64,000 nucleotides of DNA. Source: Streptosporangium becharense (GTDB lineage: Bacteria > Actinomycetota > Actinomycetes > Streptosporangiales > Streptosporangiaceae). Below are positions 1 through 64,000 of the stretch, one piece after another. Numbering within the stretch: position 1 is the first letter of the stretch; every line of letters starts with the position of its first letter. The notes under the pieces are model-generated. The model saw only the letters and a program-made list of their open reading frames with translations. It ran no database searches and had not been told where the DNA came from. The position numbers and the translations under genes are program-made. The DNA lies in contig NZ_JACHMP010000001.1 of NCBI RefSeq assembly GCF_014204985.1, positions 3,534,001 to 3,598,000 on the forward strand. Reading direction: 5' to 3'.

Positions 1-408
1 GCCGCCTGGTTCGCCGGGTTCACCCCCGACCTCGCCTCCGCGGTGAGCATCGGCGACCCGCGCGGCGCCTTCAAGCACCCCCTGCTCAACGTGAACATCG
101 GCGGGCAGTACTACGGCTACGTCTACGGCGCCACGATCTCCGGCCGCATCTGGAAGTACTCCATGATCGACGCGCTCAAGGGCGTCAAGGCGACCCCCTT
201 CACCCCGGTGAACATGGATCGCTTCGGCGGCTGCTCCGCCGGCCGGTGCGCACCCAAGCCCCCGCCGAAGCCCGAGGGCGACGACGACGGCGGCGACCGG
301 GGCCCCGACGGGCCGGGCGACGGCGAGGACGGCAACGGCGGCACGTTCTGGCCGGGCAACGACGGCGGACGCAACGGCGGCGGGAGCATCCCGATCGTCA
401 CCCGATGA
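1..408 (+). CDS. Class A penicillin-binding protein, C-terminal fragment
   Basis: The reading frame is open from base 1, so only the last 135 residues are in the window. The first residues, AAWFAGFTPDLASAV, match the end of the transpeptidase domain of bifunctional peptidoglycan synthases (PBP1 family), where a WF.G.TP.L motif follows the KTG box. After about residue 80 the chain turns into a Pro/Asp/Gly-rich tail typical of actinobacterial class A PBPs. The family polymerises glycan strands and cross-links peptides outside the membrane. The catalytic Ser and the transglycosylase domain lie upstream of the window. A strong hairpin follows the stop codon. The internal GTG at 43 is not a start. 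Confidence 0.85.
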   Translation, partial: AAWFAGFTPDLASAVSIGDPRGAFKHPLLNVNIGGQYYGYVYGATISGRIWKYSMIDALKGVKATPFTPVNMDRFGGCSAGRCAPKPPPKPEGDDDGGDRGPDGPGDGEDGNGGTFWPGNDGGRNGGGSIPIVTR

Positions 409-420
409 CCCGGTGACAAC

Positions 421-475
421 GGCGGGAGCCCTCCTCCCGGCCCCTTCGAGGGGCTCGGGGAGGAGGGCTCCCGCC
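421..475 (+). terminator. Long hairpin terminator after the PBP gene
   Basis: The arms at 421-438 and 458-475 are perfectly complementary over 18 bp. They enclose a second small hairpin at 440-454. The structure starts 12 nt after the PBP stop codon. It has no T-tract, as is usual in GC-rich actinomycetes. Confidence 0.8.
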
Positions 476-589
476 GTCACACGGGCCGGCGACCGGTCCT
501 ACGGACCCACCGGGCCGGCCGTGCGGCCTCACACCGCCGAGCCCGCCGCGCGGCTCCCGCCACCGGGCCGGCCGCGAGGGCCGGAGAGA

Positions 590-1054
590 TCAGGAGGAGA
601 GCCTGGCGCGGACGACCTGGGCGACGCGGCCACCCTCGGCGCGGCCGGCGACCTTCGGGTTCACCAGCTTCATGACCTGCCCCATGGCCTGCGGTCCGGA
701 TGCGCCGCTCTCGGCGACGGCCTCGTCCACGATCGCGGCGAGCTCCTCGTCGGAGAGCTGAGCCGGAAGGTACCCCTCCAGCACGGCCTGCTCGTCCAGC
801 TCGGCCTGGGCCTGCTCCGCGCGTCCGGCGCCGGTGAACGCCTCGGCCGCCTCGCGGCGCTTCTTGGCCTCCTTCGTCAGCACCTTGAGGACCTCGTCGT
901 CGGTCAGCTCACGCGCCGCCTTGCCCGAGACCTCCTCGACGTTCACGGCCGCCAGGGCCATGCGAAGCGTGCGGGTGCGGACCTCGTCCCTATTCCTCAT
1001 GGAGGCCGTGAGATCGGCCCTCAGTTTGTCCTTCAATGCGCTCATGCGGTCCAT
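590..1054 (-). CDS. GatB/YqeY domain protein
   Basis: This 154-residue protein matches the YqeY family over its whole length. It has a charged helical N-terminal part (LKDKLRADLTASMRNRDEV) and a C-terminal helical bundle ending with the family-typical block around GQVMKLVNPKVAGRAEGG. YqeY resembles the tRNA-binding tail domain of GatB/GatE amidotransferases, but its exact role is unsettled. The ATG at 1054 is chosen because GAGG lies 7 nt upstream; a second ATG at 1045 is possible. It is divergent from the metallophosphoesterase gene, and the two starts are only 71 bp apart, so their promoters overlap. Confidence 0.85.
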   Translation of the reverse strand: MDRMSALKDKLRADLTASMRNRDEVRTRTLRMALAAVNVEEVSGKAARELTDDEVLKVLTKEAKKRREAAEAFTGAGRAEQAQAELDEQAVLEGYLPAQLSDEELAAIVDEAVAESGASGPQAMGQVMKLVNPKVAGRAEGGRVAQVVRARLSS

Positions 1055-1125
1055 CTTGCCGCCTCACCAGCCCCGCTGTATCCCGAGTTTCCGTCCGACG
1101 CGCCGATCTCAGGCATGATGAGGGG

Positions 1126-2049
1126 GTGAGGAAAGCAGCCGCGATTCCCCTGTCCCTGTTCGGCGCCGGTCTGGCCGGCCTCGTCTACGCCTCGGTCGTC
1201 GAACGCAACGCGTTCCGGCTGCGGCGTTTCGACGTCCCCGTGCTGGCACCCGGGCAGCGTCCGGTGCGCATCCTGCACCTGTCGGACCTGCATCTCACCC
1301 CCGGCAGGAGCATGCTCATCAACTGGGTCCGCTCGCTGGGGGCGCTCAACCCCGACCTGGTGGTCAACACCGGCGACTCCATCGCCCACCCCGAGGCGGT
1401 CGCACCCCTCATGCACGCCCTGGAGCCACTGCTGGCACGGCCGGGCCTGTTCGTCTACGGCTCCAACGACATGTACGAGCCACGGCCCAAGAACCCCGCA
1501 CGGTACCTCTGGCGCACCTCCAAGGCCGACTACGGCCAGAAGGTCCCCTCACTCCCCTGGGAGGAACTGGGCGCCGCCATGGCCGCGGAGGGCTGGCTCG
1601 ACATGAACAACACCACCGCCCGGATCAAGGTCGGCGACCTCGACGTGGCCGTGGGCGGCATCCACGACTCCCACATCAACCTCGACCGCTACGACCTGAT
1701 CGCCGGCCCGGCACCGGCGGAGGCCGACCTGCGCCTGGGGGTGATGCACTCGCCCGAGCCCCGCAACATGTCGCGCTTCGCCGCCGACGGCTACCAGCTC
1801 CTCCTGGCCGGTCACACCCACGGCGGCCAGGTCTGCGTCCCGTTCTACGGTGCCCTGGTCACGAACTGCGGAATCGACCGTGCCCGCGTCAAGGGCCTGA
1901 GCCGGCACGAATCCGCCTTCCTCCACGTCTCGGCGGGCCTCGGGACCAGCCCTTACTCCCCGGTCCGCTTCGCCTGTTATCCCGAGGCGAGCCTCCTCAC
2001 TCTGGTCCCCCGCCGCAGAGGCGGCGCAAGCACCCCCGAAGTCCGCTAG
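1126..2049 (+). CDS. Membrane-anchored metallophosphoesterase
   Basis: The protein has 307 residues when started at the GTG at 1126. A short hydrophobic N-terminal segment (about residues 3-22) probably anchors it in the membrane. The calcineurin-like metal-binding motifs follow in order: LHLSDLHL, NTGDS, GSND (in place of GNHD) and GHTHGGQ. This is the YkuE-type arrangement of membrane-associated phosphoesterases; in this family substrates such as UDP-diacylglucosamine or phosphodiesters are known, but none can be assigned here. CATGAT lies 6 nt before the start and no spaced Shine-Dalgarno is present, so a leaderless mRNA is likely. Longer starts upstream would overlap the divergent YqeY gene. 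Confidence 0.85.
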   Translation: MRKAAAIPLSLFGAGLAGLVYASVVERNAFRLRRFDVPVLAPGQRPVRILHLSDLHLTPGRSMLINWVRSLGALNPDLVVNTGDSIAHPEAVAPLMHALEPLLARPGLFVYGSNDMYEPRPKNPARYLWRTSKADYGQKVPSLPWEELGAAMAAEGWLDMNNTTARIKVGDLDVAVGGIHDSHINLDRYDLIAGPAPAEADLRLGVMHSPEPRNMSRFAADGYQLLLAGHTHGGQVCVPFYGALVTNCGIDRARVKGLSRHESAFLHVSAGLGTSPYSPVRFACYPEASLLTLVPRRRGGASTPEVR

Positions 2050-2083
2050 ACTTTCCGAAGCACGAGCAAGACCGGCGTGCGAC

Positions 2084-2157
2084 CGGGGTGTAGCGCAGCT
2101 TGGCAGCGCGCTTCGTTCGGGACGAAGAGGCCGTGGGTTCAAATCCCGCCACCCCGA
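2084..2157 (+). tRNA. tRNA-Pro (anticodon CGG)
   Basis: The sequence folds as a complete cloverleaf. The acceptor stem pairs CGGGGTG (2084-2090) with CACCCCG (2150-2156). The anticodon stem pairs CTTCG with CGAAG around loop TTCGGGA, giving anticodon CGG at 2118-2120. The T arm carries GGTTCAAATCC. The 3' CCA is not encoded, since A2157 is followed by CCC. Confidence 0.97.
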
Positions 2158-2172
2158 CCCAGCAAGGCCAGT

Positions 2173-2209
2173 CAGAAGGCCGCTTCCGAAGACCGGAAGC
2201 GGCCTTCTG
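2173..2209 (+). terminator. Terminator after tRNA-Pro
   Basis: A perfect 16-bp stem (2173-2188 with 2194-2209) encloses a 5-nt loop. It begins 15 nt after the tRNA and would end its transcript. No T-tract follows. Bases 2210-2398 beyond it hold nothing else that I can support. Confidence 0.8.
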
Positions 2210-2398
2210 CGTTGGGTGAGCGACTGACCGCGTGACGACGCCTCCGGATCGCTCTCGAAGCAGCGGTGGGGCCACAACGCCACGTCCGGTGAGTGCGCAC
2301 GAGCCCCCCGGCCAGGGCCGGCAGATCCCGCCGAAGACCCGAAGTCGGTCAGCGGTCGGGCAGACCCTGCCGGGAGGCGCTCGTCTCCATCATCTCCG

Positions 2399-3598
2399 TC
2401 AGCGGTCGTGGTCCAGGCCGACGGCGCGGAGCATGGTGCGGAACTTGGCGGTGGTCTCGGCGAGCTCGGTCTCCGGCACCGAACCGGCGACGATCCCGGC
2501 GCCGGCGAACAGTCTGAGGCGGTGGTCGGCGACCTCGGCACAGCGGATCGTCACCACCCACTCGCCGTCGCCGGTCGCGTCGCACCAGCCGACGAGCCCG
2601 GCGTACAGGCCGCGGTCGAACGGCTCGATCTCCTCGATGGCGCGGCGCGCGGCACCCGCGGGCGTGCCGCAGACCGCCGGGGTGGGGTGCAGCACGGTGG
2701 CCAGCTCCAGCGAGGTGACCGCGGGATCGTCGAGCACGCCGGTGATCCGGGTCGACAGGTGCCACATGGACGCGGTGGACAGCAATGACGGCCCGGCGGG
2801 GACGGACAGCTCACGGCAGTACGGCCGCAGGGCCTCCACGACGTTCTCGATCACCAGGGCGTGCTCGCGCAGGTCCTTGTCGGAGGCGAGCAGGGCACGG
2901 GCCCGCTCGCGGTCGGCGGCGGGGTCGGGGTCACGGGGTGCGGAGCCGGCCAGCGGGTTCGTGGCGATCCGCCGCCCGGAGCGGGAGACGAGAAGTTCGG
3001 GGCTGGCTCCGAGCAGCGTGCGCGGCGCGGCGGTGCGCGAGGGCAGGTCGACCGCGTAGCCGTAGGCCTGCGGGTCGCGCCGGACCAGGTTGCGCAGGAC
3101 CTGCCTGACGTCGACCGGACGGCCCAGGGTGACGTCCAGGGCCCGGGCCAGCACGATCTTCTTGAGCTCCCCGGCGGTCAGCTTGTCGAGTGCCTTCTCC
3201 ACGCCGCGCATGTAGTCGCCGGGGTCGGGGACCGGGCCCAACTCGGTGAAGATGCCCCGTACCGGCTCGGGGACGGCCTGGGACCCGGCCGGGGCATCCG
3301 TCCAACGGACCTCGGCGGGCACCAGCAGGCGGGCGGGCCGGTCGTCGCGGAACGGGATCGCCCCCACCACGAGGGGATGGACGAGCCCGGCCTCCTCCGC
3401 CTCGCGCAGGGCTGCGGCGACGCGGTCGGGCAGGCCGGCCGCCCCCGGGCCCGGGACCTCCCGGTGGACCCCCCTGGCCAGCAGGGTCCGCGCGGGCGAG
3501 GTGAAGAAGAAGGCGCCGGGCTCGTACTCCCACAGCGGGTCGGGCGTCCGGGGCATGGTGAGGGCCACGCGGCTCGTGCGGGCATGGTTCGGCGACAT
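2399..3598 (-). CDS. Isochorismate synthase (MenF/EntC/DhbC family)
   Basis: This 399-residue chorismate-binding enzyme converts chorismate to isochorismate, the first step toward menaquinone or toward 2,3-dihydroxybenzoate siderophores. Family blocks are visible: KIVLARAL, PLAGSAPR, the central KEH-like block (DKDLREHALVIENVVEAL), HLSTRITG, HPTPAVCGTP and the C-terminal EELAETTAKF-like block with GAGIV upstream. The length fits single-domain EntC/DhbC proteins. AGGAGAG precedes the ATG by about 10 nt. No other men or siderophore gene is adjacent, so the pathway cannot be fixed from context. A half iron-box about 350 bp upstream hints at iron control. Confidence 0.9.
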   Translation of the reverse strand: MSPNHARTSRVALTMPRTPDPLWEYEPGAFFFTSPARTLLARGVHREVPGPGAAGLPDRVAAALREAEEAGLVHPLVVGAIPFRDDRPARLLVPAEVRWTDAPAGSQAVPEPVRGIFTELGPVPDPGDYMRGVEKALDKLTAGELKKIVLARALDVTLGRPVDVRQVLRNLVRRDPQAYGYAVDLPSRTAAPRTLLGASPELLVSRSGRRIATNPLAGSAPRDPDPAADRERARALLASDKDLREHALVIENVVEALRPYCRELSVPAGPSLLSTASMWHLSTRITGVLDDPAVTSLELATVLHPTPAVCGTPAGAARRAIEEIEPFDRGLYAGLVGWCDATGDGEWVVTIRCAEVADHRLRLFAGAGIVAGSVPETELAETTAKFRTMLRAVGLDHDR

Positions 3599-3668
3599 GG
3601 TGAGAACTCTCCTGTCGGGAGGGGATCCGAAGGGTGGAACGGGCGGGGCGGCCGGGCGGCCGGGCGCG

Positions 3669-3962
3669 CTACAACCGGAGCGCGGTGCCTCGGTCGGCCC
3701 CGGGTGCGGCGCGGACCGGCCTGCCGGCCTGGGGAACGCCCGCGACGCCGGAGCCGGTGGCGATGACCGGCCCGGATTCGCGGGGGGTCATCCGGCGGAC
3801 GACCGCGCGGGGCAGGTGGGGGACGCCTCCGGCGTTGACGGCGAAGATGCGAGCCGGGGCGTCGTCGCCCTCCTGCACCGCACCGGTGGCCACGGCCACC
3901 GTGCCCTCCCCCACCACGACCTCGCCTCCGCCGTTCTGCGCTGATAGGCAGGTTAGTACCAT
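3669..3962 (-). CDS. Possible small protein upstream of isochorismate synthase
   Basis: This 97-codon frame has strongly G/C-ending codons from about codon 8 on, as a real gene here would. It lies 70 bp upstream of the isochorismate synthase gene on the same strand. I do not recognise it. The stretch ARIFAVNAGGVPHLP faintly resembles the start of MOSC-domain proteins, but the rest does not follow, so it may be a truncated remnant. A shorter GTG start about 16 codons in, preceded by GGCGGAGGCGAG, is plausible. Whether it is translated is uncertain. Confidence 0.3.
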   Translation of the reverse strand: MVLTCLSAQNGGGEVVVGEGTVAVATGAVQEGDDAPARIFAVNAGGVPHLPRAVVRRMTPRESGPVIATGSGVAGVPQAGRPVRAAPGADRGTALRL

Positions 3963-3966
3963 CACT
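3948..3966. promoter_or_regulatory. Possible IdeR/DmdR iron-box half site
   Basis: The sequence GCAGGTTAGTACCATCACT matches 7 of 9 bases of the left half of the IdeR/DtxR consensus (TTAGGTTAG), but its right half is poor. Its position upstream of an isochorismate synthase gene makes iron regulation plausible. A half match can occur by chance. Confidence 0.25.
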
Positions 3967-4143
3967 CTGGGTCGCGCAGTGAAAACGCGCAGTTACTCTT
4001 TACCGTTTCATGGGGTGTCCCGCCTGCGTGGCACCGGCCGGACGGGGTGCGAGGCCGCCCCGGCGGGCGGGTCGCGGGAACCGGCGGGGAGGTCACGGAG
4101 GACCGGCGGGCGGGCATGGGGAGGTGGCGGATGGTCGTGGGGA

Positions 4144-4176
4144 ACCGGCGGGCCGGCCATGGGCCCGCCCGCCGGT
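4144..4176 (-). terminator. Hairpin after the HEAT-like gene
   Basis: A perfect 10-bp stem (4144-4153 with 4167-4176) starts 5 nt beyond the stop codon of the minus-strand gene that ends at 4181. Bases 3967-4143 contain no gene that I can support. Confidence 0.55.
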
Positions 4177-4180
4177 CAGG

Positions 4181-5473
4181 TCACCCGGCGGAGCCGGTGG
4201 ACCCGGCGAGCAGGGCCCGGCAGGCGGCGCGGTCGTAGGTGAGGCCGGCGTTCTTGAACCAGACGAGGGGGTTGCCCGCCGTCTCACTCCAGAGGTCGTC
4301 GTTGGCGACGAGCGCTTCGAGGTAGCTCCGCTGCGCGCCGGTCAGGGAGCCGGACGCGGTGAGAGGCTCGGGGAAGGCGGCCGCGAGCAGCGGGCCCCAG
4401 TCGGAGTCGACCGTCCACTGGGTGGTCATCGCCGCCACGCCGAGGGCGGCGGGCAGCAGCTCCTCGAAGGAGCCCGCCCTCCTGATCGCCGTGGCGACGA
4501 GGGCGAAGCGCAGGTGCCCGGAGAGTTGGCGTGGCCGCACGCTGAGCCAGGAGTCCGCCGCGGCCGGGTCCGCCAGCGCGGACAGGACCTCGCGGGCCGC
4601 GGCGGCGTCGCCGTCCAGCGCCGGGGCGAGTGCCGCGCAGGCCCGGACGGCGGGGTGCGGGTCGGCGAGGAACTCCCGCGGGGCGGCGCCGAGCTCGCCC
4701 AGCGCCAGCACCAGGACGGCGCGCTCGTCGTGGCCGGCCGCCAGCCGGGCGGCCTCCTCCAGACGGCCGACGACCTCGGCCGGCCGGTCGACGACACCGG
4801 GGATCAGCGCGAGGGCGGCGAGGGTTCCGACGGCGGCGGTGCGCACCCGCAGGTCGGCGTCGTCGAGACACGACAGGACGGGCTCGTACAGGGCCGGCGC
4901 GACGGCCCGGATGTCGAGGACGACCCGCGCCAGGAGCGCGCTGGTGAGCTCTTCGTCCCAGACTTCCTCTTCTCCTTCTTCCTCTTCTCCTTCTTCGTCC
5001 TCTTCGTCTTCGTGGTCCGGGTACTCGCCGACGTCCTCGCCCCAGGCGTCGTCGTCGGCGAGCATCGTGCGCAGCGCGGCGGCCACCTCCTCCTCCCCGC
5101 GGCCCGCGGGGAAGGCCGCCGCCCTGACCTCGTCCTCGGGGATGTCCGGCCGGGCCGCCTCGGCGACCGCGCCGAGGAAACCGAGCAGGTCGACGCGGAG
5201 GGGCCGCGGTTCGGAGCCGGACGGGAGGGAGGCGTCGTGTGTCCGGGGGTCGGACAGCAGACCCGCCACGACGAGCGCCGCGGGCGGCGTCGCCGACCAG
5301 GCCGTGCCCTGGTGGATCACCGCGGCCCAGAGGTGGTCGACCGCCGCGCCCCGCGCCTCCTCATCGTCCCCGGCCAGCGCCAGGAGGTGACCCGGCGTGT
5401 CCGACGCCCGCCCGTAGGCATGGAACAACCCCGACCAGTCGATGTCCGCCACGGCGGTCGATCCCGTTCTCAT
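4181..5473 (-). CDS. HEAT-repeat-like helical protein with an acidic insert
   Basis: This 430-residue protein of unknown function is rich in paired amphipathic helices resembling HEAT repeats (for example SCLDDADLRVRTAAVGTL and LADPHPAVRACAALAPAL), spread over residues 20-400. A very acidic low-complexity insert of Asp/Glu/Gly sits near residues 155-172. No signal peptide or membrane segment is visible, so it is probably cytoplasmic and acts as a protein-binding scaffold. CACAAT precedes the ATG by 7 nt with no Shine-Dalgarno, suggesting a leaderless transcript. No specific partner can be inferred from its neighbours. Confidence 0.7.
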   Translation of the reverse strand: MRTGSTAVADIDWSGLFHAYGRASDTPGHLLALAGDDEEARGAAVDHLWAAVIHQGTAWSATPPAALVVAGLLSDPRTHDASLPSGSEPRPLRVDLLGFLGAVAEAARPDIPEDEVRAAAFPAGRGEEEVAAALRTMLADDDAWGEDVGEYPDHEDEEDEEGEEEEGEEEVWDEELTSALLARVVLDIRAVAPALYEPVLSCLDDADLRVRTAAVGTLAALALIPGVVDRPAEVVGRLEEAARLAAGHDERAVLVLALGELGAAPREFLADPHPAVRACAALAPALDGDAAAAREVLSALADPAAADSWLSVRPRQLSGHLRFALVATAIRRAGSFEELLPAALGVAAMTTQWTVDSDWGPLLAAAFPEPLTASGSLTGAQRSYLEALVANDDLWSETAGNPLVWFKNAGLTYDRAACRALLAGSTGSAG

Positions 5474-5573
5474 ACCGACGATTGTGCACCCGTTCCCCGC
5501 CGGGTTCCGGCGGGGATCATGCTCCGCGAGACGCGGGACGCGGGACGCGGGGCCGCTGTGCGGCGTGCGGGGA

Positions 5574-6860
5574 TCAGCCGGCCTGTTCCAGGAGCTTCTC
5601 GATCCCGACCAGGCGCACGCAGACGGCCAGGCCGGAGATGGCGAGCTCCACCTCGTCCAGTTCGGGGTAGGTGGGGGCGATGCGGATGGTGCTGTCGCGC
5701 GGGTCGTCGCCGTACGGGTGGGTGGCGCCCGCGGGGGTCAGGGCGATGCCCGCCTCCCCGGCCCGGCTCACCACCCGGCGCGCGCACCCTTCGAGGACGT
5801 CGAGGCTGATGAAGTAACCGCCCTCGGGGGTGGACCAGGTCGCCAGGCCGGAGCCGCCGAGCTCCTTGGCGAGGATGGCCTCGACCGCGTCGAACTTCGG
5901 CCGGATGAGGTCGCGGTGCCGGCGCATGTGCTCCGCCAGGCCCTCCTCGTCCCGGAGGAACTGGACATGACGCAGGTGGTTGACCTTGTCGGGGCCGATG
6001 GTGCGCTTGGCGGTGTGCCCGAGCAACCAGGCCACGTTGGCCGGGGACGAGCCGAAGAAGGAGACGCCCGCGCCGGCGAAGGTGATCTTGGAGCTGGAGG
6101 CGTAGACGAAGACGCGGTCGGGGTGGCCGTTCTCCGCGCACAGCGCCAGGATGTCCGCGATCTCCACCGGGGTGTCCGTGAGGTGGTGGACGGCGTAGGC
6201 GTTGTCCCAGAAGATGCGGAAGTCGGGGGCCGCGGTCGGCATGGCGGCCAGCCGGCGGACCGTCTCGTCGCCGTAGGAGACGCCGCTGGGGTTGCTGTAC
6301 TTGGGGACGCACCAGATGCCCTTGATCTGCGGGTCACCGCCCGCGAGGCGTTCCACGACGTCCATGTCGGGCCCCTGGTCGTCCATCGGGACCGGGATCA
6401 TCTCGATGCCGAACCGCTCGCAGAGCGCGAAGTGGCGGTCGTAGCCCGGCACGGGGCACAGGAACGCGATCCTCGGCTCGTCCGCCCAGCGGCGCTCGGC
6501 CCCGGGCACCTTGCCGAGCATGGCGTGCACGATCGAGTCGTGCATCAGCGACAGGCTGGAGTTGTCGGCGGCGACCAGCTGCGCGGCGGGCACCTGGAGC
6601 GGGCCGCTGAAGATCTCCCGCAGCTCGGCGAGGCCCTGCAGTCCGCCGTAGTTGCGGCAGTCGGTGCCGTCGGCGGCGGTGTGGCCGGTGGGCAGGTCCA
6701 GCAGGCCCGCGGAGAGGTCGAGCTGCCGCGCCGAGGGCTTGCCCCGGGTGAGGTCGAGGGAGAGACCGCGCCGTACGAGTGCCTCGTAGTCGCGCAGGGC
6801 CTGGTCCCGCTGGGCGGTCAGCTCGTCGAGGGGCAGGGCCGAGAGGGCCGGAGTGCTCAC
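5574..6860 (-). CDS. Aspartate aminotransferase of the Rv3722c (MocR-like) type
   Basis: This 428-residue fold-type I PLP enzyme belongs to the Aminotran_MocR family, whose characterised member Rv3722c is the main aspartate aminotransferase of mycobacteria. The N-terminal motif LSLDLTRGKPS, the pyridine-binding Asp in WDNAYAVHH, the Schiff-base Lys in YASSSKITFAGAG and the Arg in TIRIAPTYP are all visible. It would interconvert aspartate/2-oxoglutarate and oxaloacetate/glutamate in the cytosol. The GTG at 6860 is preceded by GAAGGA at good spacing. A 67-residue upstream extension is possible but has no family similarity. Confidence 0.88.
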   Translation of the reverse strand: MSTPALSALPLDELTAQRDQALRDYEALVRRGLSLDLTRGKPSARQLDLSAGLLDLPTGHTAADGTDCRNYGGLQGLAELREIFSGPLQVPAAQLVAADNSSLSLMHDSIVHAMLGKVPGAERRWADEPRIAFLCPVPGYDRHFALCERFGIEMIPVPMDDQGPDMDVVERLAGGDPQIKGIWCVPKYSNPSGVSYGDETVRRLAAMPTAAPDFRIFWDNAYAVHHLTDTPVEIADILALCAENGHPDRVFVYASSSKITFAGAGVSFFGSSPANVAWLLGHTAKRTIGPDKVNHLRHVQFLRDEEGLAEHMRRHRDLIRPKFDAVEAILAKELGGSGLATWSTPEGGYFISLDVLEGCARRVVSRAGEAGIALTPAGATHPYGDDPRDSTIRIAPTYPELDEVELAISGLAVCVRLVGIEKLLEQAG

Positions 6861-6984
6861 GAAAGTTCCTTCGCCTGCTGGTCGGGATCGGCCCGGACGT
6901 GGACGGGGGCCGGTTTTCCGAAGGATAGAAGACCGGTCACGTCGGCCGGAAACCGGCCCGTGACCCGGTGCCACGTCTCGGATC

Positions 6985-7013
6985 CCGACAATCAGCCCGT
7001 ATCCCCCTAGGAT
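6985..7013 (+). promoter_or_regulatory. Promoter of a leaderless small ORF
   Basis: CCGACA (6985-6990) and TAGGAT (7008-7013) are separated by 17 bp. The -10 element ends 7 nt before an ATG at 7021, which places the expected transcription start on or next to the start codon. Confidence 0.45.
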
Positions 7014-7020
7014 CTCCGGC

Positions 7021-7158
7021 ATGGCGGAGGTCATGGTCCGGGTCGGGAGCTGGGCGTTCAACGGCGAGATCCCGCGGATCGTGCCCGGCAGCGGCCTCCA
7101 GATCCCGGAACGGCGGCTCGCCCCGGCCGGACCCCGCGCCGGCGGGAACGGCCTCTAA
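7021..7158 (+). CDS. Possible leaderless 45-residue protein
   Basis: An ATG frame of 45 codons sits exactly 7 nt after a good -10 hexamer, the leaderless layout seen repeatedly in this window. The start MAEVMVRVGSWAFNGEIPR is not low-complexity and does not resemble a family I know; the tail is Pro/Arg/Gly-rich. It is divergent from the aminotransferase gene and its stop codon overlaps the stop of the convergent HNH gene. It could also be a chance frame. Confidence 0.45.
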   Translation: MAEVMVRVGSWAFNGEIPRIVPGSGLQIPERRLAPAGPRAGGNGL

Positions 7159-7883
7159 CGGCACTGGGCGAGCATGACCCTCTTGTCGGCGCGGGTCACC
7201 GGAAGGCCGTACTTCACGGCCACCTGGGCGAAACGGACGACGTAGGCGCAGCGGACCCTGCGCACCGGGGGCAGCCAGGAGGCAGGTCCCGAGCCGCCCT
7301 TGGCCTCGTTGGCGTCGCCGTACACCGGGAGCAGGTTGAGGGGGTCGTTGGCGATGCGCACCCGCTTGGACATCGGCCAGCGGGAGGCGCCCATCCGCCA
7401 CTCGTACGACAGCGGGACCACGTGGTCGACCTGGATCTCGTCGGAGCGTCGCTTGCTCCACCGGATGTCCCGGCCGGTGTAGGGGTCGCGCAGCCTCATG
7501 GACACGACGACGCAGTCGGACCCCGCCCGGTAGCGGACGTCCTCGCCGTCACGGGCGAGCAGGTCGTTGCGGGTGCCGCAGCCGTTGCGGGCGTACGGCA
7601 CGCCGCGGGCGGTGTCGGCCCAGTTCTCACCGAACCTGGCGCGGTCGTAGCCGGCCTTGGGCCCCATCCGCCCGACCCGGAGCCTTTTGATCATCCTGAC
7701 CGCGGCGGCCCGGTCGGCGGCCGAGCGGACAGGGGCCAGGCCGGGTCGCGTGCCGCGCGGGTTGTCCAGCGGCACGGCGGCCACCGGGGGGCCGCCGGAC
7801 GTCGCCCGGGTGTCGTCGTGCGTCGTCAGTGAGAACAGCACCGCGGCGCCCAGCGCCACGGTGACCACCCCCCGCGTGCTCAC
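7155..7883 (-). CDS. Secreted HNH nuclease (DUF1524-like)
   Basis: The protein has 242 residues with an N-terminal hydrophobic segment (residues 5-20) that looks like a signal peptide or anchor. The C-terminal half carries the DUF1524/HNH pattern of actinobacterial secreted nucleases: VDHVVPLSYEW (catalytic Asp-His at 153-154), NDPLNLLPV at 179-187, N192 with K195, then the GP.SWLPP block. Two Cys pairs (about C102/C124 and near the C terminus) suit an extracellular protein. The family cleaves DNA, probably for nutrient use or competition. GGAGG lies 5 nt before the GTG start at 7883. It is convergent with the small ORF at 7021. Confidence 0.85.
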   Translation of the reverse strand: MSTRGVVTVALGAAVLFSLTTHDDTRATSGGPPVAAVPLDNPRGTRPGLAPVRSAADRAAAVRMIKRLRVGRMGPKAGYDRARFGENWADTARGVPYARNGCGTRNDLLARDGEDVRYRAGSDCVVVSMRLRDPYTGRDIRWSKRRSDEIQVDHVVPLSYEWRMGASRWPMSKRVRIANDPLNLLPVYGDANEAKGGSGPASWLPPVRRVRCAYVVRFAQVAVKYGLPVTRADKRVMLAQCR

Positions 7884-7991
7884 CCATGCCTCCCGGAGGG
7901 TCCGCCGGCCCTTTCTTTGCCGATTCCCGGAAGTCTCCCGGTTGACACGGGCACGTCCGGTGCGGGACGCGCGGCGGCCGGGGCTCGGCCG

Positions 7992-8969
7992 CTAGAGCCA
8001 GCCCCGTTTCTGGAACGCCCGGTAGAGCAGCACGGTGCCCACGACGATCGCGATCGTGGACGTCCAGAAGCCGAGCGGATGGTTGTAGCCGGGATACGGC
8101 ACGTTCTGCCCGTAGAAACCTGTGATCATCGTGGGCACCGCGATGATGGCCGCCCAGCTCGTGATCCGCTTCATGATGTCGTTGAGCCGGAACCCCTGCT
8201 GGTTGATGTGGGCCTCGCGGACGCTGGCCGTCAGCTCCTGCAGGGAGTCGGCCCACTCGGCCGCACGCAGGGTGTGGTCGTAGACGTCCTGGTAGTACGG
8301 GGTCAGCGGAGGGCTCACCACCTCGCCGCTCCGGCGGAGCAGGCTGCCCACGACCTCGCGCACCGGCACGGCCAGCCGCCGGAACCGCACCAGTTTCTTG
8401 TGCAGCTCGAAGGTCCGGCGCTGGATGTGCGGCGTGTCCCGGGGGTTGTCCTGGAAGAGGTCGTCCTCCAGTTCCTCGATCCGGTCGTCCATCGCCTGCA
8501 GTACGTCGAAGTAGCCGTCGACCACGGTGTCGAGCAGGCCGTGCAGAAGGTACGCCACGCCGTACCTGGCCATCTCGGAGCTGGCGTCCCAGCGCCTGAT
8601 CACCTCGTCGATGTCGAAGAGGGGGCTTTCCCTGACGGTGACCAGGGCGTTCTTGGTCACGAAGATCGACATCTCGATGAAGTCGATCCGGTGCCCGACG
8701 AGCTTCGTCGCGTAGACGCTGATGAACAGGTGGCTGTCGTAGGTGTCGAGCTTGGGCCGCTGACGGGGCTGGATCGCGTCCTCGACGGCCAGCGGGTGGA
8801 GGCCGAGCTCCTCGCTGATCTTCGCGAGGTCCGCCGGTGTGGGTGAGCACAGGTCGAACCAGACGACGGCGGACCGGTCTTTCACGTATTCGGACACGTC
8901 GTCGATGGGGAAGCCCTCGGCTTCCAGGACGCCGTTGCGGTAAAGGCGGGTGCGGTCCATGTCGGTCAA
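7992..8969 (-). CDS. CorA-like metal channel with a GQN signature
   Basis: The protein has about 325 residues with CorA architecture: a cytoplasmic alpha/beta domain with HPLAVEDAIQPRQRPKLD, a long helical stalk rich in Asp/Glu, and two C-terminal membrane helices ending in a basic tail. The signature between the helices reads FYGQNVPYPG, with Gln where classic CorA has YGMN. CorA proteins form pentameric Mg/Co/Ni channels; the substitution at the selectivity filter makes the ion uncertain. I take TTG 8969 as the start because GGAGG lies 6 nt upstream; ATG 8960 is the alternative. A second, canonical CorA is at 33786-34904. Confidence 0.82.
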   Translation of the reverse strand: MTDMDRTRLYRNGVLEAEGFPIDDVSEYVKDRSAVVWFDLCSPTPADLAKISEELGLHPLAVEDAIQPRQRPKLDTYDSHLFISVYATKLVGHRIDFIEMSIFVTKNALVTVRESPLFDIDEVIRRWDASSEMARYGVAYLLHGLLDTVVDGYFDVLQAMDDRIEELEDDLFQDNPRDTPHIQRRTFELHKKLVRFRRLAVPVREVVGSLLRRSGEVVSPPLTPYYQDVYDHTLRAAEWADSLQELTASVREAHINQQGFRLNDIMKRITSWAAIIAVPTMITGFYGQNVPYPGYNHPLGFWTSTIAIVVGTVLLYRAFQKRGWL

Positions 8970-9150
8970 CACTAACCTCCGACCCGCGCTCGCAAACGTT
9001 CGGGAAATCCGGCTTTTCTTCCGGTATTCCACTCCGTACGCGGCCGGTGTGTCCGGCATGGCCCACGGAACCGCGGGGCCCGACGAATAATCCCCTTCCC
9101 GCCGGGCAGCAGCATTCACCACAACATGTGAAGCCTGGGGAAGAGGTCAA

Positions 9151-9651
9151 ATGATAGTGCTCGGACTACTCTTGATCGTCCTCGCGGGCGCGACCGTCGT
9201 CGCGGTGTCGTGGGACGAGACCGCGGCCTCGACCGCCGTCGCGTCGTTCACGGTCTTCGACCGGACGTTCCAGTTCACCCAGCTGGAGATGTTCTTCGCC
9301 GGTGTCGCCACCGGAGCGGTCTTCCTGCTCGGCCTGGCGGTCATGTTCGCCGGCATGCGGCGCGCGGCCGCGCGTCGTCGCCGGCTGAACGCCTCCCGCG
9401 CCGAGGCCCGTGACCGCGTCGCCCGCCTGGAGGAGGAGAAGCGGGAGCTGGAGCGCAAGCTCGAGGAGACCCCCGCCACCCCGCCCGCGACCACCCCGTC
9501 GGCCGCCGCCCCCGGGGTCGACCGCGACCGCGACGGCGTCGACGACCGGCTGGAGAACACGGCGCCGCACCCGCGGGTCGAGGTGCCCCGCCAGCACTCC
9601 GCCGACCAGCTCGTGGCCGGCCGCCACGGCCGCCCGGACCAGCGGCGGTGA
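9151..9651 (+). CDS. Small two-helix membrane protein (LapA-like)
   Basis: This 166-residue protein has two membrane helices, at about residues 2-20 and 46-69, followed by a basic stop-transfer stretch (RRAAARRRR). A coiled-coil segment spans about 75-105 (EARDRVARLEEEKRELERK), followed by a Pro/Thr linker and a polar tail. This is the layout of LapA/DUF1049-type proteins. No enzymatic motif is present. AAGAGG precedes the ATG. It is divergent from the CorA-like gene. Confidence 0.65.
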   Translation: MIVLGLLLIVLAGATVVAVSWDETAASTAVASFTVFDRTFQFTQLEMFFAGVATGAVFLLGLAVMFAGMRRAAARRRRLNASRAEARDRVARLEEEKRELERKLEETPATPPATTPSAAAPGVDRDRDGVDDRLENTAPHPRVEVPRQHSADQLVAGRHGRPDQRR

Positions 9652-9784
9652 CGGAGCCGGGTCACCCCGCCCCCGCCCCCCGCGTTCCGCCCTCCGCCTG
9701 TTTCCGCCCTCCGCCGGTGTGGCTCCCGCCGCACCGGCGGATCCGTGTCCGCCCCCGGTCTCGCCACCCGCCTCGCCCGGTCTC

Positions 9785-11101
9785 TCACCCCGCCGGCTGC
9801 CGCGCCTGCCGGGCCGTGTCATCCGGCCGGGTCGCGTCGTCCGGTTGCGCCGCGTCGTCCGGTTGCGCCGCGTCGTCCGGCCGGGTCGCGTCGTCCGGCC
9901 GGTCCTCCCGCGTCTTCCCGCCCGGTCCGGCCCGCCCGGCGGCCGGCGCGGCTCCGGAGTGCCGGCGCCGGGTGAGCGTCATGAGGCCGCCCGCGACGAG
10001 ACCCCAGAAGGCGGCCCCCACGCCGAGGATCGTCAGGCCCGACGCGGTGACCACGAAGGTGACGATCGCCGCCTGTCTGCCCTCGGGTTCGGCGACGGCC
10101 GAGGTGATCGCCGAGGCGAGCGCGCCGAGCAGGGCCAGCCCGGCGACGGCCTCGATCAGCATCGGCGGGGAGAGCACGACGAGCGCGGTGGCCAGTCCGG
10201 AACCGACCCCCAGGACGATCATGGACACGCCGGCGGTGACCGAGGCGACCCATCGGCGTGCCGGGTCGGGGTCGGCGTCGGGCCCGGCGGACAGGGCCGC
10301 GCTGATGGCCGCGAGGTTCACCGCGTGGCCGCCCAGGGGCGCCCCCACGACACCGGCCAGGCCGGTGGAGACCAGGATGCCACGCAACGGCGGGTGGTAG
10401 CCGTACCCGGCCAGGACCGCCATGCCAGGCACGTTCTGCGAGGCCATGGTGACCAGGAACAGCGGCAGGGCGATGGTGACCAGTGCCTGGGCGTTCCACG
10501 ACGGGGCGGTCGCCTCCAGCACCGGCCGGGCGTCGACCGCCCCCAGTTCGGGCCCGGACAGCGCGATGGCGGCCACGGCGACGACCAGGGCTCCCGGCAC
10601 CGCCCATGTGTGGGCGTAGCGGTTCAGCAACGCCCAGACCAGCACGGTGGGCATGGCCATCGACGGCACCTCGCCGAGCGCCCTGACCGGTGCGAGGCAC
10701 AGGTCGAGCAGGACTCCGGCGAGCATGGCCCCGGCGATCGGGGCCGGGATGGCCGCGATACAGCGGCCCAGCGCGGGGAAGAGGCCGGCGGTGATGACGA
10801 GCAGCCCGGAGACCGCGAACGCGCCGACCGCGGCGGGGAAGCCGCCCGCCACGGGGCCGGTCGCCGCCAACAGCGCCGCACCCGGGGTGGACCAGGCGAT
10901 GACGATCGGCAGGCGTTGCCGCAGCCCCAGCCACACGGCCACCACACCGCTGGCCACGCAGACCACGAGGAGCCCGGACGCCGCCTGCCGCTCGTCGGCC
11001 CCCACCCCGCGGAGGCCGGCCAGCACCACGGCGAAGGAGCTGGCGAAGCCGACCACCGCGGTCGTCACCCCGGCCAGGACGGGCTGGAGCAGGCGTGTCA
11101 T
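9785..11101 (-). CDS. BenE-family benzoate/H+ symporter-like transporter
   Basis: The protein has 438 residues with about 11-12 hydrophobic helices, and opens with LLQPVLAGVTTAVVGFASSF like BenE proteins. The family moves benzoate or related aromatic acids with protons. The last 40 residues are a cytoplasmic tail made of repeated (R/Q)PDDA pentapeptides. The ATG at 11101 is chosen because it begins the BenE homology; a GTG five codons upstream also fits, and longer frames would run through the divergent regulator's promoter. It is divergent from an XRE-cupin gene, its likely regulator, across an 82-bp gap with a palindrome. No benzoate catabolic genes are nearby. Confidence 0.85.
   Translation of the reverse strand: MTRLLQPVLAGVTTAVVGFASSFAVVLAGLRGVGADERQAASGLLVVCVASGVVAVWLGLRQRLPIVIAWSTPGAALLAATGPVAGGFPAAVGAFAVSGLLVITAGLFPALGRCIAAIPAPIAGAMLAGVLLDLCLAPVRALGEVPSMAMPTVLVWALLNRYAHTWAVPGALVVAVAAIALSGPELGAVDARPVLEATAPSWNAQALVTIALPLFLVTMASQNVPGMAVLAGYGYHPPLRGILVSTGLAGVVGAPLGGHAVNLAAISAALSAGPDADPDPARRWVASVTAGVSMIVLGVGSGLATALVVLSPPMLIEAVAGLALLGALASAITSAVAEPEGRQAAIVTFVVTASGLTILGVGAAFWGLVAGGLMTLTRRRHSGAAPAAGRAGPGGKTREDRPDDATRPDDAAQPDDAAQPDDATRPDDTARQARQPAG
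9817..9903. repeat. 15-bp tandem repeats in the transporter tail
   Basis: The 3' end of the BenE-like gene consists of near-identical 15-bp units (GGTTGCGCCGCGTCGTCC and variants) encoding (R/Q)PDDA pentapeptides. Copy number is likely to vary between strains. Confidence 0.75.
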
Positions 11102-11143
11102 CTCATCCGTCCTCACCGGGCCGATGTGGCGTACCGATCGATC

Positions 11144-11159
11144 GTTCCGTATACGGAAC
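11144..11159. promoter_or_regulatory. Palindromic operator between BenE-like and XRE-cupin genes
   Basis: GTTCCGTATACGGAAC is a perfect 16-bp palindrome in the divergent intergenic gap. It lies 17 bp upstream of a CACGAT -10-like element (11172-11177) whose end is 6 nt before the regulator's ATG. It would therefore cover the -35 region, and the downstream XRE-cupin protein is the natural candidate to bind it. Confidence 0.7.
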
Positions 11160-11183
11160 AGGGCCGTGTTGCACGATAGCCTC

Positions 11184-11765
11184 ATGAACCTCGGATCACA
11201 AAGCCCTCGTCTCGCTACGGACGGCGACGCACATGACATCGGCCGACGGATCCGTGCACTACGGGAGGAACGCGGTATCTCCCTGTCGGAGCTCGCCCGT
11301 CGCGCGGGCATCGGCAAGGCCACGCTCTCCGGCCTGGAGAACGGCACCCGCAACCCCACCCTGGAGACCCTCTGGGCGATCACCGGCGAGCTCGGCATCC
11401 CGCTGGCGACGGCCATCGGCAGCCCCGCGTCCCGGGGCACGCCCCCGGCCCCGGGCCCCGTCATCCATGGCACCGCCGTCAGGGGGACGCTGCTTGAGGT
11501 CTTCGCGGACGAGGGGGTCACCTACGAGCTCTACCGGCTGGTGATCCGGCCCGGGGTACCGCAGGTCTCACCCGCCCACCACGAAGGGGTCACCGAGCAC
11601 GTGACCGTCTTCGCGGGCACGCTCAGCGCCGGACCGGCCGACGCGCCTCTGCGCGCCGGCCCCGGTGAGCACATCTCCTGGCGGTCGGATGTCCCGCACT
11701 CCTACACCGTCCTCGGCGAGGAGGACGTCCAGGCCAGCCTGCTCATGCGCTACCCGCGTCGCTGA
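11184..11765 (+). CDS. XRE-family regulator with C-terminal cupin domain
   Basis: The protein has 193 residues. Residues 15-70 form an XRE helix-turn-helix (RIRALREERGISLSELARRAGIGKATLS...LENGTRNPTLETLW). Residues 95-188 form a cupin barrel with the usual GE...W...PH.Y pattern (GPGEHISWRSDVPHSYTVLG). Cupin-XRE regulators bind a small effector through the barrel and usually control an adjacent transporter or catabolic gene, here the divergent BenE-like gene. No Shine-Dalgarno is present and the mRNA is probably leaderless. Confidence 0.88.
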   Translation: MNLGSQSPRLATDGDAHDIGRRIRALREERGISLSELARRAGIGKATLSGLENGTRNPTLETLWAITGELGIPLATAIGSPASRGTPPAPGPVIHGTAVRGTLLEVFADEGVTYELYRLVIRPGVPQVSPAHHEGVTEHVTVFAGTLSAGPADAPLRAGPGEHISWRSDVPHSYTVLGEEDVQASLLMRYPRR

Positions 11766-11821
11766 CGCCGCCGGGAAGCGAAAGCCTGTGACCCGATTTC
11801 TCCCATAAAAATAGATAAACG

Positions 11822-11827
11822 TAATAT
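11822..11827 (+). promoter_or_regulatory. -10 element of the MFS gene
   Basis: TAATAT ends 7 nt before the ATG at 11835 inside an AT-rich island. The predicted start of transcription coincides with the start codon. I see no convincing -35 hexamer. Confidence 0.5.
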
Positions 11828-11834
11828 TTGACCT

Positions 11835-13052
11835 ATGACACCAGGGTCCAAAGCTGTCCTCTTCTGGGCCACAGGTGTACTGGCCTACGTCATCGCCGTG
11901 TTCCATCGCCAGTCGCTCGGCGTCGCGAGCATCGAGGCCGCGGCCAGGCTCGACGTCAGCCCGGCCGGCCTGTCCGTCCTCGCCATGCTGCAACTGCTGG
12001 TCTACGCGGGCATGCAGGTGCCCGTCGGGATGCTGGTCGACAGACTCGGGTCCAAGCGCATGCTGGTCCTCGGGGCCGCGGTGATGGCCTGCGGCGAGCT
12101 CGTCTTCGCGCTGGCCGACGGACTGCTGCCGGGCATCGCGGGCCGCGCTCTGATCGGCTGCGGGGACGCGATGACGTTCATCAGCGTGATCCGCCTGGTC
12201 AACCTGACCTTCTCCCCCCGCAGGAACCCGGTGATGGTGCAGATCACCGGGTTGCTCGGCCAGCTTGGCGCGGTCGCCTCCGCGGTCCCCCTCATCCACT
12301 CGCTGCACGCCTACGGCTGGACGCCCACGTTCCTGGGAGCCGCCATCCTGGGCGTGGTGTCGGCACTGCTGCTGCTCACGGTGCTGCGCGACGCCCGTCC
12401 CGAACGGACGGGGGAGCCGCCCGGCCTGAAGGCGGCATGGGCCGAGCCGGGCACCCGGCTGGGCATGTGGACCCACGCGGCCACCCAGTGCTCGGCGGCG
12501 GCGTTCCTGCTGCTGTGGGGGTATCCGTTCCTGGTCCAGGGCCAGGGGCTGACCCCGGCGACGGCGGGCGTCCTGCTGACCACGCTGACCCTGTGCGGCA
12601 TGGTGTGCGGGCCGCTGCTCGGCCACCTCGCCGGGCGTTTCCCGTTCCACCGCTCCCGGATGGTGCTCATCGTGATCGGCACCACCGCGGGGGCCTGGAC
12701 CGCGGTGCTGGTCTGGCCGGGGCGGGCCCCGCTCTGGCTGCTGGTGGCGCTCGTGGTGGTGCTCGCGGCCAACGGCCCCGGGTCGATGATCGGTTTCGAC
12801 TACGCCAGGACCTTCAACCCGGTCACCCGGATCGGCGCGGCCACCGGCATCGTGAACGGCGGCGGCTTCGTCGCGTCGATGTCGGTGATCGCCATGGTCG
12901 GCGCCGTCCTCGACGTGACGGGCGGAAGCGGCCTGGACGCCTTCCGGTGGGCGTTCGCCACGCAGTACCCGATCTGGGCACTGGGCGCCGTCCAGGTGCT
13001 CCGATACCGGGGCAAGGCCCGGCGTCTCCTGATGGCCCGGACGGGCTCCTGA
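11835..13052 (+). CDS. MFS transporter
   Basis: The protein has 405 residues with about 12 predicted membrane helices. The loop between helices 2 and 3 carries the major facilitator pattern GMLVDRLGSKRML. The second half begins after the RDARPERTGEPPG loop near residue 190. It resembles generic nitrate/cyanate/oxalate-type MFS proteins, but the substrate cannot be told. TAATAT lies exactly 7 nt before the ATG with no Shine-Dalgarno, so the mRNA is probably leaderless. The AT-rich stretch 11795-11834 stands out locally and must hold the promoter. Confidence 0.85.
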   Translation: MTPGSKAVLFWATGVLAYVIAVFHRQSLGVASIEAAARLDVSPAGLSVLAMLQLLVYAGMQVPVGMLVDRLGSKRMLVLGAAVMACGELVFALADGLLPGIAGRALIGCGDAMTFISVIRLVNLTFSPRRNPVMVQITGLLGQLGAVASAVPLIHSLHAYGWTPTFLGAAILGVVSALLLLTVLRDARPERTGEPPGLKAAWAEPGTRLGMWTHAATQCSAAAFLLLWGYPFLVQGQGLTPATAGVLLTTLTLCGMVCGPLLGHLAGRFPFHRSRMVLIVIGTTAGAWTAVLVWPGRAPLWLLVALVVVLAANGPGSMIGFDYARTFNPVTRIGAATGIVNGGGFVASMSVIAMVGAVLDVTGGSGLDAFRWAFATQYPIWALGAVQVLRYRGKARRLLMARTGS

Positions 13053-13078
13053 GGCCGCGCGACGGGCAGACGCAGCCG

Positions 13079-13825
13079 TCAGCCGAGCCTGACGAAGGGC
13101 TCGGCGAAGTGGGCGGTGCCGATCATGCCCCGTTCCGCCCTCACCCGGTCGAGCAGCTCCGCGCGGGTGGCTGCGGCCAGCTCCGGATCGGCGTCGTAGA
13201 GGTAGGGCACCCGCGGGTTCTCCAACTGCACCGGATGGAGCACCACGTCTCCGGTCAGCACCAGGTCCCCGACCCGGACGACCTGGTGACCCGGCGTGTG
13301 CCCCGGCGTGGGCAGCACGTGGATACCGGGCAGCACCTCGGCCCCGCCGTCCACGGCCTGCACCCGCTCGCCCAGCGGCCGGATGACGTGGTCGAGGACG
13401 GACTCGTCCGCCGCCTCGATCTCGGCGCGCTGCAGGACGTGCCGGGCGTTGGGGAAGACCGGTGACCCGCCGGTCACCGCGCCGCTCGCGTGGTCGCTGT
13501 GCAGGTGCGTGATGACCACGGCGTCCACGGCCTCCGGGCTCACCGCCACGTGCGCCAGCTCGGCGAGCAGCCTGCCGGGCACCGGCGCCCAGCTCGACGC
13601 GGGCGAGTCGTCGCCGCCGACGCCGGTGTCGACCAGCACCGTGCGGCCCGCCCCGTCGCGCAGCAGGTAGCAGTGGAAGTGCAGGATCCACTCGCCGGAC
13701 TCACCGTGGCAGCCGCCGGGGAACATCTCCGGCAGCGGACGCCGGATGGCGTCCCCCATCGGCCCCACGGCGTCGCACAGCGGGAAGACCTCGATCCCGG
13801 CGACCGTCACGGGCTGGTGCGGCAT
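13079..13825 (-). CDS. MBL-fold metallohydrolase
   Basis: This 248-residue metallo-beta-lactamase-fold protein has the zinc-binding motif THLHSDHASG, a downstream His in PTPGHTPGHQ, and the bridging Asp in VLTGDVVLHP. The fold covers lactonases, thioesterases and glyoxalase-II-like enzymes; the N-terminal HCYLLRDGAGRTVLVDTGVGG block is typical of the quorum-quenching-lactonase-like branch, but the substrate is unknown. No signal peptide is visible, so it should be cytoplasmic. It is convergent with the MFS gene and divergent from the methyltransferase gene. Confidence 0.87.
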   Translation of the reverse strand: MPHQPVTVAGIEVFPLCDAVGPMGDAIRRPLPEMFPGGCHGESGEWILHFHCYLLRDGAGRTVLVDTGVGGDDSPASSWAPVPGRLLAELAHVAVSPEAVDAVVITHLHSDHASGAVTGGSPVFPNARHVLQRAEIEAADESVLDHVIRPLGERVQAVDGGAEVLPGIHVLPTPGHTPGHQVVRVGDLVLTGDVVLHPVQLENPRVPYLYDADPELAAATRAELLDRVRAERGMIGTAHFAEPFVRLG

Positions 13826-13908
13826 CGCTCTCCGTTCGTTCTCCGCCGGGATGGGCCGGCGGAGCCACCACGATACGGGCCGCTGCCGGGAGCGGGAATG
13901 ATGGGGGA

Positions 13909-14739
13909 ATGCTGGCAGACGTCGTCGACCACCTCCGCTGCCCCGTCTGCGCGGGCGGCCTGCACCTGGACGGCCGGGTCGTCCGGTGCGTCCTCGGGCA
14001 CGCCTTCGACCTGGCGCGGCAGGGGTACGTCAGCCTGCTGACCGGGTCCCAGGCACCGGGCACGGCCGACAGCGCGGCCATGGTCGCGGCCCGCGACTCC
14101 TTCCTCGGCGCCGGGCACTTCGGCCCGCTGGCGGAGGCGGTCGCCGCCGCGTGCCGCGACGGCGCGAAGACGGTGGCGGACGCGGGGGCGGGGACGGGGT
14201 ACTACCTCGCCGGGGTGCTCGACCGGTTGCCCGGGGCCGTCGGGCTGGCGCTGGACATCTCCAAGCACGCGATCAGGCGGGCCGCCCGGGCACATCCCCG
14301 GCTGGGGGCGGTGGTGGCCGACGTGTGGCGGCCGCTGCCCGTGGCGGACGGCACGATCGACGTGCTCCTCAACGTGTTCGCTCCCCGGAACGGGGCGGAG
14401 TTCGCCCGCGTCCTCCGGGAGGACGGCGAGCTGATCGTCGTCACCCCCACCGCGAGGCACCTCGCCCCGCTGGTGGAGCGGCTGGGCCTCCTCTCGGTGG
14501 ACGCGTCGAAGGAGCGGCGGGTGGCGGAGAGCCTGGGGGATCACTTCGTCGAGACCGGGCGGAGCACCGTCGAGTTCGAGATGACGCTCGGGCACGCGGC
14601 GGTCGAGGCGGTGGCCGGTATGGGTCCCAGCGCCTGGCACCTGGACACGGCGGCCGTTCGGCGAAAGATCGAAGAACTCCCCATGAAAAGTCTCGTCACG
14701 GCCTCTTTCCAGATGTCCGTCTTCGGCCGTCGTCAATAG
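13909..14739 (+). CDS. RlmA-like 23S rRNA guanine-N1 methyltransferase
   Basis: The protein has 276 residues. An N-terminal zinc ribbon (C11, C14, C27, H31 in LRCPVCAGGL...RCVLGHAFDLARQGYVSLL) is followed by a SAM-binding Rossmann domain with DAGAGTGYYL and LDISKHAIRRAARAHP. This is the layout of RlmA(I)/RlmA(II) enzymes, which methylate G745 or G748 of 23S rRNA; the RlmA(II)/TlrB branch gives tylosin-type macrolide resistance. Base specificity cannot be read from sequence alone. AATGAT lies 6 nt before the ATG, suggesting a leaderless start. Confidence 0.82.
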   Translation: MLADVVDHLRCPVCAGGLHLDGRVVRCVLGHAFDLARQGYVSLLTGSQAPGTADSAAMVAARDSFLGAGHFGPLAEAVAAACRDGAKTVADAGAGTGYYLAGVLDRLPGAVGLALDISKHAIRRAARAHPRLGAVVADVWRPLPVADGTIDVLLNVFAPRNGAEFARVLREDGELIVVTPTARHLAPLVERLGLLSVDASKERRVAESLGDHFVETGRSTVEFEMTLGHAAVEAVAGMGPSAWHLDTAAVRRKIEELPMKSLVTASFQMSVFGRRQ

Positions 14740-14772
14740 GCAAGCCGGGCACTTAATCCTATTTGGGGCCAG

Positions 14773-14800
14773 TGTGACTGATGTGGCATTTAGTTATAAA
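14773..14800 (+). promoter_or_regulatory. Candidate promoter of the S9 peptidase gene
   Basis: TGTGAC (14773-14778) and TATAAA (14795-14800) are spaced 16 bp apart in a locally AT-rich stretch. This is 113 bp upstream of the peptidase start, giving a leader of about 105 nt. Confidence 0.35.
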
Positions 14801-14912
14801 TTCCCGGGCGTTACTCCAGCGAATGCTCTGTGAAGGCGACATACTGGACCGCAATCCGGCGAGCCCACGCCTGGAGGCGTGCGGCCACTGCCTTGACGGA
14901 GGGAAGCGCCAT

Positions 14913-16688
14913 ATGAAGGCGGAGGAGCGCTGGCAGGCCAGGTTCCGCGCGCCGCGCGTGACACTTCCCGCGTGGGCGCGCCAGGCGCCCGGCCGGGCCC
15001 TCTACCGCGGCAACGCCTCGGGAACCTGGGAGATCTACGCCTGGGACCGCCGGTCCGGGTCCGTACGCCAGGCCACGGCCCGGCCCAAGGGCACCTCGCA
15101 CGCCGAGATCGACCCCACCGGGCGGTGGATCTGGTGGTTCTGCGACACCGACGGCGACGAGTGGGGCCGATGGATGCGCCAGCCATTCGACGGCGGCCCC
15201 GACGAGCCGGTCGACCTGGAACCCGGCTTCCCCGCGGGAATCGCGCTGGCCTCCACGGGCGAGGCCGTCATCGGCATGGCCAGGCCGGGCCGGGGCTTCA
15301 CCATCCATCTCCTACGACCGGGCGAGCCCCCGAGCACGCTCTACGAGCACACCGAGGCCGCCTCCGTCTCCGCGGTCTCCCTGGACGGCTCCCTGATCGC
15401 GATCGGCCACAGCGAGCACGGCGACTCCCGGCATCCCGCGCTGCGGGTGCTCCGGCGCGACGGTGACGTCGTCGGCGACCTGCACGACGGCCCGGGCAAG
15501 GGCGTCGTGGGCCTGCGCTTCGCACCCGTGCAGGGCGACCGGCGGCTGCTCGCCCTGCACGAGCGCAGGGGCCGCCGCGAACCCCTGGTCTGGGACCCCG
15601 AGAGCGGTGAGCAGCGGGAGATCTGGCTGCGCGACCCGGGCGAGATCACCGCGGAGTGGTACGACGACGGCCGATCCCTGCTCGTCGTGCGCGACCACCG
15701 CGGTCGTACCACCCTGACCCGTTACGACCTCGCCGGCGGTGCGCTCCACCCGATCGAGACCCGGCACGGCGTGATCCACGCCGCCGTGCCCCGCCCCGAC
15801 GGCTCCGTCGAGTACTCCTGGTCCAGCGGCGCCCACCCGCCGGTGATCCGGTCGAGCGGCGGCCACGTGGTGCTGAACCACAGCGGCCCGACCCCGCCGC
15901 CGTCCGTCCCGGTCGAGGACGTCGACGTGGAGGGGCCGGGTGGGCGGGTCCACGCGCTGGTCTCCCGGCCCGAGCGCGGCTCGGGTCCCTTCCCCGCGGT
16001 CTTCCTGCTGCACGGCGGTCCCACCGCGCAGGACGACGACTCCTTCGTGCCGCAGGTGGCCGCCTGGGTGGACCTCGGCTTCGCGGTCGTACGGGTCAAC
16101 TACCGCGGCTCGACCGGGTACGGGTCGGCCTGGCGGGACGCCCTGTCAGGCGACGTCGGGCACATCGAACTGTCCGACGTGGCGGCCGTCAGGGACGCCA
16201 TGGTCGAGCGGGGCGTCTGCGACCCGGACCGGCTGGTGCTGGCCGGCGCCTCCTGGGGCGGCTACCTCACGTTGCTCGGCCTGGGGACCCAGCCCAAGAT
16301 GTGGGCGGCCGGAATCGCCGGGGTGCCGATCGCCGACCACCGGGCGGCGTACGAGGAGGAGACGGAGGCGCTGCGCTCCTACCACCGGGCGTTGCTGGGC
16401 GGCTCCCCCGAGGAGCAGCCGGAACGCTACGCCGCCTCCTCACCGATCACCTACGTCGACCAGGTCGAGGCCCCGGTGCTGATCCTCGCCGGCGAGAACG
16501 ACCCGCGCTGCCCGATCGGCCAGATCGAGGCGTACGTGACCCGGCTCGCCGGACGCGGGCACGAGCACGAGGTCTACCGCTACGACGCGGGCCACGGCTC
16601 GCTGGTCGTCGCCGAGCGCATCGCGCAGATGGCGGCGCAGCTGGACTTCGCCCGCAAGCACGTGAAAACCGACGCGCAGTCTCCCTGA
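14913..16688 (+). CDS. S9 prolyl-oligopeptidase-family peptidase
   Basis: The protein has 591 residues. The first about 330 form a beta-propeller with WD-like blades (YRGNASGTWEIYAWD and similar), followed by an alpha/beta-hydrolase catalytic domain. The triad is visible as S447 in GASWGGY, D530 in AGENDPRCP and H561 in YDAGHGS. The propeller normally limits substrates to short peptides. No signal peptide is seen, so it is probably cytosolic. The ATG at 14913 has GGAGGGAAG about 6 nt upstream; a longer frame from 14781 would place the promoter inside the gene. Confidence 0.9.
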   Translation: MKAEERWQARFRAPRVTLPAWARQAPGRALYRGNASGTWEIYAWDRRSGSVRQATARPKGTSHAEIDPTGRWIWWFCDTDGDEWGRWMRQPFDGGPDEPVDLEPGFPAGIALASTGEAVIGMARPGRGFTIHLLRPGEPPSTLYEHTEAASVSAVSLDGSLIAIGHSEHGDSRHPALRVLRRDGDVVGDLHDGPGKGVVGLRFAPVQGDRRLLALHERRGRREPLVWDPESGEQREIWLRDPGEITAEWYDDGRSLLVVRDHRGRTTLTRYDLAGGALHPIETRHGVIHAAVPRPDGSVEYSWSSGAHPPVIRSSGGHVVLNHSGPTPPPSVPVEDVDVEGPGGRVHALVSRPERGSGPFPAVFLLHGGPTAQDDDSFVPQVAAWVDLGFAVVRVNYRGSTGYGSAWRDALSGDVGHIELSDVAAVRDAMVERGVCDPDRLVLAGASWGGYLTLLGLGTQPKMWAAGIAGVPIADHRAAYEEETEALRSYHRALLGGSPEEQPERYAASSPITYVDQVEAPVLILAGENDPRCPIGQIEAYVTRLAGRGHEHEVYRYDAGHGSLVVAERIAQMAAQLDFARKHVKTDAQSP

Positions 16689-16800
16689 CGCCCCGATCGG
16701 ATCTGCCCCGTCCCCGCTCCGCCCGGCTCGGACCCGTCCGTGCTCCGTCCGCCGCACGGGCCGGGTCCCGGCGGCGGGACCCGGCGGACACGCGCGGGGC

Positions 16801-18366
16801 TCAGCAGGCGCGCAGGACCACGATCGCCATGTCGTCGGCGCTCGGCTCCGGGGCGAAGTCCTGGACGGCACGGCGGACGCGCTCGGCGACGGCCCGCGCC
16901 GACAGGCCCACACACTCGGCGAACAGCTTGGCCAGGCCCCCGTCGTCGTCGAGCAGCCGCCCGTCGCGACGGCGCTCGGTGACCCCGTCGGTCACCGCGA
17001 GGAGCACGTCACCGGGATCGAGGTGGACGAGCTCGGCCTCGAACGACGCCTCGGGGAAGACCCCCAGCAGCGACTGGGAGGTCACCACGGTCTCCACGAC
17101 GCCGCTGGGCCGCAGCCGCAGGGCCTCGGGGTGGCCGGCGGAGACCAGCGAAACGTCCAGCCCGTCCGCGACGGGCGTGATCTCCCCGTGCAGCAGCGTC
17201 AGGAAGCGGGCACGGTCGCCCTCGTCCAGGATGGCCTGGTTGAGGCGTTCGAGGACCGCCGCCACGTCGTACCCCTCCCTGGCGAGCAGCCGCAGGGTGT
17301 GCCGGGCCAGGCCGGTGACGGCCGCCGCCTCCGGACCGGTCCCGCAGACGTCGCCCACCGCGAACCGCCAGGAGCCGTCACCGGCCGCGAACAGGTCGTA
17401 GAAGTCGCCGCCGACCTCGTTGGTCTCGCCCGCGGGCTCGTAGACCACGGCGGGGTCGAGGCCCGGGATCTCGCCCGGCTCGTCGGGCGGGAGCAGGCTG
17501 CGCTGCAACGCCCGGTTGGCCGCCGCCTGGGTGGCGTACAGCAGGGCGTTGTCCAGGGCGAGAGCGGCGCGGCGGGCGATGTCCTCGGCGTACTGGAAGA
17601 CGTCGTCGGCGAACCGGTCGGGCCGGCCCAGGCACATCGCGCCGAGGGTCCTGCCCCGGGCCAGCAGCGGGAACACCAGCACGTGCGAGTCGCCGAGCTG
17701 CATGGCGCCGCCGCCGTGCGGGACGCGGACCGCGGCGAGCTCCTCGCGCAACTCGTCGATGCGCCGCTCATCGGTGTGCCAGAGGTAGGCTGGTCGCTGC
17801 GGGCCGCCGCCGTCGCCCCAGGTGTAGACGGCGCACCAGGTGGCCAGCCGAGGCACCACGATCTGGGAGATGATCGCGGGCACCATGTCCGGGTTGAGGG
17901 TTCCCGCCAGCAGGTCGCTGGCGTCGGCGAGGAAACCCATCCACAGCGGCCCGCGGCTGGGCTCCTCCTCCGCCGACCACTCCTCCGCGGGGCGGCCCGG
18001 GGCACCGGGAAGCGCGATACGGGCCCAGTGGGTGCGCCACTGGCCGGCGAAGGTGACACCCCACTCCTCCACCGGCACGGGCGGGGCACCCCGCACCGGC
18101 GCGGGCGGGGCGTCGGGGTCGTCGTCGGAGGTCCACTTCTGGCGCACCTCGACCTGCAGGCCGTCTCCCAGGTGGTTCCAGACGACCTCGAACGGGACGT
18201 CGGTCGCCTGCGCCGCCAGCTCCGCCGCCAGGTGCTCCGCCGGCGCGAGCACGGGCGTGGCGGCCCAGGCGGTCATCACCTCTCTGGTGAACCGCCTGAC
18301 GGCGGGAACGGCCGTCTCTCCTGGAGCGAAGGTCGCCGCCAGGACGGCGTGGGAAGCACTGGTCAT
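16801..18366 (-). CDS. GAF-SpoIIE protein phosphatase with degenerate N-terminal ATPase-like domain
   Basis: The protein has 521 residues. The N-terminal about 120 look like a decayed anti-sigma HATPase domain (HLAAELAAQATDVPFEVVWNHL...VEVRQKW) lacking a clear N-box. A GAF domain follows at about 170-310 (RLATWCAVYTWGD...LGAMCLGRPDRF), then a PP2C/SpoIIE domain to the end with EVGGDFYDLF, FAVGDVCGTGPEAA and LAVTDGVTERR. Such RsbU-type phosphatases dephosphorylate anti-anti-sigma proteins in partner-switching cascades. The gene is divergent from the multi-HAMP kinase, 121 bp away, which points to joint stress signalling. ATG 18366 is favoured; an in-frame start at 18456 is possible. Confidence 0.86.
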   Translation of the reverse strand: MTSASHAVLAATFAPGETAVPAVRRFTREVMTAWAATPVLAPAEHLAAELAAQATDVPFEVVWNHLGDGLQVEVRQKWTSDDDPDAPPAPVRGAPPVPVEEWGVTFAGQWRTHWARIALPGAPGRPAEEWSAEEEPSRGPLWMGFLADASDLLAGTLNPDMVPAIISQIVVPRLATWCAVYTWGDGGGPQRPAYLWHTDERRIDELREELAAVRVPHGGGAMQLGDSHVLVFPLLARGRTLGAMCLGRPDRFADDVFQYAEDIARRAALALDNALLYATQAAANRALQRSLLPPDEPGEIPGLDPAVVYEPAGETNEVGGDFYDLFAAGDGSWRFAVGDVCGTGPEAAAVTGLARHTLRLLAREGYDVAAVLERLNQAILDEGDRARFLTLLHGEITPVADGLDVSLVSAGHPEALRLRPSGVVETVVTSQSLLGVFPEASFEAELVHLDPGDVLLAVTDGVTERRRDGRLLDDDGGLAKLFAECVGLSARAVAERVRRAVQDFAPEPSADDMAIVVLRAC

Positions 18367-18487
18367 TGTTCCGTGACTACCACACTTCCCGCTCACGTGG
18401 GGTGAATCGAAGGTGGGACTACACATTGCGCACCGTGACAGACTGGGATGACTCACGGCCGCGCCCCCCGGGAGTCAAGGAGGCCAT

Positions 18488-21400
18488 ATGACCACGGTCA
18501 ACACCGTGCCCGACGTCGAGGAGCGACGTTACAGCGAGTCGGACCTGCGCCCGATCCTGCAGACGCTCATCACCTGGCGCGACGGAGACTTCCGCCGCCG
18601 GGTGCCGCATGCTCCGCCAGGGATCCTAAGCGAGATCCGGCTGCTGCTCAACGAGGTCGCCGACCGGCGCGAGCACCTGGCCAACGAGCTGCACCGGGTG
18701 CGGCGAGAGGTGGTCAAGGAGGGCCGTTTCAGCGAGCGTCTCACCCCCGGCCCGGGGGTCGGGTCGTGGGCCGAGAGCGTCGACTCCGTCAACGCGTTGA
18801 TCAACGCGCTCGTCGGCCCGGTGAGCGGGGCCGCGGACGTGATCGACGCGGTGGCCAAGGGCGATCTGTCCCAGCGGATCGATCTCGACCGCAGCGCCCG
18901 GGGTGAGGTGCGCCGCCTCGGCAAGGCGATCAACGGCATGGTCGACCAGTTGTCGCTGTTCACCTCCGAGGTGACCCGGGTGGCCCGCGAGGTCGGCACC
19001 GAGGGCCGGCTGGGCGGCCGGGCGAACGTGCGGGGCATGTCGGGAAGCTGGCGTGACCTCACCGAGGCCGTGAACACCATGTCCAGCCGCGTCTCGGCGC
19101 AGGTCCGCGACATCGCGGCGGTGACCACCGCGGTCGCGCGGGGCGACCTGAGCCGCAAGGTCACCGTCGACGCGGTCGGCGAGATGTTCGAGCTGAAGAA
19201 CACCGTCAACACGATGGTCGACCAGCTGCTGGCGTTCGCCGAGGAGGTGACCCGGGTGGCCCGCGAGGTCGGCACCGAGGGCCAGCTCGGCGGACAGGCG
19301 CAGGTGCGGGGCGTCTCCGGCGTCTGGAAGGACCTCACCGACAACGTCAACGTCATGGCGGGCAACCTGACCACCCAGGTCCGCGCCATCGCGGCGGTGT
19401 CGACGGCGGTGGCCCAGGGCGACCTCTCCAAGAAGATCACCGCCGACGCGCGGGGAGAGATCCTCCAGCTCAAGGACACCCTCAACACCATGGTCGACCA
19501 GCTGTCGATGTTCGCCGACGAGGTCACCCGCGTCGCCCGCGAAGTCGGCACCGAGGGCCAGCTCGGCGGACAGGCCCGCGTCCGCGGCGTCTCCGGCGTC
19601 TGGAAGGACCTCACCGACAACGTCAACTCCATGGCCAACAACCTGACCTACCAGGTACGCAACATCGCCGAGGTCACCACCGCCGTCGCCAACGGCGACC
19701 TGACCCGCAAGATCGACGTCGACGCGCAGGGCGAGATCCTCGCGCTCAAGACCACCATCAACACCATGGTCGACCAGCTGTCGTCCTTCGCCTCCGAGGT
19801 GAGCCGGGTGGCCCGCGAGGTCGGCTCGGAGGGCCAGCTCGGCGGACAGGCGCAGGTGCCCGGGGTCTCGGGCACCTGGAAGGACCTCACCGACAACGTC
19901 AACGTCATGGCCAACAACCTGACCACCCAGGTGCGCCAGATCGCGGCGGTGTCGACGGCGGTGGCCCAGGGCAACCTGTCCAAGAAGATCACCGCCGACG
20001 CGCAGGGGGAGATCCTCCAGCTCAAGGACACCCTCAACACCATGGTCGACCAGCTGTCGATGTTCGCCGACGAGGTCACCCGCGTCGCCCGCGAAGTCGG
20101 CACCGAGGGCCAGCTCGGCGGACAGGCCCGCGTCCGCGGCGTCTCCGGCGTCTGGAAGGACCTCACCGACAACGTCAACTCCATGGCCAACAACCTGACC
20201 TACCAGGTACGCAACATCGCCGAGGTCACCACCGCCGTCGCCAAGGGCAACCTGACCCGCAAGATCGACGTGAACGCGCAGGGCGAGATCCTCGCGCTCA
20301 AGACCACCATCAACACCATGGTCGACCAGCTGTCGTCCTTCGCCTCCGAGGTGAGCCGGGTGGCCCGCGAGGTCGGCTCGGAGGGCAAACTGGGCGGCCA
20401 GGCCCGCGTCGAGGGTGCCGAGGGCATCTGGAAGGGCCTCACCGAGAACGTCAACGAGCTGGCCGCCCGCCTGACCACCCAGGTCCGCGCCATCGCCGAG
20501 GTGACGACCGCGGTCGCCACCGGTGACCTGACCCGCTCCATCACCGTCGACGCCGGGGGTGAGATCGGCGAGCTGAAGGACAACATCAACATGATGGTGG
20601 CGGTGCTCCGCGACACCACCACCGCCAACCAGGAGCAAGACTGGCTGAAGTCCAACCTCGCCAGGATCTCCCGGCTCATGCAGGGCCACCGTGACCTGAT
20701 GGAGGTCGCCAGGCTCATCATGAGCGAGCTGACGCCGCTGGTGTCGGCCCGCTACGGCGCCTTCTACCTCGCCGAGCCCACGGGCGGGCGAGAGCTGATC
20801 CTCATCGCCGGGTACGGCGTGCGGCCCGGCTCCGGCCCCCGCCAGCGGTTCGCGGCCGGAGAGGGCGTGGTGGGCCAGGCCGCCCTGGAGGGCAAGAAGA
20901 TCATCCTTGGCAACGTGCCCTCCCGCTACCTCACCGTCGACACCGGCCTCAGCAGCTCCGCGCCCGCGCAGATCGTCGTGCTGCCGATCCTGTTCGAGAA
21001 CCAGGTGCTGGGCGTGCTGGAGCTGGCCTCGTTCAACGAGTTCAGCGAGATCCACCACGACCTGCTCAACCAGCTCGTCGAGACCATCGGCGTCACGATG
21101 AACACGATCATCGCCAACTCCCGCACCCAGGACCTGCTGACGGAGTCGCAGCGCCTGGCCACGGAGCTCCAGGAACGCTCCGACGAGCTCCAGCGGCAGC
21201 AGGAGGAACTGCGCCGCTCCAACGCCGAACTGGAGGACAAGGCCGCCCTGCTGGCCAAGCAGAACCGGGCCATCGAGATCCAGAACTTCCAGATCGAGCA
21301 GGCCCGCCGCACCCTGGAGGAGCGCGCCGAGCAGCTGGCCGTCTCCTCGCGGTACAAGTCCGAGTTCCTGGCCAACATGTCCCACGAGCTGCGCACCCCG

Positions 21401-22663
21401 CTGAACAGCCTCCTGGTGCTGGCCAAGCTGCTCACCGAGAACTCCGAGGGCAACCTCACCCCCCAGCAGGTGGAGTTCGCCAGAACCATCCACGGCGCCG
21501 GATCGGCCCTGCTACAGCTGATCAACGACATCCTGGACCTGTCGAAGGTCGAGGCCGGGCGGATGGACATCCACCCGCAGCAGATCTCGCTGCCCAAGCT
21601 CGTCGACTACTTCGAGGCCACCTTCGCCCCGCTGGCCCAGGACAAGGGCCTGTCGTTCACCGTGGAGGTCGACCCGTCGGTGCCGCACGAGATCCGCACC
21701 GACGAGCAGCGTCTCCAGCAGGTGGTACGCAACCTGCTCTCCAACGCGATCAAGTTCACGCCCAAGGGTCAGGTGCGGCTGCGGGTGGTCCGGGCCGCGC
21801 GCGCCGTGACGTTCGTCGACGACACCCTGCGGGGCGCCGACGGCATCCTCGCGTTCGAGGTGATCGACACCGGGATAGGGATCGCCGCGGACAAGCTGGA
21901 GGTCATCTTCGAGGCGTTCCGCCAGGCCGACGGAACCACCAGCCGCAAGTACGGCGGGACGGGCCTCGGCCTGTCGATCTGCCGCGAGATCGCCCGCCTG
22001 CTGGGCGGCGAGATCCACGTGGTGAGCAAGGTGGGCGAGGGCAGCACCTTCACCCTCTACCTGCCGCCGTCCTACGGCGGTCCGCTGGCCTCCCGCGACG
22101 GCGGGGCGAGCACGCCCAACGCCGCCCCACCGGAGACGACGCTCGCCGGAGCGCCGGCGGGCACCGACGACCTGCCGGAGACCCCGATCTCCGACGACCT
22201 GCCCGTTCCCCACTTCGCGCAGAGCGAGAGCCCGGCGTGGCAGGGCGACGACCCGCTGACCGACGCCAAGATCCTGATCGTGGACGACGACATCCGCAAC
22301 GTGTTCGCGCTGACCAGCGTTCTGGAACGGTACGGCTCCACCGTGGTCTACGCCGAGAACGGCCGCGAGGGCATCGAGCAGCTCGAACGCAACGAGGACG
22401 TCGCCCTCGTCCTGATGGACATCATGATGCCGGAGATGGACGGCTGGGCCACCACCTCCGCGATCCGCCGGATGCCGCAGTTCGCGGATCTGCCGATCAT
22501 CGCGCTGACCGCTAAGGTCATGCGGGGCGACCGCGAGAAAAGCATCGCATCCGGCGCCTCCGACTATGTCCCCAAGCCCGTCGACGTGGACCGTCTTCTG
22601 GAACGGTTGCGCGGCTGGCTCTCCCGGGGCAAGCCGTCCGTTGACTCCAACGAAGGCGTGTGA
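18488..22663 (+). CDS. Hybrid histidine kinase with seven HAMP repeats (OsaA-like)
   Basis: The protein has 1391 residues and no membrane segment, so it is cytoplasmic. After an N-terminal helical part come seven HAMP units at exact 92-residue spacing, each ending in a (N/I)xMVxxL motif (Met at 151, 243, 335, 427, 519, 611, 703). A GAF domain follows at about 740-880, a coiled coil at 890-960, then HisKA (phospho-acceptor H966 in MSHELRTPL), HATPase ([21 protein letters not shown]) and a receiver domain with D1311. This matches fungal Nik1/group III osmosensor kinases and Streptomyces OsaA, which acts in osmoadaptation. AAGGAGG precedes the ATG. The response regulator follows 3 nt later. Confidence 0.92.
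19457..19690 (+). repeat. Copy 1 of a perfect 234-bp repeat inside the HAMP kinase
   Basis: These 234 bases recur without a mismatch at 20009-20242, exactly 552 bp (two HAMP units, 184 codons) downstream. The identity reaches third codon positions, which shows recent duplication or gene conversion. Confidence 0.95.
20009..20242 (+). repeat. Copy 2 of the perfect 234-bp repeat inside the HAMP kinase
   Basis: This is identical to 19457-19690. The next HAMP unit (around 20291-20390) is likewise almost identical to the one at 19739-19838, so the duplicated module is a pair of HAMP domains. Confidence 0.95.
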
Positions 22664-22666
22664 TCG

Positions 22667-23299
22667 ATGCCGGACAGAGCCAAGATCCTCCTGGTCGACG
22701 ACCGCGAGGAGAATCTGATCGCGCTTGAGGCCATCCTCAGCTCGCTCGATCTGATACCCGTCCGAGCACGTTCGGGGGAGGAGGCGCTCAAGGCACTGCT
22801 CGGCACGGAGTTCGCGCTGATCCTCCTCGATGTCCGCATGCCCGGCATGGACGGGTTCGAGACGGCCGCGCACATCAAACGGCGTGAACGCACCCGCAAC
22901 ATCCCGATCATCTTCCTGACCGTGGTCGACAGCGCACCCGACTACGCCTTCCGCAGCTACGCCGCGGGCGCCGTCGACTACCTCGCCAAGCCCTTCGACC
23001 CGTGGGTGCTGCGGGCCAAGGTCGCCGTGTTCGTGGAGCTGTACAACATGAACCGGCGGCTGGCCGAGCAGGCCGCCATGCTGCGCGATCGGCTCACCGC
23101 CGAGCTGCCGCCCGGCGACTCCGCCGACCAGGCGGCGGTGCTGCCCGAACTGTCCAGGCGCCTGGCCGCGATCGAGGAGGAGATGGGCCGGGTGGCCGAC
23201 CTGTCCCGTGACAGCGCCGACCCTTCCCTCACCGCTGCGGTCTCCGACCTGGCCAAACGCGTCAACCACCTGCGCGCCGGATTCGACGCCCTTACCTGA
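22667..23299 (+). CDS. Response regulator without DNA-binding domain (OsaB-like)
   Basis: The protein has 210 residues. Residues 5-120 form a receiver domain with acidic pocket DD (LLVDDREEN), phospho-acceptor D55 in LLDVRMPGMDGF, and Lys in YLAKPFD. After it comes only a coiled-coil-like helical tail (NMNRRLAEQAAMLRDRL...LSRRLAAIEEEMGRV). There is no output domain, so it must signal through protein contacts. The start lies 3 nt after the kinase stop, so the two are co-translated and it is the kinase's likely phosphotransfer partner. The same pairing is known for Streptomyces OsaA-OsaB. Confidence 0.9.
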   Translation: MPDRAKILLVDDREENLIALEAILSSLDLIPVRARSGEEALKALLGTEFALILLDVRMPGMDGFETAAHIKRRERTRNIPIIFLTVVDSAPDYAFRSYAAGAVDYLAKPFDPWVLRAKVAVFVELYNMNRRLAEQAAMLRDRLTAELPPGDSADQAAVLPELSRRLAAIEEEMGRVADLSRDSADPSLTAAVSDLAKRVNHLRAGFDALT

Positions 23300-23392
23300 C
23301 ACCCCCGCGCCGGCCCGCTGGCCGACGCCGATCCCACGGACGTTCGTCCCCGGGCGCCTCGTGCCCGGGGCGTCCCGCCGGGACGGCCGGAT

Positions 23393-24967
23393 TCAGCGGC
23401 GGGCTCGTTCCAGGGCGTCCCAGAAGCCGCGACGCAGGGCGTGGCGGACCTCGTCGTGCAGGAGGAAGTCGATCGGCAGGGACGACCCCTGCAGCAGGCG
23501 GGCCTCCAGGTCGGAGGGCATACGGGGCTTGCGGGCGAGCACCGCCTCCAGCCACAGGGCGGGGGCGTCCTTGGCGACGGACTCGCCGAAGTCGTGGCCT
23601 TCCTTGTGGGCGGCCTGCACCGCGTCGGAGAGGGTGGTCGCGGCGCCGTCGGCGGAACCGTCCCGCACCGGCACGGGGGCCGGCTGGGGGCCGGTGTAGG
23701 GGGCGCCCGTCCGTGACGACTGGTAGCTCGGCATACCGCCGGTGTCGCCCAGCGAGTACTGCGGCGGGGAGGGCAGCGGGCCGGTCAGGCCCCCGCCGGC
23801 GGTGACACGCGGGGGCGTGGCGGCGGACGGAGGCGTGGCGGCGGGCGGAGGCGTGGCGGCGGGCGGAGGCGTCTGAGGGGACGGGGCCGTCGGAGTGATC
23901 GGCGGCTCCTGGGTGTACCCCGAATAGGAGGAGTGTGCCCCGGGCTGGGCGTGGGCGGCGCGGGAAGGCCGGACCGCGGAGATCGGACCGGTGGTCGGCG
24001 AGCCGTCGGCCACACCGGCCACCGGACCGGTCGACGGACCGGCCACCGGACCGGTCGACGTACCGACGGCGAAACCGCCGGCCGCACCGGCCACCGGACC
24101 GGTCGCCCCCCTGTCCGCTTGCCCGTTCGCCTCGTCGGCCGCCGGACGGCCGGATACACCCCCCGCCGTACTGCCGGATACACCGGCCGCCGGGCTACCG
24201 GCCGCACCCACAGGCCCATCGGCGGCGAAACCACCGGCCGCACCGGTCGCCGCACCAGCTACCGGACCGTTCGCCCCACCGGTGGTGAGGCCACCGGCCG
24301 CCGACGCGGAGAGGTCCGCACCTCGGGAGGAGGCATCCGCGTCCAGGGGAGAGGCGCCCGCGCCGTAGGAGGAGGTGGTCCGGCCGTTGGCGGACGGCCG
24401 GCGCCCCGTGGAACCCACGGCGGCCGGTTCACCGCCGACCGGGCTGACGTGGGGCCGCAGCCGGTCGGCGCCGATCTCGATCAGGTCGTCGCACTCCTGG
24501 CGGAGCATGCGGGAGACGGCCCAGCTGCCGTCCGCGGCGATGTGCACCACGGTGACCCGGATACCGAGATCCTGGGCGTCGCAGACGACCTGTGTCAGAT
24601 CCTCGTCGCCGCTGACCACCACCGCGTCGCAGATCGCGCCGTTGCGGGCCAGCGTCATCAGATCGCGGTGCACCTGGGCGTCGACGCCCTCACGACGGCC
24701 GGGACGGATGCGCGACAGCCGGAGTTTCAGGCCGGGGATGTCGGCCAGGGTGTCGTGCTCGGGGGTGCGGCGGCCCTCCACGGTCGCCTCATACCAGTAG
24801 CAGCGCAGCAGCGGCAGGCCGGTGCGCTCCGTGGCGAGCCTGCCGAGCAACTGGAGCAGACCGGGATAGTCCCAGGAGACAGCCTCACGGTGGCGGGTGC
24901 CGTGCGCGGCCATCGCACCGTCGGTCAACAGGTAGCCAGCGTCCACGAACAGCGCGCAGCGATCCAC
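23393..24967 (-). CDS. NYN-domain (PIN-like) nuclease with long repeat-rich linker
   Basis: The protein has 524 residues. Residues 3-165 form a NYN domain with the acidic catalytic set D9 (FVDAGYL), D96 (GVDAQ) and D121/D123 (SGDEDL), as in the PIN-like RNA nucleases. Residues about 190-420 are a low-complexity linker of Gly/Ala/Pro/Thr repeats (TGPVAG-type units and PPPAAT units). The last 80 residues are a folded helical domain that I do not recognise (EGHDFGESVAKDAPALWLEAVL...HDEVRHALRRGFWDALE). It probably acts on RNA in the cytoplasm. The GTG at 24967 begins the domain homology; a 50-codon upstream extension is unlikely. Confidence 0.82.
   Translation of the reverse strand: MDRCALFVDAGYLLTDGAMAAHGTRHREAVSWDYPGLLQLLGRLATERTGLPLLRCYWYEATVEGRRTPEHDTLADIPGLKLRLSRIRPGRREGVDAQVHRDLMTLARNGAICDAVVVSGDEDLTQVVCDAQDLGIRVTVVHIAADGSWAVSRMLRQECDDLIEIGADRLRPHVSPVGGEPAAVGSTGRRPSANGRTTSSYGAGASPLDADASSRGADLSASAAGGLTTGGANGPVAGAATGAAGGFAADGPVGAAGSPAAGVSGSTAGGVSGRPAADEANGQADRGATGPVAGAAGGFAVGTSTGPVAGPSTGPVAGVADGSPTTGPISAVRPSRAAHAQPGAHSSYSGYTQEPPITPTAPSPQTPPPAATPPPAATPPSAATPPRVTAGGGLTGPLPSPPQYSLGDTGGMPSYQSSRTGAPYTGPQPAPVPVRDGSADGAATTLSDAVQAAHKEGHDFGESVAKDAPALWLEAVLARKPRMPSDLEARLLQGSSLPIDFLLHDEVRHALRRGFWDALERARR
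23815..24300. repeat. Low-complexity tandem repeats in the NYN gene linker
   Basis: Short GC-rich units recur here: GGCGTGGCGGCGGGCGGA near 23820-23875 and ACCGGACCGGTCGACG-like units near 24010-24120. They encode the PPPAAT and TGPVAG repeats. Length variation between strains is likely. Confidence 0.75.
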
Positions 24968-25267
24968 ACGACACCGCCCTTCCTTCGTGGCCCGACCCTG
25001 CGGCTCAGACAGACGTGAAAGAGCCCCCGAAGCCCCGGGAAACAGCCCTTCCTCAGGGTAGTCAAGCAGCTGATCGTTCGAGAGTGAATCCCGACGATTC
25101 CGCCTTCGCCTGACCATAAGCTGGGCCGCTCCGGCAGACCGTACCAGTTCGTCCGTTTATGAAACCGTACCGGGAAAGGCTCCGCACTCTGCCCGTCACC
25201 ATCGGCCGCCCGCCCGGAACCTGAGCCCCCGCCCGGAACCCGAGCCCCCGGTCGCCGTCGCGGGACC
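24968..25267. other. 300-bp gap upstream of the NYN gene
   Basis: No gene is supported here. It contains an imperfect 19-bp tandem duplication at 25211-25248 (CGCCCGGAACC(T/C)GAGCCCC) just past the stop of the sigma-fusion gene. The promoter of the minus-strand NYN gene must lie in it, but I cannot pick it out. Confidence 0.5.
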
Positions 25268-27802
25268 TCAGAAGGGGGCGGGGACGCTCGCCACGGCGGC
25301 GCCGAAGAGCAGGACGTCCCGGCGGGTGCTGAGCCGCAGCACCGGGTCACGGCCGAGGGGGGTGCGGAAGCGGTCGACGTCCGTGCCGAAGGTCACGCCC
25401 GTGCCCACCGAGCCGGGGACGGAGCCGTCGAAGGGGTTGCGCGGGTCGCGGTCGCCGCCGGTGGGCCGCAGCGTCCGGCCGCCCAGCGCCACGCGGTCTC
25501 CCCGCACGTCCGCGTCCCCCTCCCAGGTCACCAGGGTGAGGTTCGCGGGCGCGGCGGCGGAGGCCAGTCCGCCGAGCCGGACGTTCAACACGCGGCGTTC
25601 CCGGTCGAGCACCGCCGCGGCGTCGACGACCACGACCCGGCTGTACGGCCGGAGCTGATCGGCGGTGATGACCACCAGGCTCCACCCGGCGTGCCGCGAG
25701 ACGCCGGGCCGCAACGACGGATCGGCCGCCCAGTACGTCCCGCCGGCTCTGCCGAGCAGTCGTGTCACGTCGGCGAAAGCCTGATAGCCCCAGCCCGCGG
25801 GCAGTCGCCGCTCCACCACCCGGGACGCCTTCACCCGGCGGTACCGGGCGTCACCCGGCACCCTGAACCTGATCGTCCGGTCGCCGGGCCGCGCGCTCGC
25901 CGACCAGTAGAGCCCGGCCCACACCACCTCTCCCGACGCCGGGACACGCAACCGGGCGGCGCTCGAACTGCTCGTCGAGGGATCCCCGTCACGGTCGACG
26001 GGACGCATCTCCCAGTGGTCGTTGTCGCGCACTCCGCCCCTGCGCGCACGGGCCCGTTCGCATCCGGCGTGGTCGGCGGGGCAGCTCAGCAGGGTGTTGC
26101 CGATCGCCGAGACGGCCACCCTGCCGTCGGTGGCGAACCTCGCGGGGGTGCCGTGGGTCCGCACCCCGCCATGCGACCTGGCCGTCACCCGGGCCCCCGT
26201 CGTGCGGACCCTGACCGAGGGAGCCGCCCCCTCGGCCGCTGCGGCCGACACCAGGACCCGCAGGAAGACAGCGGTGGCGCGGCCGGGCTCCAGCGGGCCG
26301 CGCACACACCGCGCGCCCCGGCTCCGCACCCGGCAGGACCAGCCGTCGACCGTGCCGACCGGTGTGACGCCGCCGGGTGCGGCCCGCCCACGTCCGGCTC
26401 CCACCAGCGGCGCCACACCCCGGGGCAGGGTGACGTCGGCGACGACCTCCCCGCTCTCCTTCCGGCCCGTGTTGCGCATGCGTACGGCCACGATGCCGGT
26501 CTCCGACCTGACGAGCGCACCCAGCACGTCGATCCTGGCGGCCAACCGGGGCACGGCCTCCGCCTCTTCCGGGAGGATCCGGCCGGGATCCCCCTGCGAG
26601 GCGCCGCCGTGGCCCGCGGCCGGGGAACCGGCGGCTCCGCCCGGTCCCCCGGGGTCCGTTCCCGGGGAGCCGGGACCCGCGCCGGAGAGGCCCGGACCCG
26701 TGCGCGGGGAGCCGGGGTCGGCGCGGTGAGCGGCGGGCCCCTCCCCGGAAGGGGTGACGACGCCGGAGGGCTCCGGGGCGGGGGTGACGACGTCGGGGAG
26801 CCCCGACGCGGGAGCACCGACGCCGGAGGGCTCCGGCGTCGGAGCGACGACGATCGGCTCGGGGGCGACGAGCGGCGGGGGCGTCGGCTCCTCCGCCGAC
26901 ACCAGCACGAGCGCCGCCGCCACCATGACGGCGGTGACCGCCGCGCCGGTCATGACGGCCCGCCGCACGGGCCGGGACGCCCGCCGCCACCGGATGGCCG
27001 GGCCCCTCCCGGGCACGGCGCCCGCGCCGCGGGCCGCCGCCAGATACCCGGCGAACGCGGGGCCCGCGACGAGCGGGCCGATGACGGCGCGCAGGGTCTT
27101 CGTGACGCCCGCCAGTTCGGCGAGCACCCGGCGGCAGCCGGAGCAGGTGTCCAGGTGCTCGTCCACCGCCCTGCTCAGGTCGTGGCCGAGGTCACCCCGG
27201 ACGTACGGGCCCAGCCCGGCCAGCGGCGCGCGGCACTCCGGCCGCGGTCTCCCGGCCAGGTGGACGCGGAGGCACGCCTGGCGCATGCCCTCGCGCGCCC
27301 GGTGCGCGAGCACCGCCGCGTCGTCCGCCGTCAGGCCCAGCAGCGGTGCGACGTCGGCCGGTCCGGCCCCCTCGACGTCGACGTGCCACAGGACGAGCCG
27401 CCACCTCTCGGGCAGGGACAGGAAGGCCTTGGCGACGGGAGAGCGTTCCAGGCCCGCCAGCGCCGGGTCGACGAGGGGCACGCCGGGGTCGAAGAGCTCG
27501 ACCGCCCCGGCCTGCGGACGACCGGACAGGCCTGAGCGGTCGCGGACCGCACGGCGGAGCGCGGTGAGCAGGTACGGCCGGAACGCCTGCTCGGGGCCGC
27601 AACCCCGGCCGATGACATGGTGGACCCTGGCGAAGGTCTCCTCGACGATCCGTGCCGCCTCGGTCTCGTCCGCGACGAGCCGGCGGACCAGGGCCCACGC
27701 CGCAGAGACGTGCCGCCGTTGGAGTCGCCGGTAGGCGGCGGCGGCGCCGTTCCTGGTCGCGGCCAGCAGCTCGGCGTCCCCCCGAGAGGCTCTCACACTC
27801 AT
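25268..27802 (-). CDS. Sigma factor fused to zinc-finger anti-sigma, membrane helix and extracellular domain
   Basis: This is one 844-residue protein. Residues 10-90 resemble sigma-70 region 2 and 120-180 region 4 (FLSLPERWRLVLWHVDVEGAG...). Residues 205-225 hold a HxxxCxxC zinc finger (H216, C220, C223) as in ECF anti-sigma factors. A membrane helix lies at about 283-303. A Pro/Thr/Gly-rich linker runs to about 430. The outer part has a beta-sandwich-like domain and a C-terminal region resembling DUF3344 (GNTLLSCPADHAGC...VVWAGLYWSASA...). Sigma/anti-sigma fusions with extracellular domains are known in some actinobacterial ECF groups and imply release by proteolysis. GTGAGG precedes the ATG by 5 nt. 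It is divergent from pyrE. Confidence 0.82.
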   Translation of the reverse strand: MSVRASRGDAELLAATRNGAAAAYRRLQRRHVSAAWALVRRLVADETEAARIVEETFARVHHVIGRGCGPEQAFRPYLLTALRRAVRDRSGLSGRPQAGAVELFDPGVPLVDPALAGLERSPVAKAFLSLPERWRLVLWHVDVEGAGPADVAPLLGLTADDAAVLAHRAREGMRQACLRVHLAGRPRPECRAPLAGLGPYVRGDLGHDLSRAVDEHLDTCSGCRRVLAELAGVTKTLRAVIGPLVAGPAFAGYLAAARGAGAVPGRGPAIRWRRASRPVRRAVMTGAAVTAVMVAAALVLVSAEEPTPPPLVAPEPIVVAPTPEPSGVGAPASGLPDVVTPAPEPSGVVTPSGEGPAAHRADPGSPRTGPGLSGAGPGSPGTDPGGPGGAAGSPAAGHGGASQGDPGRILPEEAEAVPRLAARIDVLGALVRSETGIVAVRMRNTGRKESGEVVADVTLPRGVAPLVGAGRGRAAPGGVTPVGTVDGWSCRVRSRGARCVRGPLEPGRATAVFLRVLVSAAAAEGAAPSVRVRTTGARVTARSHGGVRTHGTPARFATDGRVAVSAIGNTLLSCPADHAGCERARARRGGVRDNDHWEMRPVDRDGDPSTSSSSAARLRVPASGEVVWAGLYWSASARPGDRTIRFRVPGDARYRRVKASRVVERRLPAGWGYQAFADVTRLLGRAGGTYWAADPSLRPGVSRHAGWSLVVITADQLRPYSRVVVVDAAAVLDRERRVLNVRLGGLASAAAPANLTLVTWEGDADVRGDRVALGGRTLRPTGGDRDPRNPFDGSVPGSVGTGVTFGTDVDRFRTPLGRDPVLRLSTRRDVLLFGAAVASVPAPF

Positions 27803-27939
27803 TGTGACCTCACCATTACCCTGGGTTTCCTGCCCGATGATTGCGCAGTCGGCGCCGCCGCCGAACCCGTATCGCGTTTTTGCCACCGGACGCCCGCCGC
27901 CGTGTACGGGCCCGTTCCGGGCACCGTGCCGGCCACCCC

Positions 27940-27945
27940 TAACCT
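27940..27945 (+). promoter_or_regulatory. -10 element of pyrE
   Basis: TAACCT ends 7 nt before the pyrE ATG and there is no Shine-Dalgarno, so a leaderless transcript is expected. Confidence 0.45.
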
Positions 27946-27952
27946 TGTTGCC

Positions 27953-28489
27953 ATGAGCGATCGCGAGAACCTGCTGGCCGAGATCAAGGGCAAAGGCGTC
28001 GTGCACGGCAAGGTCGTGCTCTCCTCCGGCATGGAGGCCGACTTCTACGTGGACATGCGCCGGGTGACCCTCGACGGGCGGGCCGCGCCGCTGGTGGGCC
28101 GGGTCATGCTGGATCTGACCGAGGATCTGGACTACGAGGCGGTCGGCGGCCTGACGCTGGGCGCCGACCCGGTGGCGACCGCCATGCTGCACGCGGCGGC
28201 GGCACGGGGCAGGAGCCTCGACGCGTTCGTGGTGCGCAAGGCGCAGAAGGCGCACGGCATGCAGCGCCGGATCGAGGGGCCGGACGTCGCGGGGCGGCGG
28301 GTCCTCGCGGTGGAGGACACCTCCACCACCGGTGGTTCCCCGCTGACCGCGGTGGAGGCGTTGCGCGAGGCGGGCGCCGAGGTGGTGGCGGTGGCCACGA
28401 TCGTCGACCGGGGCGCCGCGGCGGCGATCGCCGCCGCGGGCCTGCCGTACCGGAGCGCCTACAGCCTGGCCGACCTCGGCCTGGCCTGA
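27953..28489 (+). CDS. pyrE: Orotate phosphoribosyltransferase
   Basis: This 178-residue enzyme makes orotidine monophosphate from orotate and PRPP, the fifth step of pyrimidine synthesis. The PRPP-binding signature VLAVEDTSTTGGSP is at 117-130, and the mobile-loop Lys/His stretch (RKAQKAHGM) is at about 95-103. The length and start (LLAEIKGKGVVHGKVVLSSG) match the actinobacterial PyrE type. It stands alone, away from other pyr genes, as in many actinobacteria. Confidence 0.93.
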   Translation: MSDRENLLAEIKGKGVVHGKVVLSSGMEADFYVDMRRVTLDGRAAPLVGRVMLDLTEDLDYEAVGGLTLGADPVATAMLHAAAARGRSLDAFVVRKAQKAHGMQRRIEGPDVAGRRVLAVEDTSTTGGSPLTAVEALREAGAEVVAVATIVDRGAAAAIAAAGLPYRSAYSLADLGLA

Positions 28490-28532
28490 GCCGATCCCTG
28501 CCGAGCCCGTCGGCGGACCGGCGGGCGGACCG

Positions 28533-28910
28533 CTAACGCTCCGCGAACCCGTCCCGCACCGTGAACTCCTCCTCGCTCACCGGTGTGCCGTCCTCATCGA
28601 CCTCCTGGTAGTCGATCGTGCAGGAGACACCCCGACCGGCACACAGGCGGGTCAACTGCCGCAGCCACCCGGCCGCCTCGTCCAGCGTGCCGCCGGTGTG
28701 GCCCTCCAGCAGGAAGTAAGGGGCGTTCGGCGGTCTGATGAGAGCGTTGTAGCAGTAGAGGTAGATCGTCTCATCCTCGTACGTCATCTCCTCTCCGAAG
28801 AGCCGGATCTTGACGTGGAGCGCGTCGGTCCTCAGCCAGTCGCGGAGCAACCCGGCGACGAGTTCGTAGTCGCCGGTGTCGATCGAGCCGCAGAAACTCA
28901 CCTGGTTCAT
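28533..28910 (-). CDS. Conserved-looking hypothetical protein
   Basis: This 125-residue soluble protein is not from a family I recognise. It has mixed alpha/beta character, several aromatic residues (IYLYCYNALIRPPNAPYFLL), Cys at residues 7, 53 and two further on, and an acidic C terminus. GAGAGG precedes the ATG. Codon use is normal for the window. It is followed upstream on the same strand by a small membrane protein gene 30 bp away, so the two may be cotranscribed. Confidence 0.6.
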   Translation of the reverse strand: MNQVSFCGSIDTGDYELVAGLLRDWLRTDALHVKIRLFGEEMTYEDETIYLYCYNALIRPPNAPYFLLEGHTGGTLDEAAGWLRQLTRLCAGRGVSCTIDYQEVDEDGTPVSEEEFTVRDGFAER

Positions 28911-28940
28911 CGCCGTCCTCTCCGGGGCACCGGACCCCGG

Positions 28941-29375
28941 TCAGTCTTCGCGGGAGACGGTGAACTCCTGGCGCTCTCCCGCCTCTCCCGGGTCACGGGC
29001 GGCCCCGTTCGCCAGCACACGAACGGACGCCGCGTCGGCCAGCACCACGTCGACCTTGGGGTCGAAGGAGCGGAACTGCTCGCCGGCGACCATCTCCCGG
29101 TCGAGCAGCACGTCGCCCCCGGTGACCTTGAGGAAGACCGTGGGGCAGGTGTCCCGCAGGCACTCGACGAGAACCGTGGGAACCCGGTCGTCGCCGGGAG
29201 GCGAAGACTCGGCGGTCGCCGCGGCGGTGGGCGACGCGACCGGCTCGGTGCCGGACCGGAGGGCTCCGAACAACGAGAAGGCCCCGATCACGACCAGGGC
29301 GACGAGCGCCAGCACCGCCAGACCGGCCAAGGCCAGGCGCGCGATCCCCATCGGGTCAGACCTGTGGCGTCCCAC
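28941..29375 (-). CDS. Small single-pass membrane protein
   Basis: The protein has 144 residues with one membrane helix at about 11-36 (IARLALAGLAVLALVALVVIG). A Ser/Pro/Thr linker follows, then an outer domain of about 85 residues with two Cys (ECLRDTCP) that could pair. No enzymatic motif is seen. The start is the GTG at 29375: TACTCT lies exactly 7 nt upstream, so the mRNA should be leaderless. It may play an envelope role, but the function is unknown. Confidence 0.65.
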   Translation of the reverse strand: MGRHRSDPMGIARLALAGLAVLALVALVVIGAFSLFGALRSGTEPVASPTAAATAESSPPGDDRVPTVLVECLRDTCPTVFLKVTGGDVLLDREMVAGEQFRSFDPKVDVVLADAASVRVLANGAARDPGEAGERQEFTVSRED

Positions 29376-29590
29376 ACAGTGGAGAGTAGCGGTTTGTGAG
29401 GAGATCTCACGACCGGCCTGCGATATCGGTCGCCCCGACCGGCCCGCGGGCCGGCGTCGGGGGATCTCACGCGGCTCGAAGTGTTGGCGGAGCTATCCGC
29501 CTGGGAAGGAACCCGGAATACTGGCCCACGGGCAGTGTCTCCATAGCCCCGCGCCAGCTGTTCACAGCCGTCTCCAGGGAGATGACACCC

Positions 29591-30613
29591 ATGCCTATCG
29601 CGACTCCAGAGGTCTACGCCGAGATGCTCGACCGGGCCAAGGCAGGCGGGTTCGCCTACCCGGCCATCAACGTGACCTCCTCCCAGACCCTCAACGCAGC
29701 GCTCAGAGGTTTCGCCGAAGCGGAGAGCGACGGCATCATCCAGGTGTCGACCGGCGGCGCCGAGTTCCTCTCGGGCACCACGGTCAAGGACATGGTGACC
29801 GGTTCCGTGGCCCTGGCGGAGTACGCCCGCGTCGTCGCGGCCAAGTACCCGGTGACGGTGGCGCTGCACACCGACCACTGCCCCAAGGACAAGCTGCCCG
29901 GGTTCGTACGCCCGTTGCTCGACATCTCCCTTGAGCGGGTGGCCAAGGGCCAGGACCCGTTGTTCCAGTCGCACATGTGGGACGGTTCCGCGGTACCGCT
30001 GGAGGAGAATCTGGAGATCGCCAAGGAGCTCCTGGAGAAGACGGCCCGTGCACGGATCGTCCTGGAGGTCGAGATCGGCGTGGTCGGCGGCGAGGAGGAC
30101 GGCGTCGTCGGCGAGATCAACGACAAGCTCTACACCACCGCCGAGGACGCCCTGGCGACGGCCGAGGCCCTGGGCGTCGGTGAGCAGGGCCGTTACATGC
30201 TCGCGGCGACCTTCGGCAACGTGCACGGCGTCTACAAGCCGGGCCACGTCAAGCTCCGTCCGGGCGTGCTCAAGGAGATCCAGGAGGCGGTCGGCGCCAA
30301 GTACGGCAAGGAGAAGCCGTTCGACCTGGTCTTCCACGGCGGTTCCGGTTCGCTGCTGGAGGAGATCCACGAGGCCATCTCGTACGGCGTCATCAAGATG
30401 AACATCGACACCGACACGCAGTACGCCTTCACCCGCCCGATCGCCGATCACATGTTCAAGAACTACGACGGCGTGCTCAAGGTCGACGGTGACGTCGGCA
30501 ACAAGAAGACCTACGACCCGCGCTCCTACGGCAAGGCCGCCGAGGCCTCGATGGCGGCGCGCATCGTCGAGGCCGCGCAGCACCTGAAGTCCGCCGGGAC
30601 GAAGATCTCCTGA
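29591..30613 (+). CDS. fba: Fructose-bisphosphate aldolase, class II
   Basis: This 340-residue zinc aldolase of glycolysis and gluconeogenesis cleaves fructose 1,6-bisphosphate to DHAP and glyceraldehyde 3-phosphate. The catalytic/zinc block ALHTDHCPKDK places D95 and H96; further zinc ligands lie in the FGNVHGVYKPG and FHGGSGS blocks, and the substrate Asp in VIKMNIDTDTQ. The start at 29591 follows CAGGGAGA. Gene order aldolase - DUF3151 - purA is also seen in mycobacteria. A strong terminator hairpin follows. Confidence 0.96.
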   Translation: MPIATPEVYAEMLDRAKAGGFAYPAINVTSSQTLNAALRGFAEAESDGIIQVSTGGAEFLSGTTVKDMVTGSVALAEYARVVAAKYPVTVALHTDHCPKDKLPGFVRPLLDISLERVAKGQDPLFQSHMWDGSAVPLEENLEIAKELLEKTARARIVLEVEIGVVGGEEDGVVGEINDKLYTTAEDALATAEALGVGEQGRYMLAATFGNVHGVYKPGHVKLRPGVLKEIQEAVGAKYGKEKPFDLVFHGGSGSLLEEIHEAISYGVIKMNIDTDTQYAFTRPIADHMFKNYDGVLKVDGDVGNKKTYDPRSYGKAAEASMAARIVEAAQHLKSAGTKIS

Positions 30614-30632
30614 TCCGGGCCCCGCGGCACTC

Positions 30633-30674
30633 GTCCCGCCGGGGAGAACGGCTCCCCGTTCCGCCCGGCGGGAC
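30633..30674 (+). terminator. Terminator after the aldolase gene
   Basis: An outer 11-bp stem (30633-30643 with 30664-30674) overlaps an alternative inner hairpin (30641-30646 with 30652-30657). It begins 20 nt after the stop codon. Confidence 0.7.
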
Positions 30675-30874
30675 GGGTGACCGCTGTGCGGGGTTCGCGC
30701 TTGGGGCATGCCGTCCCCGTCCCCGGGGTTCGCGCTCGGGAGCCCGTTCCCGGGAGGTTCCCCGGGTCCCGCGCACCGGAGGTCGCGTGCGGTGTGACCC
30801 CGGCGGGGACGCGGTCCGTCCGCCGGGCGAAGCCGGCAAGCCGCCGCGCGGACCCAGCAAGTACTCTCCCTGGC

Positions 30875-31297
30875 ATGACGGAATCGCACGAGAACCTTCT
30901 CGCCGGCCCACCGCCCACCCTGCTGCCGGACGTCCCCGAGGCCCGGGAGGCGCTGGAGTCCGGCGCCCAGGCATCCGACGTCGCCGCGCGTTTCCCCGCC
31001 TACCCCGCCGCGTGGGCGACTCTCGCCGATGAGTACTTCGCCGCGGGTCACGCCGTGACGTCGTACGCCTTCGCCCGGACCGGTTACCACCGCGGCCTCG
31101 ACCAGCTCCGCAGGGCCGGTTGGAAGGGGCACGGCCCGATTCCCTGGGCACACGCCCCCAACCGCGGTTTCCTGCGGTGCCTGTACGCGCTGGCCCGGGC
31201 CGCCCAGAGCATCGGGGAGAAGGACGAGGCCGAGCGCTGCCTCCAGTTCCTGAAGGACTCCAGCACCGAGGCCGCCGCGGAGCTGACGGGCGCCTGA
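30875..31297 (+). CDS. DUF3151 family protein
   Basis: This 140-residue helical, TPR-like protein is of unknown function. The signature region reads YPAAWATLADEYF...SYAFARTGYHRGLDQLRRAGWKGHGPIPW...NRGFLRCLYALARAA, which matches DUF3151 throughout. The family is confined to actinobacteria and commonly lies between the class II aldolase and purA genes, as here. TACTCT ends 7 nt before the ATG and there is no Shine-Dalgarno, so it is probably leaderless. Confidence 0.85.
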   Translation: MTESHENLLAGPPPTLLPDVPEAREALESGAQASDVAARFPAYPAAWATLADEYFAAGHAVTSYAFARTGYHRGLDQLRRAGWKGHGPIPWAHAPNRGFLRCLYALARAAQSIGEKDEAERCLQFLKDSSTEAAAELTGA

Positions 31298-31305
31298 CCA
31301 GCGGT

Positions 31306-31337
31306 GGGGATCTCCTTCCACCAGGTGGGAGATCCCC
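31306..31337 (+). terminator. Terminator after the DUF3151 gene
   Basis: A 10-bp stem pairs GGGGATCTCC with GGAGATCCCC around a 12-nt loop, 9 nt after the stop codon. Confidence 0.7.
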
Positions 31338-31374
31338 ATATCGGACGGCGTCGGGTATTCTCTCCTCGCAAGAG

Positions 31375-31409
31375 CCCCTGTCGCGATTGCGTCAGGGGTT
31401 TTCGTTTTT
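31375..31409 (+). terminator. Intrinsic terminator directly upstream of purA
   Basis: CCCCTG pairs with CAGGGG (31375-31380 with 31393-31398) and is followed by TTTTCGTTTTT, a rare T-tract for this genome. It ends 18 nt before the purA start codon. It may block read-through or act as an attenuator in the purA leader. Confidence 0.65.
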
Positions 31410-31426
31410 GCGGTGGGAGATTCACG

Positions 31427-32710
31427 ATGCCGGCTGTCGTTCTCGTTGGTGCCCAGTGGGGCGATGAGGGCAAGGGTAAGGCGACCGACCTGCTCGGTGA
31501 CCAGGTCGACTACGTCGTCAGATACCAAGGGGGCAACAACGCGGGGCACACGGTCGTCATCGGCGACCAGAAGTACGCCCTGCACCTCCTGCCGACGGGA
31601 GTGCTCTCCCCGAACGTCATCCCCGTGATCGGCAACGGTGTCGTCATCGACCCGGGCGTGCTGCTCGGCGAGATCGACGGCCTCCAGGCGCGCGGGGTGT
31701 CCTCGGAGCGGCTGTTGATCTCCGCCAACGCGCACCTGATCATGCCGCACCACAAGGCCATCGACAAGGTGACCGAGCGCTACCTCGGCAAGGCGAGGAT
31801 CGGGACCACCGGGCGTGGCATCGGTCCCGCGTACGGCGACAAGATCTACCGGATGGGGGTGCGGGTCCAGGACCTGCTCGACCCGGGCATCCTGCAGAAG
31901 AAGATCGAAGTCGCGCTGAACGAGAAGAACCAGATCCTCACCAAGATCTACAACCGGCGGGCGATCGACGCCGACAAGGTCCTGGAGGAGTACCTCGGCT
32001 ACGCCGAGCGCCTCAAGCCGCACATCGCCGACACCTCGCTGATCCTCGGCAAGGCCCTCGACGAGGGCAAGGTCGTGCTGCTGGAGGGTGGCCAGGGCAA
32101 CCTGCTGGACATCGACCACGGCACCTACCCGTTCGTCACCTCCTCCTCCCCGACGAGCGGCGGCGCCTGCTCGGGCTCGGGCATCCCGCCGACGCGGCTC
32201 ACCCGGGTGATCGGCATCCTCAAGGCGTACACCACCCGCGTCGGCTCCGGCCCATTCCCGACGGAGCTGGAGGACGAGATGGGCGACTGGCTGCGCAAGA
32301 CCGGCGGCGAGTACGGCGTGACCACCGGCCGCAACCGGCGCTGCGGCTGGTTCGACGCGGTGATCGCCCGCTACGCCACCAGGATCAACGGCGTCACCGA
32401 CTACTTCCTGACCAAGCTGGACGTGTTGTCCGGCCTGGACCGGATCCCCGTCTGCGTGGCGTACGAGGTCGACGGGGTGCGCCACGACGAGATCCCGATG
32501 ACCCAGACCGACTTCCACCACGCCAAGCCGGTGTACGAGGAGTTCCCCGGCTGGAAGGAGGACATCACCGGTGCCAGGAGCTTCGAGGACCTGCCCGCCA
32601 ACGCGCAGGCGTACGTCAAGGCCCTGGAGGAGATGAGCGGCGCCCGGATCTCCGCCATCGGGGTCGGCCCCGGCCGCACCGAGACGCTCCAGATCCACCC
32701 GCTGATCTAG
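31427..32710 (+). CDS. purA: Adenylosuccinate synthetase
   Basis: This 427-residue enzyme couples IMP, aspartate and GTP to form adenylosuccinate, the first committed step to AMP. The GTP-binding signature GDEGKGK is at 12-18, followed by [21 protein letters not shown], the [21 protein letters not shown] block and the C-terminal GPGRTETL. The length is normal. GGTGGGAG precedes the ATG. It is soluble and homodimeric in the family. A terminator-like hairpin lies between the likely promoter and the gene. Confidence 0.97.
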
Positions 32711-32714
32711 CCGC

Positions 32715-32766
32715 CTCCGGTCGCGGCTCGCGTCCCGCCGCGCGGGTGCGCGAGCCGCAACCGGAG
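32715..32766 (+). terminator. Long hairpin terminator after purA
   Basis: Arms 32715-32732 and 32749-32766 pair over 17 of 18 positions. It begins 5 nt after the purA stop and ends before the promoter of the next gene. Confidence 0.8.
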
Positions 32767-32784
32767 ATCGGCGGGCGGGGTCGG

Positions 32785-32790
32785 TACAGT
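32785..32790 (+). promoter_or_regulatory. -10 element of the glycerophosphodiesterase gene
   Basis: TACAGT ends 6 nt before the GTG start at 32797, again the leaderless layout. Confidence 0.45.
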
Positions 32791-32796
32791 CCCCCT

Positions 32797-33723
32797 GTGC
32801 ATGCCGAGATTCATGGCCACCGCGGGGCACGCGGGCTCCGGCCCGAGAACACGCTGCCCGGTCTCGCCCACGCCCTGGAGGTGGGCGTCGACGCGCTGGA
32901 GTTCGACGTCGCGCTGACGGCCGACCGGCGCCTGGTCCTCACCCACGACCTCACCGTGTCCTCGGTCACCAGCGCCGACGTCCGCCCGGCCTTCCCCGGC
33001 GACCCCCGCTACCCGTACGTGGGCAGGCCCGTCCGTGAGCTCACGCTGGCGCAGCTGCGCACCCTGGAGTGCGGGGTGCGCAGACCGCGTCACGCCGGCG
33101 ACCGGTTCGCCCCCACGCAGATCCCGGTTCCGGAGACCCGGATGCCGACTCTCGGGGCCGCGCTGGGGGTGGTGGACGCCTACGGCGCCGACGACGTCCG
33201 GGTGCACGTGGAACTGAAGTCGGACCCGACCCGGCCCGAGCTGAGCGCCGATCCCCGCGAGTTCACCGAGCTGGTGGTCGCCGAGCTCGACCGGCACCGC
33301 ATGCTCGACCGGGCGGCGATCCTCAGCTTCGACTGGCGGATCCTGCGGGTCGCCCGCTCACTCGTCCCGGCGACCCGGCGCTACGCCCTGATCGAGCGGG
33401 TCACCATGGACAGCGTCTGGCTCGACGGCCTCCACCTCGCGGACTTCGGCGACGACGTCCCGGCCGCCGCAGTGGAGGCGGGGGGCACCGCGCTCTCCCC
33501 GGAGCACGTGCTGGTCGACCAGGAGTTCGCGCGCCGGGCCGAGAGGGCCGGGATGCCGCTGGTGGCGTGGACCGTCAACGAACCCGGCCGGGCCGCCGAG
33601 CTGCTCGACCTCGGGGTGGTGGCGGTCGTCACCGACTATCCCGACCGGATGCGCGCGCTGTGGGCCGAACGGGGCATGCGCGTGCCGGAGCCGGTCGCCC
33701 CGACGCGCCGGGCGAGCGCCTAG
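32797..33723 (+). CDS. Glycerophosphodiester phosphodiesterase
   Basis: This 308-residue TIM-barrel enzyme has the GDPD signature near its start (GHRGARGLRPENTLPG with the catalytic His-Arg and Glu-Asn) and LTHDLTV for the second catalytic His. Further metal-binding acidic residues lie in EFDVALTADRR and HVELKSD. It hydrolyses glycerophosphodiesters to glycerol 3-phosphate and an alcohol. No signal peptide is seen, so it is a cytosolic form. The GTG at 32797 begins the homology only five residues before the motif. Confidence 0.9.
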   Translation: MHAEIHGHRGARGLRPENTLPGLAHALEVGVDALEFDVALTADRRLVLTHDLTVSSVTSADVRPAFPGDPRYPYVGRPVRELTLAQLRTLECGVRRPRHAGDRFAPTQIPVPETRMPTLGAALGVVDAYGADDVRVHVELKSDPTRPELSADPREFTELVVAELDRHRMLDRAAILSFDWRILRVARSLVPATRRYALIERVTMDSVWLDGLHLADFGDDVPAAAVEAGGTALSPEHVLVDQEFARRAERAGMPLVAWTVNEPGRAAELLDLGVVAVVTDYPDRMRALWAERGMRVPEPVAPTRRASA

Positions 33724-33735
33724 GAGCCGGGACAC

Positions 33736-33762
33736 GCGGGCCGGCGAACACGACCGGCCCGC
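33736..33762. terminator. Bidirectional terminator between GDPD and corA
   Basis: A 9-bp stem (33736-33744 with 33754-33762) sits in the short gap between two convergent genes and can serve both. Confidence 0.65.
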
Positions 33763-33785
33763 GGGGGCGGGGTCAGAGCCAGGGG

Positions 33786-34904
33786 TCAGAGCCAGCCGTT
33801 GCGGCGGAAGCCCCGGTAGAGCAGCGAGCAGGCGATCACCATCACGCACAGCACGACCGGGTAGCCGAAGACGGATTCCAGCTCGGGCATGTGGTCGAAG
33901 TTCATGCCGTAGACGCCGGCGATCATCGTGGGGACGGCCATGATGGCCACCCACGAGGAGATCTTCCGCATGTCCTCGTTGGCGAGCGCGTTGGAACGCG
34001 CCAAGGCCGCCTGCAGGATGGAGTTGCACAGTTCGTTGGACGACTCGACCTGCTCGCAGACGCGGGCCAGGTGGTCGACGACGTCACGGAAGTACTCGCG
34101 CATCTCCGAGGGGATCATCCGGCGCTGGGCGAGCGTGGCCATCGGCGACTGGAGCGGCGTCACGGACCGCTTCATCTCGATCATCTCGCGCTTGAGGTTG
34201 TAGATCCGGCCGATGTCACGGGCGCTGACGTCGGCGAAGACCATGGCCTCGACCTCCTCCAGCTCGGCCTGCATCTGGTCGGCCACGCTGAGGTACTTGT
34301 CGACGACGTGGTCGGCGATCGCGTGCAGCACGCCGGTCGGGCCGCGGTTCAGGAGCTTGGGCTTGTCCTCCAGCCGTTCGCGTACGTCCGCCAGCGGGCA
34401 GTGCTTGCCGTGCCGCACGGTCACCACGAAGTCGGGGCCGACGAACACCATGATCTCGCCGGTGGCGATGATCTCACTGGTCTCGGTGAGCACCTCGTGG
34501 TCGAGGTAGGCCACCGTCTTGAGGACGACGAACAGCGAGTCGCCGTACCGCTCGACCTTGGGCCGCTGGTGAGCCTTGACGGCGTCCTCGACGGCGAGCG
34601 GGTGCAGGGCGAAGACCTCCGCCAGCCACTCGACCTCGGGGGCGTCGGGCTCGTGCAGGCCGACCCAGACGAAGGCGTTCGGCTTCTCACTGGCCGCGTT
34701 GTGCGCGCGGACCAGTTCCAGGGCGTCGGGGATGCCCAGGGCCTCGATCTTCTTGCCGCCGACGTAGGCGGCGTAGTCGACGAGCGAGTCGCTCGGCGGA
34801 ACGCAGACGCCGGTCGTCCGCGCGCGGAGCGGGACGGCGGGGGCGTGCGCGGCTCGGATCATGCGTGCGTGCCGGATCCGGGGGAAAAGGAGCGAGGAGC
34901 GCAT
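33786..34904 (-). CDS. corA: CorA magnesium/cobalt transporter
   Basis: This 372-residue protein has full CorA architecture: the cytoplasmic alpha/beta domain (HPLAVEDAVKAHQRPKVERY), long stalk helices with many acidic residues, two C-terminal membrane helices, and the canonical YGMN signature in AGVYGMNFDHMPE. It forms a pentameric Mg/Co channel. The ATG at 34904 has GGAAGG 6 nt upstream, though the first about 35 residues are family-atypical and an internal ATG at 34862 is possible. I searched the upstream region for a magnesium riboswitch and saw no recognisable M-box. Confidence 0.92.
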   Translation of the reverse strand: MRSSLLFPRIRHARMIRAAHAPAVPLRARTTGVCVPPSDSLVDYAAYVGGKKIEALGIPDALELVRAHNAASEKPNAFVWVGLHEPDAPEVEWLAEVFALHPLAVEDAVKAHQRPKVERYGDSLFVVLKTVAYLDHEVLTETSEIIATGEIMVFVGPDFVVTVRHGKHCPLADVRERLEDKPKLLNRGPTGVLHAIADHVVDKYLSVADQMQAELEEVEAMVFADVSARDIGRIYNLKREMIEMKRSVTPLQSPMATLAQRRMIPSEMREYFRDVVDHLARVCEQVESSNELCNSILQAALARSNALANEDMRKISSWVAIMAVPTMIAGVYGMNFDHMPELESVFGYPVVLCVMVIACSLLYRGFRRNGWL

Positions 34905-35386
34905 AGCAAGCCTTCCCGCCCGACCTGGCCGGAACGCATGCCGCGTCGTATCAGCCCGTGTAGGCGCGGAAAGGCATGCGGAGCCGGTCGGGCACCGATG
35001 TGGAGTGGTGAAGGGTGCGCACGAAGCACGTGCGCGAGCACGTACTGCTGGGATCGCCAGAGGACATCCCCGACCACCTCCAATCGGTTAAAGACAGGCA
35101 AAGCCACCCAAAACTAGCATAAATCTGGGGGTCGATCTCACCCTACCGCCGACTTCCGGAGTGATCCCGCACAACCCGACAAAATTCACGCCCCGTTTAC
35201 GGCCGCACTCCGACAGTGAACGCCCGGAGCACCCCCGCTCCTCCCGCGCGGCACACGGCGGAGGCGCGGCCCCCCTCCGGCCCGCGGGATCCCTCCGGCC
35301 GCGCGATCTTCCGCCCGCGGGATCTCTCCGGACATGGACGCAGGTGGGCTGCGGGATACCCGTCCGGGGCCGATAGGCTCTGTCAA
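34905..35386. other. 482-bp intergenic region between corA and purD
   Basis: No gene is supported. The divergent promoters of corA and purD must lie here. The AT-rich stretch at 35108-35130 stands out. An 18-bp direct repeat with one mismatch (CCCGCGGGATCCCTCCGG at 35281-35298 and 35314-35331, 33 bp apart) lies 55-105 bp upstream of purD. Confidence 0.55.
35374..35379 (+). promoter_or_regulatory. -10 element of purD
   Basis: TAGGCT ends 7 nt before the GTG start codon and no Shine-Dalgarno is present, so purD is probably leaderless. Confidence 0.5.
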
Positions 35387-36619
35387 GTGCGCGTTCTTGT
35401 GATTGGATCCGGCGGGCGTGAGCATGCCCTGTGCCGGTCGCTGGCGGCAGACTCCCAGGTCACCGAGGTCCACTGCGCTCCCGGCAATGCCGGTGTCGCG
35501 CAGGTCGCGACCCTGCATGCGGTGACGCCCACCGACCCTGCGGCGGTCACCGAGCTGGCCCGCGGCCTCGGCGCGGACCTGGTCGTGATCGGTCCCGAGG
35601 CGCCGCTGGTCGCCGGGGTGGCCGACGCGGTCAGGGAGGCGGGCATCGCCTGCTTCGGGCCGTCGCGGCAGGCGGCGCGGGTCGAGGGTTCCAAGGCGTT
35701 CGCCAAAGAGATCATGGCCGCCGCGGGCGTCCCCACCGCGCGCTCGCGCACGTGCGTCACGCCTGAGGAGGCCGCCGCAGCGCTCGACGAGTTCGGCGCG
35801 CCGTACGTGGTCAAGGACGACGGCCTGGCCGCGGGCAAGGGCGTGGTGGTCACCGGCGACCGCGACGAGGCCCTGCGGCACGCCGCCGCCTGCGAGCGGG
35901 TCGTCATCGAGGAGTTCCTCGACGGTCCCGAGGCGTCGCTGTTCGCCCTCTGCGACGGCACCACCGCCGTGCCGCTGCAACCCGCCCAGGACCACAAGCG
36001 CGCCTACGACGGCGACCTCGGCCCCAACACCGGCGGGATGGGCGCCTACACACCGCTGCCGTGGGCCCCGGACGACCTCGCCGACCAGGTGATGGTCGAG
36101 ACCGTCATCCCGACGATCACCGAGCTGGCCAGGCGCGGCACCCCCTACACGGGTGTGCTGTACGTGGGGCTCGCCCTGACGGCCAAGGGGCCAAAGGTGA
36201 TCGAGTTCAACGCCAGGTTCGGCGACCCGGAGACCCAGGTCGTGCTCGACCGGCTCCAGACGCCGCTCGCGGGCCTGCTGCTCGCCTGCGCGAACGGCAC
36301 GCTCGGCGAGTTCGGGCCGATCTCCTACCGTGACGGCGCCGCGGTCACCGTGGTCATCGCGGCGGAGAACTATCCGGACGACCCGGTGAAGGGCGACGTG
36401 ATCGAAGGCCTGTCCGACCCGTTCGAGGACGCCTACGTGCTGCATTCGGGCACCGCCCGGGACGGCGACAGAATCGTCTCCAACGGCGGCCGGGTGCTCA
36501 GCGTGGTCGGCACCGGCCCCGACGTCCCCGCGGCCCGCGCGGCGGCGTACGAGGCGGTCGGGCGCATCCGGATGCGCGGCTCGCACCACCGCACCGACAT
36601 CGCGGGCCGCGACGTCTGA
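35387..36619 (+). CDS. purD: Phosphoribosylamine-glycine ligase
   Basis: This 410-residue ATP-grasp enzyme makes glycinamide ribonucleotide, the second step of purine synthesis. The N-terminal signature GSGGREHA is at 7-14. The ATP-grasp core shows PYVVKDDGLAAGKGVVV and the family block QDHKRAYDGDLGPNTGGMGAY, with the metal-binding EFNARFGDPETQ near residue 280. The GTG at 35387 starts exactly at the family N terminus. purD, purA and other pur genes are scattered here rather than in one operon. Confidence 0.96.
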   Translation: MRVLVIGSGGREHALCRSLAADSQVTEVHCAPGNAGVAQVATLHAVTPTDPAAVTELARGLGADLVVIGPEAPLVAGVADAVREAGIACFGPSRQAARVEGSKAFAKEIMAAAGVPTARSRTCVTPEEAAAALDEFGAPYVVKDDGLAAGKGVVVTGDRDEALRHAAACERVVIEEFLDGPEASLFALCDGTTAVPLQPAQDHKRAYDGDLGPNTGGMGAYTPLPWAPDDLADQVMVETVIPTITELARRGTPYTGVLYVGLALTAKGPKVIEFNARFGDPETQVVLDRLQTPLAGLLLACANGTLGEFGPISYRDGAAVTVVIAAENYPDDPVKGDVIEGLSDPFEDAYVLHSGTARDGDRIVSNGGRVLSVVGTGPDVPAARAAAYEAVGRIRMRGSHHRTDIAGRDV

Positions 36620-36645
36620 GGAGCGAGGGGGCGGCACTCCTTCCC

Positions 36646-36671
36646 GACGGGCGGACCGGCGGCCGCCCGTC
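36646..36671 (+). terminator. Terminator after purD
   Basis: A perfect 9-bp stem (36646-36654 with 36663-36671) with an 8-nt loop lies 26 nt after the stop. Confidence 0.6.
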
Positions 36672-36764
36672 TCTCCATCAACCGCCACCGAGTGCCCGGA
36701 GGCCGGATAACAGCAGGTGAAGCCCAACCTCCCGCTTACCATTGATCAGACAGGCAGGAGGCGT

Positions 36765-38378
36765 ATGACCATGGTCACTCGGCCACGTGTGAGCCAGACG
36801 AGTCCTGTCGAGCTTGTCTCCTGGGTTCTGTCCGGACGCATCCGTTTCCCGTCCTTCCAGCGTTCCTATCGCTGGGAGCACGAAGATGTCACAAAACTCT
36901 TCGACAGCGTCCTGCGGGGTCACCCCATCGGGACCCTGATCATCTGGCGACACCCCGCTGACACGGACACTCTCCGGCTGGGCCCTTTGACGATCGCCGC
37001 GGAAGCAAGACCGGACGCGTTCTGGGTGGTCGACGGGCAACAGCGCGTCATCAGCCTGGTCGGGGCCCTCACTGCTCCGCCGGAGACCGCCGACCCACGA
37101 TTCCGGATCTTCTTCGATCTCCGGGAGAACGAGTTCGTCTCCGCCGATCGACACCGGCAGGTGCCTGAGCACTGGTTCCCGCTGCCGGCCGCGATGAGCA
37201 CTGCCGAAACGCTCGCCTGGCAGCGTAAGCGCCCAAGGCTCACCGACGCCGAACTGACGAGATGCTTCACCGTGATGACAGCGATACGGGACTATCCCAT
37301 CGCCATGTACGTCATCGAGGGTGACGACAATATGGGGCACTACACCCAAATCTTCCAGAGGATCAACAGTTCCGGCGTCTCACTGCGTCGTGACGAGATC
37401 GACCACGCCCGCCGGGCCGTATCCGACCAGGCGGACGGTTCGGATCTGGCCATGCTGGGTTCAGTTGCGAGGAGGCTGGGTTTCGGCACGATTCCCACGC
37501 GTGTGCTCGCCCAGTCGATTCTCGCCACGCGAGAGGATCGGTCCAGGCGAGCATCCCTCGCGGCACTGAGCGATGACGAGCGGCGCGAGGCCGTCCAGAC
37601 CGCCGCGCAGGCGCTCGGAGACGCCGTCGACTTCTTGCGGGAGGAAGCAGCCATTCCACATGTCCGGTTGCTGCCTTACCCGGTCTTCCTACCCGTCCTG
37701 GTGCGCTTCACCGCCCTGTTCGGGCCTCCCGAAGGGCGTGTGGCGGAGCTTCTCCGCCGCTGGATCTGGCGGGGATCAGCACTTGGCATGGCCCCGCGCG
37801 GTTCCACCGCGACCTTGCGAAAGTACAGCGAAACCGTGAAGGGCGACCCTGCGGCCAGTGTGGATCGGCTACTCGGCATGCTTCCGCCGTATACGACGTG
37901 GAGACCTGATCTCAACGCCACCCGGCTTGACGAGGCACAGACGAAAGTCAACCTTCTCGGCATGCTGTCCCGCCACCCTCGAATCCTCGTGCAGCCTCGG
38001 GGAGGCGACGACCTGGTCGGCACAGTGGCGGATCCGCAGGGGCTCATGGAACAAGCCGGAGGCCCGCTGTTCCCGATCACAGCAAACCGTGGAGCACTCT
38101 ATGAGACGATGGCCAACCGCCTGATCCATACTCGCGACGTGTCCGTCGGCGACATCCGCCGGGCACTGTCCCACGAGGAACTCGACCCCGAGGTTCTGCA
38201 AAGCCACTTCATCGATGACAGAGGGCTGGACTTGTGGCGGCGGGGCGAAAAAGGGGAGTTCGTCACTCATCGAGCCGCGCTCGTCCGGACGGCCATCGCC
38301 GAGCATGTCCAGGAGAACGCTCTGTTCGGCTTCCCCGACGGCCCGGACCCGACCACCCTGAGAATTCCGGAAACATAG
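36765..38378 (+). CDS. DUF262 domain protein (GmrS-like half without HNH)
   Basis: The protein has 537 residues. The N-terminal third is a DUF262 domain of the ParB/Srx-like fold: FPSFQRSYRWE at 29-38, VVDGQQR at 88-94, and FQRINSSG at 197-204. In GmrSD type IV restriction enzymes this domain binds NTP and partners a DUF1524 HNH nuclease; the C-terminal half here is helical and has no HNH motif. A hipA-type gene starts one base after its stop, so the pair is translationally coupled. AGGAGG precedes the ATG. Codon use is less GC-extreme than in purD or murA, suggesting acquisition. Probable defence or toxin-antitoxin role. Confidence 0.8.
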   Translation: MTMVTRPRVSQTSPVELVSWVLSGRIRFPSFQRSYRWEHEDVTKLFDSVLRGHPIGTLIIWRHPADTDTLRLGPLTIAAEARPDAFWVVDGQQRVISLVGALTAPPETADPRFRIFFDLRENEFVSADRHRQVPEHWFPLPAAMSTAETLAWQRKRPRLTDAELTRCFTVMTAIRDYPIAMYVIEGDDNMGHYTQIFQRINSSGVSLRRDEIDHARRAVSDQADGSDLAMLGSVARRLGFGTIPTRVLAQSILATREDRSRRASLAALSDDERREAVQTAAQALGDAVDFLREEAAIPHVRLLPYPVFLPVLVRFTALFGPPEGRVAELLRRWIWRGSALGMAPRGSTATLRKYSETVKGDPAASVDRLLGMLPPYTTWRPDLNATRLDEAQTKVNLLGMLSRHPRILVQPRGGDDLVGTVADPQGLMEQAGGPLFPITANRGALYETMANRLIHTRDVSVGDIRRALSHEELDPEVLQSHFIDDRGLDLWRRGEKGEFVTHRAALVRTAIAEHVQENALFGFPDGPDPTTLRIPET

Positions 38379-38379
38379 G

Positions 38380-39570
38380 ATGACTGAAGGCATCACAACC
38401 GCCCAGGTACTGCTTGGCGACCGACTTGTCGGCATGCTGGAATGGCGGGCGGGAAGGGCCCAGTTCCGGTACCTGGACCGTGCCGCGGATCGACCGGTTC
38501 TGGGCCTGCAGTACGAATACAACCCCAGGAAGATCGAGAAGGCCGTCGGGGGCCGGTTGCCCTCCTGGTTCGGGAACCTGCTCCCGGAGCCCGAGTCCGG
38601 TCTGCGTCGTCTCGTCACGGCCCAGCTCGGGCTCAAGGCGGTCAGTGATTTCACTCTCCTGACCCACCTGGGTCAAGATCTACCGGGAGCGGTCCGGGTG
38701 ATCGGTGAGGAGACCCACGCGGAGAGTGGGCCCGAGGGCGACGGGCCGCACCCGGCCACGCGGAAGATGAGCTTCTCCCTGGCCGGGATGCAGGTAAAGC
38801 TCTCCATGGCCCGCACCCCCGAAGGGTTCCGGTATGTCGGCGTGGGAGGCGACTGGATCGTGAAGTTTCCCAGTTCGCGTCACGATCTCCTGCCGGAGAA
38901 CGAGCATTCGATGATGACCTGGTCGGCTATGGCCGGGATCGAAGTCCCGGAGCACACGCTGACCCGGGTCGGCGCCCTCGAGAACATCCCTTCGGAGCTT
39001 GAGGCCCACGGCCGGCAGGCTTTCGCCATCCGGCGTTTCGACCGGCTCGGTGGCCTCCGCATCCACCAGGAGGACTTCGCGCAGGTCTTCGGGGTGCTGC
39101 CGCATGAGAAGGATCGGGGCCGGGCCGAGGATGTGGGCCGCGTGATCCAGCAGGAGTGTCCCGATGATCTCGAAGAATACGTCCGACGAATCACCGCCTG
39201 CGTGGTGATGGGAAACACCGACGAGCATCTCAAGAACTGGTCGCTGCAGTATCCGGGTGGGCGTCGGCGGCGGCTCTCTCCTGCCTATGACCTCGTCTGT
39301 GTGACTTCCTACCCGGCTTTCCAGAAAGACGTGTTGACCCTCCCCCTCAACGGGCAGCCCGATACCCGCTACATCACGCTCGATCACTTCCGCGGCTTCG
39401 CCGAGACGGTCGGAGCCGATCCCGCCGCGGTGACGGCGACCGTACGGCACACCGTCCACGCGCTGGCCGACTCATGGCCGGAGGTCAAGAGACATTGCCC
39501 GGTTCCCGCCTTCGTCGCCGCCCACTTGGATGAGCGACTACAGAATCTTCCTCTGGTGAAGGAGGTGTGA
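38380..39570 (+). CDS. HipA-family serine/threonine kinase
   Basis: The protein has 396 residues. Residues 5-110 form the HipA N-terminal subdomain (GLQYEYNPRK...WFGNLLPEPES...LLTHLGQDLPGAVRV). The kinase core has the Ser loop SLAGMQVKLSM (S133), K162 in WIVKFPS, catalytic GNTDEHLKNW at 278-287 and the metal-binding D304 in SPAYDLV, so it looks active. E. coli HipA phosphorylates glutamyl-tRNA synthetase and causes persistence. The usual HipB antitoxin is absent; a DUF262 gene sits in its place directly upstream (TAGGATG junction). The island ends here. Confidence 0.88.
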   Translation: MTEGITTAQVLLGDRLVGMLEWRAGRAQFRYLDRAADRPVLGLQYEYNPRKIEKAVGGRLPSWFGNLLPEPESGLRRLVTAQLGLKAVSDFTLLTHLGQDLPGAVRVIGEETHAESGPEGDGPHPATRKMSFSLAGMQVKLSMARTPEGFRYVGVGGDWIVKFPSSRHDLLPENEHSMMTWSAMAGIEVPEHTLTRVGALENIPSELEAHGRQAFAIRRFDRLGGLRIHQEDFAQVFGVLPHEKDRGRAEDVGRVIQQECPDDLEEYVRRITACVVMGNTDEHLKNWSLQYPGGRRRRLSPAYDLVCVTSYPAFQKDVLTLPLNGQPDTRYITLDHFRGFAETVGADPAAVTATVRHTVHALADSWPEVKRHCPVPAFVAAHLDERLQNLPLVKEV

Positions 39571-39798
39571 GAGCTGGGGGAACTCGATCCGGTAGATCTT
39601 TCGCGGACGAAGGGCGGCGCGCAGGCGCGCGTCGGTGACCGACGAGCCACCGGGGTGGACTCACCGGCCGCTCGATGGGTAGTTCACCCACGAACCGGCT
39701 GGTTCAGGGGCATCAAACGGCTACTGTTGGCCGACAGCCCCGGCTGCCGCCCGCGGCACACGAATCCCACCCCAACACTTCTGCAAGGAGCATGACGT

Positions 39799-41067
39799 AT
39801 GGTCCGTTACCGCGTGCGAGGTGGCAACCCGCTCAAGGGAACCGCCTTCATCCAGGGTGCCAAGAACGCCGTGCTTCCCATGATCGGCGCCGCGCTGCTG
39901 GCGGCCAGGGGCCGTACGGTCCTGCGGAACGTCCCGATCATCGAGGACGTGCGCCGCGCGGTCGAGCTGGCCGAGACGATCGGCGCCAAGGTCGAGCTCC
40001 ACGAGGCGGAGCGCACGCTGGTGATCGACGCCTCGACGCTGACCAGCCCGGTGCTGCCCGCCGAGATCGCGCGCCGTTTCCGCGGCTCGGTGCTGTTCGT
40101 GCCCGCCCTGCTGCACCGCCTGGGAGAGGCGATCATCGAGGGCGTGGGCGGCTGCAACCTGGGCAGCCGCAACCTCGACTTCCACTACCTGGGATACAAG
40201 CGCCTGGGTGCGGCCGTGGACGAGGGCGACGCGGTCATCCACGTCAAGTCGGCCGGCCTGACCGGCGCGACCCTGTACCTGGACACCCCCTCGCACACCG
40301 GCACCGAGAACCTGATCATGGCGGCCGCCCTCGGGCGCGGCACCACCGTGATCGAGAACGCGGCGCTGGAGCCCGAGGTCCTCGACGTGATCGACATGCT
40401 GACCCGGATGGGCGCGAAGATCAGCGGCGGCGGAACCGGGTTCATCACGGTGCAGGGCGTCGAGGAGCTCCAGGCCGTCGAGCACACCGTGATGCCCGAC
40501 CGTCTCGACGCGGGCGTCTTCGCCATGGCGGCGGCCGTCACCGGCGGCGAGGTCAACCTGGTCGGCGCCGACCTCGACCACCTCGGCGTGGTCCGCTACA
40601 AGCTGGAGCAGATGGGGGTGGAGTTCGCCGACCACGGCGCCGTGCTCCACGTGCGCCGCGACCGCCCGCTGCGTCCGATCAACGTGATCACCGACACCTA
40701 CCCCGGCTTCGCCACCGACCTCCAGTCGCCGATCATGACGGTCGCCTGTCTCGCCGACGGTGCCAGCTATATCCACGAGCGCATCTTCGACGGCCGGTTC
40801 GCGCTGGCCGCCGAACTGAACAAGATGGGCGCCGACATCGAGGTGAAACAGAACAGCGCCGTCGTCCGCGGAGCCACCCCGCTCACCGGAACGGAGGTGA
40901 CCGCTCACGATCTGCGTTCGGGAATCGCACTCGTGCTCGCGGGCCTCGCCGCCGAAGGGGAGACCGTGATCGGATCGGGATATCTCATCGACCGGGGGCA
41001 CTCATATCTCGCCGAGCGTATGCAGGCCCTGGGTGCGGATGTACGCCGAGAGATTTCAGCTCCATAA
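39799..41067 (+). CDS. murA: UDP-N-acetylglucosamine 1-carboxyvinyltransferase (MurA type)
   Basis: This 422-residue inside-out barrel enzyme transfers enolpyruvate from PEP to UDP-GlcNAc, the first committed step of peptidoglycan synthesis. The K22-N23 pair in GAKNAVLP aligns with the E. coli active site. The catalytic loop reads GGCNLGSRNLDFHYLG with Cys at 119, the residue fosfomycin attacks; many actinobacterial MurA proteins instead have Asp here. The loop RNLDFHY departs from the usual RPVDLH, so this may be a paralogue. AAGGAG lies 11 nt before the ATG. The 228-bp gap upstream holds TACTGT near 39722 as a possible -10. Confidence 0.85.
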   Translation: MVRYRVRGGNPLKGTAFIQGAKNAVLPMIGAALLAARGRTVLRNVPIIEDVRRAVELAETIGAKVELHEAERTLVIDASTLTSPVLPAEIARRFRGSVLFVPALLHRLGEAIIEGVGGCNLGSRNLDFHYLGYKRLGAAVDEGDAVIHVKSAGLTGATLYLDTPSHTGTENLIMAAALGRGTTVIENAALEPEVLDVIDMLTRMGAKISGGGTGFITVQGVEELQAVEHTVMPDRLDAGVFAMAAAVTGGEVNLVGADLDHLGVVRYKLEQMGVEFADHGAVLHVRRDRPLRPINVITDTYPGFATDLQSPIMTVACLADGASYIHERIFDGRFALAAELNKMGADIEVKQNSAVVRGATPLTGTEVTAHDLRSGIALVLAGLAAEGETVIGSGYLIDRGHSYLAERMQALGADVRREISAP

Positions 41068-41095
41068 TCAGCGGGTTTGCGCCACTCAAAAACCG

Positions 41096-41130
41096 CCCTG
41101 ACCTGTGTGAACAGTCGGAGTCAGGGGTTT
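41096..41130 (+). terminator. Terminator after murA
   Basis: CCCTGAC (41096-41102) pairs with GTCAGGG (41120-41126) and is followed by GTTT. It starts 28 nt after the murA stop. Confidence 0.6.
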
Positions 41131-41232
41131 AGCCCGGAAGCCGCTTCCGGAATTGGCCGCAAATCGGGCGTGACATTACGGCCCCGGCAAGCGATCGTTC
41201 CAAAAGAGAGCCGAAAACAAACGGACGGCATG

Positions 41233-42582
41233 ATGGGACGAACATTGGTCGAGCGGGCCGAAGAAGCGCCACGAGTGTCACGCCCGGGTGCCATGACACC
41301 GGACCTCACTATCGGTGTGGTGGGCCCCCATGACCTCGTCGAACGGGTGATGTTGATGGGGCACGCGGCGGCCCCGTTACCCTGCCGCTTAGTTGCGGCG
41401 GCATACCGGGACGAGCAGGAGGCAGCCGACAAGGTGACCAGGCTGGGGACGGGGGTGGACGCCTGTCTGTTCGCCAGTCCGGTCCCCTACGAGTCGGCAC
41501 GGCGATCGGGGGTGCTGACGATGCCCGCGACGTATGTCCAGCTCGGGGGCGCCGCCCTGGTCGCGGCGCTGGCGAGGGCGGCACTGGACGAACGGATAGA
41601 CCCGCGCAGGGTCAGCATCGACGTTCTGAACAGGGCGGAGATCGAGGAGACGTACTCCGATCTGAACCTCCCCTTCACAGACGTGCAGAGCCGTGACGAG
41701 CCGGGTGCCGCCGGCACGATCGCGGCCTACCACGAGCGCCTCGTCCGCCAGGGCAGTACGAGCGGGGCGCTCACCTGCCTGCCCTCGGTGGCCGAGCGTC
41801 TCCAGTCGGCCGGGGTGCCGGCGATCAGGATCCGGCCCACCTCCGCCGCGGTGCGCACGGCGCTGCACACGGCCGCGCTGCTGGGTGCGCACCACCGGCT
41901 TGAGGAGTCGCAGCTCACCGTGGTGCTGGTGGAGGTGCCGACGCTCCGCGAGCCGGTCCGCCGGACCGCGCCGCGCTACTGGCGCGACGAGCTGCGCCTT
42001 TCCCTGCACCGGCTGCTGGTGCAGGAGGCCAACCGGATCAATGCCTCGGTCACCGCGGTCGACGACCACAGCTACATGATCACCGCGACCCGCGGTTCGG
42101 TGGCGACGGTCACCGAGGGCTTCCGGGTTCTGCCGTTCGCCGCGCGCGTCCGGGACGAGCTCGGCCTGGCAGTCGAGGTGGGGGTGGGCATGGGCCGCAC
42201 CGCCCACGACGCCGAGGCGCACGCCAGGGCCGCGCTGGCGCGCTCCCAGGCGGGCAAGCAGGCACAGGGCTTCGCGGTCGACCGCGAGGGCCGGGCGCTG
42301 ATCCCCGCCCCCAGGACGCCGCCCCAGGGGGCCGGACAGCTGAAGCCGAAGGGCATCGAGGTGCTGGCGCGCCTGGCGGCCAAGCTAGAGGGCGGAGACA
42401 CGGTGGTCGACGCGGAGAGCGCGGGCAAGATGCTCGGCGTCACACCGCGGACGGCACGGCGACTGCTGCGCACGCTGGTGGACGAGGGACTCGCGTGGCC
42501 GCTTCCGCCGAACCGCACCCCGCAGCCGGGGCGCCCGCGCCAGCTCTACCGGCTGATCGTGGAGAAGCTCGGCGCCCGCTGA
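41233..42582 (+). CDS. Probable transcriptional regulator with C-terminal winged helix
   Basis: The protein has about 449 residues. The N-terminal domain (IGVVGPHDLVERVMLMG...VDACLFASPVPYE...) resembles sensory receptor domains, and the middle part (SLHRLLVQEANRINASVTAVDDHSYMITATRG...VGMGRTAHDAEAHA) recalls degenerate GGDEF or GTP-cyclohydrolase-III-like folds. A C-terminal winged helix follows (SAGKMLGVTPRTARRLLRTLVDEGLAWPLPP). The architecture suggests a ligand-sensing DNA-binding regulator; its target is unknown. The start is uncertain: 41233 and 41293 are both possible, with no clear ribosome site. Its last codons are part of a 26-bp tandem duplication. Confidence 0.65.
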   Translation: MGRTLVERAEEAPRVSRPGAMTPDLTIGVVGPHDLVERVMLMGHAAAPLPCRLVAAAYRDEQEAADKVTRLGTGVDACLFASPVPYESARRSGVLTMPATYVQLGGAALVAALARAALDERIDPRRVSIDVLNRAEIEETYSDLNLPFTDVQSRDEPGAAGTIAAYHERLVRQGSTSGALTCLPSVAERLQSAGVPAIRIRPTSAAVRTALHTAALLGAHHRLEESQLTVVLVEVPTLREPVRRTAPRYWRDELRLSLHRLLVQEANRINASVTAVDDHSYMITATRGSVATVTEGFRVLPFAARVRDELGLAVEVGVGMGRTAHDAEAHARAALARSQAGKQAQGFAVDREGRALIPAPRTPPQGAGQLKPKGIEVLARLAAKLEGGDTVVDAESAGKMLGVTPRTARRLLRTLVDEGLAWPLPPNRTPQPGRPRQLYRLIVEKLGAR

Positions 42583-42622
42583 GCCTTCACGAGCCCGGCG
42601 CCCGCTGAGCCTTCGCGGGCGT
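42571..42622. repeat. 26-bp tandem duplication across the regulator's stop codon
   Basis: GGCGCCCGCTGAGCCTTC occurs at 42571 and again at 42597. Each copy can fold a short hairpin ending in CGAG or GCGGG. The duplication includes the stop codon. Confidence 0.8.
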
Positions 42623-42630
42623 CATCGCCG

Positions 42631-42669
42631 ACCTGCGAGGTTCCACCACCGCCGTGGAACCTCCCAGGT
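42631..42669 (+). terminator. Terminator before the EamA gene
   Basis: A 10-bp stem (42637-42646 with 42654-42663), extended by ACCTG/CAGGT outside one mismatch, forms a strong hairpin. Confidence 0.7.
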
Positions 42670-42745
42670 CGCCGCGGGCCGTCCGGATTCCGAAGTCCGA
42701 ATCCCGCGAGGAGGACGTCGGAGCCAGGGGCTATTGTCATGAGCT

Positions 42746-43687
42746 ATGGGTCATGACACTACTGACGGTCGCAGGGCGCTTCTCATCTGGGGAGCGCTGG
42801 TGATCGTGTACATCGTCTGGGGCTCCACCTACCTCGCGATCATGATCGTGATCGAGACGATTCCGCCTCTGCTCAGCGGCTCCATGCGCTTCATCACCGC
42901 CGCCCTCCTATTGGGGGCCGCGATATGCCTGACGAAGGGCCGTGCGGCCTTCCGGATGACGTGGAAGCAGGCGGGCGGGGCCGCCCTGGTCGGCCTGCTG
43001 CTGCTGAACGGCGGCAACGGCATGGTCGCGGTGGCCGAGCAGCACATCTCCAGCGGGTTGGCGGCGCTGCTGGTGGCCTCCGTGCCGCTCTGGCTTGTGA
43101 TCTTCAGGATGCTCACCCGCGACAGGCCGCGGATGTCGGCGCTCGCCGGGGTGCTCATCGGGTTCGGCGGGGTGGCGGGGCTGTCGCTGTCCGGCGGGAG
43201 CGCCACCGGCGACGGCGCCGGGATCGTGATCATCCTGCTGGCGTCGCTGTCGTGGTCGGTGGGCTCGTTCCTGTCGGCCCGCATCCCGATGCCTGCGGAC
43301 CCCTTCGCCGCGAGCGCGGTCGAGATGGCCGTGGGCGGCGCCGGGCTGGTGCTGACCGGCCTGGCCATGGGCGAGCGTCTCGACCCGGCCGTCGTCTCCG
43401 GGCGGTCGTGGGCCGCGCTGGCCTACCTGATCCTGGTCGGCTCCCTGGTCGGCTTCACCGCCTACGTGTGGCTGCTGGGCAACGCCCCGATCTCCCTGGT
43501 CTCCACGTACGCCTACGTCAACCCGGTCGTGGCGGTCGCGCTCGGCGCGCTCGTCCTGAGCGAGCCCGTCACCGCCCCGATGATGGCGGCGGGCGTGGTG
43601 ATCGTCCTCGGCGTGGCGCTGGTGGTCTCCACCGAGCGGCGCGGGAGTCCGGCGACGACGCCGGAGAAGGAACCCGCGACCGTGTAG
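42746..43687 (+). CDS. EamA (DMT-superfamily) transporter
   Basis: This 313-residue protein has ten predicted membrane helices in two EamA repeats. The first begins WGALVIVYIVWGSTYLAIM and the second with the AGIVIILLASLSWSVGSF helix near residue 155, each with the conserved W/GS motif. It is most like the RhaT/PecM drug-and-metabolite exporters; the substrate is unknown. TATTGT lies 8 nt before the ATG with no Shine-Dalgarno. It is convergent with the HisC-like aminotransferase gene. Confidence 0.87.
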   Translation: MGHDTTDGRRALLIWGALVIVYIVWGSTYLAIMIVIETIPPLLSGSMRFITAALLLGAAICLTKGRAAFRMTWKQAGGAALVGLLLLNGGNGMVAVAEQHISSGLAALLVASVPLWLVIFRMLTRDRPRMSALAGVLIGFGGVAGLSLSGGSATGDGAGIVIILLASLSWSVGSFLSARIPMPADPFAASAVEMAVGGAGLVLTGLAMGERLDPAVVSGRSWAALAYLILVGSLVGFTAYVWLLGNAPISLVSTYAYVNPVVAVALGALVLSEPVTAPMMAAGVVIVLGVALVVSTERRGSPATTPEKEPATV

Positions 43688-43769
43688 GGCCCGGCACACG
43701 GACGGGAGCGGCCCTCGGGGCGCCGGGAAACCCGCCCGTCGCCCCTCGGCGCCACCGCGACCGGAGCCG

Positions 43770-44831
43770 TCAGGCGTTCCGGAAGGCCGCCGCCGCGGCG
43801 AGGAAGGTGTCGTTGGCCTCGGGATCGCCGATGGAGACCCGGGCCCCCTCCCCGGCGAAGGGCCGCACGGCGACGCCCTCGGCGGCGCACGCCCCGGCGA
43901 AGTCGAGGGTGCGCTCGCCCAGGCGGATCCAGACGAAGTTGGCCTCGGTGACCGGCACCGTCCAGCCCTGCGCGATCAGGGTCTCGCGGACCCGGTCGCG
44001 CTCCTTGACCACCGCGTCGACCCGCTCCAGCAACTCGTCCTCGGCCGCCAGCGACGCCACCGCGGCGGCCTGGGCCAGGTGGTTGACCGCGAAGGGCACC
44101 ATCGTCTTGCGGACGGCGGCGGCCACCGGCTCGGCGCCGATCAGGTAGCCCACCCGGAGCCCGGCCAGGCCGTACGCCTTGGAGAACGTCCGCAGCACGG
44201 CCACGTTCGGCCGCTCGCGGTAGACGGAGAGCCCGTCGACCACGTCGGCGTCCCTGACGTACTCGCGGTACGCCTCGTCGAGCACGACGAGCACATTCTC
44301 CGGCACCCGGTCGAGGAACGCCGTCAGCTCGGCCGAGCGGACCACCGTGCCGGTGGGGTTGTTCGGGTTGCAAACGAAGATCATCCGCGTGTTCGGGGTG
44401 ATCGCGTCCGCCATGGCGTCCAGGTGGTGCGTCTCGTCCAGGAGCGGGACGCGCACCGAGGTCACCCCCGACAGGTCGGCCAGGAGCGGGTACGCCTCGA
44501 ACGACCGCCAGGCGTAGATCACCTCGGCGCCCGGCTCGCCGACCGTCTCGAAGAGTTGCTGCGCCACCGTCACCGAGCCCGCGCCGAGCGCGACGTGCTC
44601 GGCCGGCACGTCGTACCGCTCGGCGAGCGCCTCGGTCAGCTCCGTCGCCGCGGGGTCGGGGTAGCGGTGCATCCGGGTCGCGGCCGAGGCGACCGCCTCC
44701 AGCACCGACGGCAGCGGGTCGTAGGGGGATTCGTTCGAGGACAGCTTGTGGGACCGGCCGTCGGCGGACACCACGGCTTTGCCGGCCTTGTAGGCGGGCA
44801 TCGTGTCCAGGATCGCGCGGAAACGAGGCAT
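43770..44831 (-). CDS. HisC-like histidinol-phosphate/aromatic aminotransferase
   Basis: This 353-residue fold-type I PLP enzyme has the HisC family marks: [15 protein letters not shown] at the start, the CNPNNPTGT block at 154-162, LDEAYREY at 184-191, and the Schiff-base Lys K218 in [16 protein letters not shown]. In mycobacteria the equivalent stand-alone paralogue is an aromatic aminotransferase (Pat); in other bacteria HisC works in histidine synthesis. No his operon lies nearby, which favours the aromatic type. TAAAGT ends 6 nt before the ATG, suggesting a leaderless mRNA. Confidence 0.86.
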
Positions 44832-44893
44832 GGCCTTACTTTATGAGCAGCGGACGGATGGGGCACCACCCTGGAACACTGGAGGTGAGAGGC

Positions 44894-45556
44894 ATGCCCG
44901 ACCGGAAGGACGACATGAGCGTCACATCGCTGGCCGAGACCGAGACGCCGGATGCCGAGGCGGCCGAGACGGAGTCACCCGAGCCGGAGCCCCTGCCCGC
45001 GTGGATATTTCCCCCGGAAGAGGGATTCACGGCCGATGACCTCGATCGGCTTCGCGGAATCCCTCCGCACGCCGAGCTGATCGATGGCACTCTCGTCCTC
45101 GTGAGCCCCCAGACCCGTTTCCACTCACTCATCTTGTTCCTCCTGGAGAGCGCACTGCGCCGTACCGTGCCCGCGAAACTGCGGGTCCGCCGGGAGATGA
45201 CCGTCACGCTCGGAGAACGCCAGCGTCCCGAGCCTGACCTCATCGTGGTTCACGCCGACGGCGATCTGGGATCGGAGCAGACCACCTACCAGCCGGCCGA
45301 CGTCGTTCTCGCCGTCGAGGTGGTCTCCGCGGAGTCGAAGCTGCGCGACCGGGAACGCAAGCCCGTGCTCTACGCCCGGGCGGGCATCGAGCACTTCTGG
45401 CGGATCGAGGAGAAGGACGGCCGCCCGACCGCCTACGTCTACGAGCTCGACCCGGCGACCAAGGCCTACGCGCTCACCGGGATCCACCACGACCGTCTCA
45501 AGGTCTCCGTCCCCTTCGACGTCGACATCGACCTGACGGAGATCGACGACCTCTGA
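44894..45556 (+). CDS. Uma2 family endonuclease (DUF820)
   Basis: The protein has 220 residues. An acidic N-terminal stretch (residues 10-38) precedes the Uma2 fold, a PD-(D/E)xK-type restriction-like domain. The acidic residues in PEPDLIVVHAD, the Glu in AVEVVS and the Lys in RDRERKPVLYARAGI are at the expected places, and ELIDGTLVLVSP opens the family domain. These genes multiply in actinobacteria and cyanobacteria; their role is unknown but a nuclease activity is likely. GGAGG lies 8 nt before the ATG. Confidence 0.85.
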   Translation: MPDRKDDMSVTSLAETETPDAEAAETESPEPEPLPAWIFPPEEGFTADDLDRLRGIPPHAELIDGTLVLVSPQTRFHSLILFLLESALRRTVPAKLRVRREMTVTLGERQRPEPDLIVVHADGDLGSEQTTYQPADVVLAVEVVSAESKLRDRERKPVLYARAGIEHFWRIEEKDGRPTAYVYELDPATKAYALTGIHHDRLKVSVPFDVDIDLTEIDDL

Positions 45557-45577
45557 CCGGGGCCGGCGCGGCGGTCG

Positions 45578-46276
45578 TCAGGGCCCACCGGCCGCCGCCC
45601 GACCCGGTTCCTCCTTCAGGGAACGCAGCATCGGCGGGTGCAGCAGCACGGCCGGGCCGCGCCGGTAGAGCTTGGCGGGGCGGCCCCCGTCGCGCGTGGT
45701 GGTGCCACCGGTCGGCACCAGGAACCCCTCGGCCTTGGTGACCTTGCGGTGGAAGTTCCGCGGGTCGAGGCCGCGGCCCCAGACGATCTCGTAGACCCTG
45801 CGCAGCTCGGCGACGGTGAACTCGGGCGGGCAGAAGGCCGCCCCCAGCGGGGTGTACTCCAGCTTGGCACGAGCGCGCTCCACACCGTCGATCATGATGC
45901 GCCGGTGGTCGAAGGCCATCTCGCGCAGCAGCGAGGAGACCGGCTCCCAGCTCATGTGGGCCTCGGTGGAGGCCGGCAGGTCGGGGGCGAGCCCGAGGTA
46001 GGCCACGCTGAGCACCCGCTGGCGCGGGTCGCGGTCGGGGTAGCCGTAGGTCTGGAGCTGCTCCAGGTGCACGGGTGCGCCGGGCAGGCCCGCACGCTCG
46101 GCGAGGACCCTGGCCGCGGCGGCGGGAAGATCCTCGTCGAGCTGGATGAACCCGCCTGACAGGGCCCAGCGTCCCTCGTACGGCGGTCTGTCGCGCTGCC
46201 AGACGAGCGCGCACAGCGCCTGGCAGCGCACCGTCAGGACGACCAGATCCACGCTGACGGGAATGCGCGGAACCAT
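45578..46276 (-). CDS. NrtR-type regulator (inactive Nudix plus winged helix)
   Basis: The protein has 232 residues. The Nudix domain fills residues 5-140, but its box (GGFIQLDEDLPAAAARVLAERAGL in two parts) has lost the catalytic Glu residues of the REUxEE core, so it is probably a sensor and not a hydrolase. A C-terminal winged helix (VWGRGLDPRNFHRKVTKAEGF) binds DNA. NrtR proteins sense ADP-ribose or related sugars and often control NAD metabolism. TAACGT ends 7 nt before the ATG, so the mRNA is probably leaderless. The target gene is not apparent. Confidence 0.82.
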   Translation of the reverse strand: MVPRIPVSVDLVVLTVRCQALCALVWQRDRPPYEGRWALSGGFIQLDEDLPAAAARVLAERAGLPGAPVHLEQLQTYGYPDRDPRQRVLSVAYLGLAPDLPASTEAHMSWEPVSSLLREMAFDHRRIMIDGVERARAKLEYTPLGAAFCPPEFTVAELRRVYEIVWGRGLDPRNFHRKVTKAEGFLVPTGGTTTRDGGRPAKLYRRGPAVLLHPPMLRSLKEEPGRAAAGGP

Positions 46277-46295
46277 GGCAGGCACGTTACACCGG

Positions 46296-48113
46296 TCAGA
46301 GCTGTATGCGGACGTGCAACGGCTCAGCCGCGGCCCGTCCGTCGGGTGCGGCGACCGAGAGCCGGACCCACGTGTCCGGGGGCACCTGGGACCAGTCGAA
46401 CGGGATCCACGCCGTGCCCATCCCCGCGGGCAGGCCGGGCGGCGGAACCGTCAGGTTCACCCCCGCCACGTCGACGACCTTGGGCTGCTCCCGCCCCTCC
46501 CAGGTGATCGTGACCTTGGAGCCGACGGGCAGGTTGTAGCCGCGGATCTCCACCCCGTCCTGGATGTCGCGTCCCATGCGGACCGCGTCGACCGCGATGG
46601 GCCGGTCGTGGTCGCGGGCGATCTCATCGGCGAGGGACGGGGAGCCGCAGGTGTAGAAGTCGCTCCACATGTAGGAGACGACCTTGGAGACGTACCGTCC
46701 GACCATGGCCACGGCCCGGTCGAGCCGTTCCTTGTCCGTGCGTCCGCGGGTGCCCGCCCGCTCGGCGCAGAACTCCTGGTCGGACGGCTCGAACGCCTCC
46801 ACGTTGGCCCAGAGCTGGACGTTGAAGCCCTGCTCGACCATCTTGTCCCGGGCGATGGACATCTCCCGGTAGTAGTCGCGGGTCGAGCCGTGGTAGGCGG
46901 TGCCGTTGGTCGTCTCGCCGACGACCGGACGCAGCCGCTCGTCGACCTTCTCCTCGCGCTCGTCGGGCCAGAACAGGCCGACCTTGCCGGTGCCCCGGCT
47001 GTCCTGCGGGGCGACGATCCCGACGCCGGTCCGGGCGAGGGCCTCGAACCCCCGGGCGACCTGCTTGGGGGTGGCGCTGAACGGCAGGCGGCTGCGGGCG
47101 TCGAGGTAGGGGCTGACCAGGACGGGCCGGCCGGGCATCTCCTGTTCGACGATCGCGTGCTGGGAGGCGTAGACCTTGAGCGTCGGGTGGTCGTCCTCGG
47201 CGGTGCCGGTGTACTTCATCTCGCGCATCTGGAGCTCGAACGGCTGGTAGAAGCCGCCCAGCGAGGTCCGGTCCCGGAACCGCTCGCCGTAGTCCTGCAT
47301 GACGCGGCGGGTGAGCGTGGTCAGGGTGTCGGTGCCCTTCTTGTAGGCGCGGGTCTTCTGCGCCGGGTCGCGCGGGGCGAGCGGCAGTGCGGGGAAGACC
47401 TTGACCCCGAACTGGTCGCCGAGGTCGAGCAGTTCGGTGAGGCTGTCGTCCTGTGCCCCCGCGATCAGGATCACGTGGTAGCTGCGGCCCCTGCCCCGGA
47501 TGTTCGCGCAGTCGGAGTCGTCGCTGCCGTCGTCGACGGCGACGATCCGGTAGAAGACGGTCTTCCCGACGGGGATCCTCCGCTCGAACTCGGGGCAGCG
47601 GAACAGGCCGGGGCCGAACGCCTCGTCGGTGCGGTAGACGAACGTCCAGCTCACCCGGTTGCCGGGGTTGGCCGCCTTGAGGTCGTTCTCCGCCGCGACG
47701 GCGCACGGCACGCCGTTCTCCTCGCACGGCTCGTAGCGGGGGTCGACGTTCCCCTCGCTGTCGAGGATCCGGCCGTCGGAGTCGAGGCGGCGGGCCTGCA
47801 GGCCCCAGCCGATCCGGATCACGGTGTCGCCGCCCACCTGGTGGATGGCGCGGAACTGCCGCCGCCACGTGCAGTGGTCGGCGGTCGGGATGAGCCAGTA
47901 ACCGGTGATCGCGTAGGGGGCCCGCACCGCGGTGTCGAACGTTCCACAGGGGTCGGTGAACTCGGTCGGCTTCGCGACCGCCGCCGGGGAGGAGCCCGAG
48001 GCGACCGGCGAGCTTCCGCTGCTCGGGGTGCTCTCGCCGATCGGTACGACCAGCACGACCGCCGCCACCACGGCGATGATCACCACACCCAGGAAGGCGA
48101 TGAGCCAGCGCAC
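46296..48113 (-). CDS. Membrane-anchored or secreted DUF4434 glycosidase-like protein
   Basis: The protein has 605 residues. A single hydrophobic N-terminal helix (residues 3-25) and a Ser/Pro linker are followed by a TIM-barrel-like domain to about residue 480 matching DUF4434: LGGFYQPFE, VLVSPYLDAR, GIVAPQDSRG and QLWANVEAFEP. The C-terminal 100 residues form a beta-sandwich (VEIRGYNLPVGSKVTITWEG). Distant relatives are glycoside hydrolases acting on polysaccharides. Lying beside the polysaccharide genes, it may trim the polymer outside the cell. The start is a GTG at 48113 with TAGTGT exactly 7 nt upstream. Confidence 0.75.
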   Translation of the reverse strand: MRWLIAFLGVVIIAVVAAVVLVVPIGESTPSSGSSPVASGSSPAAVAKPTEFTDPCGTFDTAVRAPYAITGYWLIPTADHCTWRRQFRAIHQVGGDTVIRIGWGLQARRLDSDGRILDSEGNVDPRYEPCEENGVPCAVAAENDLKAANPGNRVSWTFVYRTDEAFGPGLFRCPEFERRIPVGKTVFYRIVAVDDGSDDSDCANIRGRGRSYHVILIAGAQDDSLTELLDLGDQFGVKVFPALPLAPRDPAQKTRAYKKGTDTLTTLTRRVMQDYGERFRDRTSLGGFYQPFELQMREMKYTGTAEDDHPTLKVYASQHAIVEQEMPGRPVLVSPYLDARSRLPFSATPKQVARGFEALARTGVGIVAPQDSRGTGKVGLFWPDEREEKVDERLRPVVGETTNGTAYHGSTRDYYREMSIARDKMVEQGFNVQLWANVEAFEPSDQEFCAERAGTRGRTDKERLDRAVAMVGRYVSKVVSYMWSDFYTCGSPSLADEIARDHDRPIAVDAVRMGRDIQDGVEIRGYNLPVGSKVTITWEGREQPKVVDVAGVNLTVPPPGLPAGMGTAWIPFDWSQVPPDTWVRLSVAAPDGRAAAEPLHVRIQL

Positions 48114-48173
48114 GTTCAGGACACTACCGTTCTGGTGATCAGGCGGATATAAGCCGTTTCGCCATACAAGAGG

Positions 48174-49262
48174 TCAGTTCTTGACGCTCGCCCACGCTTC
48201 CAGCTGGGCGACGAACCGGCGTGCCGAGTTGGGCCAGTGGTGATTCGCACGGGCCGCCGCATACCCACGAGCGCCCCGGGCATGCCGCTCGCGGACGTCG
48301 TCGCGCAGGTAGAGCACGGCCTGCGCGACGGCCTGGGGATCCCTCCAGGGGACGACCATGCCACTGTCGTACCGTTCGACCAGCTCCACCGCGCGGGGCG
48401 ACGGAGTGGTGATCACCGGGATCCCGTGGGCCATGTACTCCACGATCTTGGTGGGCATGGAGTGCCGGTAGTTGGGCTCGTCGTGCAGCAGGGAGAGCCC
48501 GGCCAGCGCGCCGTCGAGCCGCTTGAGCGCCTCGTCGTTCGGCATGAAGTCGCGCCACTCCAGCACGCCCTCGGCCACCGCCTCGTTCAGCGCCGGCCGC
48601 GACTGCGGGTCGGCGTAGCCGATCAGCTCGACCGTCACCCGGTACGGCCGCAGCAGCCGGGCCACCTCGATGGCCTCGCGCACCCCGCGCGCCTCCGACA
48701 GCCAGCCCAGGTAGACCACGCGGTCGTCGCCCGGAGCCGTCACCTCGTCGGGCACCCAGGTCTCGTTCGGCACCACCAGGTGGGTCTGACGGAACCGTCC
48801 GGCGTAGGCGCTCTCGGCGAGCAGCAGGTGCAGGTGGCGTTCGGCCGTGCCCTCCAGCAGCCTGGCCAGGAACCGCACCGGCGGACGCAGGAACGCGGGC
48901 AGCCACGGCTTCAGCGACAACGTGGCCGGGGTGTCCTCGTGGACGTCCCAGACCACCGGGGGCCGCCTGCGCACGCCCGCCACGGCGAGCAGCAGCTCGG
49001 GGTCGTGGATGACCGCCAGGTCGACCTGGTCACGCATGCGCTTGAAGACCTTGCGCGCGGCGCGCACGGCCGACAGCCGCCTGCGCTCCGCGGCGCGCGG
49101 AAGGTCGACCGCGTTCACCCACGGCCGGGCCATGACACCCCGCGCCGTGTACGGCGCGGCATACGTGACCTCATGACCGGCATCCACGAGCGCGCGGATC
49201 TGGCGGTGCAGGATCCGGGCGTCCTCGGGGTGATGCACCACCGTCATGACGAGCACGTGCAC
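48174..49262 (-). CDS. Glycosyltransferase, GT4 family
   Basis: This 362-residue GT-B glycosyltransferase has an N-terminal domain starting VHVLVMTVVHHPEDARIL and the donor-binding C-terminal pattern VVYLGWLSEARG...PTKIVEYMAHGIPVITTP, which fits GT4. It transfers an activated sugar in the cytosol. GAAAGGG lies 8 nt before the GTG at 49262; a start at 49304 would overlap wecC by 23 nt. It follows wecC in the same direction and is probably cotranscribed, so it may add ManNAcA or a neighbouring sugar to the polysaccharide. Confidence 0.86.
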   Translation of the reverse strand: MHVLVMTVVHHPEDARILHRQIRALVDAGHEVTYAAPYTARGVMARPWVNAVDLPRAAERRRLSAVRAARKVFKRMRDQVDLAVIHDPELLLAVAGVRRRPPVVWDVHEDTPATLSLKPWLPAFLRPPVRFLARLLEGTAERHLHLLLAESAYAGRFRQTHLVVPNETWVPDEVTAPGDDRVVYLGWLSEARGVREAIEVARLLRPYRVTVELIGYADPQSRPALNEAVAEGVLEWRDFMPNDEALKRLDGALAGLSLLHDEPNYRHSMPTKIVEYMAHGIPVITTPSPRAVELVERYDSGMVVPWRDPQAVAQAVLYLRDDVRERHARGARGYAAARANHHWPNSARRFVAQLEAWASVKN

Positions 49263-49281
49263 TGCGGCAGCCCTTTCGTCG

Positions 49282-50544
49282 CTAGAGCCGCTCGACGCGT
49301 TCACCCTCGGCGAGCACGCCTCGGGTGTCGAGCACGAGCTTGCCGTGGTCCTCGACGGTCGACAGGTCGAAGGCGGAGTGCTGCTGGAGCAGCAGGGTCA
49401 CGTCCGCCTCGGCGACCGCCGTGGCGAGGTCTTCCATACGCGGCACCGGGCCGCCGTCCACATGCCATTCCTTGACGTACGGGTCGGCGAAGACGAGATC
49501 GGCGCCCAGCTCCCGCAGCGCCCGCGCGACCGGCAGCGCCGGGGTCTCGCGCTCGTCGGCGATGTCGGGCTTGTAGGTGACGCCGAGCAGCAGCACCTTG
49601 GACCCGTTGACGGCCTTGCGATGGCGGTTGAGCAGGCGCTGCACCCGGGCCACCACGTACGCCGGCATCCGCTCGTTGATCTCCTGGGCCAGCTCCACGA
49701 ACCGGAACGGGTAGCCCAGCTTGCGGACCGTGTACGACAGGTAGGACGGGTCGACGGGGATGCAGTGACCGCCTACGCCGGGGCCCGGCAGGAACTTCTG
49801 GAAACCGAACGGCTTGGTGGCCGCCGCCTCGATCGCTTCCCAGAGGTCGACGCCCAGCTCGTCGCAGAAGATCGCCATCTCGTTGACGAGGGCGATGTTG
49901 ACGTGCCGGTAGGTGTTCTCCAGGAGCTTGGCCATCTCGGCCTCGCGGGTGCCGCTGACCGGCACGACCTGCTCGATGAACTGGGAGTAGAACCCGACCG
50001 CGCGGTCACGGCAGGCGGGCGTGTAGCCGCCGACGACCTTGGGGGTGTTGCGCAGGCCGTACTTGGGGTTGCCCGGGTCGATGCGCTCGGGCGAGAAGGC
50101 GAGGTGGAAGTCGGCGCCCGCGACGAGGCCCGAAGCCTCCAGCAGGGGGCGGGCGACCTCGTCGGTGGTGCCGGGCCAGGTCGTGGACTCCAGCACCACC
50201 AGCGTGCCCGCGCGCAGGTTGCGGGCCACGGTGCCGGTGGCACCCTCGACGGCCGACAGGTCGGGACGGTGGTCCTCATCCAGCGGGGTCGGGACGCAGA
50301 TGACGATGGTCCGGCTGTCGGCGAGTACGGACTCGTCCAGGGTGGCGCTGAAGCCGCCCGCCAGCATGTGCTCAAGATCGGCGTCGGTCAGGTCGTCGAT
50401 GTAGGAGCGGCCCGCGTTCAGGGCCGCCACCTTGCCGGGGTCGACCTCGAAACCGACGACCCGCAGACCCGCCGCCGTGGCCTCCTTGGCCAGGGGCATG
50501 CCGACGTAGCCCAGTCCGATGACTGCCAAGTCGTAGGCAGTCAC
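49282..50544 (-). CDS. wecC: UDP-N-acetyl-D-mannosaminuronate dehydrogenase
   Basis: This 420-residue member of the UDP-glucose/GDP-mannose dehydrogenase family oxidises UDP-ManNAc to UDP-ManNAcA with two NAD. The NAD-binding GLGYVG is at 10-15, the SPERIDPGN block at 151-159, and the catalytic Cys at C261 in GPGVGGHCIPVDP. The GTG at 50544 opens the Rossmann fold; AAGG is upstream. WecB, which makes UDP-ManNAc, lies nearby at 53223. The gap before this gene carries a perfect 13-bp inverted repeat. A related nucleotide-sugar substrate such as UDP-GlcNAc is possible. Confidence 0.87.
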   Translation of the reverse strand: MTAYDLAVIGLGYVGMPLAKEATAAGLRVVGFEVDPGKVAALNAGRSYIDDLTDADLEHMLAGGFSATLDESVLADSRTIVICVPTPLDEDHRPDLSAVEGATGTVARNLRAGTLVVLESTTWPGTTDEVARPLLEASGLVAGADFHLAFSPERIDPGNPKYGLRNTPKVVGGYTPACRDRAVGFYSQFIEQVVPVSGTREAEMAKLLENTYRHVNIALVNEMAIFCDELGVDLWEAIEAAATKPFGFQKFLPGPGVGGHCIPVDPSYLSYTVRKLGYPFRFVELAQEINERMPAYVVARVQRLLNRHRKAVNGSKVLLLGVTYKPDIADERETPALPVARALRELGADLVFADPYVKEWHVDGGPVPRMEDLATAVAEADVTLLLQQHSAFDLSTVEDHGKLVLDTRGVLAEGERVERL

Positions 50545-50548
50545 TGGA

Positions 50549-50662
50549 TGACCTTGGAAAGCCGGAAACAACACTTCATGGTGGCAAAGGCTATCTCAAG
50601 TCCGAACGAGCCACGCCTAATGCCATTGAACCCATCACAAACGCCCGGTCTTTCCAAGGTCA
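50549..50662. promoter_or_regulatory. Perfect 13-bp inverted repeat bracketing the wecC leader
   Basis: TGACCTTGGAAAG (50549-50561) and CTTTCCAAGGTCA (50650-50662) are perfect inverted copies 88 bp apart. They fill the gap between the upstream glycosyltransferase gene and wecC. The DNA between them is markedly less GC-rich than its surroundings and must hold any wecC promoter. One arm overlaps the wecC ribosome site. Confidence 0.7.
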
Positions 50663-50673
50663 CCATAAGGCCG

Positions 50674-53166
50674 TCAGCTGGCAATCGAACGGTAGATCTC
50701 ACGGTACGTCTGCGCCACACGACTCCAGGTGCGCTTGGCCGCCACCTCGGCCCGCCCGGCCTCCCCCATCGCGGCCCTGCGCTCGGGGTCGTCACGCAGC
50801 CCGGCGATCGCCTTGGCCAGCGCCTCGGCGTCGCCTGCGGGCACCAGGAACCCCGCCCCCTCCGAGCCCACGAGCTCCGACAGGGCCGGCAGGTCGCTCA
50901 GCACGACCGGCTTGCCCAGCGCCATCGCCTCGACGGGTTTCAGCGGCGTGACGAGCCGGCAGACCCGCAGGTCCTCACGCGGGCAGACGAAGATGTCGAT
51001 GGCCGCCTGCGCCTGCAGGGCCTCCTCGGGACCGACCCGCCCGGGCATGATCGCGATGTCGCCCAGCCCCAGCTCCTCGACCTGCTCCAGCAGCGCCGGC
51101 CGTTCCTTGCCGTCGCCGACGAGCAGCACCTTCACCGGGGCACCCTCGTCACGCAGCAGCGCAGCCGCGTTGATCATGGTTGCGAAGCCCTCGTAGGCCA
51201 CGATGCTCGACACCGAGCCCATGACGATGTCGCCGGGCTCGATGCCGTACGCGGTGCGGAACGCGTCACCGTCGTACTCGGCGGTCAGCAGCGAGTCGTC
51301 CACCGCGTTGGGTGCCAGGTAGATCTTTTCTCGGGGCACACCCCGTTCGACGATCTCGGCGGCCATGGTCTCGGCGAGGGTCACCACCGCGTCGGCGGAG
51401 CGCATGATGAACGCCTCGCGGTCGCGCTGGAGCACGTGCCGCTGGCTGCCGACCCGCTTCGGGTCGCGCGAGGCCCAGGTCTCCTCCAGGAAGCCCCGCA
51501 CCTCGTAGACCATCGGCGTGCCGGTCCGCTCGCGCACGGCCAGCGCCACCGAACCGTTGCGGTGGTCGGTCGCGGCGTGCAGCACCTGCGGCCGGAGCGT
51601 CCTGACCAGCTCCGTCACCTCGGCGGCACCCTTGATCATCCGACCCTGGCTCTCGAAGGGCACCTCGCCGCCCGAGGGGATCAGCCGGTGGTAGGGGATC
51701 CCGTCGATCTCCTCGTACGGGGTCGCGTCGGCGTGCCCCTGCATCATCGGCCAGCCCCAGCTGGTCACCACGTGCGGGTCCAGCCCGGCGGCCTGCTGCG
51801 CGGTGACGATCCGGTGCGTGCGGACGGTGTAGCCGGCCTGCGTGTACGGCAGGGCGTTGGTGACGCAGTGCAGCACCCGGCCCTGGATCCGCTCGCCGAC
51901 GATGACCTTCTCCCTGGGCGGGATCGGGTTCGGCTGGATCGAGGCCAGCTCACCGGCGTAGTAGGCGGCCCGCCGCCTGATGAACGGGTAACGGGTGTGG
52001 GCCTGGAGCACCGCGACGGCCTCGCTCAGCCGTCCGGCGTCGAAGTGCTCCTTCGCCTCGGCCCACGGGCCCTTGACCATGCGCATGCCGAGCTTGCGGA
52101 CGGCCACCTTGGCGCGGCGCGCGACGGGCCACGCGAAGCGGCCCACGACCGGACGCAGCCGCGGCGGGAGCGTCTCGGCCGCCGCCTGCGCCACGCGCAC
52201 CGGGTCGGACTTGACCTTGGTCGCCACCACCCGGGAGACGATCACCGGATGCTGGAGGAACCCCCTGATCAGCCCGCGCAGTCCGGCGCGGGCCTTCGCG
52301 GCCGACACCGGCCGCCGCCTCCCGCCGACCGGGCCTGCCGGAGCCCCGGAGGTTCCCTGGACCGCGATGCCTCCCGGAACCACGGTGCTCTCCGGCTTCC
52401 CCGGCTTTCCGCCGCTTCCCGGTCTCCCCGGCGCTCCGGCGCTCGCCGGCTTTCCGGTGTTCTCCGGTTTCCCGGTGTTCTCCGGTTTCCCGGGCTTCAC
52501 CGCGCTCGCGGGCCTTGCGGCATCCCCCGGCTTCCCATCGCTTTCCGGCTTCCCCGGTGTTCCGGCACTCGCGGCCACGCCGGTGTCATCGTCCTCGGAG
52601 GCAGGTAGCGTCTCAGGCGTCTCGGATGCCTCAGGCGTCTCGGATGCCTCGGACGTCTCCGGTGCCTTCTGCGACGTGCCGGTCACGGTTTCGGCGGTCT
52701 CCGCGTCCTTCTCCGTGTCCTTCGGGGACGCGTCGTCCGCGGGCCCGGCGGTCTCCTCCGGTGCCGCCGACACGGCCTCGGGCTCCGCTTCCGGCGCCTC
52801 CGCGGGGGTCCCGGCGGACTCCGAGGCGGTCTCGGCCGCCGACCCGAGCCCGGGAATCTCTGAGCCGAGCTCGAAAACCTCCGGCGTGACCGCGGGAGCC
52901 TCCGCGCCGGGCCCGGAAGCCGCCACCTCGGTTTCGGGGGCCTCCGCCGCGGCCTCGGGAACCCTCGACACGGTTTCCACGGGTTCCACGGCGGCTTCGA
53001 CGGTCTCTGACGCCCGGGGCGTCGCCGACTCGGGCGGGGTCACCGGGGCCGACGGCTTCACCTGCTCGGAGGACGGCGGGGATGTCTTCGCACCCGCGGA
53101 TGTCGCGGGACCGGAGGGCTCCGCCGGAACCGAGGGGGACTCTGGTCTGTTGGCGTCGGATACCAC
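50674..53166 (-). CDS. Large glycosyltransferase with 300-residue disordered N terminus
   Basis: The protein has 830 residues. Residues 1-290 are Pro/Ala/Glu/Ser/Gly-rich and disordered, including a part with 3-residue KP periodicity (about 205-270). Residues 290-400 are basic and helical with a TPR-like unit (AKEHFDAGRLSEAVAVLQAHTRYP). From about 430 a GT-B glycosyltransferase (GT4) follows: VLHCVTNALPYTQAGYTVRTHRI, GSVSSIVAYEGFATMI, and the donor site TPLKPVEAMALGKPVVLSD. The basic segment could bind the membrane. The GTG at 53166 is the likely start. It lies divergent from wecB. Confidence 0.82.
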   Translation of the reverse strand: MVSDANRPESPSVPAEPSGPATSAGAKTSPPSSEQVKPSAPVTPPESATPRASETVEAAVEPVETVSRVPEAAAEAPETEVAASGPGAEAPAVTPEVFELGSEIPGLGSAAETASESAGTPAEAPEAEPEAVSAAPEETAGPADDASPKDTEKDAETAETVTGTSQKAPETSEASETPEASETPETLPASEDDDTGVAASAGTPGKPESDGKPGDAARPASAVKPGKPENTGKPENTGKPASAGAPGRPGSGGKPGKPESTVVPGGIAVQGTSGAPAGPVGGRRRPVSAAKARAGLRGLIRGFLQHPVIVSRVVATKVKSDPVRVAQAAAETLPPRLRPVVGRFAWPVARRAKVAVRKLGMRMVKGPWAEAKEHFDAGRLSEAVAVLQAHTRYPFIRRRAAYYAGELASIQPNPIPPREKVIVGERIQGRVLHCVTNALPYTQAGYTVRTHRIVTAQQAAGLDPHVVTSWGWPMMQGHADATPYEEIDGIPYHRLIPSGGEVPFESQGRMIKGAAEVTELVRTLRPQVLHAATDHRNGSVALAVRERTGTPMVYEVRGFLEETWASRDPKRVGSQRHVLQRDREAFIMRSADAVVTLAETMAAEIVERGVPREKIYLAPNAVDDSLLTAEYDGDAFRTAYGIEPGDIVMGSVSSIVAYEGFATMINAAALLRDEGAPVKVLLVGDGKERPALLEQVEELGLGDIAIMPGRVGPEEALQAQAAIDIFVCPREDLRVCRLVTPLKPVEAMALGKPVVLSDLPALSELVGSEGAGFLVPAGDAEALAKAIAGLRDDPERRAAMGEAGRAEVAAKRTWSRVAQTYREIYRSIAS

Positions 53167-53222
53167 GCCGTGACCGTACCATAGGCAACGTTTGCCCCAC
53201 TGCCGCATGAAAGGCGAGGTCA

Positions 53223-54395
53223 ATGAGGGACTTTGCCCGTCCGGGCGCTGCTCCGGGCCCCGAAAATCCCCTCGTCCTGCACGTGCTCGGCGCGCGACCC
53301 AACTTCGTCAAGGCTGCTCCGGTGGTGCGGGCCCTGGCGGAACAGGGCGTGCGGCAGGGCATCGTCCACACCGGTCAGCACTACGACGCGCTCATGTCGG
53401 ACGTGTTCTTCGCCGACCTCGGCCTCCCCGAGCCGATCGCCAACCTCGGCGTCGGATCCGGGTCGCACGCCCGCCAGACGGCGGCCCTGCTGACCGGCCT
53501 GGAGGACGTGGTCCTCGCGCAGCGGCCCGCCCTGGTCGTCGTCTACGGGGACGTGAACTCCACGCTGGCCGCGATCCTCGTCTGCGCCAAGCTGCACGTG
53601 CCGACCGCGCACGTCGAGGCGGGCCTGCGCTCCTTCGACCGGGAGATGCCCGAGGAGGTCAACCGGATCGTCACCGACGCGCTGTCCGACATCCTCTTCG
53701 CCACCTCCCCGGACGCCCTGTCGCACCTGGCCGCCGAGGGCGTCGACCCGGCCCGGGTCCACCTGGTCGGCAACCCGATGATCGACAGCCTGTTCTCCGC
53801 GTTGGACCGGCTCGACCCGGCGCCGGTCCGCGACCGCCTCGGGCTCGGCGAGCGGTACGGCGTGGCCACCCTGCACCGTCCCGCCAACGTCGACGACCCC
53901 GCCTCCGCCAAGGAACTGGTCGACGCGGTGCGGCAGGTCAGCGAGAGGCTGCCGATCGTGGTGCCGCTCCACCCGCGCGGCCGGACCCGCCTCGCCGAGG
54001 CCGGTCTGGTGGACGGCGGGAACCTGTCGATCGTCGATCCGCTCGGCTATGTGGACTTCCTGTCGCTGGTCCGGGGCGCCGCCCTGGTCGTCACCGACTC
54101 CGGCGGCGTCCAGGAGGAGACCACCATGCTGGGTGTCCCCTGCCTCACCGTCCGGCCCAACACCGAGCGGCCGATCACCGTCAGCCACGGCACCAACCGG
54201 CTGGTCACCCCGGCGCAGCTGCTCGCCGCCGCCGACCGCGCGCTGGCCGACGGCGCCGCGACGCCGTCGGGCGAGCTGCCCCCGCTCTGGGACGGCAAGG
54301 CCGGCCCGCGGATCGCCCGGGTGATCGAGACCTGGCTCCGCGGCGGCAACCTCTCCCCGGCCGCGCAGGGGACCGTGAACCCCCGCCCCGAGTAG
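53223..54395 (+). CDS. wecB: UDP-N-acetylglucosamine 2-epimerase, non-hydrolysing
   Basis: This 390-residue enzyme interconverts UDP-GlcNAc and UDP-ManNAc. The N-terminal GARPNFVKAAPV at 23-34, the HTGQHYD block, HVEAGLRSFDR, LHRPANVDD, and the C-terminal DSGGVQEE and RPNTERPIT blocks all match WecB/MnaA. The first 16 residues are a Pro-rich extension. AAGGCGAGG lies 4 nt before the ATG. Together with the dehydrogenase at 49282 it supplies UDP-ManNAcA for a surface polymer. Confidence 0.94.
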   Translation: MRDFARPGAAPGPENPLVLHVLGARPNFVKAAPVVRALAEQGVRQGIVHTGQHYDALMSDVFFADLGLPEPIANLGVGSGSHARQTAALLTGLEDVVLAQRPALVVVYGDVNSTLAAILVCAKLHVPTAHVEAGLRSFDREMPEEVNRIVTDALSDILFATSPDALSHLAAEGVDPARVHLVGNPMIDSLFSALDRLDPAPVRDRLGLGERYGVATLHRPANVDDPASAKELVDAVRQVSERLPIVVPLHPRGRTRLAEAGLVDGGNLSIVDPLGYVDFLSLVRGAALVVTDSGGVQEETTMLGVPCLTVRPNTERPITVSHGTNRLVTPAQLLAAADRALADGAATPSGELPPLWDGKAGPRIARVIETWLRGGNLSPAAQGTVNPRPE

Positions 54396-54507
54396 GCCCG
54401 CGCCGCGCCGGCTCCGCTCCGGCCGCGCTCCTCAAATCTCCGTAAAGCGGCCATTAGGGTACGGCTCCGGCCGTACCATGTCACGACCCGGACAAAGGCG
54501 ATCCCCC

Positions 54508-56565
54508 ATGAGCGAAGAGACCCCCGAAGAGCCGAAGTTCAAGCGTCTTGGACCGGTCAACTGGCTGCCCGAGGAGCGCAAGGTCATCGAGCGCTACGAG
54601 GAGCGCGTCCAGGACCTGGAGCGGCGGCTCGCCATCGCCGAGGCCAAGGCCGACTACGCCCAGTGGAAGCTGGAGTCGACCAGGGTCCAGCGTCCGTACC
54701 GGGTGGCCGAGGTGCTGACGGCGGCCAAGGGCTCGGGGGTCACCGCGTTGCCCGGCAAACTCCGCTCCGCGATGCAGACGCGCACGGGGCCCAGGCCGCC
54801 CCGGCCGGTGAGCGAGGTCGTCGAGGAACTGGCCCACCAGGGGCCCGTCGTCGACGTACCGAAGGTCACGTGGCCCGACGGCCCGATCGTCCGGCCCGAC
54901 CTGCGGGTCGCGGTCATCCTGGACGACTTCTCCCGGATGGCCTTCAGGTACGAGTGGGACCAGATCGAGTTCGGTCTGCGCGACTGGCCGGAGGTCTTCG
55001 CCGAGCGCCGGCCCGAACTGCTGTTCGTGGAGTCGGCCTGGTACGGCAACCAGGGCCGCTGGCGCTACCAGATGACCGGGACGAACGCCCCCAAGGCGGA
55101 GCTGCGCGCACTGGTCGACTGGTGCCGCGCCGAGGGGATCCCCACGGTCTTCTGGAACAAGGAGGACCCGCCGAACTTCGACTTCTTCATCGACACGGCC
55201 AAGCTGTTCGACTACGTCTTCACCTGCGACGGCGACATGGTCCCCCGCTACCGCGAGGTGCTGGGCCACGACCGGGTCGACGTCCTGCAGTTCGCGGCCC
55301 AGCCCCGGGTGCACAACCCCATCCAGGACAAGCGCGGGCGCCTGCACGACGTGGTCTTCGCCGGCATGTACTTCCGGGACAAGCACCCCGAGCGCCGCGA
55401 GCAGATGGAGACCGTCCTCGCCCCGATCCGCGAGCTCGGCCTGCACATCTTCGCCCGCAACGGCACCGTCGACGAGAAGTACGCCTGGCCGAAGGAGTAC
55501 GTCCCGCACATCGTGGGCGAGCTCCCCTACGACCAGATGCTGGCCGCGTACAAGATGTACAAGGTCTTCCTCAACGTGAACTCGGTCCTCGACTCGCCGA
55601 CCATGTGCGCGCGCCGGGTCTTCGAGCTGTCGGCCTGCGCCACCTCGGTCGTCTCGGGCTGGTCGCGGGCCATCGAGGAGACCTTCGGCTCGCTGATCCC
55701 GATCGCCCGGGACGAGCTGGAGTCGTACAACCAGGTTCTCCACCTCGTCAACAGCCCCGAGCTGCGGGCCCGCCAGGGTCACCTGGCCATGCGCGAGGTC
55801 TTCGACAAGCACCTGTTCTCCCACCGGGTGGACCAGGTCCTCCAGGTCCTCGGCAAGCCCGTGCAGCCCAGGACCCGGTCGATCTCGGTCGTCCTGCCCA
55901 CCAACCGCGCCTCCCAGATCGAGCACGCGATCTCCTCGGTGGCCAGGCAGACCCACCGGCCGGTCCAGCTCGTCATGGTCCTGCACGGCCTCGACATCGA
56001 CCCGGTCGTCGTCGCCGACAAGGCCCGGGTGGCCGGGGTCACCGACGTCGTGGTGCTGCCCGCCGACGCCTCGCTCTCGCTGGGCGCCTGCCTCAACATG
56101 GGCATCGCCGCCGCCGAGGGCGAGCTGATCGCCAAGATGGACGACGACAATCTCTACGGCGAGCACTACCTGTCGGACCTGGCCCGCGCCTTCGACTACT
56201 CCGACGCCGAACTCGTCGGCAAGGGCGCCCACTACGCCTATTTCGAGGGCAGCAACACCACCATGCTGCGCCTGCCCGGCCTGGAGCACCGCTACGCCTT
56301 CCTCGTCCAGGGCGGCACCTTCCTCGGCAAGGCCGACATGTTCCGCCACTACGGGTTCGAGGACGTCACCCGCGGCGAGGACACCCGCCTGGTCCGCCGT
56401 CTCAAGGAGGACCGGGTCAAGATCTACTCCGCCGACCGGTTCAACTTCGTTTACTGGCGCAGCGGCGACGCGGGCAAGCACACCTGGCAGGCCGACGACA
56501 TCAAGCTCACCCGCAACGCCCAGTTCTCCTTCGTCGGCCGCCCCGACGACCACGTGATGATCTGA
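54508..56565 (+). CDS. Two-domain glycosyltransferase (CgeB-like plus GT2)
   Basis: The protein has 685 residues. A coiled coil lies near the start (EERKVIERYEERVQDLERRL). Residues about 125-455 resemble CgeB-type GT-B domains (ILDDFSRMAFRYEWDQI, FWNKEDPPNFDFF, the VNSVLDSPTMCARRVFELSACAT block). From about 460 a GT-A/GT2 domain follows (ISVVLPTNRASQIEHAISSVARQT) with the DxD-like MDDDNLY and a GGTFLGK acceptor region. Two transferase activities in one protein suggest assembly of a repeating unit. The ATG at 54508 has AAAGG upstream; an in-frame ATG at 54478 is possible. A hairpin follows the gene. Confidence 0.83.
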   Translation: MSEETPEEPKFKRLGPVNWLPEERKVIERYEERVQDLERRLAIAEAKADYAQWKLESTRVQRPYRVAEVLTAAKGSGVTALPGKLRSAMQTRTGPRPPRPVSEVVEELAHQGPVVDVPKVTWPDGPIVRPDLRVAVILDDFSRMAFRYEWDQIEFGLRDWPEVFAERRPELLFVESAWYGNQGRWRYQMTGTNAPKAELRALVDWCRAEGIPTVFWNKEDPPNFDFFIDTAKLFDYVFTCDGDMVPRYREVLGHDRVDVLQFAAQPRVHNPIQDKRGRLHDVVFAGMYFRDKHPERREQMETVLAPIRELGLHIFARNGTVDEKYAWPKEYVPHIVGELPYDQMLAAYKMYKVFLNVNSVLDSPTMCARRVFELSACATSVVSGWSRAIEETFGSLIPIARDELESYNQVLHLVNSPELRARQGHLAMREVFDKHLFSHRVDQVLQVLGKPVQPRTRSISVVLPTNRASQIEHAISSVARQTHRPVQLVMVLHGLDIDPVVVADKARVAGVTDVVVLPADASLSLGACLNMGIAAAEGELIAKMDDDNLYGEHYLSDLARAFDYSDAELVGKGAHYAYFEGSNTTMLRLPGLEHRYAFLVQGGTFLGKADMFRHYGFEDVTRGEDTRLVRRLKEDRVKIYSADRFNFVYWRSGDAGKHTWQADDIKLTRNAQFSFVGRPDDHVMI

Positions 56566-56575
56566 CGTTCTCCGG

Positions 56576-56593
56576 CCGGGGCGACAGCCCCGG
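56576..56593 (+). terminator. Terminator after the two-domain glycosyltransferase gene
   Basis: A 7-bp GC stem (56576-56582 with 56587-56593) with a 4-nt loop lies 10 nt after the stop codon. Confidence 0.5.
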
Positions 56594-57027
56594 ATCGCGA
56601 CCCCGGCGTCGCGGCCCAGGGGCGACGGTCCCCGGCGAGATGGAACCGCACCACGTCGGCACGCCATGCACCCGCGCCGGCCATTCGGCTGCGCCGGCCG
56701 ACGCCATTTCCGATCCGGCATCGCCCGGACAACACCCCTTCTGCAAAGGCATCGCCGCCAAGGGCCCATGACGCGGCCCTTAAGTCCCCTCCAAGGAATA
56801 TCCAAAGTAGTTCCAAACCCGCCGGGGGATCCTTTCTCCATGCCCCCGGTAGGCCGGGCACCCCTGCCCAGAGGAGACATGCGTGTCGGTTTCCAACAGG
56901 AGCGGGACGGCAAGCCGGAGCCGGCGTCACATCCAACACAAGGAGTGGCGGATCGCCTGCTTCACCGATGGAGTCCGATAAATCCCATCTTCCGCCTTCC
57001 GCCACCCGAAAGACGAATGAGAGTTCC
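56594..57027. other. 434-bp intergenic region before the secreted protein gene
   Basis: No gene is supported; frames here lack normal codon bias. From about 56780 the DNA is less GC-rich. A hairpin pairs CCGGGGG (56822-56828) with CCCCCGG (56843-56849). The promoter of the following gene should lie between about 56780 and 57000. Confidence 0.45.
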
Positions 57028-57573
57028 TTGAAGAGCTACCGAAGATTCGTATCCGCCGCCGTAGCCGCAGCGGTCGCGGTATCGATTCCCGGCCTGACCG
57101 CGACGGAAGCGGCAGCCGTCACGAGCAGCACGTACGTCCAGGCGACGCTGATGGAAACGACCACCGTGACGGCGGACTGCAGTTCCACCGCGGTCTGGGG
57201 CGTCGCCGCGGGCGAAGGCACCCGCGAGCGCCGTTGGGGAAATTACCAGGTATGCGGGTACCCGACCGCCGCCGTCACCGTCGGCCAATGGCAGGATGGC
57301 ATGGCCGACGAGCTGGACAGCATACAAGGCGCAACGGCCATGAAGACGGCCGCCAAAATAGGCCTCATCCAAGACGCCCAGTCTCGCTGCGTCTACTACA
57401 TGCCCACCGGCCCCGATCGAAGCCCTACCGTGACCGTGAGAAGGAGGATCTACCACCTTGATCTAGTGGAGCGCAAGTCCGACGGCTCGACCACGGCGGT
57501 CGACCATGCCGAGGGCACCGTCGACGACCGCCCGTCGGTTTCCTGGAGCCCTACCTGCAACACCCGGCCCTGA
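57028..57573 (+). CDS. Small secreted protein of unknown function
   Basis: The protein has 181 residues started at TTG 57028 with GAGAG upstream. Residues 1-30 form a clear signal peptide: basic KSYRR, a hydrophobic Ala/Val core and an ATEAAA cleavage region. The mature part has four Cys (DCSST, QVCGYP, SRCVYY, PTCNTRP) that could form two disulphides, and many Thr/Tyr residues. I do not recognise the family. Codon use is less GC-biased than in the glycosyltransferases. It lies just before a transposase remnant, so it may be a newcomer. Confidence 0.6.
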   Translation: MKSYRRFVSAAVAAAVAVSIPGLTATEAAAVTSSTYVQATLMETTTVTADCSSTAVWGVAAGEGTRERRWGNYQVCGYPTAAVTVGQWQDGMADELDSIQGATAMKTAAKIGLIQDAQSRCVYYMPTGPDRSPTVTVRRRIYHLDLVERKSDGSTTAVDHAEGTVDDRPSVSWSPTCNTRP

Positions 57574-57604
57574 TCACGTAGACACGGCGCCGCCGTCGAG
57601 CCGT

Positions 57605-58108
57605 TACCGGAACCCGGGCGGCCTGCTGGTGGCACCCGACGGACCGGCCGCCGACCATCTCGGCTACGACATACACGAGGCGGCCGCGGTGGAGGCAACA
57701 CCCGTAACGGCACCCGCGCCAAGACCGTCATCATCGATGCCGGACCGGTGGAGATCGCCGCGCTCAAGCGGTTCATGGAGTTCGCCGAGGCCGGGGGCGG
57801 CAGGTATCCGGCGATCGTCAAGCCGTGGGAGGACGCCTGAGTTGAATCCGTGCCGTTCTTGTCGTTCGATGTCGAGATCCGCCGGATGATCTGCTCGACG
57901 AACGCGATCGAGTCGGTCAACGCCCGGATCCGCCGGGCGGTCAGGGCCCGCGGGCACTTCCCCGACGAGCAAGCCGCGCTCAAGTGCGTCTACGTGGTGA
58001 TCATGAGCCTGGACCCCACCGGCACGGGCCGCAACGCTGGATGAACCGAGGGAAGGCAGTTCTGAACGCCTTTGAGATCACCTTCGAAGGTCGACTGCTG
58101 GCAGTCCG
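57605..58108 (+). pseudogene. IS256-family transposase remnant, internally deleted
   Basis: Fragments of an IS256/mutator-type transposase lie in order. HLGYDIHEAA (57656 on) and, one frame over, GGNTRNGTRAKTVIIDAGPVEIA come from the N terminus. This is joined in frame to KRFMEFAEAGGGRYPAIVKPWEDA from near the C terminus, so about 200 central residues with the first catalytic Asp residues are missing. A Trp-to-stop change sits at 57838. SFDVEIRRMICSTNAIESVNARIRRAVRARG continues to about 58025, where loss of one base in an A-run shifts the frame before NRGKAVLNAFEITFEGRL. It cannot be functional. Confidence 0.85.
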
Positions 58109-58137
58109 CCCCGCCGGATGGGATTCGGCGGGGCGGA
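58105..58137 (+). terminator. Hairpin after the transposase remnant
   Basis: Arms 58105-58116 and 58126-58137 pair perfectly over 12 bp around a 9-nt loop. Confidence 0.55.
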
Positions 58138-58146
58138 ATCAACCAA

Positions 58147-58182
58147 CAGCGGCCCCGCCCGGGATCCCGGGCGGGGCCGCTG
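58147..58182. terminator. 36-bp perfect palindrome
   Basis: This is a loopless perfect palindrome centred on GGATCC. In RNA it would form a very stable hairpin and could terminate the minus-strand GlsB-like gene that ends 109 bp away. It may also mark the edge of the old insertion. Confidence 0.65.
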
Positions 58183-58290
58183 CGAATGAGGTCGCACGTC
58201 GCATGAGCCCTCGTGCGCCTGCCTGGCACCGCTCCCCGGCTCCGTGCCCGGGCTCAGAGAACGCCTCCGGGCCCGGACCGGGAGCGGGAG

Positions 58291-58563
58291 TTACCGGACC
58301 CCGCGCCTACGGTAGAGGCTCACGGTCAGGATGACGCCGACGGCGGCGACAGCGACCTGGAGAAGCAGCTCGATCCAGTCGACCCCGCCCGTGTTCGCGA
58401 CTCCCAGGGCACCGGCGATCGCGGTACCGATGAGGGCGGCGACGATACCGATGACGATGGTCAGCCAGATCGGGATGCCCTGCTTGCCGGGCACGACCAG
58501 CCGGCCCAGGGCTCCGATGATGGCGCCGATGACGATGGCGGTGAGGATACCGGTAACTGTCAT
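58291..58563 (-). CDS. GlsB/YeaQ/YmgE family membrane protein
   Basis: This 90-residue protein has three membrane helices with the Gly-rich pattern of the GlsB/YeaQ/YmgE (transglycosylase-associated) family: ILTAIVIGAIIGALGRLVVPGKQG, TIVIGIVAALIGTAIAGALG and a third helix before a basic RRRGVR end. Members are induced by general stress; the biochemical role is unclear. GGGAG lies 8 nt before the ATG at 58563. Confidence 0.88.
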   Translation of the reverse strand: MTVTGILTAIVIGAIIGALGRLVVPGKQGIPIWLTIVIGIVAALIGTAIAGALGVANTGGVDWIELLLQVAVAAVGVILTVSLYRRRGVR

Positions 58564-58676
58564 GTTGCACACTCCCTGTTTGCTCAGCTGCCAGGCGTAT
58601 GCCCGAGAAAAGGGGGTCAACACATGACGGGTGCCGCAAAATCTACCTGCGCTGATCAGACCTGGTGGGAGCGGGA

Positions 58677-60239
58677 TCAGCGGCTCCGCTCACGCCCCCC
58701 GGAACCGCCCGGGGCGGAGGCGGGAGCAGGCACGGGATCGGCCGAGGACACGGGGGTGGGAGCGGGCACGGGGGCGGCGGAGGACATGGGGGCGGGGGCG
58801 GGAGCGGGAGTGGCGCCGTTGAGCAGGCTGCGGACCAGGCCCAGCCCGGTGCCGCCGAGGGTGAGCGCCTTGGCGAGCATCTCCTCGACACCCTGAGCGC
58901 CGTTGAGGACCACCATGTGGTCGACATTGCCGAACGCCCTGGAGCCGGCCTCGACGATCTGCGGCCAGTTCTCGGCGAGCTGCTGGGCGATGACCGCTTC
59001 CTGGTTCTCGGCCAGCGCCTCGGAGCGGGCCCGGATCGCCTCGGCCTCGGCCAGGCCCTTGGCCTTGGCGGCCTCCGCCTCCGCGAGTCCCTGGGCTCTG
59101 GCGGCCTCGGCGGCGGCCAGGCCGCGGGCCTTGGCGGCCTCGGCCTCACCGAGACCGGTGGCCCTGGTGGCCGCGGCGGCGGCCTCACCGCGGAGCCGGA
59201 CCGACTCGGCCTCGGCCGCGGCGGCCTGCTTGACCTGGGACGCCTGGGCGGCGGCCCGGAGTTCGGTCTCCCGGGCCTCGGCCTCGGCCTGGGCGATGCG
59301 GGCGTCGCGCTCGGCCTGGGAGAGCTTGACGGTCTCGTACGCCTTGGCGTCGGCGGGCTTGCGGACCTGGGCCTGGAGGCGCTGCTCGGCCAGGGACGCC
59401 TCCAGTTCGGCGGCGCGGGTCTCCTGGACGACGACCTCCTGGCGGGCGGACGCCTCCGAGAGCGGTCCGGCCTGGCGGGACCTGGCCATGGCCTCGTCGA
59501 TCTCGGCCTGGTAGGCGGCCTGCTTGATCTGGGAGTCACGCCAGGCGGCGGCCTTGTTGGCGGCGGCCACCTGCTCCGCCTCGGTCGCCTCCTGGTCGCG
59601 CTGCGCCTCGGCGATGCGGGCCGCGGCGGCGATCCTGGCGGCGTGCGGCTTGCCGAGGTTGGTGATGTAGCCGGTCTCGTCGTCGATCTCCTGGATCTGC
59701 AGCGAGTCGACGATCAGACCAAGTTTGATCATCTCGTCGGCGGCGGAGGCGCGGGTCTCACCGGTCAGCCGTTCGCGGTTGAGGATGAGGTCCTCGACGG
59801 TCAGGTTGCCGATGATCGAACGCAGGTGTCCGGTGAACAGCTCGTGGATGGCACCGTTCATCGAGTCCTGCTGGTCGAGGAAACGGCGTGCGGCGTTGGC
59901 GATCGAGTGCAGGTCGTCGCCGACCTTGTAGATCACCACGCCCCGCACGACCACCGGGATGCCCTGCTGGGTGACGCAGGAGACCTGGAGGTTGGCCGCG
60001 CGGCTGTCCAGGCGCAACCGACGGGCGTTCTGGAAGCCGGGCAGCACCGCGGTGCCCTTCCCGGTGATGATTTTGAACCCGAGGCTGTCGGCGGTGTCGG
60101 ACTTCCCCCGGGCGCCGAGGCCGGAGACGATCAACGCCTCGTTGGGTTCGGCCACCCGCCAGAAGGCCTTGAACAGCATGATCAGGATGAGGAGGGCGAC
60201 GAGGACGACGCCCCCGATGACGAGGTACTCCGTAGGCAT
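58677..60239 (-). CDS. Flotillin-like SPFH-domain protein
   Basis: The protein has 520 residues. A membrane helix lies at about 8-25, then the SPFH/band-7 domain (about 35-190). A very long Ala/Glu-rich coiled coil with EAEAAKAKGLAEAEA-type repeats runs from about 195 to 420, and the tail is Pro/Ala/Ser-rich. Flotillins scaffold functional membrane microdomains and depend on NfeD proteins. An NfeD-like OB protein gene lies just upstream. GGAGG is 5 nt before the ATG at 60239. Confidence 0.92.
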   Translation of the reverse strand: MPTEYLVIGGVVLVALLILIMLFKAFWRVAEPNEALIVSGLGARGKSDTADSLGFKIITGKGTAVLPGFQNARRLRLDSRAANLQVSCVTQQGIPVVVRGVVIYKVGDDLHSIANAARRFLDQQDSMNGAIHELFTGHLRSIIGNLTVEDLILNRERLTGETRASAADEMIKLGLIVDSLQIQEIDDETGYITNLGKPHAARIAAAARIAEAQRDQEATEAEQVAAANKAAAWRDSQIKQAAYQAEIDEAMARSRQAGPLSEASARQEVVVQETRAAELEASLAEQRLQAQVRKPADAKAYETVKLSQAERDARIAQAEAEARETELRAAAQASQVKQAAAAEAESVRLRGEAAAAATRATGLGEAEAAKARGLAAAEAARAQGLAEAEAAKAKGLAEAEAIRARSEALAENQEAVIAQQLAENWPQIVEAGSRAFGNVDHMVVLNGAQGVEEMLAKALTLGGTGLGLVRSLLNGATPAPAPAPMSSAAPVPAPTPVSSADPVPAPASAPGGSGGRERSR

Positions 60240-60407
60240 CACGGCCTCCACGGTGGGGTGCGGAGAGATGAGGGGTGCGGGGATGGGGGGAGGGAAACGA
60301 CGGAAAACACAGAAACGCGGGGAAGAGGACGGACGGACGCGGGGAGGCAGGCAGAGGGACGAGCGGGGGGACGAATGGGGAAAAGTGGAGGGACGAGCGA
60401 GTGGAGG
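60240..60407. other. Purine-rich spacer between NfeD-like and flotillin genes
   Basis: Almost all of about 150 bases on the plus strand are purines, in runs such as GGGGAAGAGGACGGACGG. The minus-strand mRNA leader is therefore pyrimidine-rich and probably unstructured. No gene is present. Confidence 0.7.
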
Positions 60408-60608
60408 TCAGGAGAGCGCGCGGGCGACGTAGACGGTCCGCGGCGGGAAGAACTCGACGACGACCACGATCGAGCCGGTGGCGATCTCCTCGTCGGGGAC
60501 CGTGGGATGCGCGTAGAACGCCTCGACGCCCCCGCGGACCGACACCAGGACCTCCCCCACCAGACCGGGGCCGATCTTTCCGGTGACCCTGCCCTGCTTA
60601 CCGATCAC
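60408..60608 (-). CDS. NfeD-like OB-fold protein
   Basis: This 66-residue protein corresponds to only the C-terminal OB (NfeD) domain: GKQGRVTGKIGPGLVGEVLVSVRGG...ARALS. The membrane and protease parts of full NfeD are absent. NfeD OB domains interact with SPFH proteins, and the flotillin gene follows 168 bp downstream on the same strand. GAGGAG lies 6 nt before the GTG start. Confidence 0.8.
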   Translation of the reverse strand: MIGKQGRVTGKIGPGLVGEVLVSVRGGVEAFYAHPTVPDEEIATGSIVVVVEFFPPRTVYVARALS

Positions 60609-61162
60609 CCAAAGCTCCTCGCACCACCGTCAGACAGAACTGCGATTGTGGACGTTACTCCGGTGGGACTGGCTTCACCAGCCTATAACCGGTGCAATGA
60701 CCATCGCCCCAATAACAGCGCTATTCCTGGCGTTTTATCATCTTCCCGGCAACGATCCGGTACCCGGGGTCGTTCCGGCGCTCCACGGTCAATGCCCGCG
60801 GCCCGCCCGGGGTCGGAAACGGCCGGAGGCGGCCGGTCCGCCCGGGGCCCGGGGTCCGGTGCGCGGGCCGGAGGGTCGACGGCCCGCACGGTGAGCCGGA
60901 GGACGGCGGCCCGCACGGTCGTCCGAAGACAGCAGGACGGCGGTCCGCGCGGCGGGCCGGAGAACGCCGCACCGCATTCCCCGCGGACATCACCGGAAAC
61001 AATCCAGGTATAGCCGGTTACCGCCCGCCGAATTTTCGTGTGTCCCTACATGGCAGGCATGGTGGAGATGTCACCCGGCACGTTTCCCCAGCCCGGGTAA
61101 AAAGTTCACGGGAAAGCAGCGCGGCGGCGGCGACGGTCCGTTCACATCGTGAGGATCGCCCC
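60609..61162. other. 554-bp divergent intergenic region
   Basis: No gene is supported. It must hold promoters for the NfeD-flotillin genes (minus) and the flavoenzyme gene (plus). An imperfect direct repeat of about 25 bp (GCCGGAGG...CGGCCCGCACGGT) occurs at 60869-60894 and 60897-60921. The segments 60640-60750 and 60995-61110 are less GC-rich. Confidence 0.5.
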
Positions 61163-63166
61163 ATGACCGATCCTCGCGAGATCAATCCGCGTAAGGCCCG
61201 GGAACTCGGCATGGACCGGCCCATCTCCCGCCGCGACTTCTTCGACGGGGTGGCCGTGATCGCCGGGATCGCGGCGCTGGGGTCGCCGGCCGGGTGCGGC
61301 GGCGCGCGGGCCGCCGTGACCGGTGCCCCCGGCGCGGACGAGCTCCAGGCTCCTGCCGACCTCTCCTACCCGCCCGCCTTCACCGGGCTGCGCGGCGACA
61401 CCGCGGAGGCGATCGGCGTGCCGCACGCCCTGCGCGACGGACGGTTCTGGCCGTACGCCGGCACGCCCGAGGCCACCGGGGAGCGTTACGACCTGGTCGT
61501 GGTCGGCGCGGGCATCAGCGGCGTCGCCGCGGCCCACCGGTGGCTGGAGCGCCACCCCCGCGCGCGGATCCTGATCCTGGACAACCACGACGAGGTGGGC
61601 GGACACGCCCGCCGCAACGAGTTCTCCCCGCGGGGACGCACGGGGCCGCTGGTCGCGTACGGCGGGTCGCGGTCGATCAGGAACCCGTCGGCCTGGACCC
61701 CCGAGGGCAAGGACCTGCTGGACAAGCTCGGGATCCGGCCGCGGCGCCTGGAGAGGTACGTCGACCGGCGGCGGTACGAACGTCTGGGCATGCACGACTC
61801 CGTCTTCTGCGACCGGGAGTCCTTCCCCGCCGGCTCCGCGGACCGGCTGGTCGTGCTCACCCCCGATGCCCGCCCCCGCCGCTGGATCGCCGAGCTGCCG
61901 GTCGCGGAGCGGGCCCGCAGGGACCTGGTCATGTTGTACGAGGACCCGCCCGACTGGTTCCCCCGGCTGTCGGCCGAGGAGAAGCAGGAGCGGCTGGCCC
62001 GGCTGACCTACTCGGGCTTCCTGCGGGACGTCTGCGGCGCGCACCCCGACGTCCTGGCCTTCGTCAGAACCCTGCCCGTCGAGGAGTGGGGGTACGGCGC
62101 GGACGCGCTGGGCGCCATCGACGCCTGGGGCGGCGTGGACGGCCGGCCGTACCCCGGCCTCCAGGGGCTCGGGCTCGACCGGGACAAGCCGTCCCGGTAC
62201 AACTCCCCGACCGTGATCAGGAACTGGGGCGCCGACGAGCCGCGCGTCCACTGCTTCCCCGAGGGCAACCAGGCGATCGTGCGGATGATGCTCGGCCGGA
62301 TGATCCCCGGATTCGCCACCGCCGTGGACGCGGAGAGGATCACCACCGCGGAGTTCGACTACGGCACGCTCGACCGGCCGGGCAACCGGGTGCGCGTCCG
62401 GCTGTCCAGCCCGGTGGTCTCGGTCGCCAACGATGGTGCCCCCGAGGGTGCCCCCGGACGCGCCACCGGCGCCACGGTCGGTTACTTCGACGGCGACCGG
62501 GTCAGGACCGTCCAGGCGGGCGGTGTCATCCTGGCCTGCTGGAACGCGATGATCCCGTACCTGGTCGACGACCTGCCGCCCGCCCAGGAGCGGGCGCTGC
62601 ACCGGGCGGTCAAGGTGCCGGTCCTGCACGCGACGGTCCAGCTGCGCGACTGGCGGGCCTGGAAGGAGCTGGGGATACGGCGGACCCGGTTCACCGGTGC
62701 CTACTGGTGCGTGGCCGAACTCGCCGATCCGATCGACATCGGCGGTTACCGGAGCCCCGGGCGGCCCGAGGAACCGATCACCGTGCACCTGACCGGTTCG
62801 CCGGTCGCGCCGGGGATGTCCCCGGCGCACGGTTCGATCGCCGGGCGGTACGCGCTGCTCAAGACCCCGTACGCCCACCTGGAGTACGGCATCCGCGAGC
62901 AGCTCGCCCGGCTGCTCGGGCCCGGCGGGTTCGATCCGGTCCGCGACATCGAGGCGATCACCGTCAACCGGTGGGGGCACGGTTACGCGCCAGAGTACGC
63001 CACCCCGTGGGACATCGACTTCTACCCCGACGGCCCGTTCCCGGCGAACGCGGCCCGGCGGCGGCACGGCCGGATCGCGATCGCCAACTCCGACTCCGTC
63101 CCGTCCCCCCGCGCCGACGCGGCGATCACCGCCGCCTACCGGGCGGTGGACGACCTTCAGACCTGA
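61163..63166 (+). CDS. Tat-exported FAD oxidoreductase, spermidine-dehydrogenase-like
   Basis: The protein has 667 residues. The N terminus carries a twin-arginine signal (ISRRDFFDGV, R23-R24, then a hydrophobic stretch with a Cys at AGCGG). The FAD-binding Rossmann motif DLVVVGAGISGVAAA starts near residue 105, followed by ILDNHDEVGGHARRNEF. The later blocks, including VHCFPEGNQAIVRMMLGRMIPG and NRWGHGYAPEY, match SpdH-type spermidine dehydrogenases, which oxidise polyamines in the periplasm or envelope. GAGGA lies about 8 nt before the ATG. It overlaps the convergent acyltransferase gene by 10 bp. Confidence 0.85.
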   Translation: MTDPREINPRKARELGMDRPISRRDFFDGVAVIAGIAALGSPAGCGGARAAVTGAPGADELQAPADLSYPPAFTGLRGDTAEAIGVPHALRDGRFWPYAGTPEATGERYDLVVVGAGISGVAAAHRWLERHPRARILILDNHDEVGGHARRNEFSPRGRTGPLVAYGGSRSIRNPSAWTPEGKDLLDKLGIRPRRLERYVDRRRYERLGMHDSVFCDRESFPAGSADRLVVLTPDARPRRWIAELPVAERARRDLVMLYEDPPDWFPRLSAEEKQERLARLTYSGFLRDVCGAHPDVLAFVRTLPVEEWGYGADALGAIDAWGGVDGRPYPGLQGLGLDRDKPSRYNSPTVIRNWGADEPRVHCFPEGNQAIVRMMLGRMIPGFATAVDAERITTAEFDYGTLDRPGNRVRVRLSSPVVSVANDGAPEGAPGRATGATVGYFDGDRVRTVQAGGVILACWNAMIPYLVDDLPPAQERALHRAVKVPVLHATVQLRDWRAWKELGIRRTRFTGAYWCVAELADPIDIGGYRSPGRPEEPITVHLTGSPVAPGMSPAHGSIAGRYALLKTPYAHLEYGIREQLARLLGPGGFDPVRDIEAITVNRWGHGYAPEYATPWDIDFYPDGPFPANAARRRHGRIAIANSDSVPSPRADAAITAAYRAVDDLQT

Positions 63167-64000
63167 CGCCCCCGGCCGGGTACGGCGCCGTCGCCCACAT
63201 CCGCCCGTCCGGCACGGGCCGGTGCGACGCCGTCGCCCGCGTGCGGCACCGGCCCGGTACGGCCGAGCGCGGCGCCGTCGCTCACGTCCACCGGTCCGCT
63301 ACGGGCCGGTGCGACGCCGCCACCGGATCGCACGGGCCGCCTGATCCTGGTGAATGCCCAGCTCATCTCGGGTTCGACCGCCCAGCGGGTGACCCGCCTG
63401 ACCGGCCCGGTGCACAGCAGGGCGGCGAGAACCACCCCGAAGAGCGCCACCGCGGCCACCCCCGGCACGGTCTCGGCCCAGTCGCCGTAGAAGCGTTCGG
63501 CGACCTTCACCATCAGGCCGTGGAGCAGGTAGGCGTACATGGTGGCGGCGCCGAGCCCGGAGTACCAGGTCCGCCGGGACGGGGTCACCGCCAGGAAGGC
63601 CGCGACCAGCAGCGCACCCGCGGCCAGCATGCCGAGGCGGATCAGGCTGCCGGTGAGGTCGTCCACCCCGATCACGTCGTTGGCGTGCCGCCAGCGGATC
63701 CACTCGGTCTTGACCTGAGTGTGCACGGCCAGGGCCACGACGGCCCCGGCGACCAGGGTGAACGCCCCGGCCGCGCGGACCCGCCGCCGCCGCAGCCAGG
63801 CGAAGTGCTCCGGCCGGAGCATGAGGCCGAGCACGTAGAACGGGAGCAGCCCGAGCGTGCGGTTCATCGACAGCTCGTCGGGCAGCCTGCTCATCCCCGA
63901 CAGCAGCGACAGGCCGACCGCGACCGCCAGCGGCCACCGGAGTTGCTGCCAGACCGGGGTGGACAGCCGCCACAGGAACAGCGACATCAGGAACCAGGTC
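63157..64000 (-). CDS. Acyltransferase 3 family membrane protein, partial
   Basis: The frame is open to the window edge, so the N-terminal part is missing. The visible 281 residues begin TWFLMSLFLWRLSTPVW, a typical late block of the acyltransferase 3 family, and contain about six membrane helices (for example LPFYVLGLML and MYAYLLHGLMVKVAERF). The family O-acylates sugars or other exported molecules. The cytoplasmic C-terminal tail of about 60 residues is low-complexity with repeated GDGVAPAR/GRTGPV units. It would fit envelope modification. Confidence 0.82.
   Translation of the reverse strand, partial: TWFLMSLFLWRLSTPVWQQLRWPLAVAVGLSLLSGMSRLPDELSMNRTLGLLPFYVLGLMLRPEHFAWLRRRRVRAAGAFTLVAGAVVALAVHTQVKTEWIRWRHANDVIGVDDLTGSLIRLGMLAAGALLVAAFLAVTPSRRTWYSGLGAATMYAYLLHGLMVKVAERFYGDWAETVPGVAAVALFGVVLAALLCTGPVRRVTRWAVEPEMSWAFTRIRRPVRSGGGVAPARSGPVDVSDGAALGRTGPVPHAGDGVAPARAGRADVGDGAVPGRGRQV
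63190..63315. repeat. Degenerate repeats in the acyltransferase tail
   Basis: Units resembling GGCCGGTGCGACGCCGTCGCC recur about every 42-48 bp and encode a repeated Gly-Asp-Gly-(V/A)-A-P-(A/G)-R tail. Confidence 0.6.

Follow-up and report, generated by a model that had tools for sequence, protein, structure and literature searches.

The locus analysed here raises the question whether one actinobacterial protein can join a sigma factor, an anti-sigma zinc finger, a membrane helix and an outer domain, as a first-pass annotation of the window (the whole stretch of DNA analysed, 64,000 nucleotides) had claimed, and, if so, what the outer part may contribute. The frame in question runs from ATG to TGA on the minus strand (27802-25268) and is open across its 844 codons. 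Its parts are found in the order claimed, namely, sigma region 2, sigma region 4, zinc finger, helix, linker, Ig-like domain and C-terminal head (Table 1), and GC3 lies between 0.90 and 0.96 in each of five gene segments, so that codon bias is indeed uniform. A relative of the window protein was located at 36 loci in a scan of genome contigs. At 32 of these (L001-L032) a single frame encodes the complete fusion; in L033 the match is confined to sigma and finger, in L034 and L035 to the finger, and comparison of ORFs yielded nothing for L036.

The annotation had also considered that a frameshift might have merged two separate genes. Such a joining, by frameshift or by assembly error, could be argued from four loci whose frames are split in the linker or Ig region (L061, L087, L091 and L094), and from the similar frame break reported for S. 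clavuligerus (PMC5826349). However, the frame in the window is unbroken and its GC3 uniform, and 32 independent records hold the fusion in one frame; we therefore reject the merger, to which we give practically no chance. The window gene is thus confirmed as one intact fusion, from a soil-type actinobacterium.

Table 1. Features of the fusion locus, with window coordinates, strand and the evidence for each.
Feature	Position	Strand	Evidence
NYN-domain gene, downstream neighbour	23393..25117	(-)	PF01936, E 2.2e-7
Fusion gene, 844 codons	25268..27802	(-)	Open frame; uniform GC3; same fusion at 32 loci
Head domain, residues 551-844	25271..26152	(-)	DUF3344-related by transitive homology; C574 and C581
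Ig-like / DUF11-type beta-sandwich, predicted, residues 412-550	26153..26569	(-)	AlphaFold; VIA-align; invariant C490 and C499
Pro/Gly-rich linker, residues 303-412	26567..26896	(-)	Composition; TM-plus-linker dN/dS
Single membrane helix, predicted, residues 282-302	26897..26959	(-)	Hydropathy peak; positive residues on N-terminal side
ZAS-type zinc anti-sigma finger, residues ~188-232	27107..27241	(-)	zf-HC2 above cut-off; C190, H216, C220, C223
Sigma region 4, predicted, residues ~115-185	27248..27460	(-)	VIA-align to SigL region 4 bound to RslA; weak Pfam r4_2
Sigma region 2, predicted, residues ~9-90	27533..27778	(-)	AlphaFold and VIA-align; Pfam r2 below cut-off
pyrE-like phosphoribosyltransferase gene, divergent upstream neighbour	27953..28489	(+)	PF00156

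Evidence that the N-terminal part is a sigma factor with its finger comes from profiles, alignments and models. First, zf-HC2 scores 26.0 bits in the window protein against a Pfam cut-off of 22.2 (residues 197-224); Sigma70_r2 (21.7 against 24 bits), r4_2 (12.7 against 25.7 bits) and the TIGR02937 sigma70-ECF model (E 1.2e-7) also match, each below its cut-off, and SigL in the PDB matches by sequence at E 8.6e-5. Second, among 19 aligned proteins including that of the window, r2 and zf-HC2 are found in 19/19 and r4_2 in 16/19 at E<=0.01, and the finger residues C190, H216, C220 and C223 are invariant in the 18/18 and 12/12 alignment rows. Third, in the AlphaFold model of residues 1-320 (pLDDT 71 overall and ~80-95 in the folded parts, pTM 0.54), VIA-align superposed region 2 on that of sigmaE (5or5; Z 13.2, rmsd 3.3, 93 aligned) and region 4 on that of SigL (3hug; Z 8.1, rmsd 3.6, 70 aligned), which disposes of the possibility, raised by the annotation, that residues 1-185 have no sigma2/sigma4 fold. 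Foldseek with the whole 1-320 model returned E-values of 1e-3 or worse.

The window protein departs from the family at 11 of 74 near-invariant positions of the sigma part, among them D51R, in a stretch that we take to be sigma region 2.2. At these positions five congeners show 10-15 departures, six other relatives 2-5, and L099/L100 14-16. Since the sigma part departs from family norms, sigma activity of the window copy is not certain, and the departures in this genus may reflect altered specificity or loss of constraint. They are also the starting point for a different explanation, namely, that in the window's genus the sigma part is decaying or has been repurposed, the gene being mainly a membrane-anchored surface protein. 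Along with the Pfam r2 and r4 scores below cut-off, an end branch of 0.4 in the tree, a changed linker between regions 2 and 4 in congeners L065, L067 and L103, and the failure to find either core or outer part in congeners G079, G195 and G210 would fit such decay. Yet sigma2 and sigma4 are predicted at high confidence, the finger is intact, the frame is open, and two members of the same genus (L135 and L136) went the opposite way, losing the head and keeping the core, and we consider this explanation improbable.

The sigma part is predicted to be tethered to the membrane, as had been claimed, by the single hydrophobic stretch of the protein (KD 2.40, start 283), which follows the positively charged RWRRASRPVRR on its N-terminal side. 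The linker has 26 P and 23 G among 110 residues. In the loci L061, L087, L091 and L094, the sigma part and the outer part are read in different frames, with the break in the Pro-rich linker or the Ig region or close to them, which may represent either sequencing error or true splitting.

Beyond the linker, the AlphaFold model of residues 411-844 (pLDDT 79, pTM 0.84) is almost all beta. The VIA-align rows obtained with it span only model residues 2-140, that is, the first part, which aligned with a CLIPPER domain (9ifr; Z 13.2, rmsd 2.3, 120 aligned) and with the receptor-binding domain of alpha-1-macroglobulin (1edy; Z 12.3). As modelled, this first part resembles Ig-like stalk domains, so that the beta-sandwich of the annotation stands as an Ig-like domain, the head lying outside these rows. 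Foldseek comparison of the whole outer part with the PDB and viral models gave TM-scores of ~0.1-0.25, query-normalised, and among solved structures there was no sequence match to the outer part at E<=1; a new fold is not claimed for the head. Two pairs of cysteines are invariant, namely, C490 and C499 in the Ig-like domain and, among 24 alignment rows, C574 and C581 in the head.

The identity of the head was approached through its relatives. In the window protein, no Pfam or NCBIfam model names the Ig-like part or the head. DUF3344 (PF11824) gave no match in the outer parts of this protein and 23 relatives, even at E<=1, and nothing in 41 genomes including the window's; direct assignment to DUF3344 was thus rejected. 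The link comes only by way of relatives of the head, which score 29.6 (L117), 26.1 (L112) and 19.0 bits (L122) against the DUF3344 cut-off of 27.2, L117 being recovered by the head profile at E 7e-35; L113, L114, L119 and L121 have no DUF3344 match at E<=0.1. The DUF3344-like domain of the annotation therefore holds by transitive homology and not by direct match. Searched across the phylum, the head profile found 10 of 246 genomes, including the window's. The head occurs in long proteins that carry repeats of DUF11 or DUF7507 (L112, L113, L114, L119 and L121), in another long protein (L120), in short proteins of 393-424 aa (L115-L118, from four genomes that are Streptomyces-like by their NPCBM sigma fusions) and in fragments (L123, L125 and L126). 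By eye, the DUF11-repeat head proteins carry N-terminal hydrophobic leaders.

DUF3344 has also been noted in published work. Its cluster 23 in a survey of fibrillar adhesins is listed as of 'ambiguous function' (Table 8 in PMC9210967), and DUF3344 proteins of an archaeal plasmid have been called likely cell-surface proteins (PMC9674854). The window protein shares with the DUF3344/DUF11-repeat surface proteins a homologous head and an adjoining DUF11-type domain; those proteins, however, have the head before several DUF11 repeats, whereas here the head is C-terminal, with one Ig domain and a membrane-bound sigma part. On sequence grounds, the outer domain is related to surface adhesins, and the head appears as a module common to secreted DUF11-repeat surface proteins. 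Classification as a fibrillar adhesin was rejected, given the one Ig domain, the C-terminal head and a helix that follows a cytosolic sigma part; the relation is one of domain sharing only.

Two further observations concern proteins from other genera. A single chain from another class of the same phylum (L122) combines this head with region 4, an Ig-like part and a match to zf-HC2, region 2 not being seen in the part of the sequence fetched; the pairing of sigma factor and head may be old, or this may be a second, independent fusion. Relatives in other genera (L096, L097, L098 and L087) have an insertion of ~120-160 residues compared with the window protein; it lies between the Ig part and the body of the head, past the first of the two head cysteines.

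How the outer part has evolved can be judged from selection, exchange and loss. Across seven pairs of relatives, the core had a dN/dS of 0.03-0.41, the Ig part 0.18-0.57, the head 0.17-0.37 and TM plus linker 0.32-1.27. The outer domains are thus maintained, with purifying selection on the sigma, Ig and head parts, and constraint on the linker is loose. A core-profile search matched 12 of 246 phylum genomes at E<=1e-30. Ten of these core ORFs were scanned: the C-terminal domain is NPCBM in three, ricin lectin in two and bacterial Ig in one, and in four no domain was recognised there. That the same core bears NPCBM (L071, L073 and L074), ricin lectin (L083 and L084) or bacterial Ig (L070) in other actinobacteria indicates a switch that stays constant while its outer modules can be exchanged.

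Within the order, the core also occurs without the outer part. Among its 249 genomes, the core (E<=1e-30) is present in 190 and the outer part (E<=1e-5) in 154, with both in 148, the core only in 42 and the outer part only in 6. We fetched 12 loci, from 11 of the 42 core-only genomes and from G180: the head is absent at E<=1e-3 from all 11 core-only genomes, and G180 (L146) has a head remnant whose middle is missing. Relatives at the same locus with sigma, finger, helix and only a short tail include L135 and L136, from the window's genus, L137, L138, L140, L143 and others. On a tree of 84 core sequences, the headless label, which was also given to L146 despite its remnant, needs six changes, and well-supported branches force six; the headless rows were chosen for their short frames, and the frequency of headless forms in this tree is therefore meaningless. 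Headless L144 lies outside the main clade, inside which repeated loss of the head would be the simplest reading, gains being also possible. A core without head at the same locus, with at least six gains or losses, implies that the head is dispensable, and these headless relatives would speak against the outer part as a sensor essential in all members.

The fused switch itself is known. Fusions of this general kind had been said to exist in a few ECF groups, and the literature agrees: ECF48, 52 and 53 are described as fused membrane sigma factors for which release by proteolysis is expected (PMC8999054; PMC5826349). The type member of ECF52, SCO4117 of Streptomyces coelicolor, has sigma part, zf-HC2, helix, proline-rich linker and a carbohydrate-binding end; the latter is proposed to trigger release, and autoregulation and a developmental effect of the truncated sigma part are reported (PMC5826349). 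In ECF48 and ECF53, a C-terminal zinc-finger anti-sigma part is accompanied by one or two membrane helices, with proteolytic activation proposed, and some ECF52/53 members have carbohydrate-binding or glycosyl hydrolase outer domains (PMC8999054; PMC10766802). The window protein is like ECF48/ECF53 in its C-terminal zinc-finger fusion and membrane helix, an outer part of its type not being mentioned in the descriptions of these groups given there (PMC8999054; PMC10766802). IutY of Pseudomonas putida (ECF243) likewise unites a sigma factor and a membrane anti-sigma part, and proteolytic release has been shown for it (PMC8999054); unlike the window protein, it belongs to Gram-negative iron cell-surface signalling and has an unrelated outer part.

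With the membrane helix and proline-rich extension of the ECF52 type, the window protein is closest in layout to SCO4117 as described, each combining sigma part, zf-HC2, helix, proline-rich linker and outer domain in one actinobacterial protein; they differ in that SCO4117 ends in a smart00776 module and the window protein in an Ig/DUF11-like stalk and a DUF3344-related head. We take smart00776 to be the NPCBM domain. Core identity to NPCBM loci (L071-L074, L076, L078 and L079) is 33-37% by BLAST, and in the midpoint-rooted tree NPCBM rows and head rows fall on opposite sides of a 97/96 branch. No NPCBM match was found in the window protein or in 24 outer domains with the library that finds this domain in L071, L073 and L074, and we therefore do not file the window protein as ECF52. 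A literature search of titles and abstracts, in which subscription papers were thinly covered, gave no description of a sigma factor with this outer part. As far as we found, then, what is new is the DUF11/Ig stalk and DUF3344-related head on a known sigma-finger-helix switch. The fused sigma factors of ECF52 type, with their carbohydrate-binding outer domains, thereby gain a form with a surface-protein head without known ligand, and the DUF3344-related head gains a functional context beyond secreted repeat proteins.

Sequence and model establish the parts, their order and conservation, purifying selection, and the replacement of the outer part as a module, as well as its loss. As to the working of the protein, analogy makes it reasonably probable that it is a cis-inhibited, tethered ECF sigma factor of the ECF52 kind, freed by proteolysis, with the outer part as input module. 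The sigma regions would lie on the inner side of the membrane, where the neighbouring finger would keep them inactive in cis, as in ZAS/sigma complexes, and the single helix and Pro-rich linker would display the DUF11/Ig stalk and DUF3344-related head on the cell exterior. An event at the outer part, be it binding, contact or damage, could then lay a wall-side stretch open to a first protease, after which, on the precedent of RIP systems, IutY and SCO4117, an M50 site-2 protease would cut the helix, and trimming of the finger would leave the sigma part free for RNA polymerase. Most likely, the head serves as an input module, shared with secreted surface proteins, that is not obligatory for the switch.

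The same tethered sigma factor could instead take its input inside the cell or in the membrane, through the redox or zinc state of the finger, through Clp degradation or through phosphorylation as in SCO4117, which is phosphorylated on Ser15/Thr231 (PMC5826349); the outer part would then be an accessory wall-anchoring or adhesive module. The core-only genomes of the order and the headless loci fetched from them favour this alternative, but purifying selection on the head where present, together with other outer domains elsewhere, suggests a role tied to the switch, and we regard it as rather unlikely. A more specific form of the tethered, proteolytically released switch can be proposed only tentatively: a contact-sensing sigma factor, in which the tip of a DUF11-repeat protein on a tethered sigma part turns attachment into transcription. 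If so, attachment to a neighbouring hypha, wall glycan, spore coat or substrate would be the cue, and lineages would swap or drop tips (NPCBM, ricin lectin, bacterial Ig or the DUF3344-type head) on a constant core. The order offers natural variants at one syntenic locus, with head, without head and with a remnant, and the input and the need for the outer domain are therefore testable by comparing these forms.

Release and regulation were also considered at the level of the genome. M50 protease genes are found at two places in the window's genome and in 14 of 14 control genomes; given that they are near-universal, their presence is weak evidence for proteolytic release. An autoregulated ECF promoter motif, suggested by the annotation as worth seeking, was not found: the SCO4117 motif occurs at chance (177 observed against 173.7 expected), and CGGTTTAGYCATG, which aligns just upstream of the fusion genes of relatives, occurs once each in five of eight genomes and not in the other three, including that of the window. 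Occurring once or never per genome, it looks like a gene-specific promoter and not a regulon motif. At the Nonomuraea loci it belongs to a conserved stretch before the fusion gene, CGGTTTAGYCATG ... GGAATGCGGAATGA, which is degraded in the window. In window 24900-28100, no sigma-70-type promoter or terminator was found, and Rfam gave no match in window 24500-28400 at E<=1, nor at gathering scores in L001, L003, L010 and L028.

The surroundings of the gene are conserved. The NYN neighbour is present at 32/32 fusion loci and at 10 of 12 headless or head-remnant loci; pyrE is present at 31 of the 32 fusion loci, in 30 on the upstream side, and in the window 150 bases separate the fusion gene from its divergent pyrE-like neighbour. 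About 100 bases before the NYN start (window 24954-25062, minus strand) are strongly conserved across relatives and have hairpin potential; two-sided change was seen in one of 17 predicted pairs, and for this reason RNA structure is not claimed, this stretch being possibly an uncurated leader element or simply a conserved promoter or leader. Further along the window (18488-22663, plus strand), a gene encodes a 1391-residue protein that, by eye, has many near-identical HAMP-like repeats and then a histidine kinase and receiver region; a short response regulator follows it, and this arrangement is syntenic in many Nonomuraea loci.

What the first reader, a model, noticed from the sequence alone, without database searches (positions are those of the whole stretch)
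36765..39570. DUF262-HipA pair: a possible two-gene defence or toxin system
A DUF262 protein with intact FQRSYRWE, DGQQR and FQRINSSG motifs but no HNH domain is coupled (one base apart) to a full-length HipA kinase with an apparently intact active site. HipA normally pairs with HipB, and GmrS-type DUF262 with a DUF1524 nuclease. Here the two halves are swapped. The pair sits between purD and murA with less GC-extreme codons. I infer that DUF262 senses a modified nucleotide or phage signal and controls the kinase as effector; this is untested.
Basis: partly seen in the sequence, partly recalled or inferred. Interest (0 to 1): 0.8.

Follow-up and report, generated by a model that had tools for sequence, protein, structure and literature searches.

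The report
Kinase toxin paired with DNA-sensor-like protein
Two adjacent bacterial genes, a HipA-type kinase and a relative of enzymes that detect modified phage DNA, prove to be a widely conserved but undescribed pair in which the DNA-sensor-like protein has taken the place of the kinase's usual controller, so infection sensing could plausibly be wired to a growth-stopping kinase.

Summary
Window 36765-38378 encodes a 537-aa DUF262 (GmrSD_N) protein without a detectable DUF1524/HNH domain, and 38380-39570 a full-length HipA kinase with all catalytic residues. The pair is not a local accident. A search keyed on DUF262 alone found HipA directly downstream in 76 of 80 loci from six phyla; HipA-keyed searches in Actinomycetota gave the reciprocal result. 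There is no HipB and no conserved third gene. On a tree, 92 DUF262-paired HipAs form one clade (support 1.0) nested among HipAs that keep an HTH HipB gene in the same upstream position. So a GmrSD-type protein replaced HipB, apparently once. DUF262 keeps the NTP-hydrolysis motif (DGQQR) and an aromatic residue where SspE senses modified DNA. I infer that DUF262 restrains HipA and frees it when it senses a trigger, perhaps modified phage DNA, stopping growth. Pairing and partner swap are shown; control, toxicity, trigger and defence are not. One orphan HipA, a mostly housekeeping gene context and an inconclusive complex model count against parts of this. No description was found in open-access papers, Gerdes' ten HipA organisations or PADLOC 2.0.0: a new variant of the HipA and DUF262 systems.

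The parts
36765..38378 (+). DUF262 (GmrSD_N) protein, 537 aa, no detectable DUF1524/HNH
   Evidence: start supported by alignment A1
36855..36863 (+). F31-Q32-R33; F31 aligns with Y63 of the SspE-like chain 20yv, the phosphorothioate-sensing residue named in PMC13251355
   Evidence: alignment; paper; equating chain 20yv with EcSspE is my inference from residue numbering
37032..37046 (+). D90-G-Q-Q-R94, NTP-binding motif; R94 aligns with R133, the GTP-hydrolysis residue of EcSspE
   Evidence: DGxQR kept in 75 of 76 distinct pairs
37431..38330 (+). C-terminal mostly helical half (residues 223-522), structurally comparable to the SspE C-terminal domain and part of BrxU; no nuclease family detected
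   Evidence: SspE_CTD Z 8.0, 264 aligned, rmsd 6.3; BrxU Z 16, 450 aligned, rmsd 24
38380..39570 (+). HipA-type Ser/Thr kinase, 396 aa
   Evidence: Z 37 to E. coli HipA
38404..38700 (+). HipA N-terminal (HipS-like, Couple_hipA) subdomain
38776..38805 (+). S133-LAGMQVKL-S142, glycine-rich loop with K140 (counterpart of the HipA/HipT regulatory Ser loop)
39214..39237 (+). catalytic motif N279-T-D281-E-H283-L-K285-N286
39280..39291 (+). P301-A-Y303-D304, Mg-binding motif

Best explanation
A two-gene regulator-effector module derived from a hipBA toxin-antitoxin operon. Shown by sequence: the HTH antitoxin HipB was replaced, apparently once, by a GmrSD/SspE-family protein that keeps the NTP-binding DUF262 core but has no recognisable HNH nuclease; the pair has since been inherited together and spread horizontally. 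Inferred: the DUF262 protein binds HipA and holds it inactive. When it meets its trigger, probably modified or foreign DNA as for SspE and BrxU, NTP hydrolysis at DGQQR changes its shape, as in the SspE 'recognize-hydrolyze-activate' switch, and releases the kinase instead of firing a nuclease. HipA then phosphorylates a host protein, most likely an aminoacyl-tRNA synthetase as HipA and HipT do, and stops growth, limiting phage spread.
For: HipA directly downstream of DUF262 in 76 of 80 loci found with DUF262 alone; two of the four exceptions are contig ends. HipA-keyed searches in Actinomycetota: every intact high-scoring (>=270 bits) HipA with upstream sequence has DUF262 except one (L205), and 0 of 44 low-scoring HipAs do. 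Median spacing -4 bp, 65 of 98 overlap. 92 paired HipAs form one clade (1.0) nested among 23 HipAs (0.993) of the HTH-partner type. HTH_3 in 33 ORFs upstream of 38 control loci but in 1 of 128 small ORFs beside the pair. No third gene family in more than 5 loci. DGxQR and kinase motifs kept in 75-76 of 76 pairs. R94 aligns with SspE R133 and F31 with Y63. HipA broken or lost with DUF262 intact in about nine loci (L043, L066, L069, L071, L084, L097, L177, L182, L184) against one the other way. RAMA modified-DNA-reader gene upstream in four Streptomyces loci. Other HipA-based defence with a non-HipB partner is proven: HipAD/DS-6 (PMC13092281, PMC12548924).
Against: No experiment. Acrocarpospora G107 keeps an intact HipA ORF after loss of DUF262, so DUF262 may not be an obligate antitoxin (or the orphan is silent). 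Neighbours are mostly housekeeping genes with few defence families. Read-through fusion models of the pair gave pTM 0.75 for the window but 0.59 for L083: no repeatable interface. Six of the nine decay cases come from a DUF262-seeded search and some may be assembly errors. RAMA occurs in only one subgroup.
Confidence: 0.5

Rival explanations
1. Plain toxin-antitoxin module: the DUF262 protein is simply an antitoxin (and perhaps autorepressor) for HipA, acting in persistence or maintenance, with no infection sensing.
For: DUF262 sits exactly in HipB's position; pair also on Azospirillum plasmids, one conjugative; housekeeping neighbourhoods, no defence-island enrichment seen; HipA lost more often than DUF262.
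Against: A 537-aa protein with a conserved NTP-hydrolysis motif (75 of 76) is far more than an antitoxin needs; relatives of DUF262 act in phage defence (Menshen, Dazbog, SspE, BrxU; PMC10952713); an orphan HipA is tolerated.
Confidence: 0.28
2. Reverse control: the DUF262 protein is the effector (a ParB/Srx-fold nuclease or nickase, as proposed for PtuX) and HipA phosphorylates and regulates it.
For: DUF262 core intact; PtuX, a DUF262 protein without DUF1524, was proposed to be a nuclease (PMC11980606); DUF262 persists without HipA in L066 and L069.
Against: HNH nuclease not detectable; the gene occupies the slot of a kinase inhibitor; HipA decays more often than DUF262, the opposite of what a harmful DUF262 effector would predict.
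Confidence: 0.12
3. Two independent genes that happen to be adjacent.
Against: Conserved order and spacing in about 100 loci of at least six phyla, matched distances between the two proteins (r 0.86, 0 of 2000 permutations), and two paired HipAs as the only HipAs of this genome.
Confidence: 0.02

Closest known systems
hipBA toxin-antitoxin modules (HipA clades of Gerdes et al. 2021, PMC8262856)
   Same: Full-length HipA kinase with N-terminal subdomain and all catalytic residues; partner gene directly upstream and overlapping
   Different: HipB (HTH) is replaced by a DUF262 protein; none of the ten organisations listed there has DUF262
HipAD / DS-6 / PDC-M66 (HipA-like kinase + DUF3037/DUF1829)
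   Same: Two-gene module with a HipA-like kinase and a non-HipB partner; kinase needed for phage defence, partner deletion toxic (PMC13092281, PMC12548924)
   Different: Partner is unrelated by domain (DUF3037/DUF1829 against DUF262)
SspE and BrxU (GmrSD-family Type IV enzymes)
   Same: DUF262 core with FQR/DGQQR/F-x-R-x-N motifs; model residues 7-522 align along BrxU 1-582
   Different: No detectable DUF1524/HNH; effector appears to be a separate kinase
Menshen and PDC-M55 (DUF262 + ATPase/OLD-like genes)
   Same: DUF262 protein without DUF1524 beside separate effector genes; M55C matches ours full length but distantly (176 bits; true members 815-885)
   Different: Partners are AAA ATPase/OLD-type genes, no HipA
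PtuXYZ (PMC11980606)
   Same: DUF262 protein lacking DUF1524 in a putative defence operon with a toxin-like gene
   Different: Partners are a PtuA-like ATPase and a BECR RNase

Membership tests
HipA-family Ser/Thr kinase | HipA_C and Couple_hipA domains | tested here: met
   E 4.6e-45 and 1.6e-15
HipA-family Ser/Thr kinase | Catalytic, Mg-binding and phosphate-loop residues | tested here: met
   22 positions shared with HipB-type and other HipAs, incl. K140, K162, D281, N286, D304
HipA-family Ser/Thr kinase | Kinase activity and toxicity | not testable with these tools
   needs bench work
hipBA module | HTH HipB antitoxin in the operon | tested here: not met
   none in the window; HTH_3 in 1 of 128 small neighbour ORFs of paired loci against 21 of 22 in sister loci
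GmrSD / Type IV restriction enzyme | DUF262 domain with DGQQR | tested here: met
   E 1.5e-24; motif in 75 of 76 pairs
GmrSD / Type IV restriction enzyme | DUF1524 HNH nuclease | tested here: not met
   no Pfam match at E<=1; the C-terminal half still superposes loosely on the SspE C-terminal domain, so a degenerate remnant is possible
GmrSD / Type IV restriction enzyme | Recognition of modified DNA | not testable with these tools
   F31 at the Y63 position is only a hint
PDC-M55 / Menshen | DUF262 of that clade plus ATPase/OLD partners | tested here: not met
   176 bits against 815-885 for true members; partner is HipA
HipAD (PDC-M66) | DUF3037/DUF1829 partner | tested here: not met
   partner matches only GmrSD_N; the paired HipAs match no M66 model

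The most novel reading that the evidence does not exclude
A Type IV restriction-type sensor has been rewired from cutting DNA to releasing a protein kinase: DUF262 detects modified phage DNA, hydrolyses NTP and unleashes HipA, which shuts down translation. This would be the first link between modified-DNA sensing and a kinase effector that I know of.
Probability: 0.35. Interest if true: 0.85.

Novelty: new variant of a known kind. Interest (0 to 1): 0.66.

Why it matters
HipA is the archetype persistence toxin, and what it is for is still argued. A clade that dropped its ordinary antitoxin for a DNA-sensor-like protein suggests that at least some HipA kinases are infection effectors, and it gives a direct test. 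It also adds a protein kinase to the list of effectors (HNH, OLD-type nuclease, RNase) that DUF262 proteins appear to control. The pair is common (Actinomycetota, Pseudomonadota, Myxococcota, Cyanobacteriota, Acidobacteriota, Chloroflexota), yet RefSeq names its halves only generically.

Tried and rejected
Chance adjacency: rejected. Hidden HipB: rejected for the window and for nearly all relatives, with positive controls. A constant third component: none. Already catalogued as PDC-M55: rejected, that model describes a sister DUF262 clade with ATPase partners. Phage-borne: no match of HipA in phage records, none in IMG/VR and only one weak 71-residue hit for DUF262. Complex model from a read-through fusion of the two genes: pLDDT near 90 but pTM 0.75 and 0.59, so inconclusive. 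Promoter and terminator scan: nothing. A score cut-off for 'paired' HipA works only in Actinomycetota; in Pseudomonadota HipB-type sisters reach 375 bits, so the tree was used instead. The gene found at the purD-murA slot in sister genomes was not a decayed pair but an unrelated 345-aa gene. VIA-align rows beyond HipA, BrxU and SspE (lipid kinases, CotH, Fam20) reflect the general kinase fold and were not pursued.

Full report
Observation. The two ORFs are as described: DUF262 at 36765-38378 and HipA at 38380-39570, both on the + strand with one base between them. Pfam finds GmrSD_N in the first and nothing else at E<=1; the second has both the HipA N-terminal and C-terminal domains. Motifs are intact in both. 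Third-position GC (0.76, 0.80) is well below purD (0.93) and murA (0.90), which suggests horizontal acquisition.

Lineage-specific insertion. In the 15 other genomes of the genus, purD and murA are close neighbours. Thirteen of them carry an unrelated gene of about 345 aa there, one has about 330 bp of intergenic DNA, and one has what looks like a remnant. None of the 15 has a HipA of this clade in the 299-genome family search. The pair therefore entered this slot in this lineage.

Conservation. Among 299 genomes of the family, every DUF262 relative that groups with ours (about 30% identity or more over most of its length) has HipA directly downstream, apart from decayed copies. A scan of GTDB representative contigs keyed on the DUF262 alignment alone returned 80 loci from Actinomycetota, Pseudomonadota, Myxococcota, Cyanobacteriota, Acidobacteriota and Chloroflexota; 76 have HipA immediately downstream. 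L060 and L098 end at the contig edge; L066 and L069 really lack HipA. In 98 pairs the median spacing is -4 bp and 65 overlap. The genome of the window has just two HipA_C genes, and both are DUF262-paired. The pair also sits on two Azospirillum plasmids, one of them conjugative, with RefSeq calling the genes 'DUF262 domain-containing protein' and 'type II toxin-antitoxin system HipA family toxin'.

Reciprocal test. Searches keyed on HipA in Actinomycetota (phylum, class and family samples) split into hits of about 240 bits or more and hits of about 150 bits or less. All intact members of the first group with upstream sequence have DUF262 upstream except G107 (L205); none of the 44 lower-scoring ones do. 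In Pseudomonadota the picture is different and informative: HipAs of 190-375 bits without DUF262 have a small upstream gene instead, overlapping or a few bases away, and 21 of 22 such ORFs match HTH_3. Annotation of plasmid examples agrees.

Partner swap. A FastTree phylogeny of 160 HipAs places all 92 DUF262-paired kinases in one clade (support 1.0), nested in a clade (0.993) whose other 23 members are HipAs of the HTH-partner type (earlier smaller trees). DUF262 thus took HipB's place, apparently once, in the same upstream position. Pairwise distances of the two proteins track each other (r 0.86; 0 of 2000 permutations), as expected for co-inheritance.

No other component. No family of flanking genes is shared by more than 5 loci, and those are local synteny or low-complexity reading frames. 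Among 128 ORFs next to paired loci, HTH_3 occurs once; as a positive control the same method found HTH_3 in 33 upstream ORFs of 38 control HipA loci. Four Streptomyces loci (L040, L042, L043, L046) carry a RAMA (restriction/methylase-associated, modified-DNA reader) gene just upstream, a hint that this subgroup deals with modified DNA. Wider neighbourhoods are mostly housekeeping genes with scattered defence families, which does not argue for defence islands.

Structure and motifs. An AlphaFold2 model of a read-through fusion of the window's two genes (pLDDT 90.7) superposes on E. coli HipA (Z 37, 356 residues) and, over residues 7-522, on BrxU (Z 16) and SspE (Z 8), although with large rmsd that I attribute to domain shifts. 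The C-terminal half of the DUF262 protein (223-522) resembles the SspE C-terminal domain (Z 8.0, rmsd 6.3), so it may be a GmrSD-like chain whose HNH site decayed; this is inference. By alignment, R94 of DGQQR corresponds to the hydrolysis residue of SspE (R133 in EcSspE; R100 is the residue mutated in entry 7drr), and F31 to the phosphorothioate-sensing Y63 (PMC13251355). The linking of chain 20yv to EcSspE rests on matching residue numbers. Interface confidence was not repeatable: pTM 0.75 for the window, 0.59 for L083.

Mechanism. I think the DUF262 protein is the kinase's leash and sensor, with HipA the effector. The steps shown are the gene pairing, the partner swap, and conservation of both active sites. 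The steps inferred are binding, restraint, trigger, release and target. Decay is lopsided: HipA is broken or missing with DUF262 intact in about nine loci, and the reverse occurs once. Some of this is seeding bias or assembly error. The one reverse case, Acrocarpospora G107, keeps an intact HipA after DUF262 was deleted, while the same locus in G027 has a frameshifted HipA; the orphan may be silent because the upstream part of the operon is gone.

Known relatives. HipAD (DS-6, PDC-M66) shows that a HipA-like kinase with a non-HipB partner can defend against phage and that losing the partner is toxic (PMC13092281, PMC12548924). DUF262 proteins without DUF1524 are defence components in Menshen, Dazbog and PD-T4-2 (PMC10952713) and occur in PtuXYZ (PMC11980606). 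PADLOC's PDC-M55C is a sister DUF262 clade with ATPase partners, one copy of which lies in this same genome. Only one open-access paper mentions both DUF262 and HipA, and not as a pair. Gerdes' survey of 1,239 HipA kinases lists ten organisations, none with DUF262. Subscription papers and most preprints were not searchable, so a prior description cannot be excluded.

Noticed in passing
own genome G000 C1:2894465-2897402 (L201): A second, divergent DUF262-HipA pair in the same genome (group B, DUF262 about 30% identical), also with low third-position GC (0.75).
   Followed up: partly
own genome G000 C1:851336-854995 (L004): A PDC-M55-type operon (ATPase fragment, 342-aa gene, DUF262 at 885 bits to PDC-M55C), a different DUF262 system in the same genome.
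   Followed up: partly
L040:5541-5945, L042:5233-5643, L043:5517-5927, L046:5535-5933: Small gene just upstream of the pair in Streptomyces: apparent ribbon-helix-helix-like start plus RAMA domain (E about 1e-18), possibly a third, modified-DNA-reading component in this subgroup.
   Followed up: partly
purD-murA slot, L218-L232: Most other genomes of the genus carry an uncharacterised gene of about 345 aa between purD and murA, absent from the window.
   Followed up: partly
L205 (G107 C58) and L202 (G027 C62): Same locus in two Acrocarpospora genomes with DUF262 deleted: HipA intact in one, frameshifted in the other.
   Followed up: yes
L096:10074-11321: A second HipA gene about 1.2 kb downstream of the first in a deltaproteobacterial MAG, apparently a tandem HipA; its first HipA ORF is also unusually long (761 aa).
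   Followed up: no
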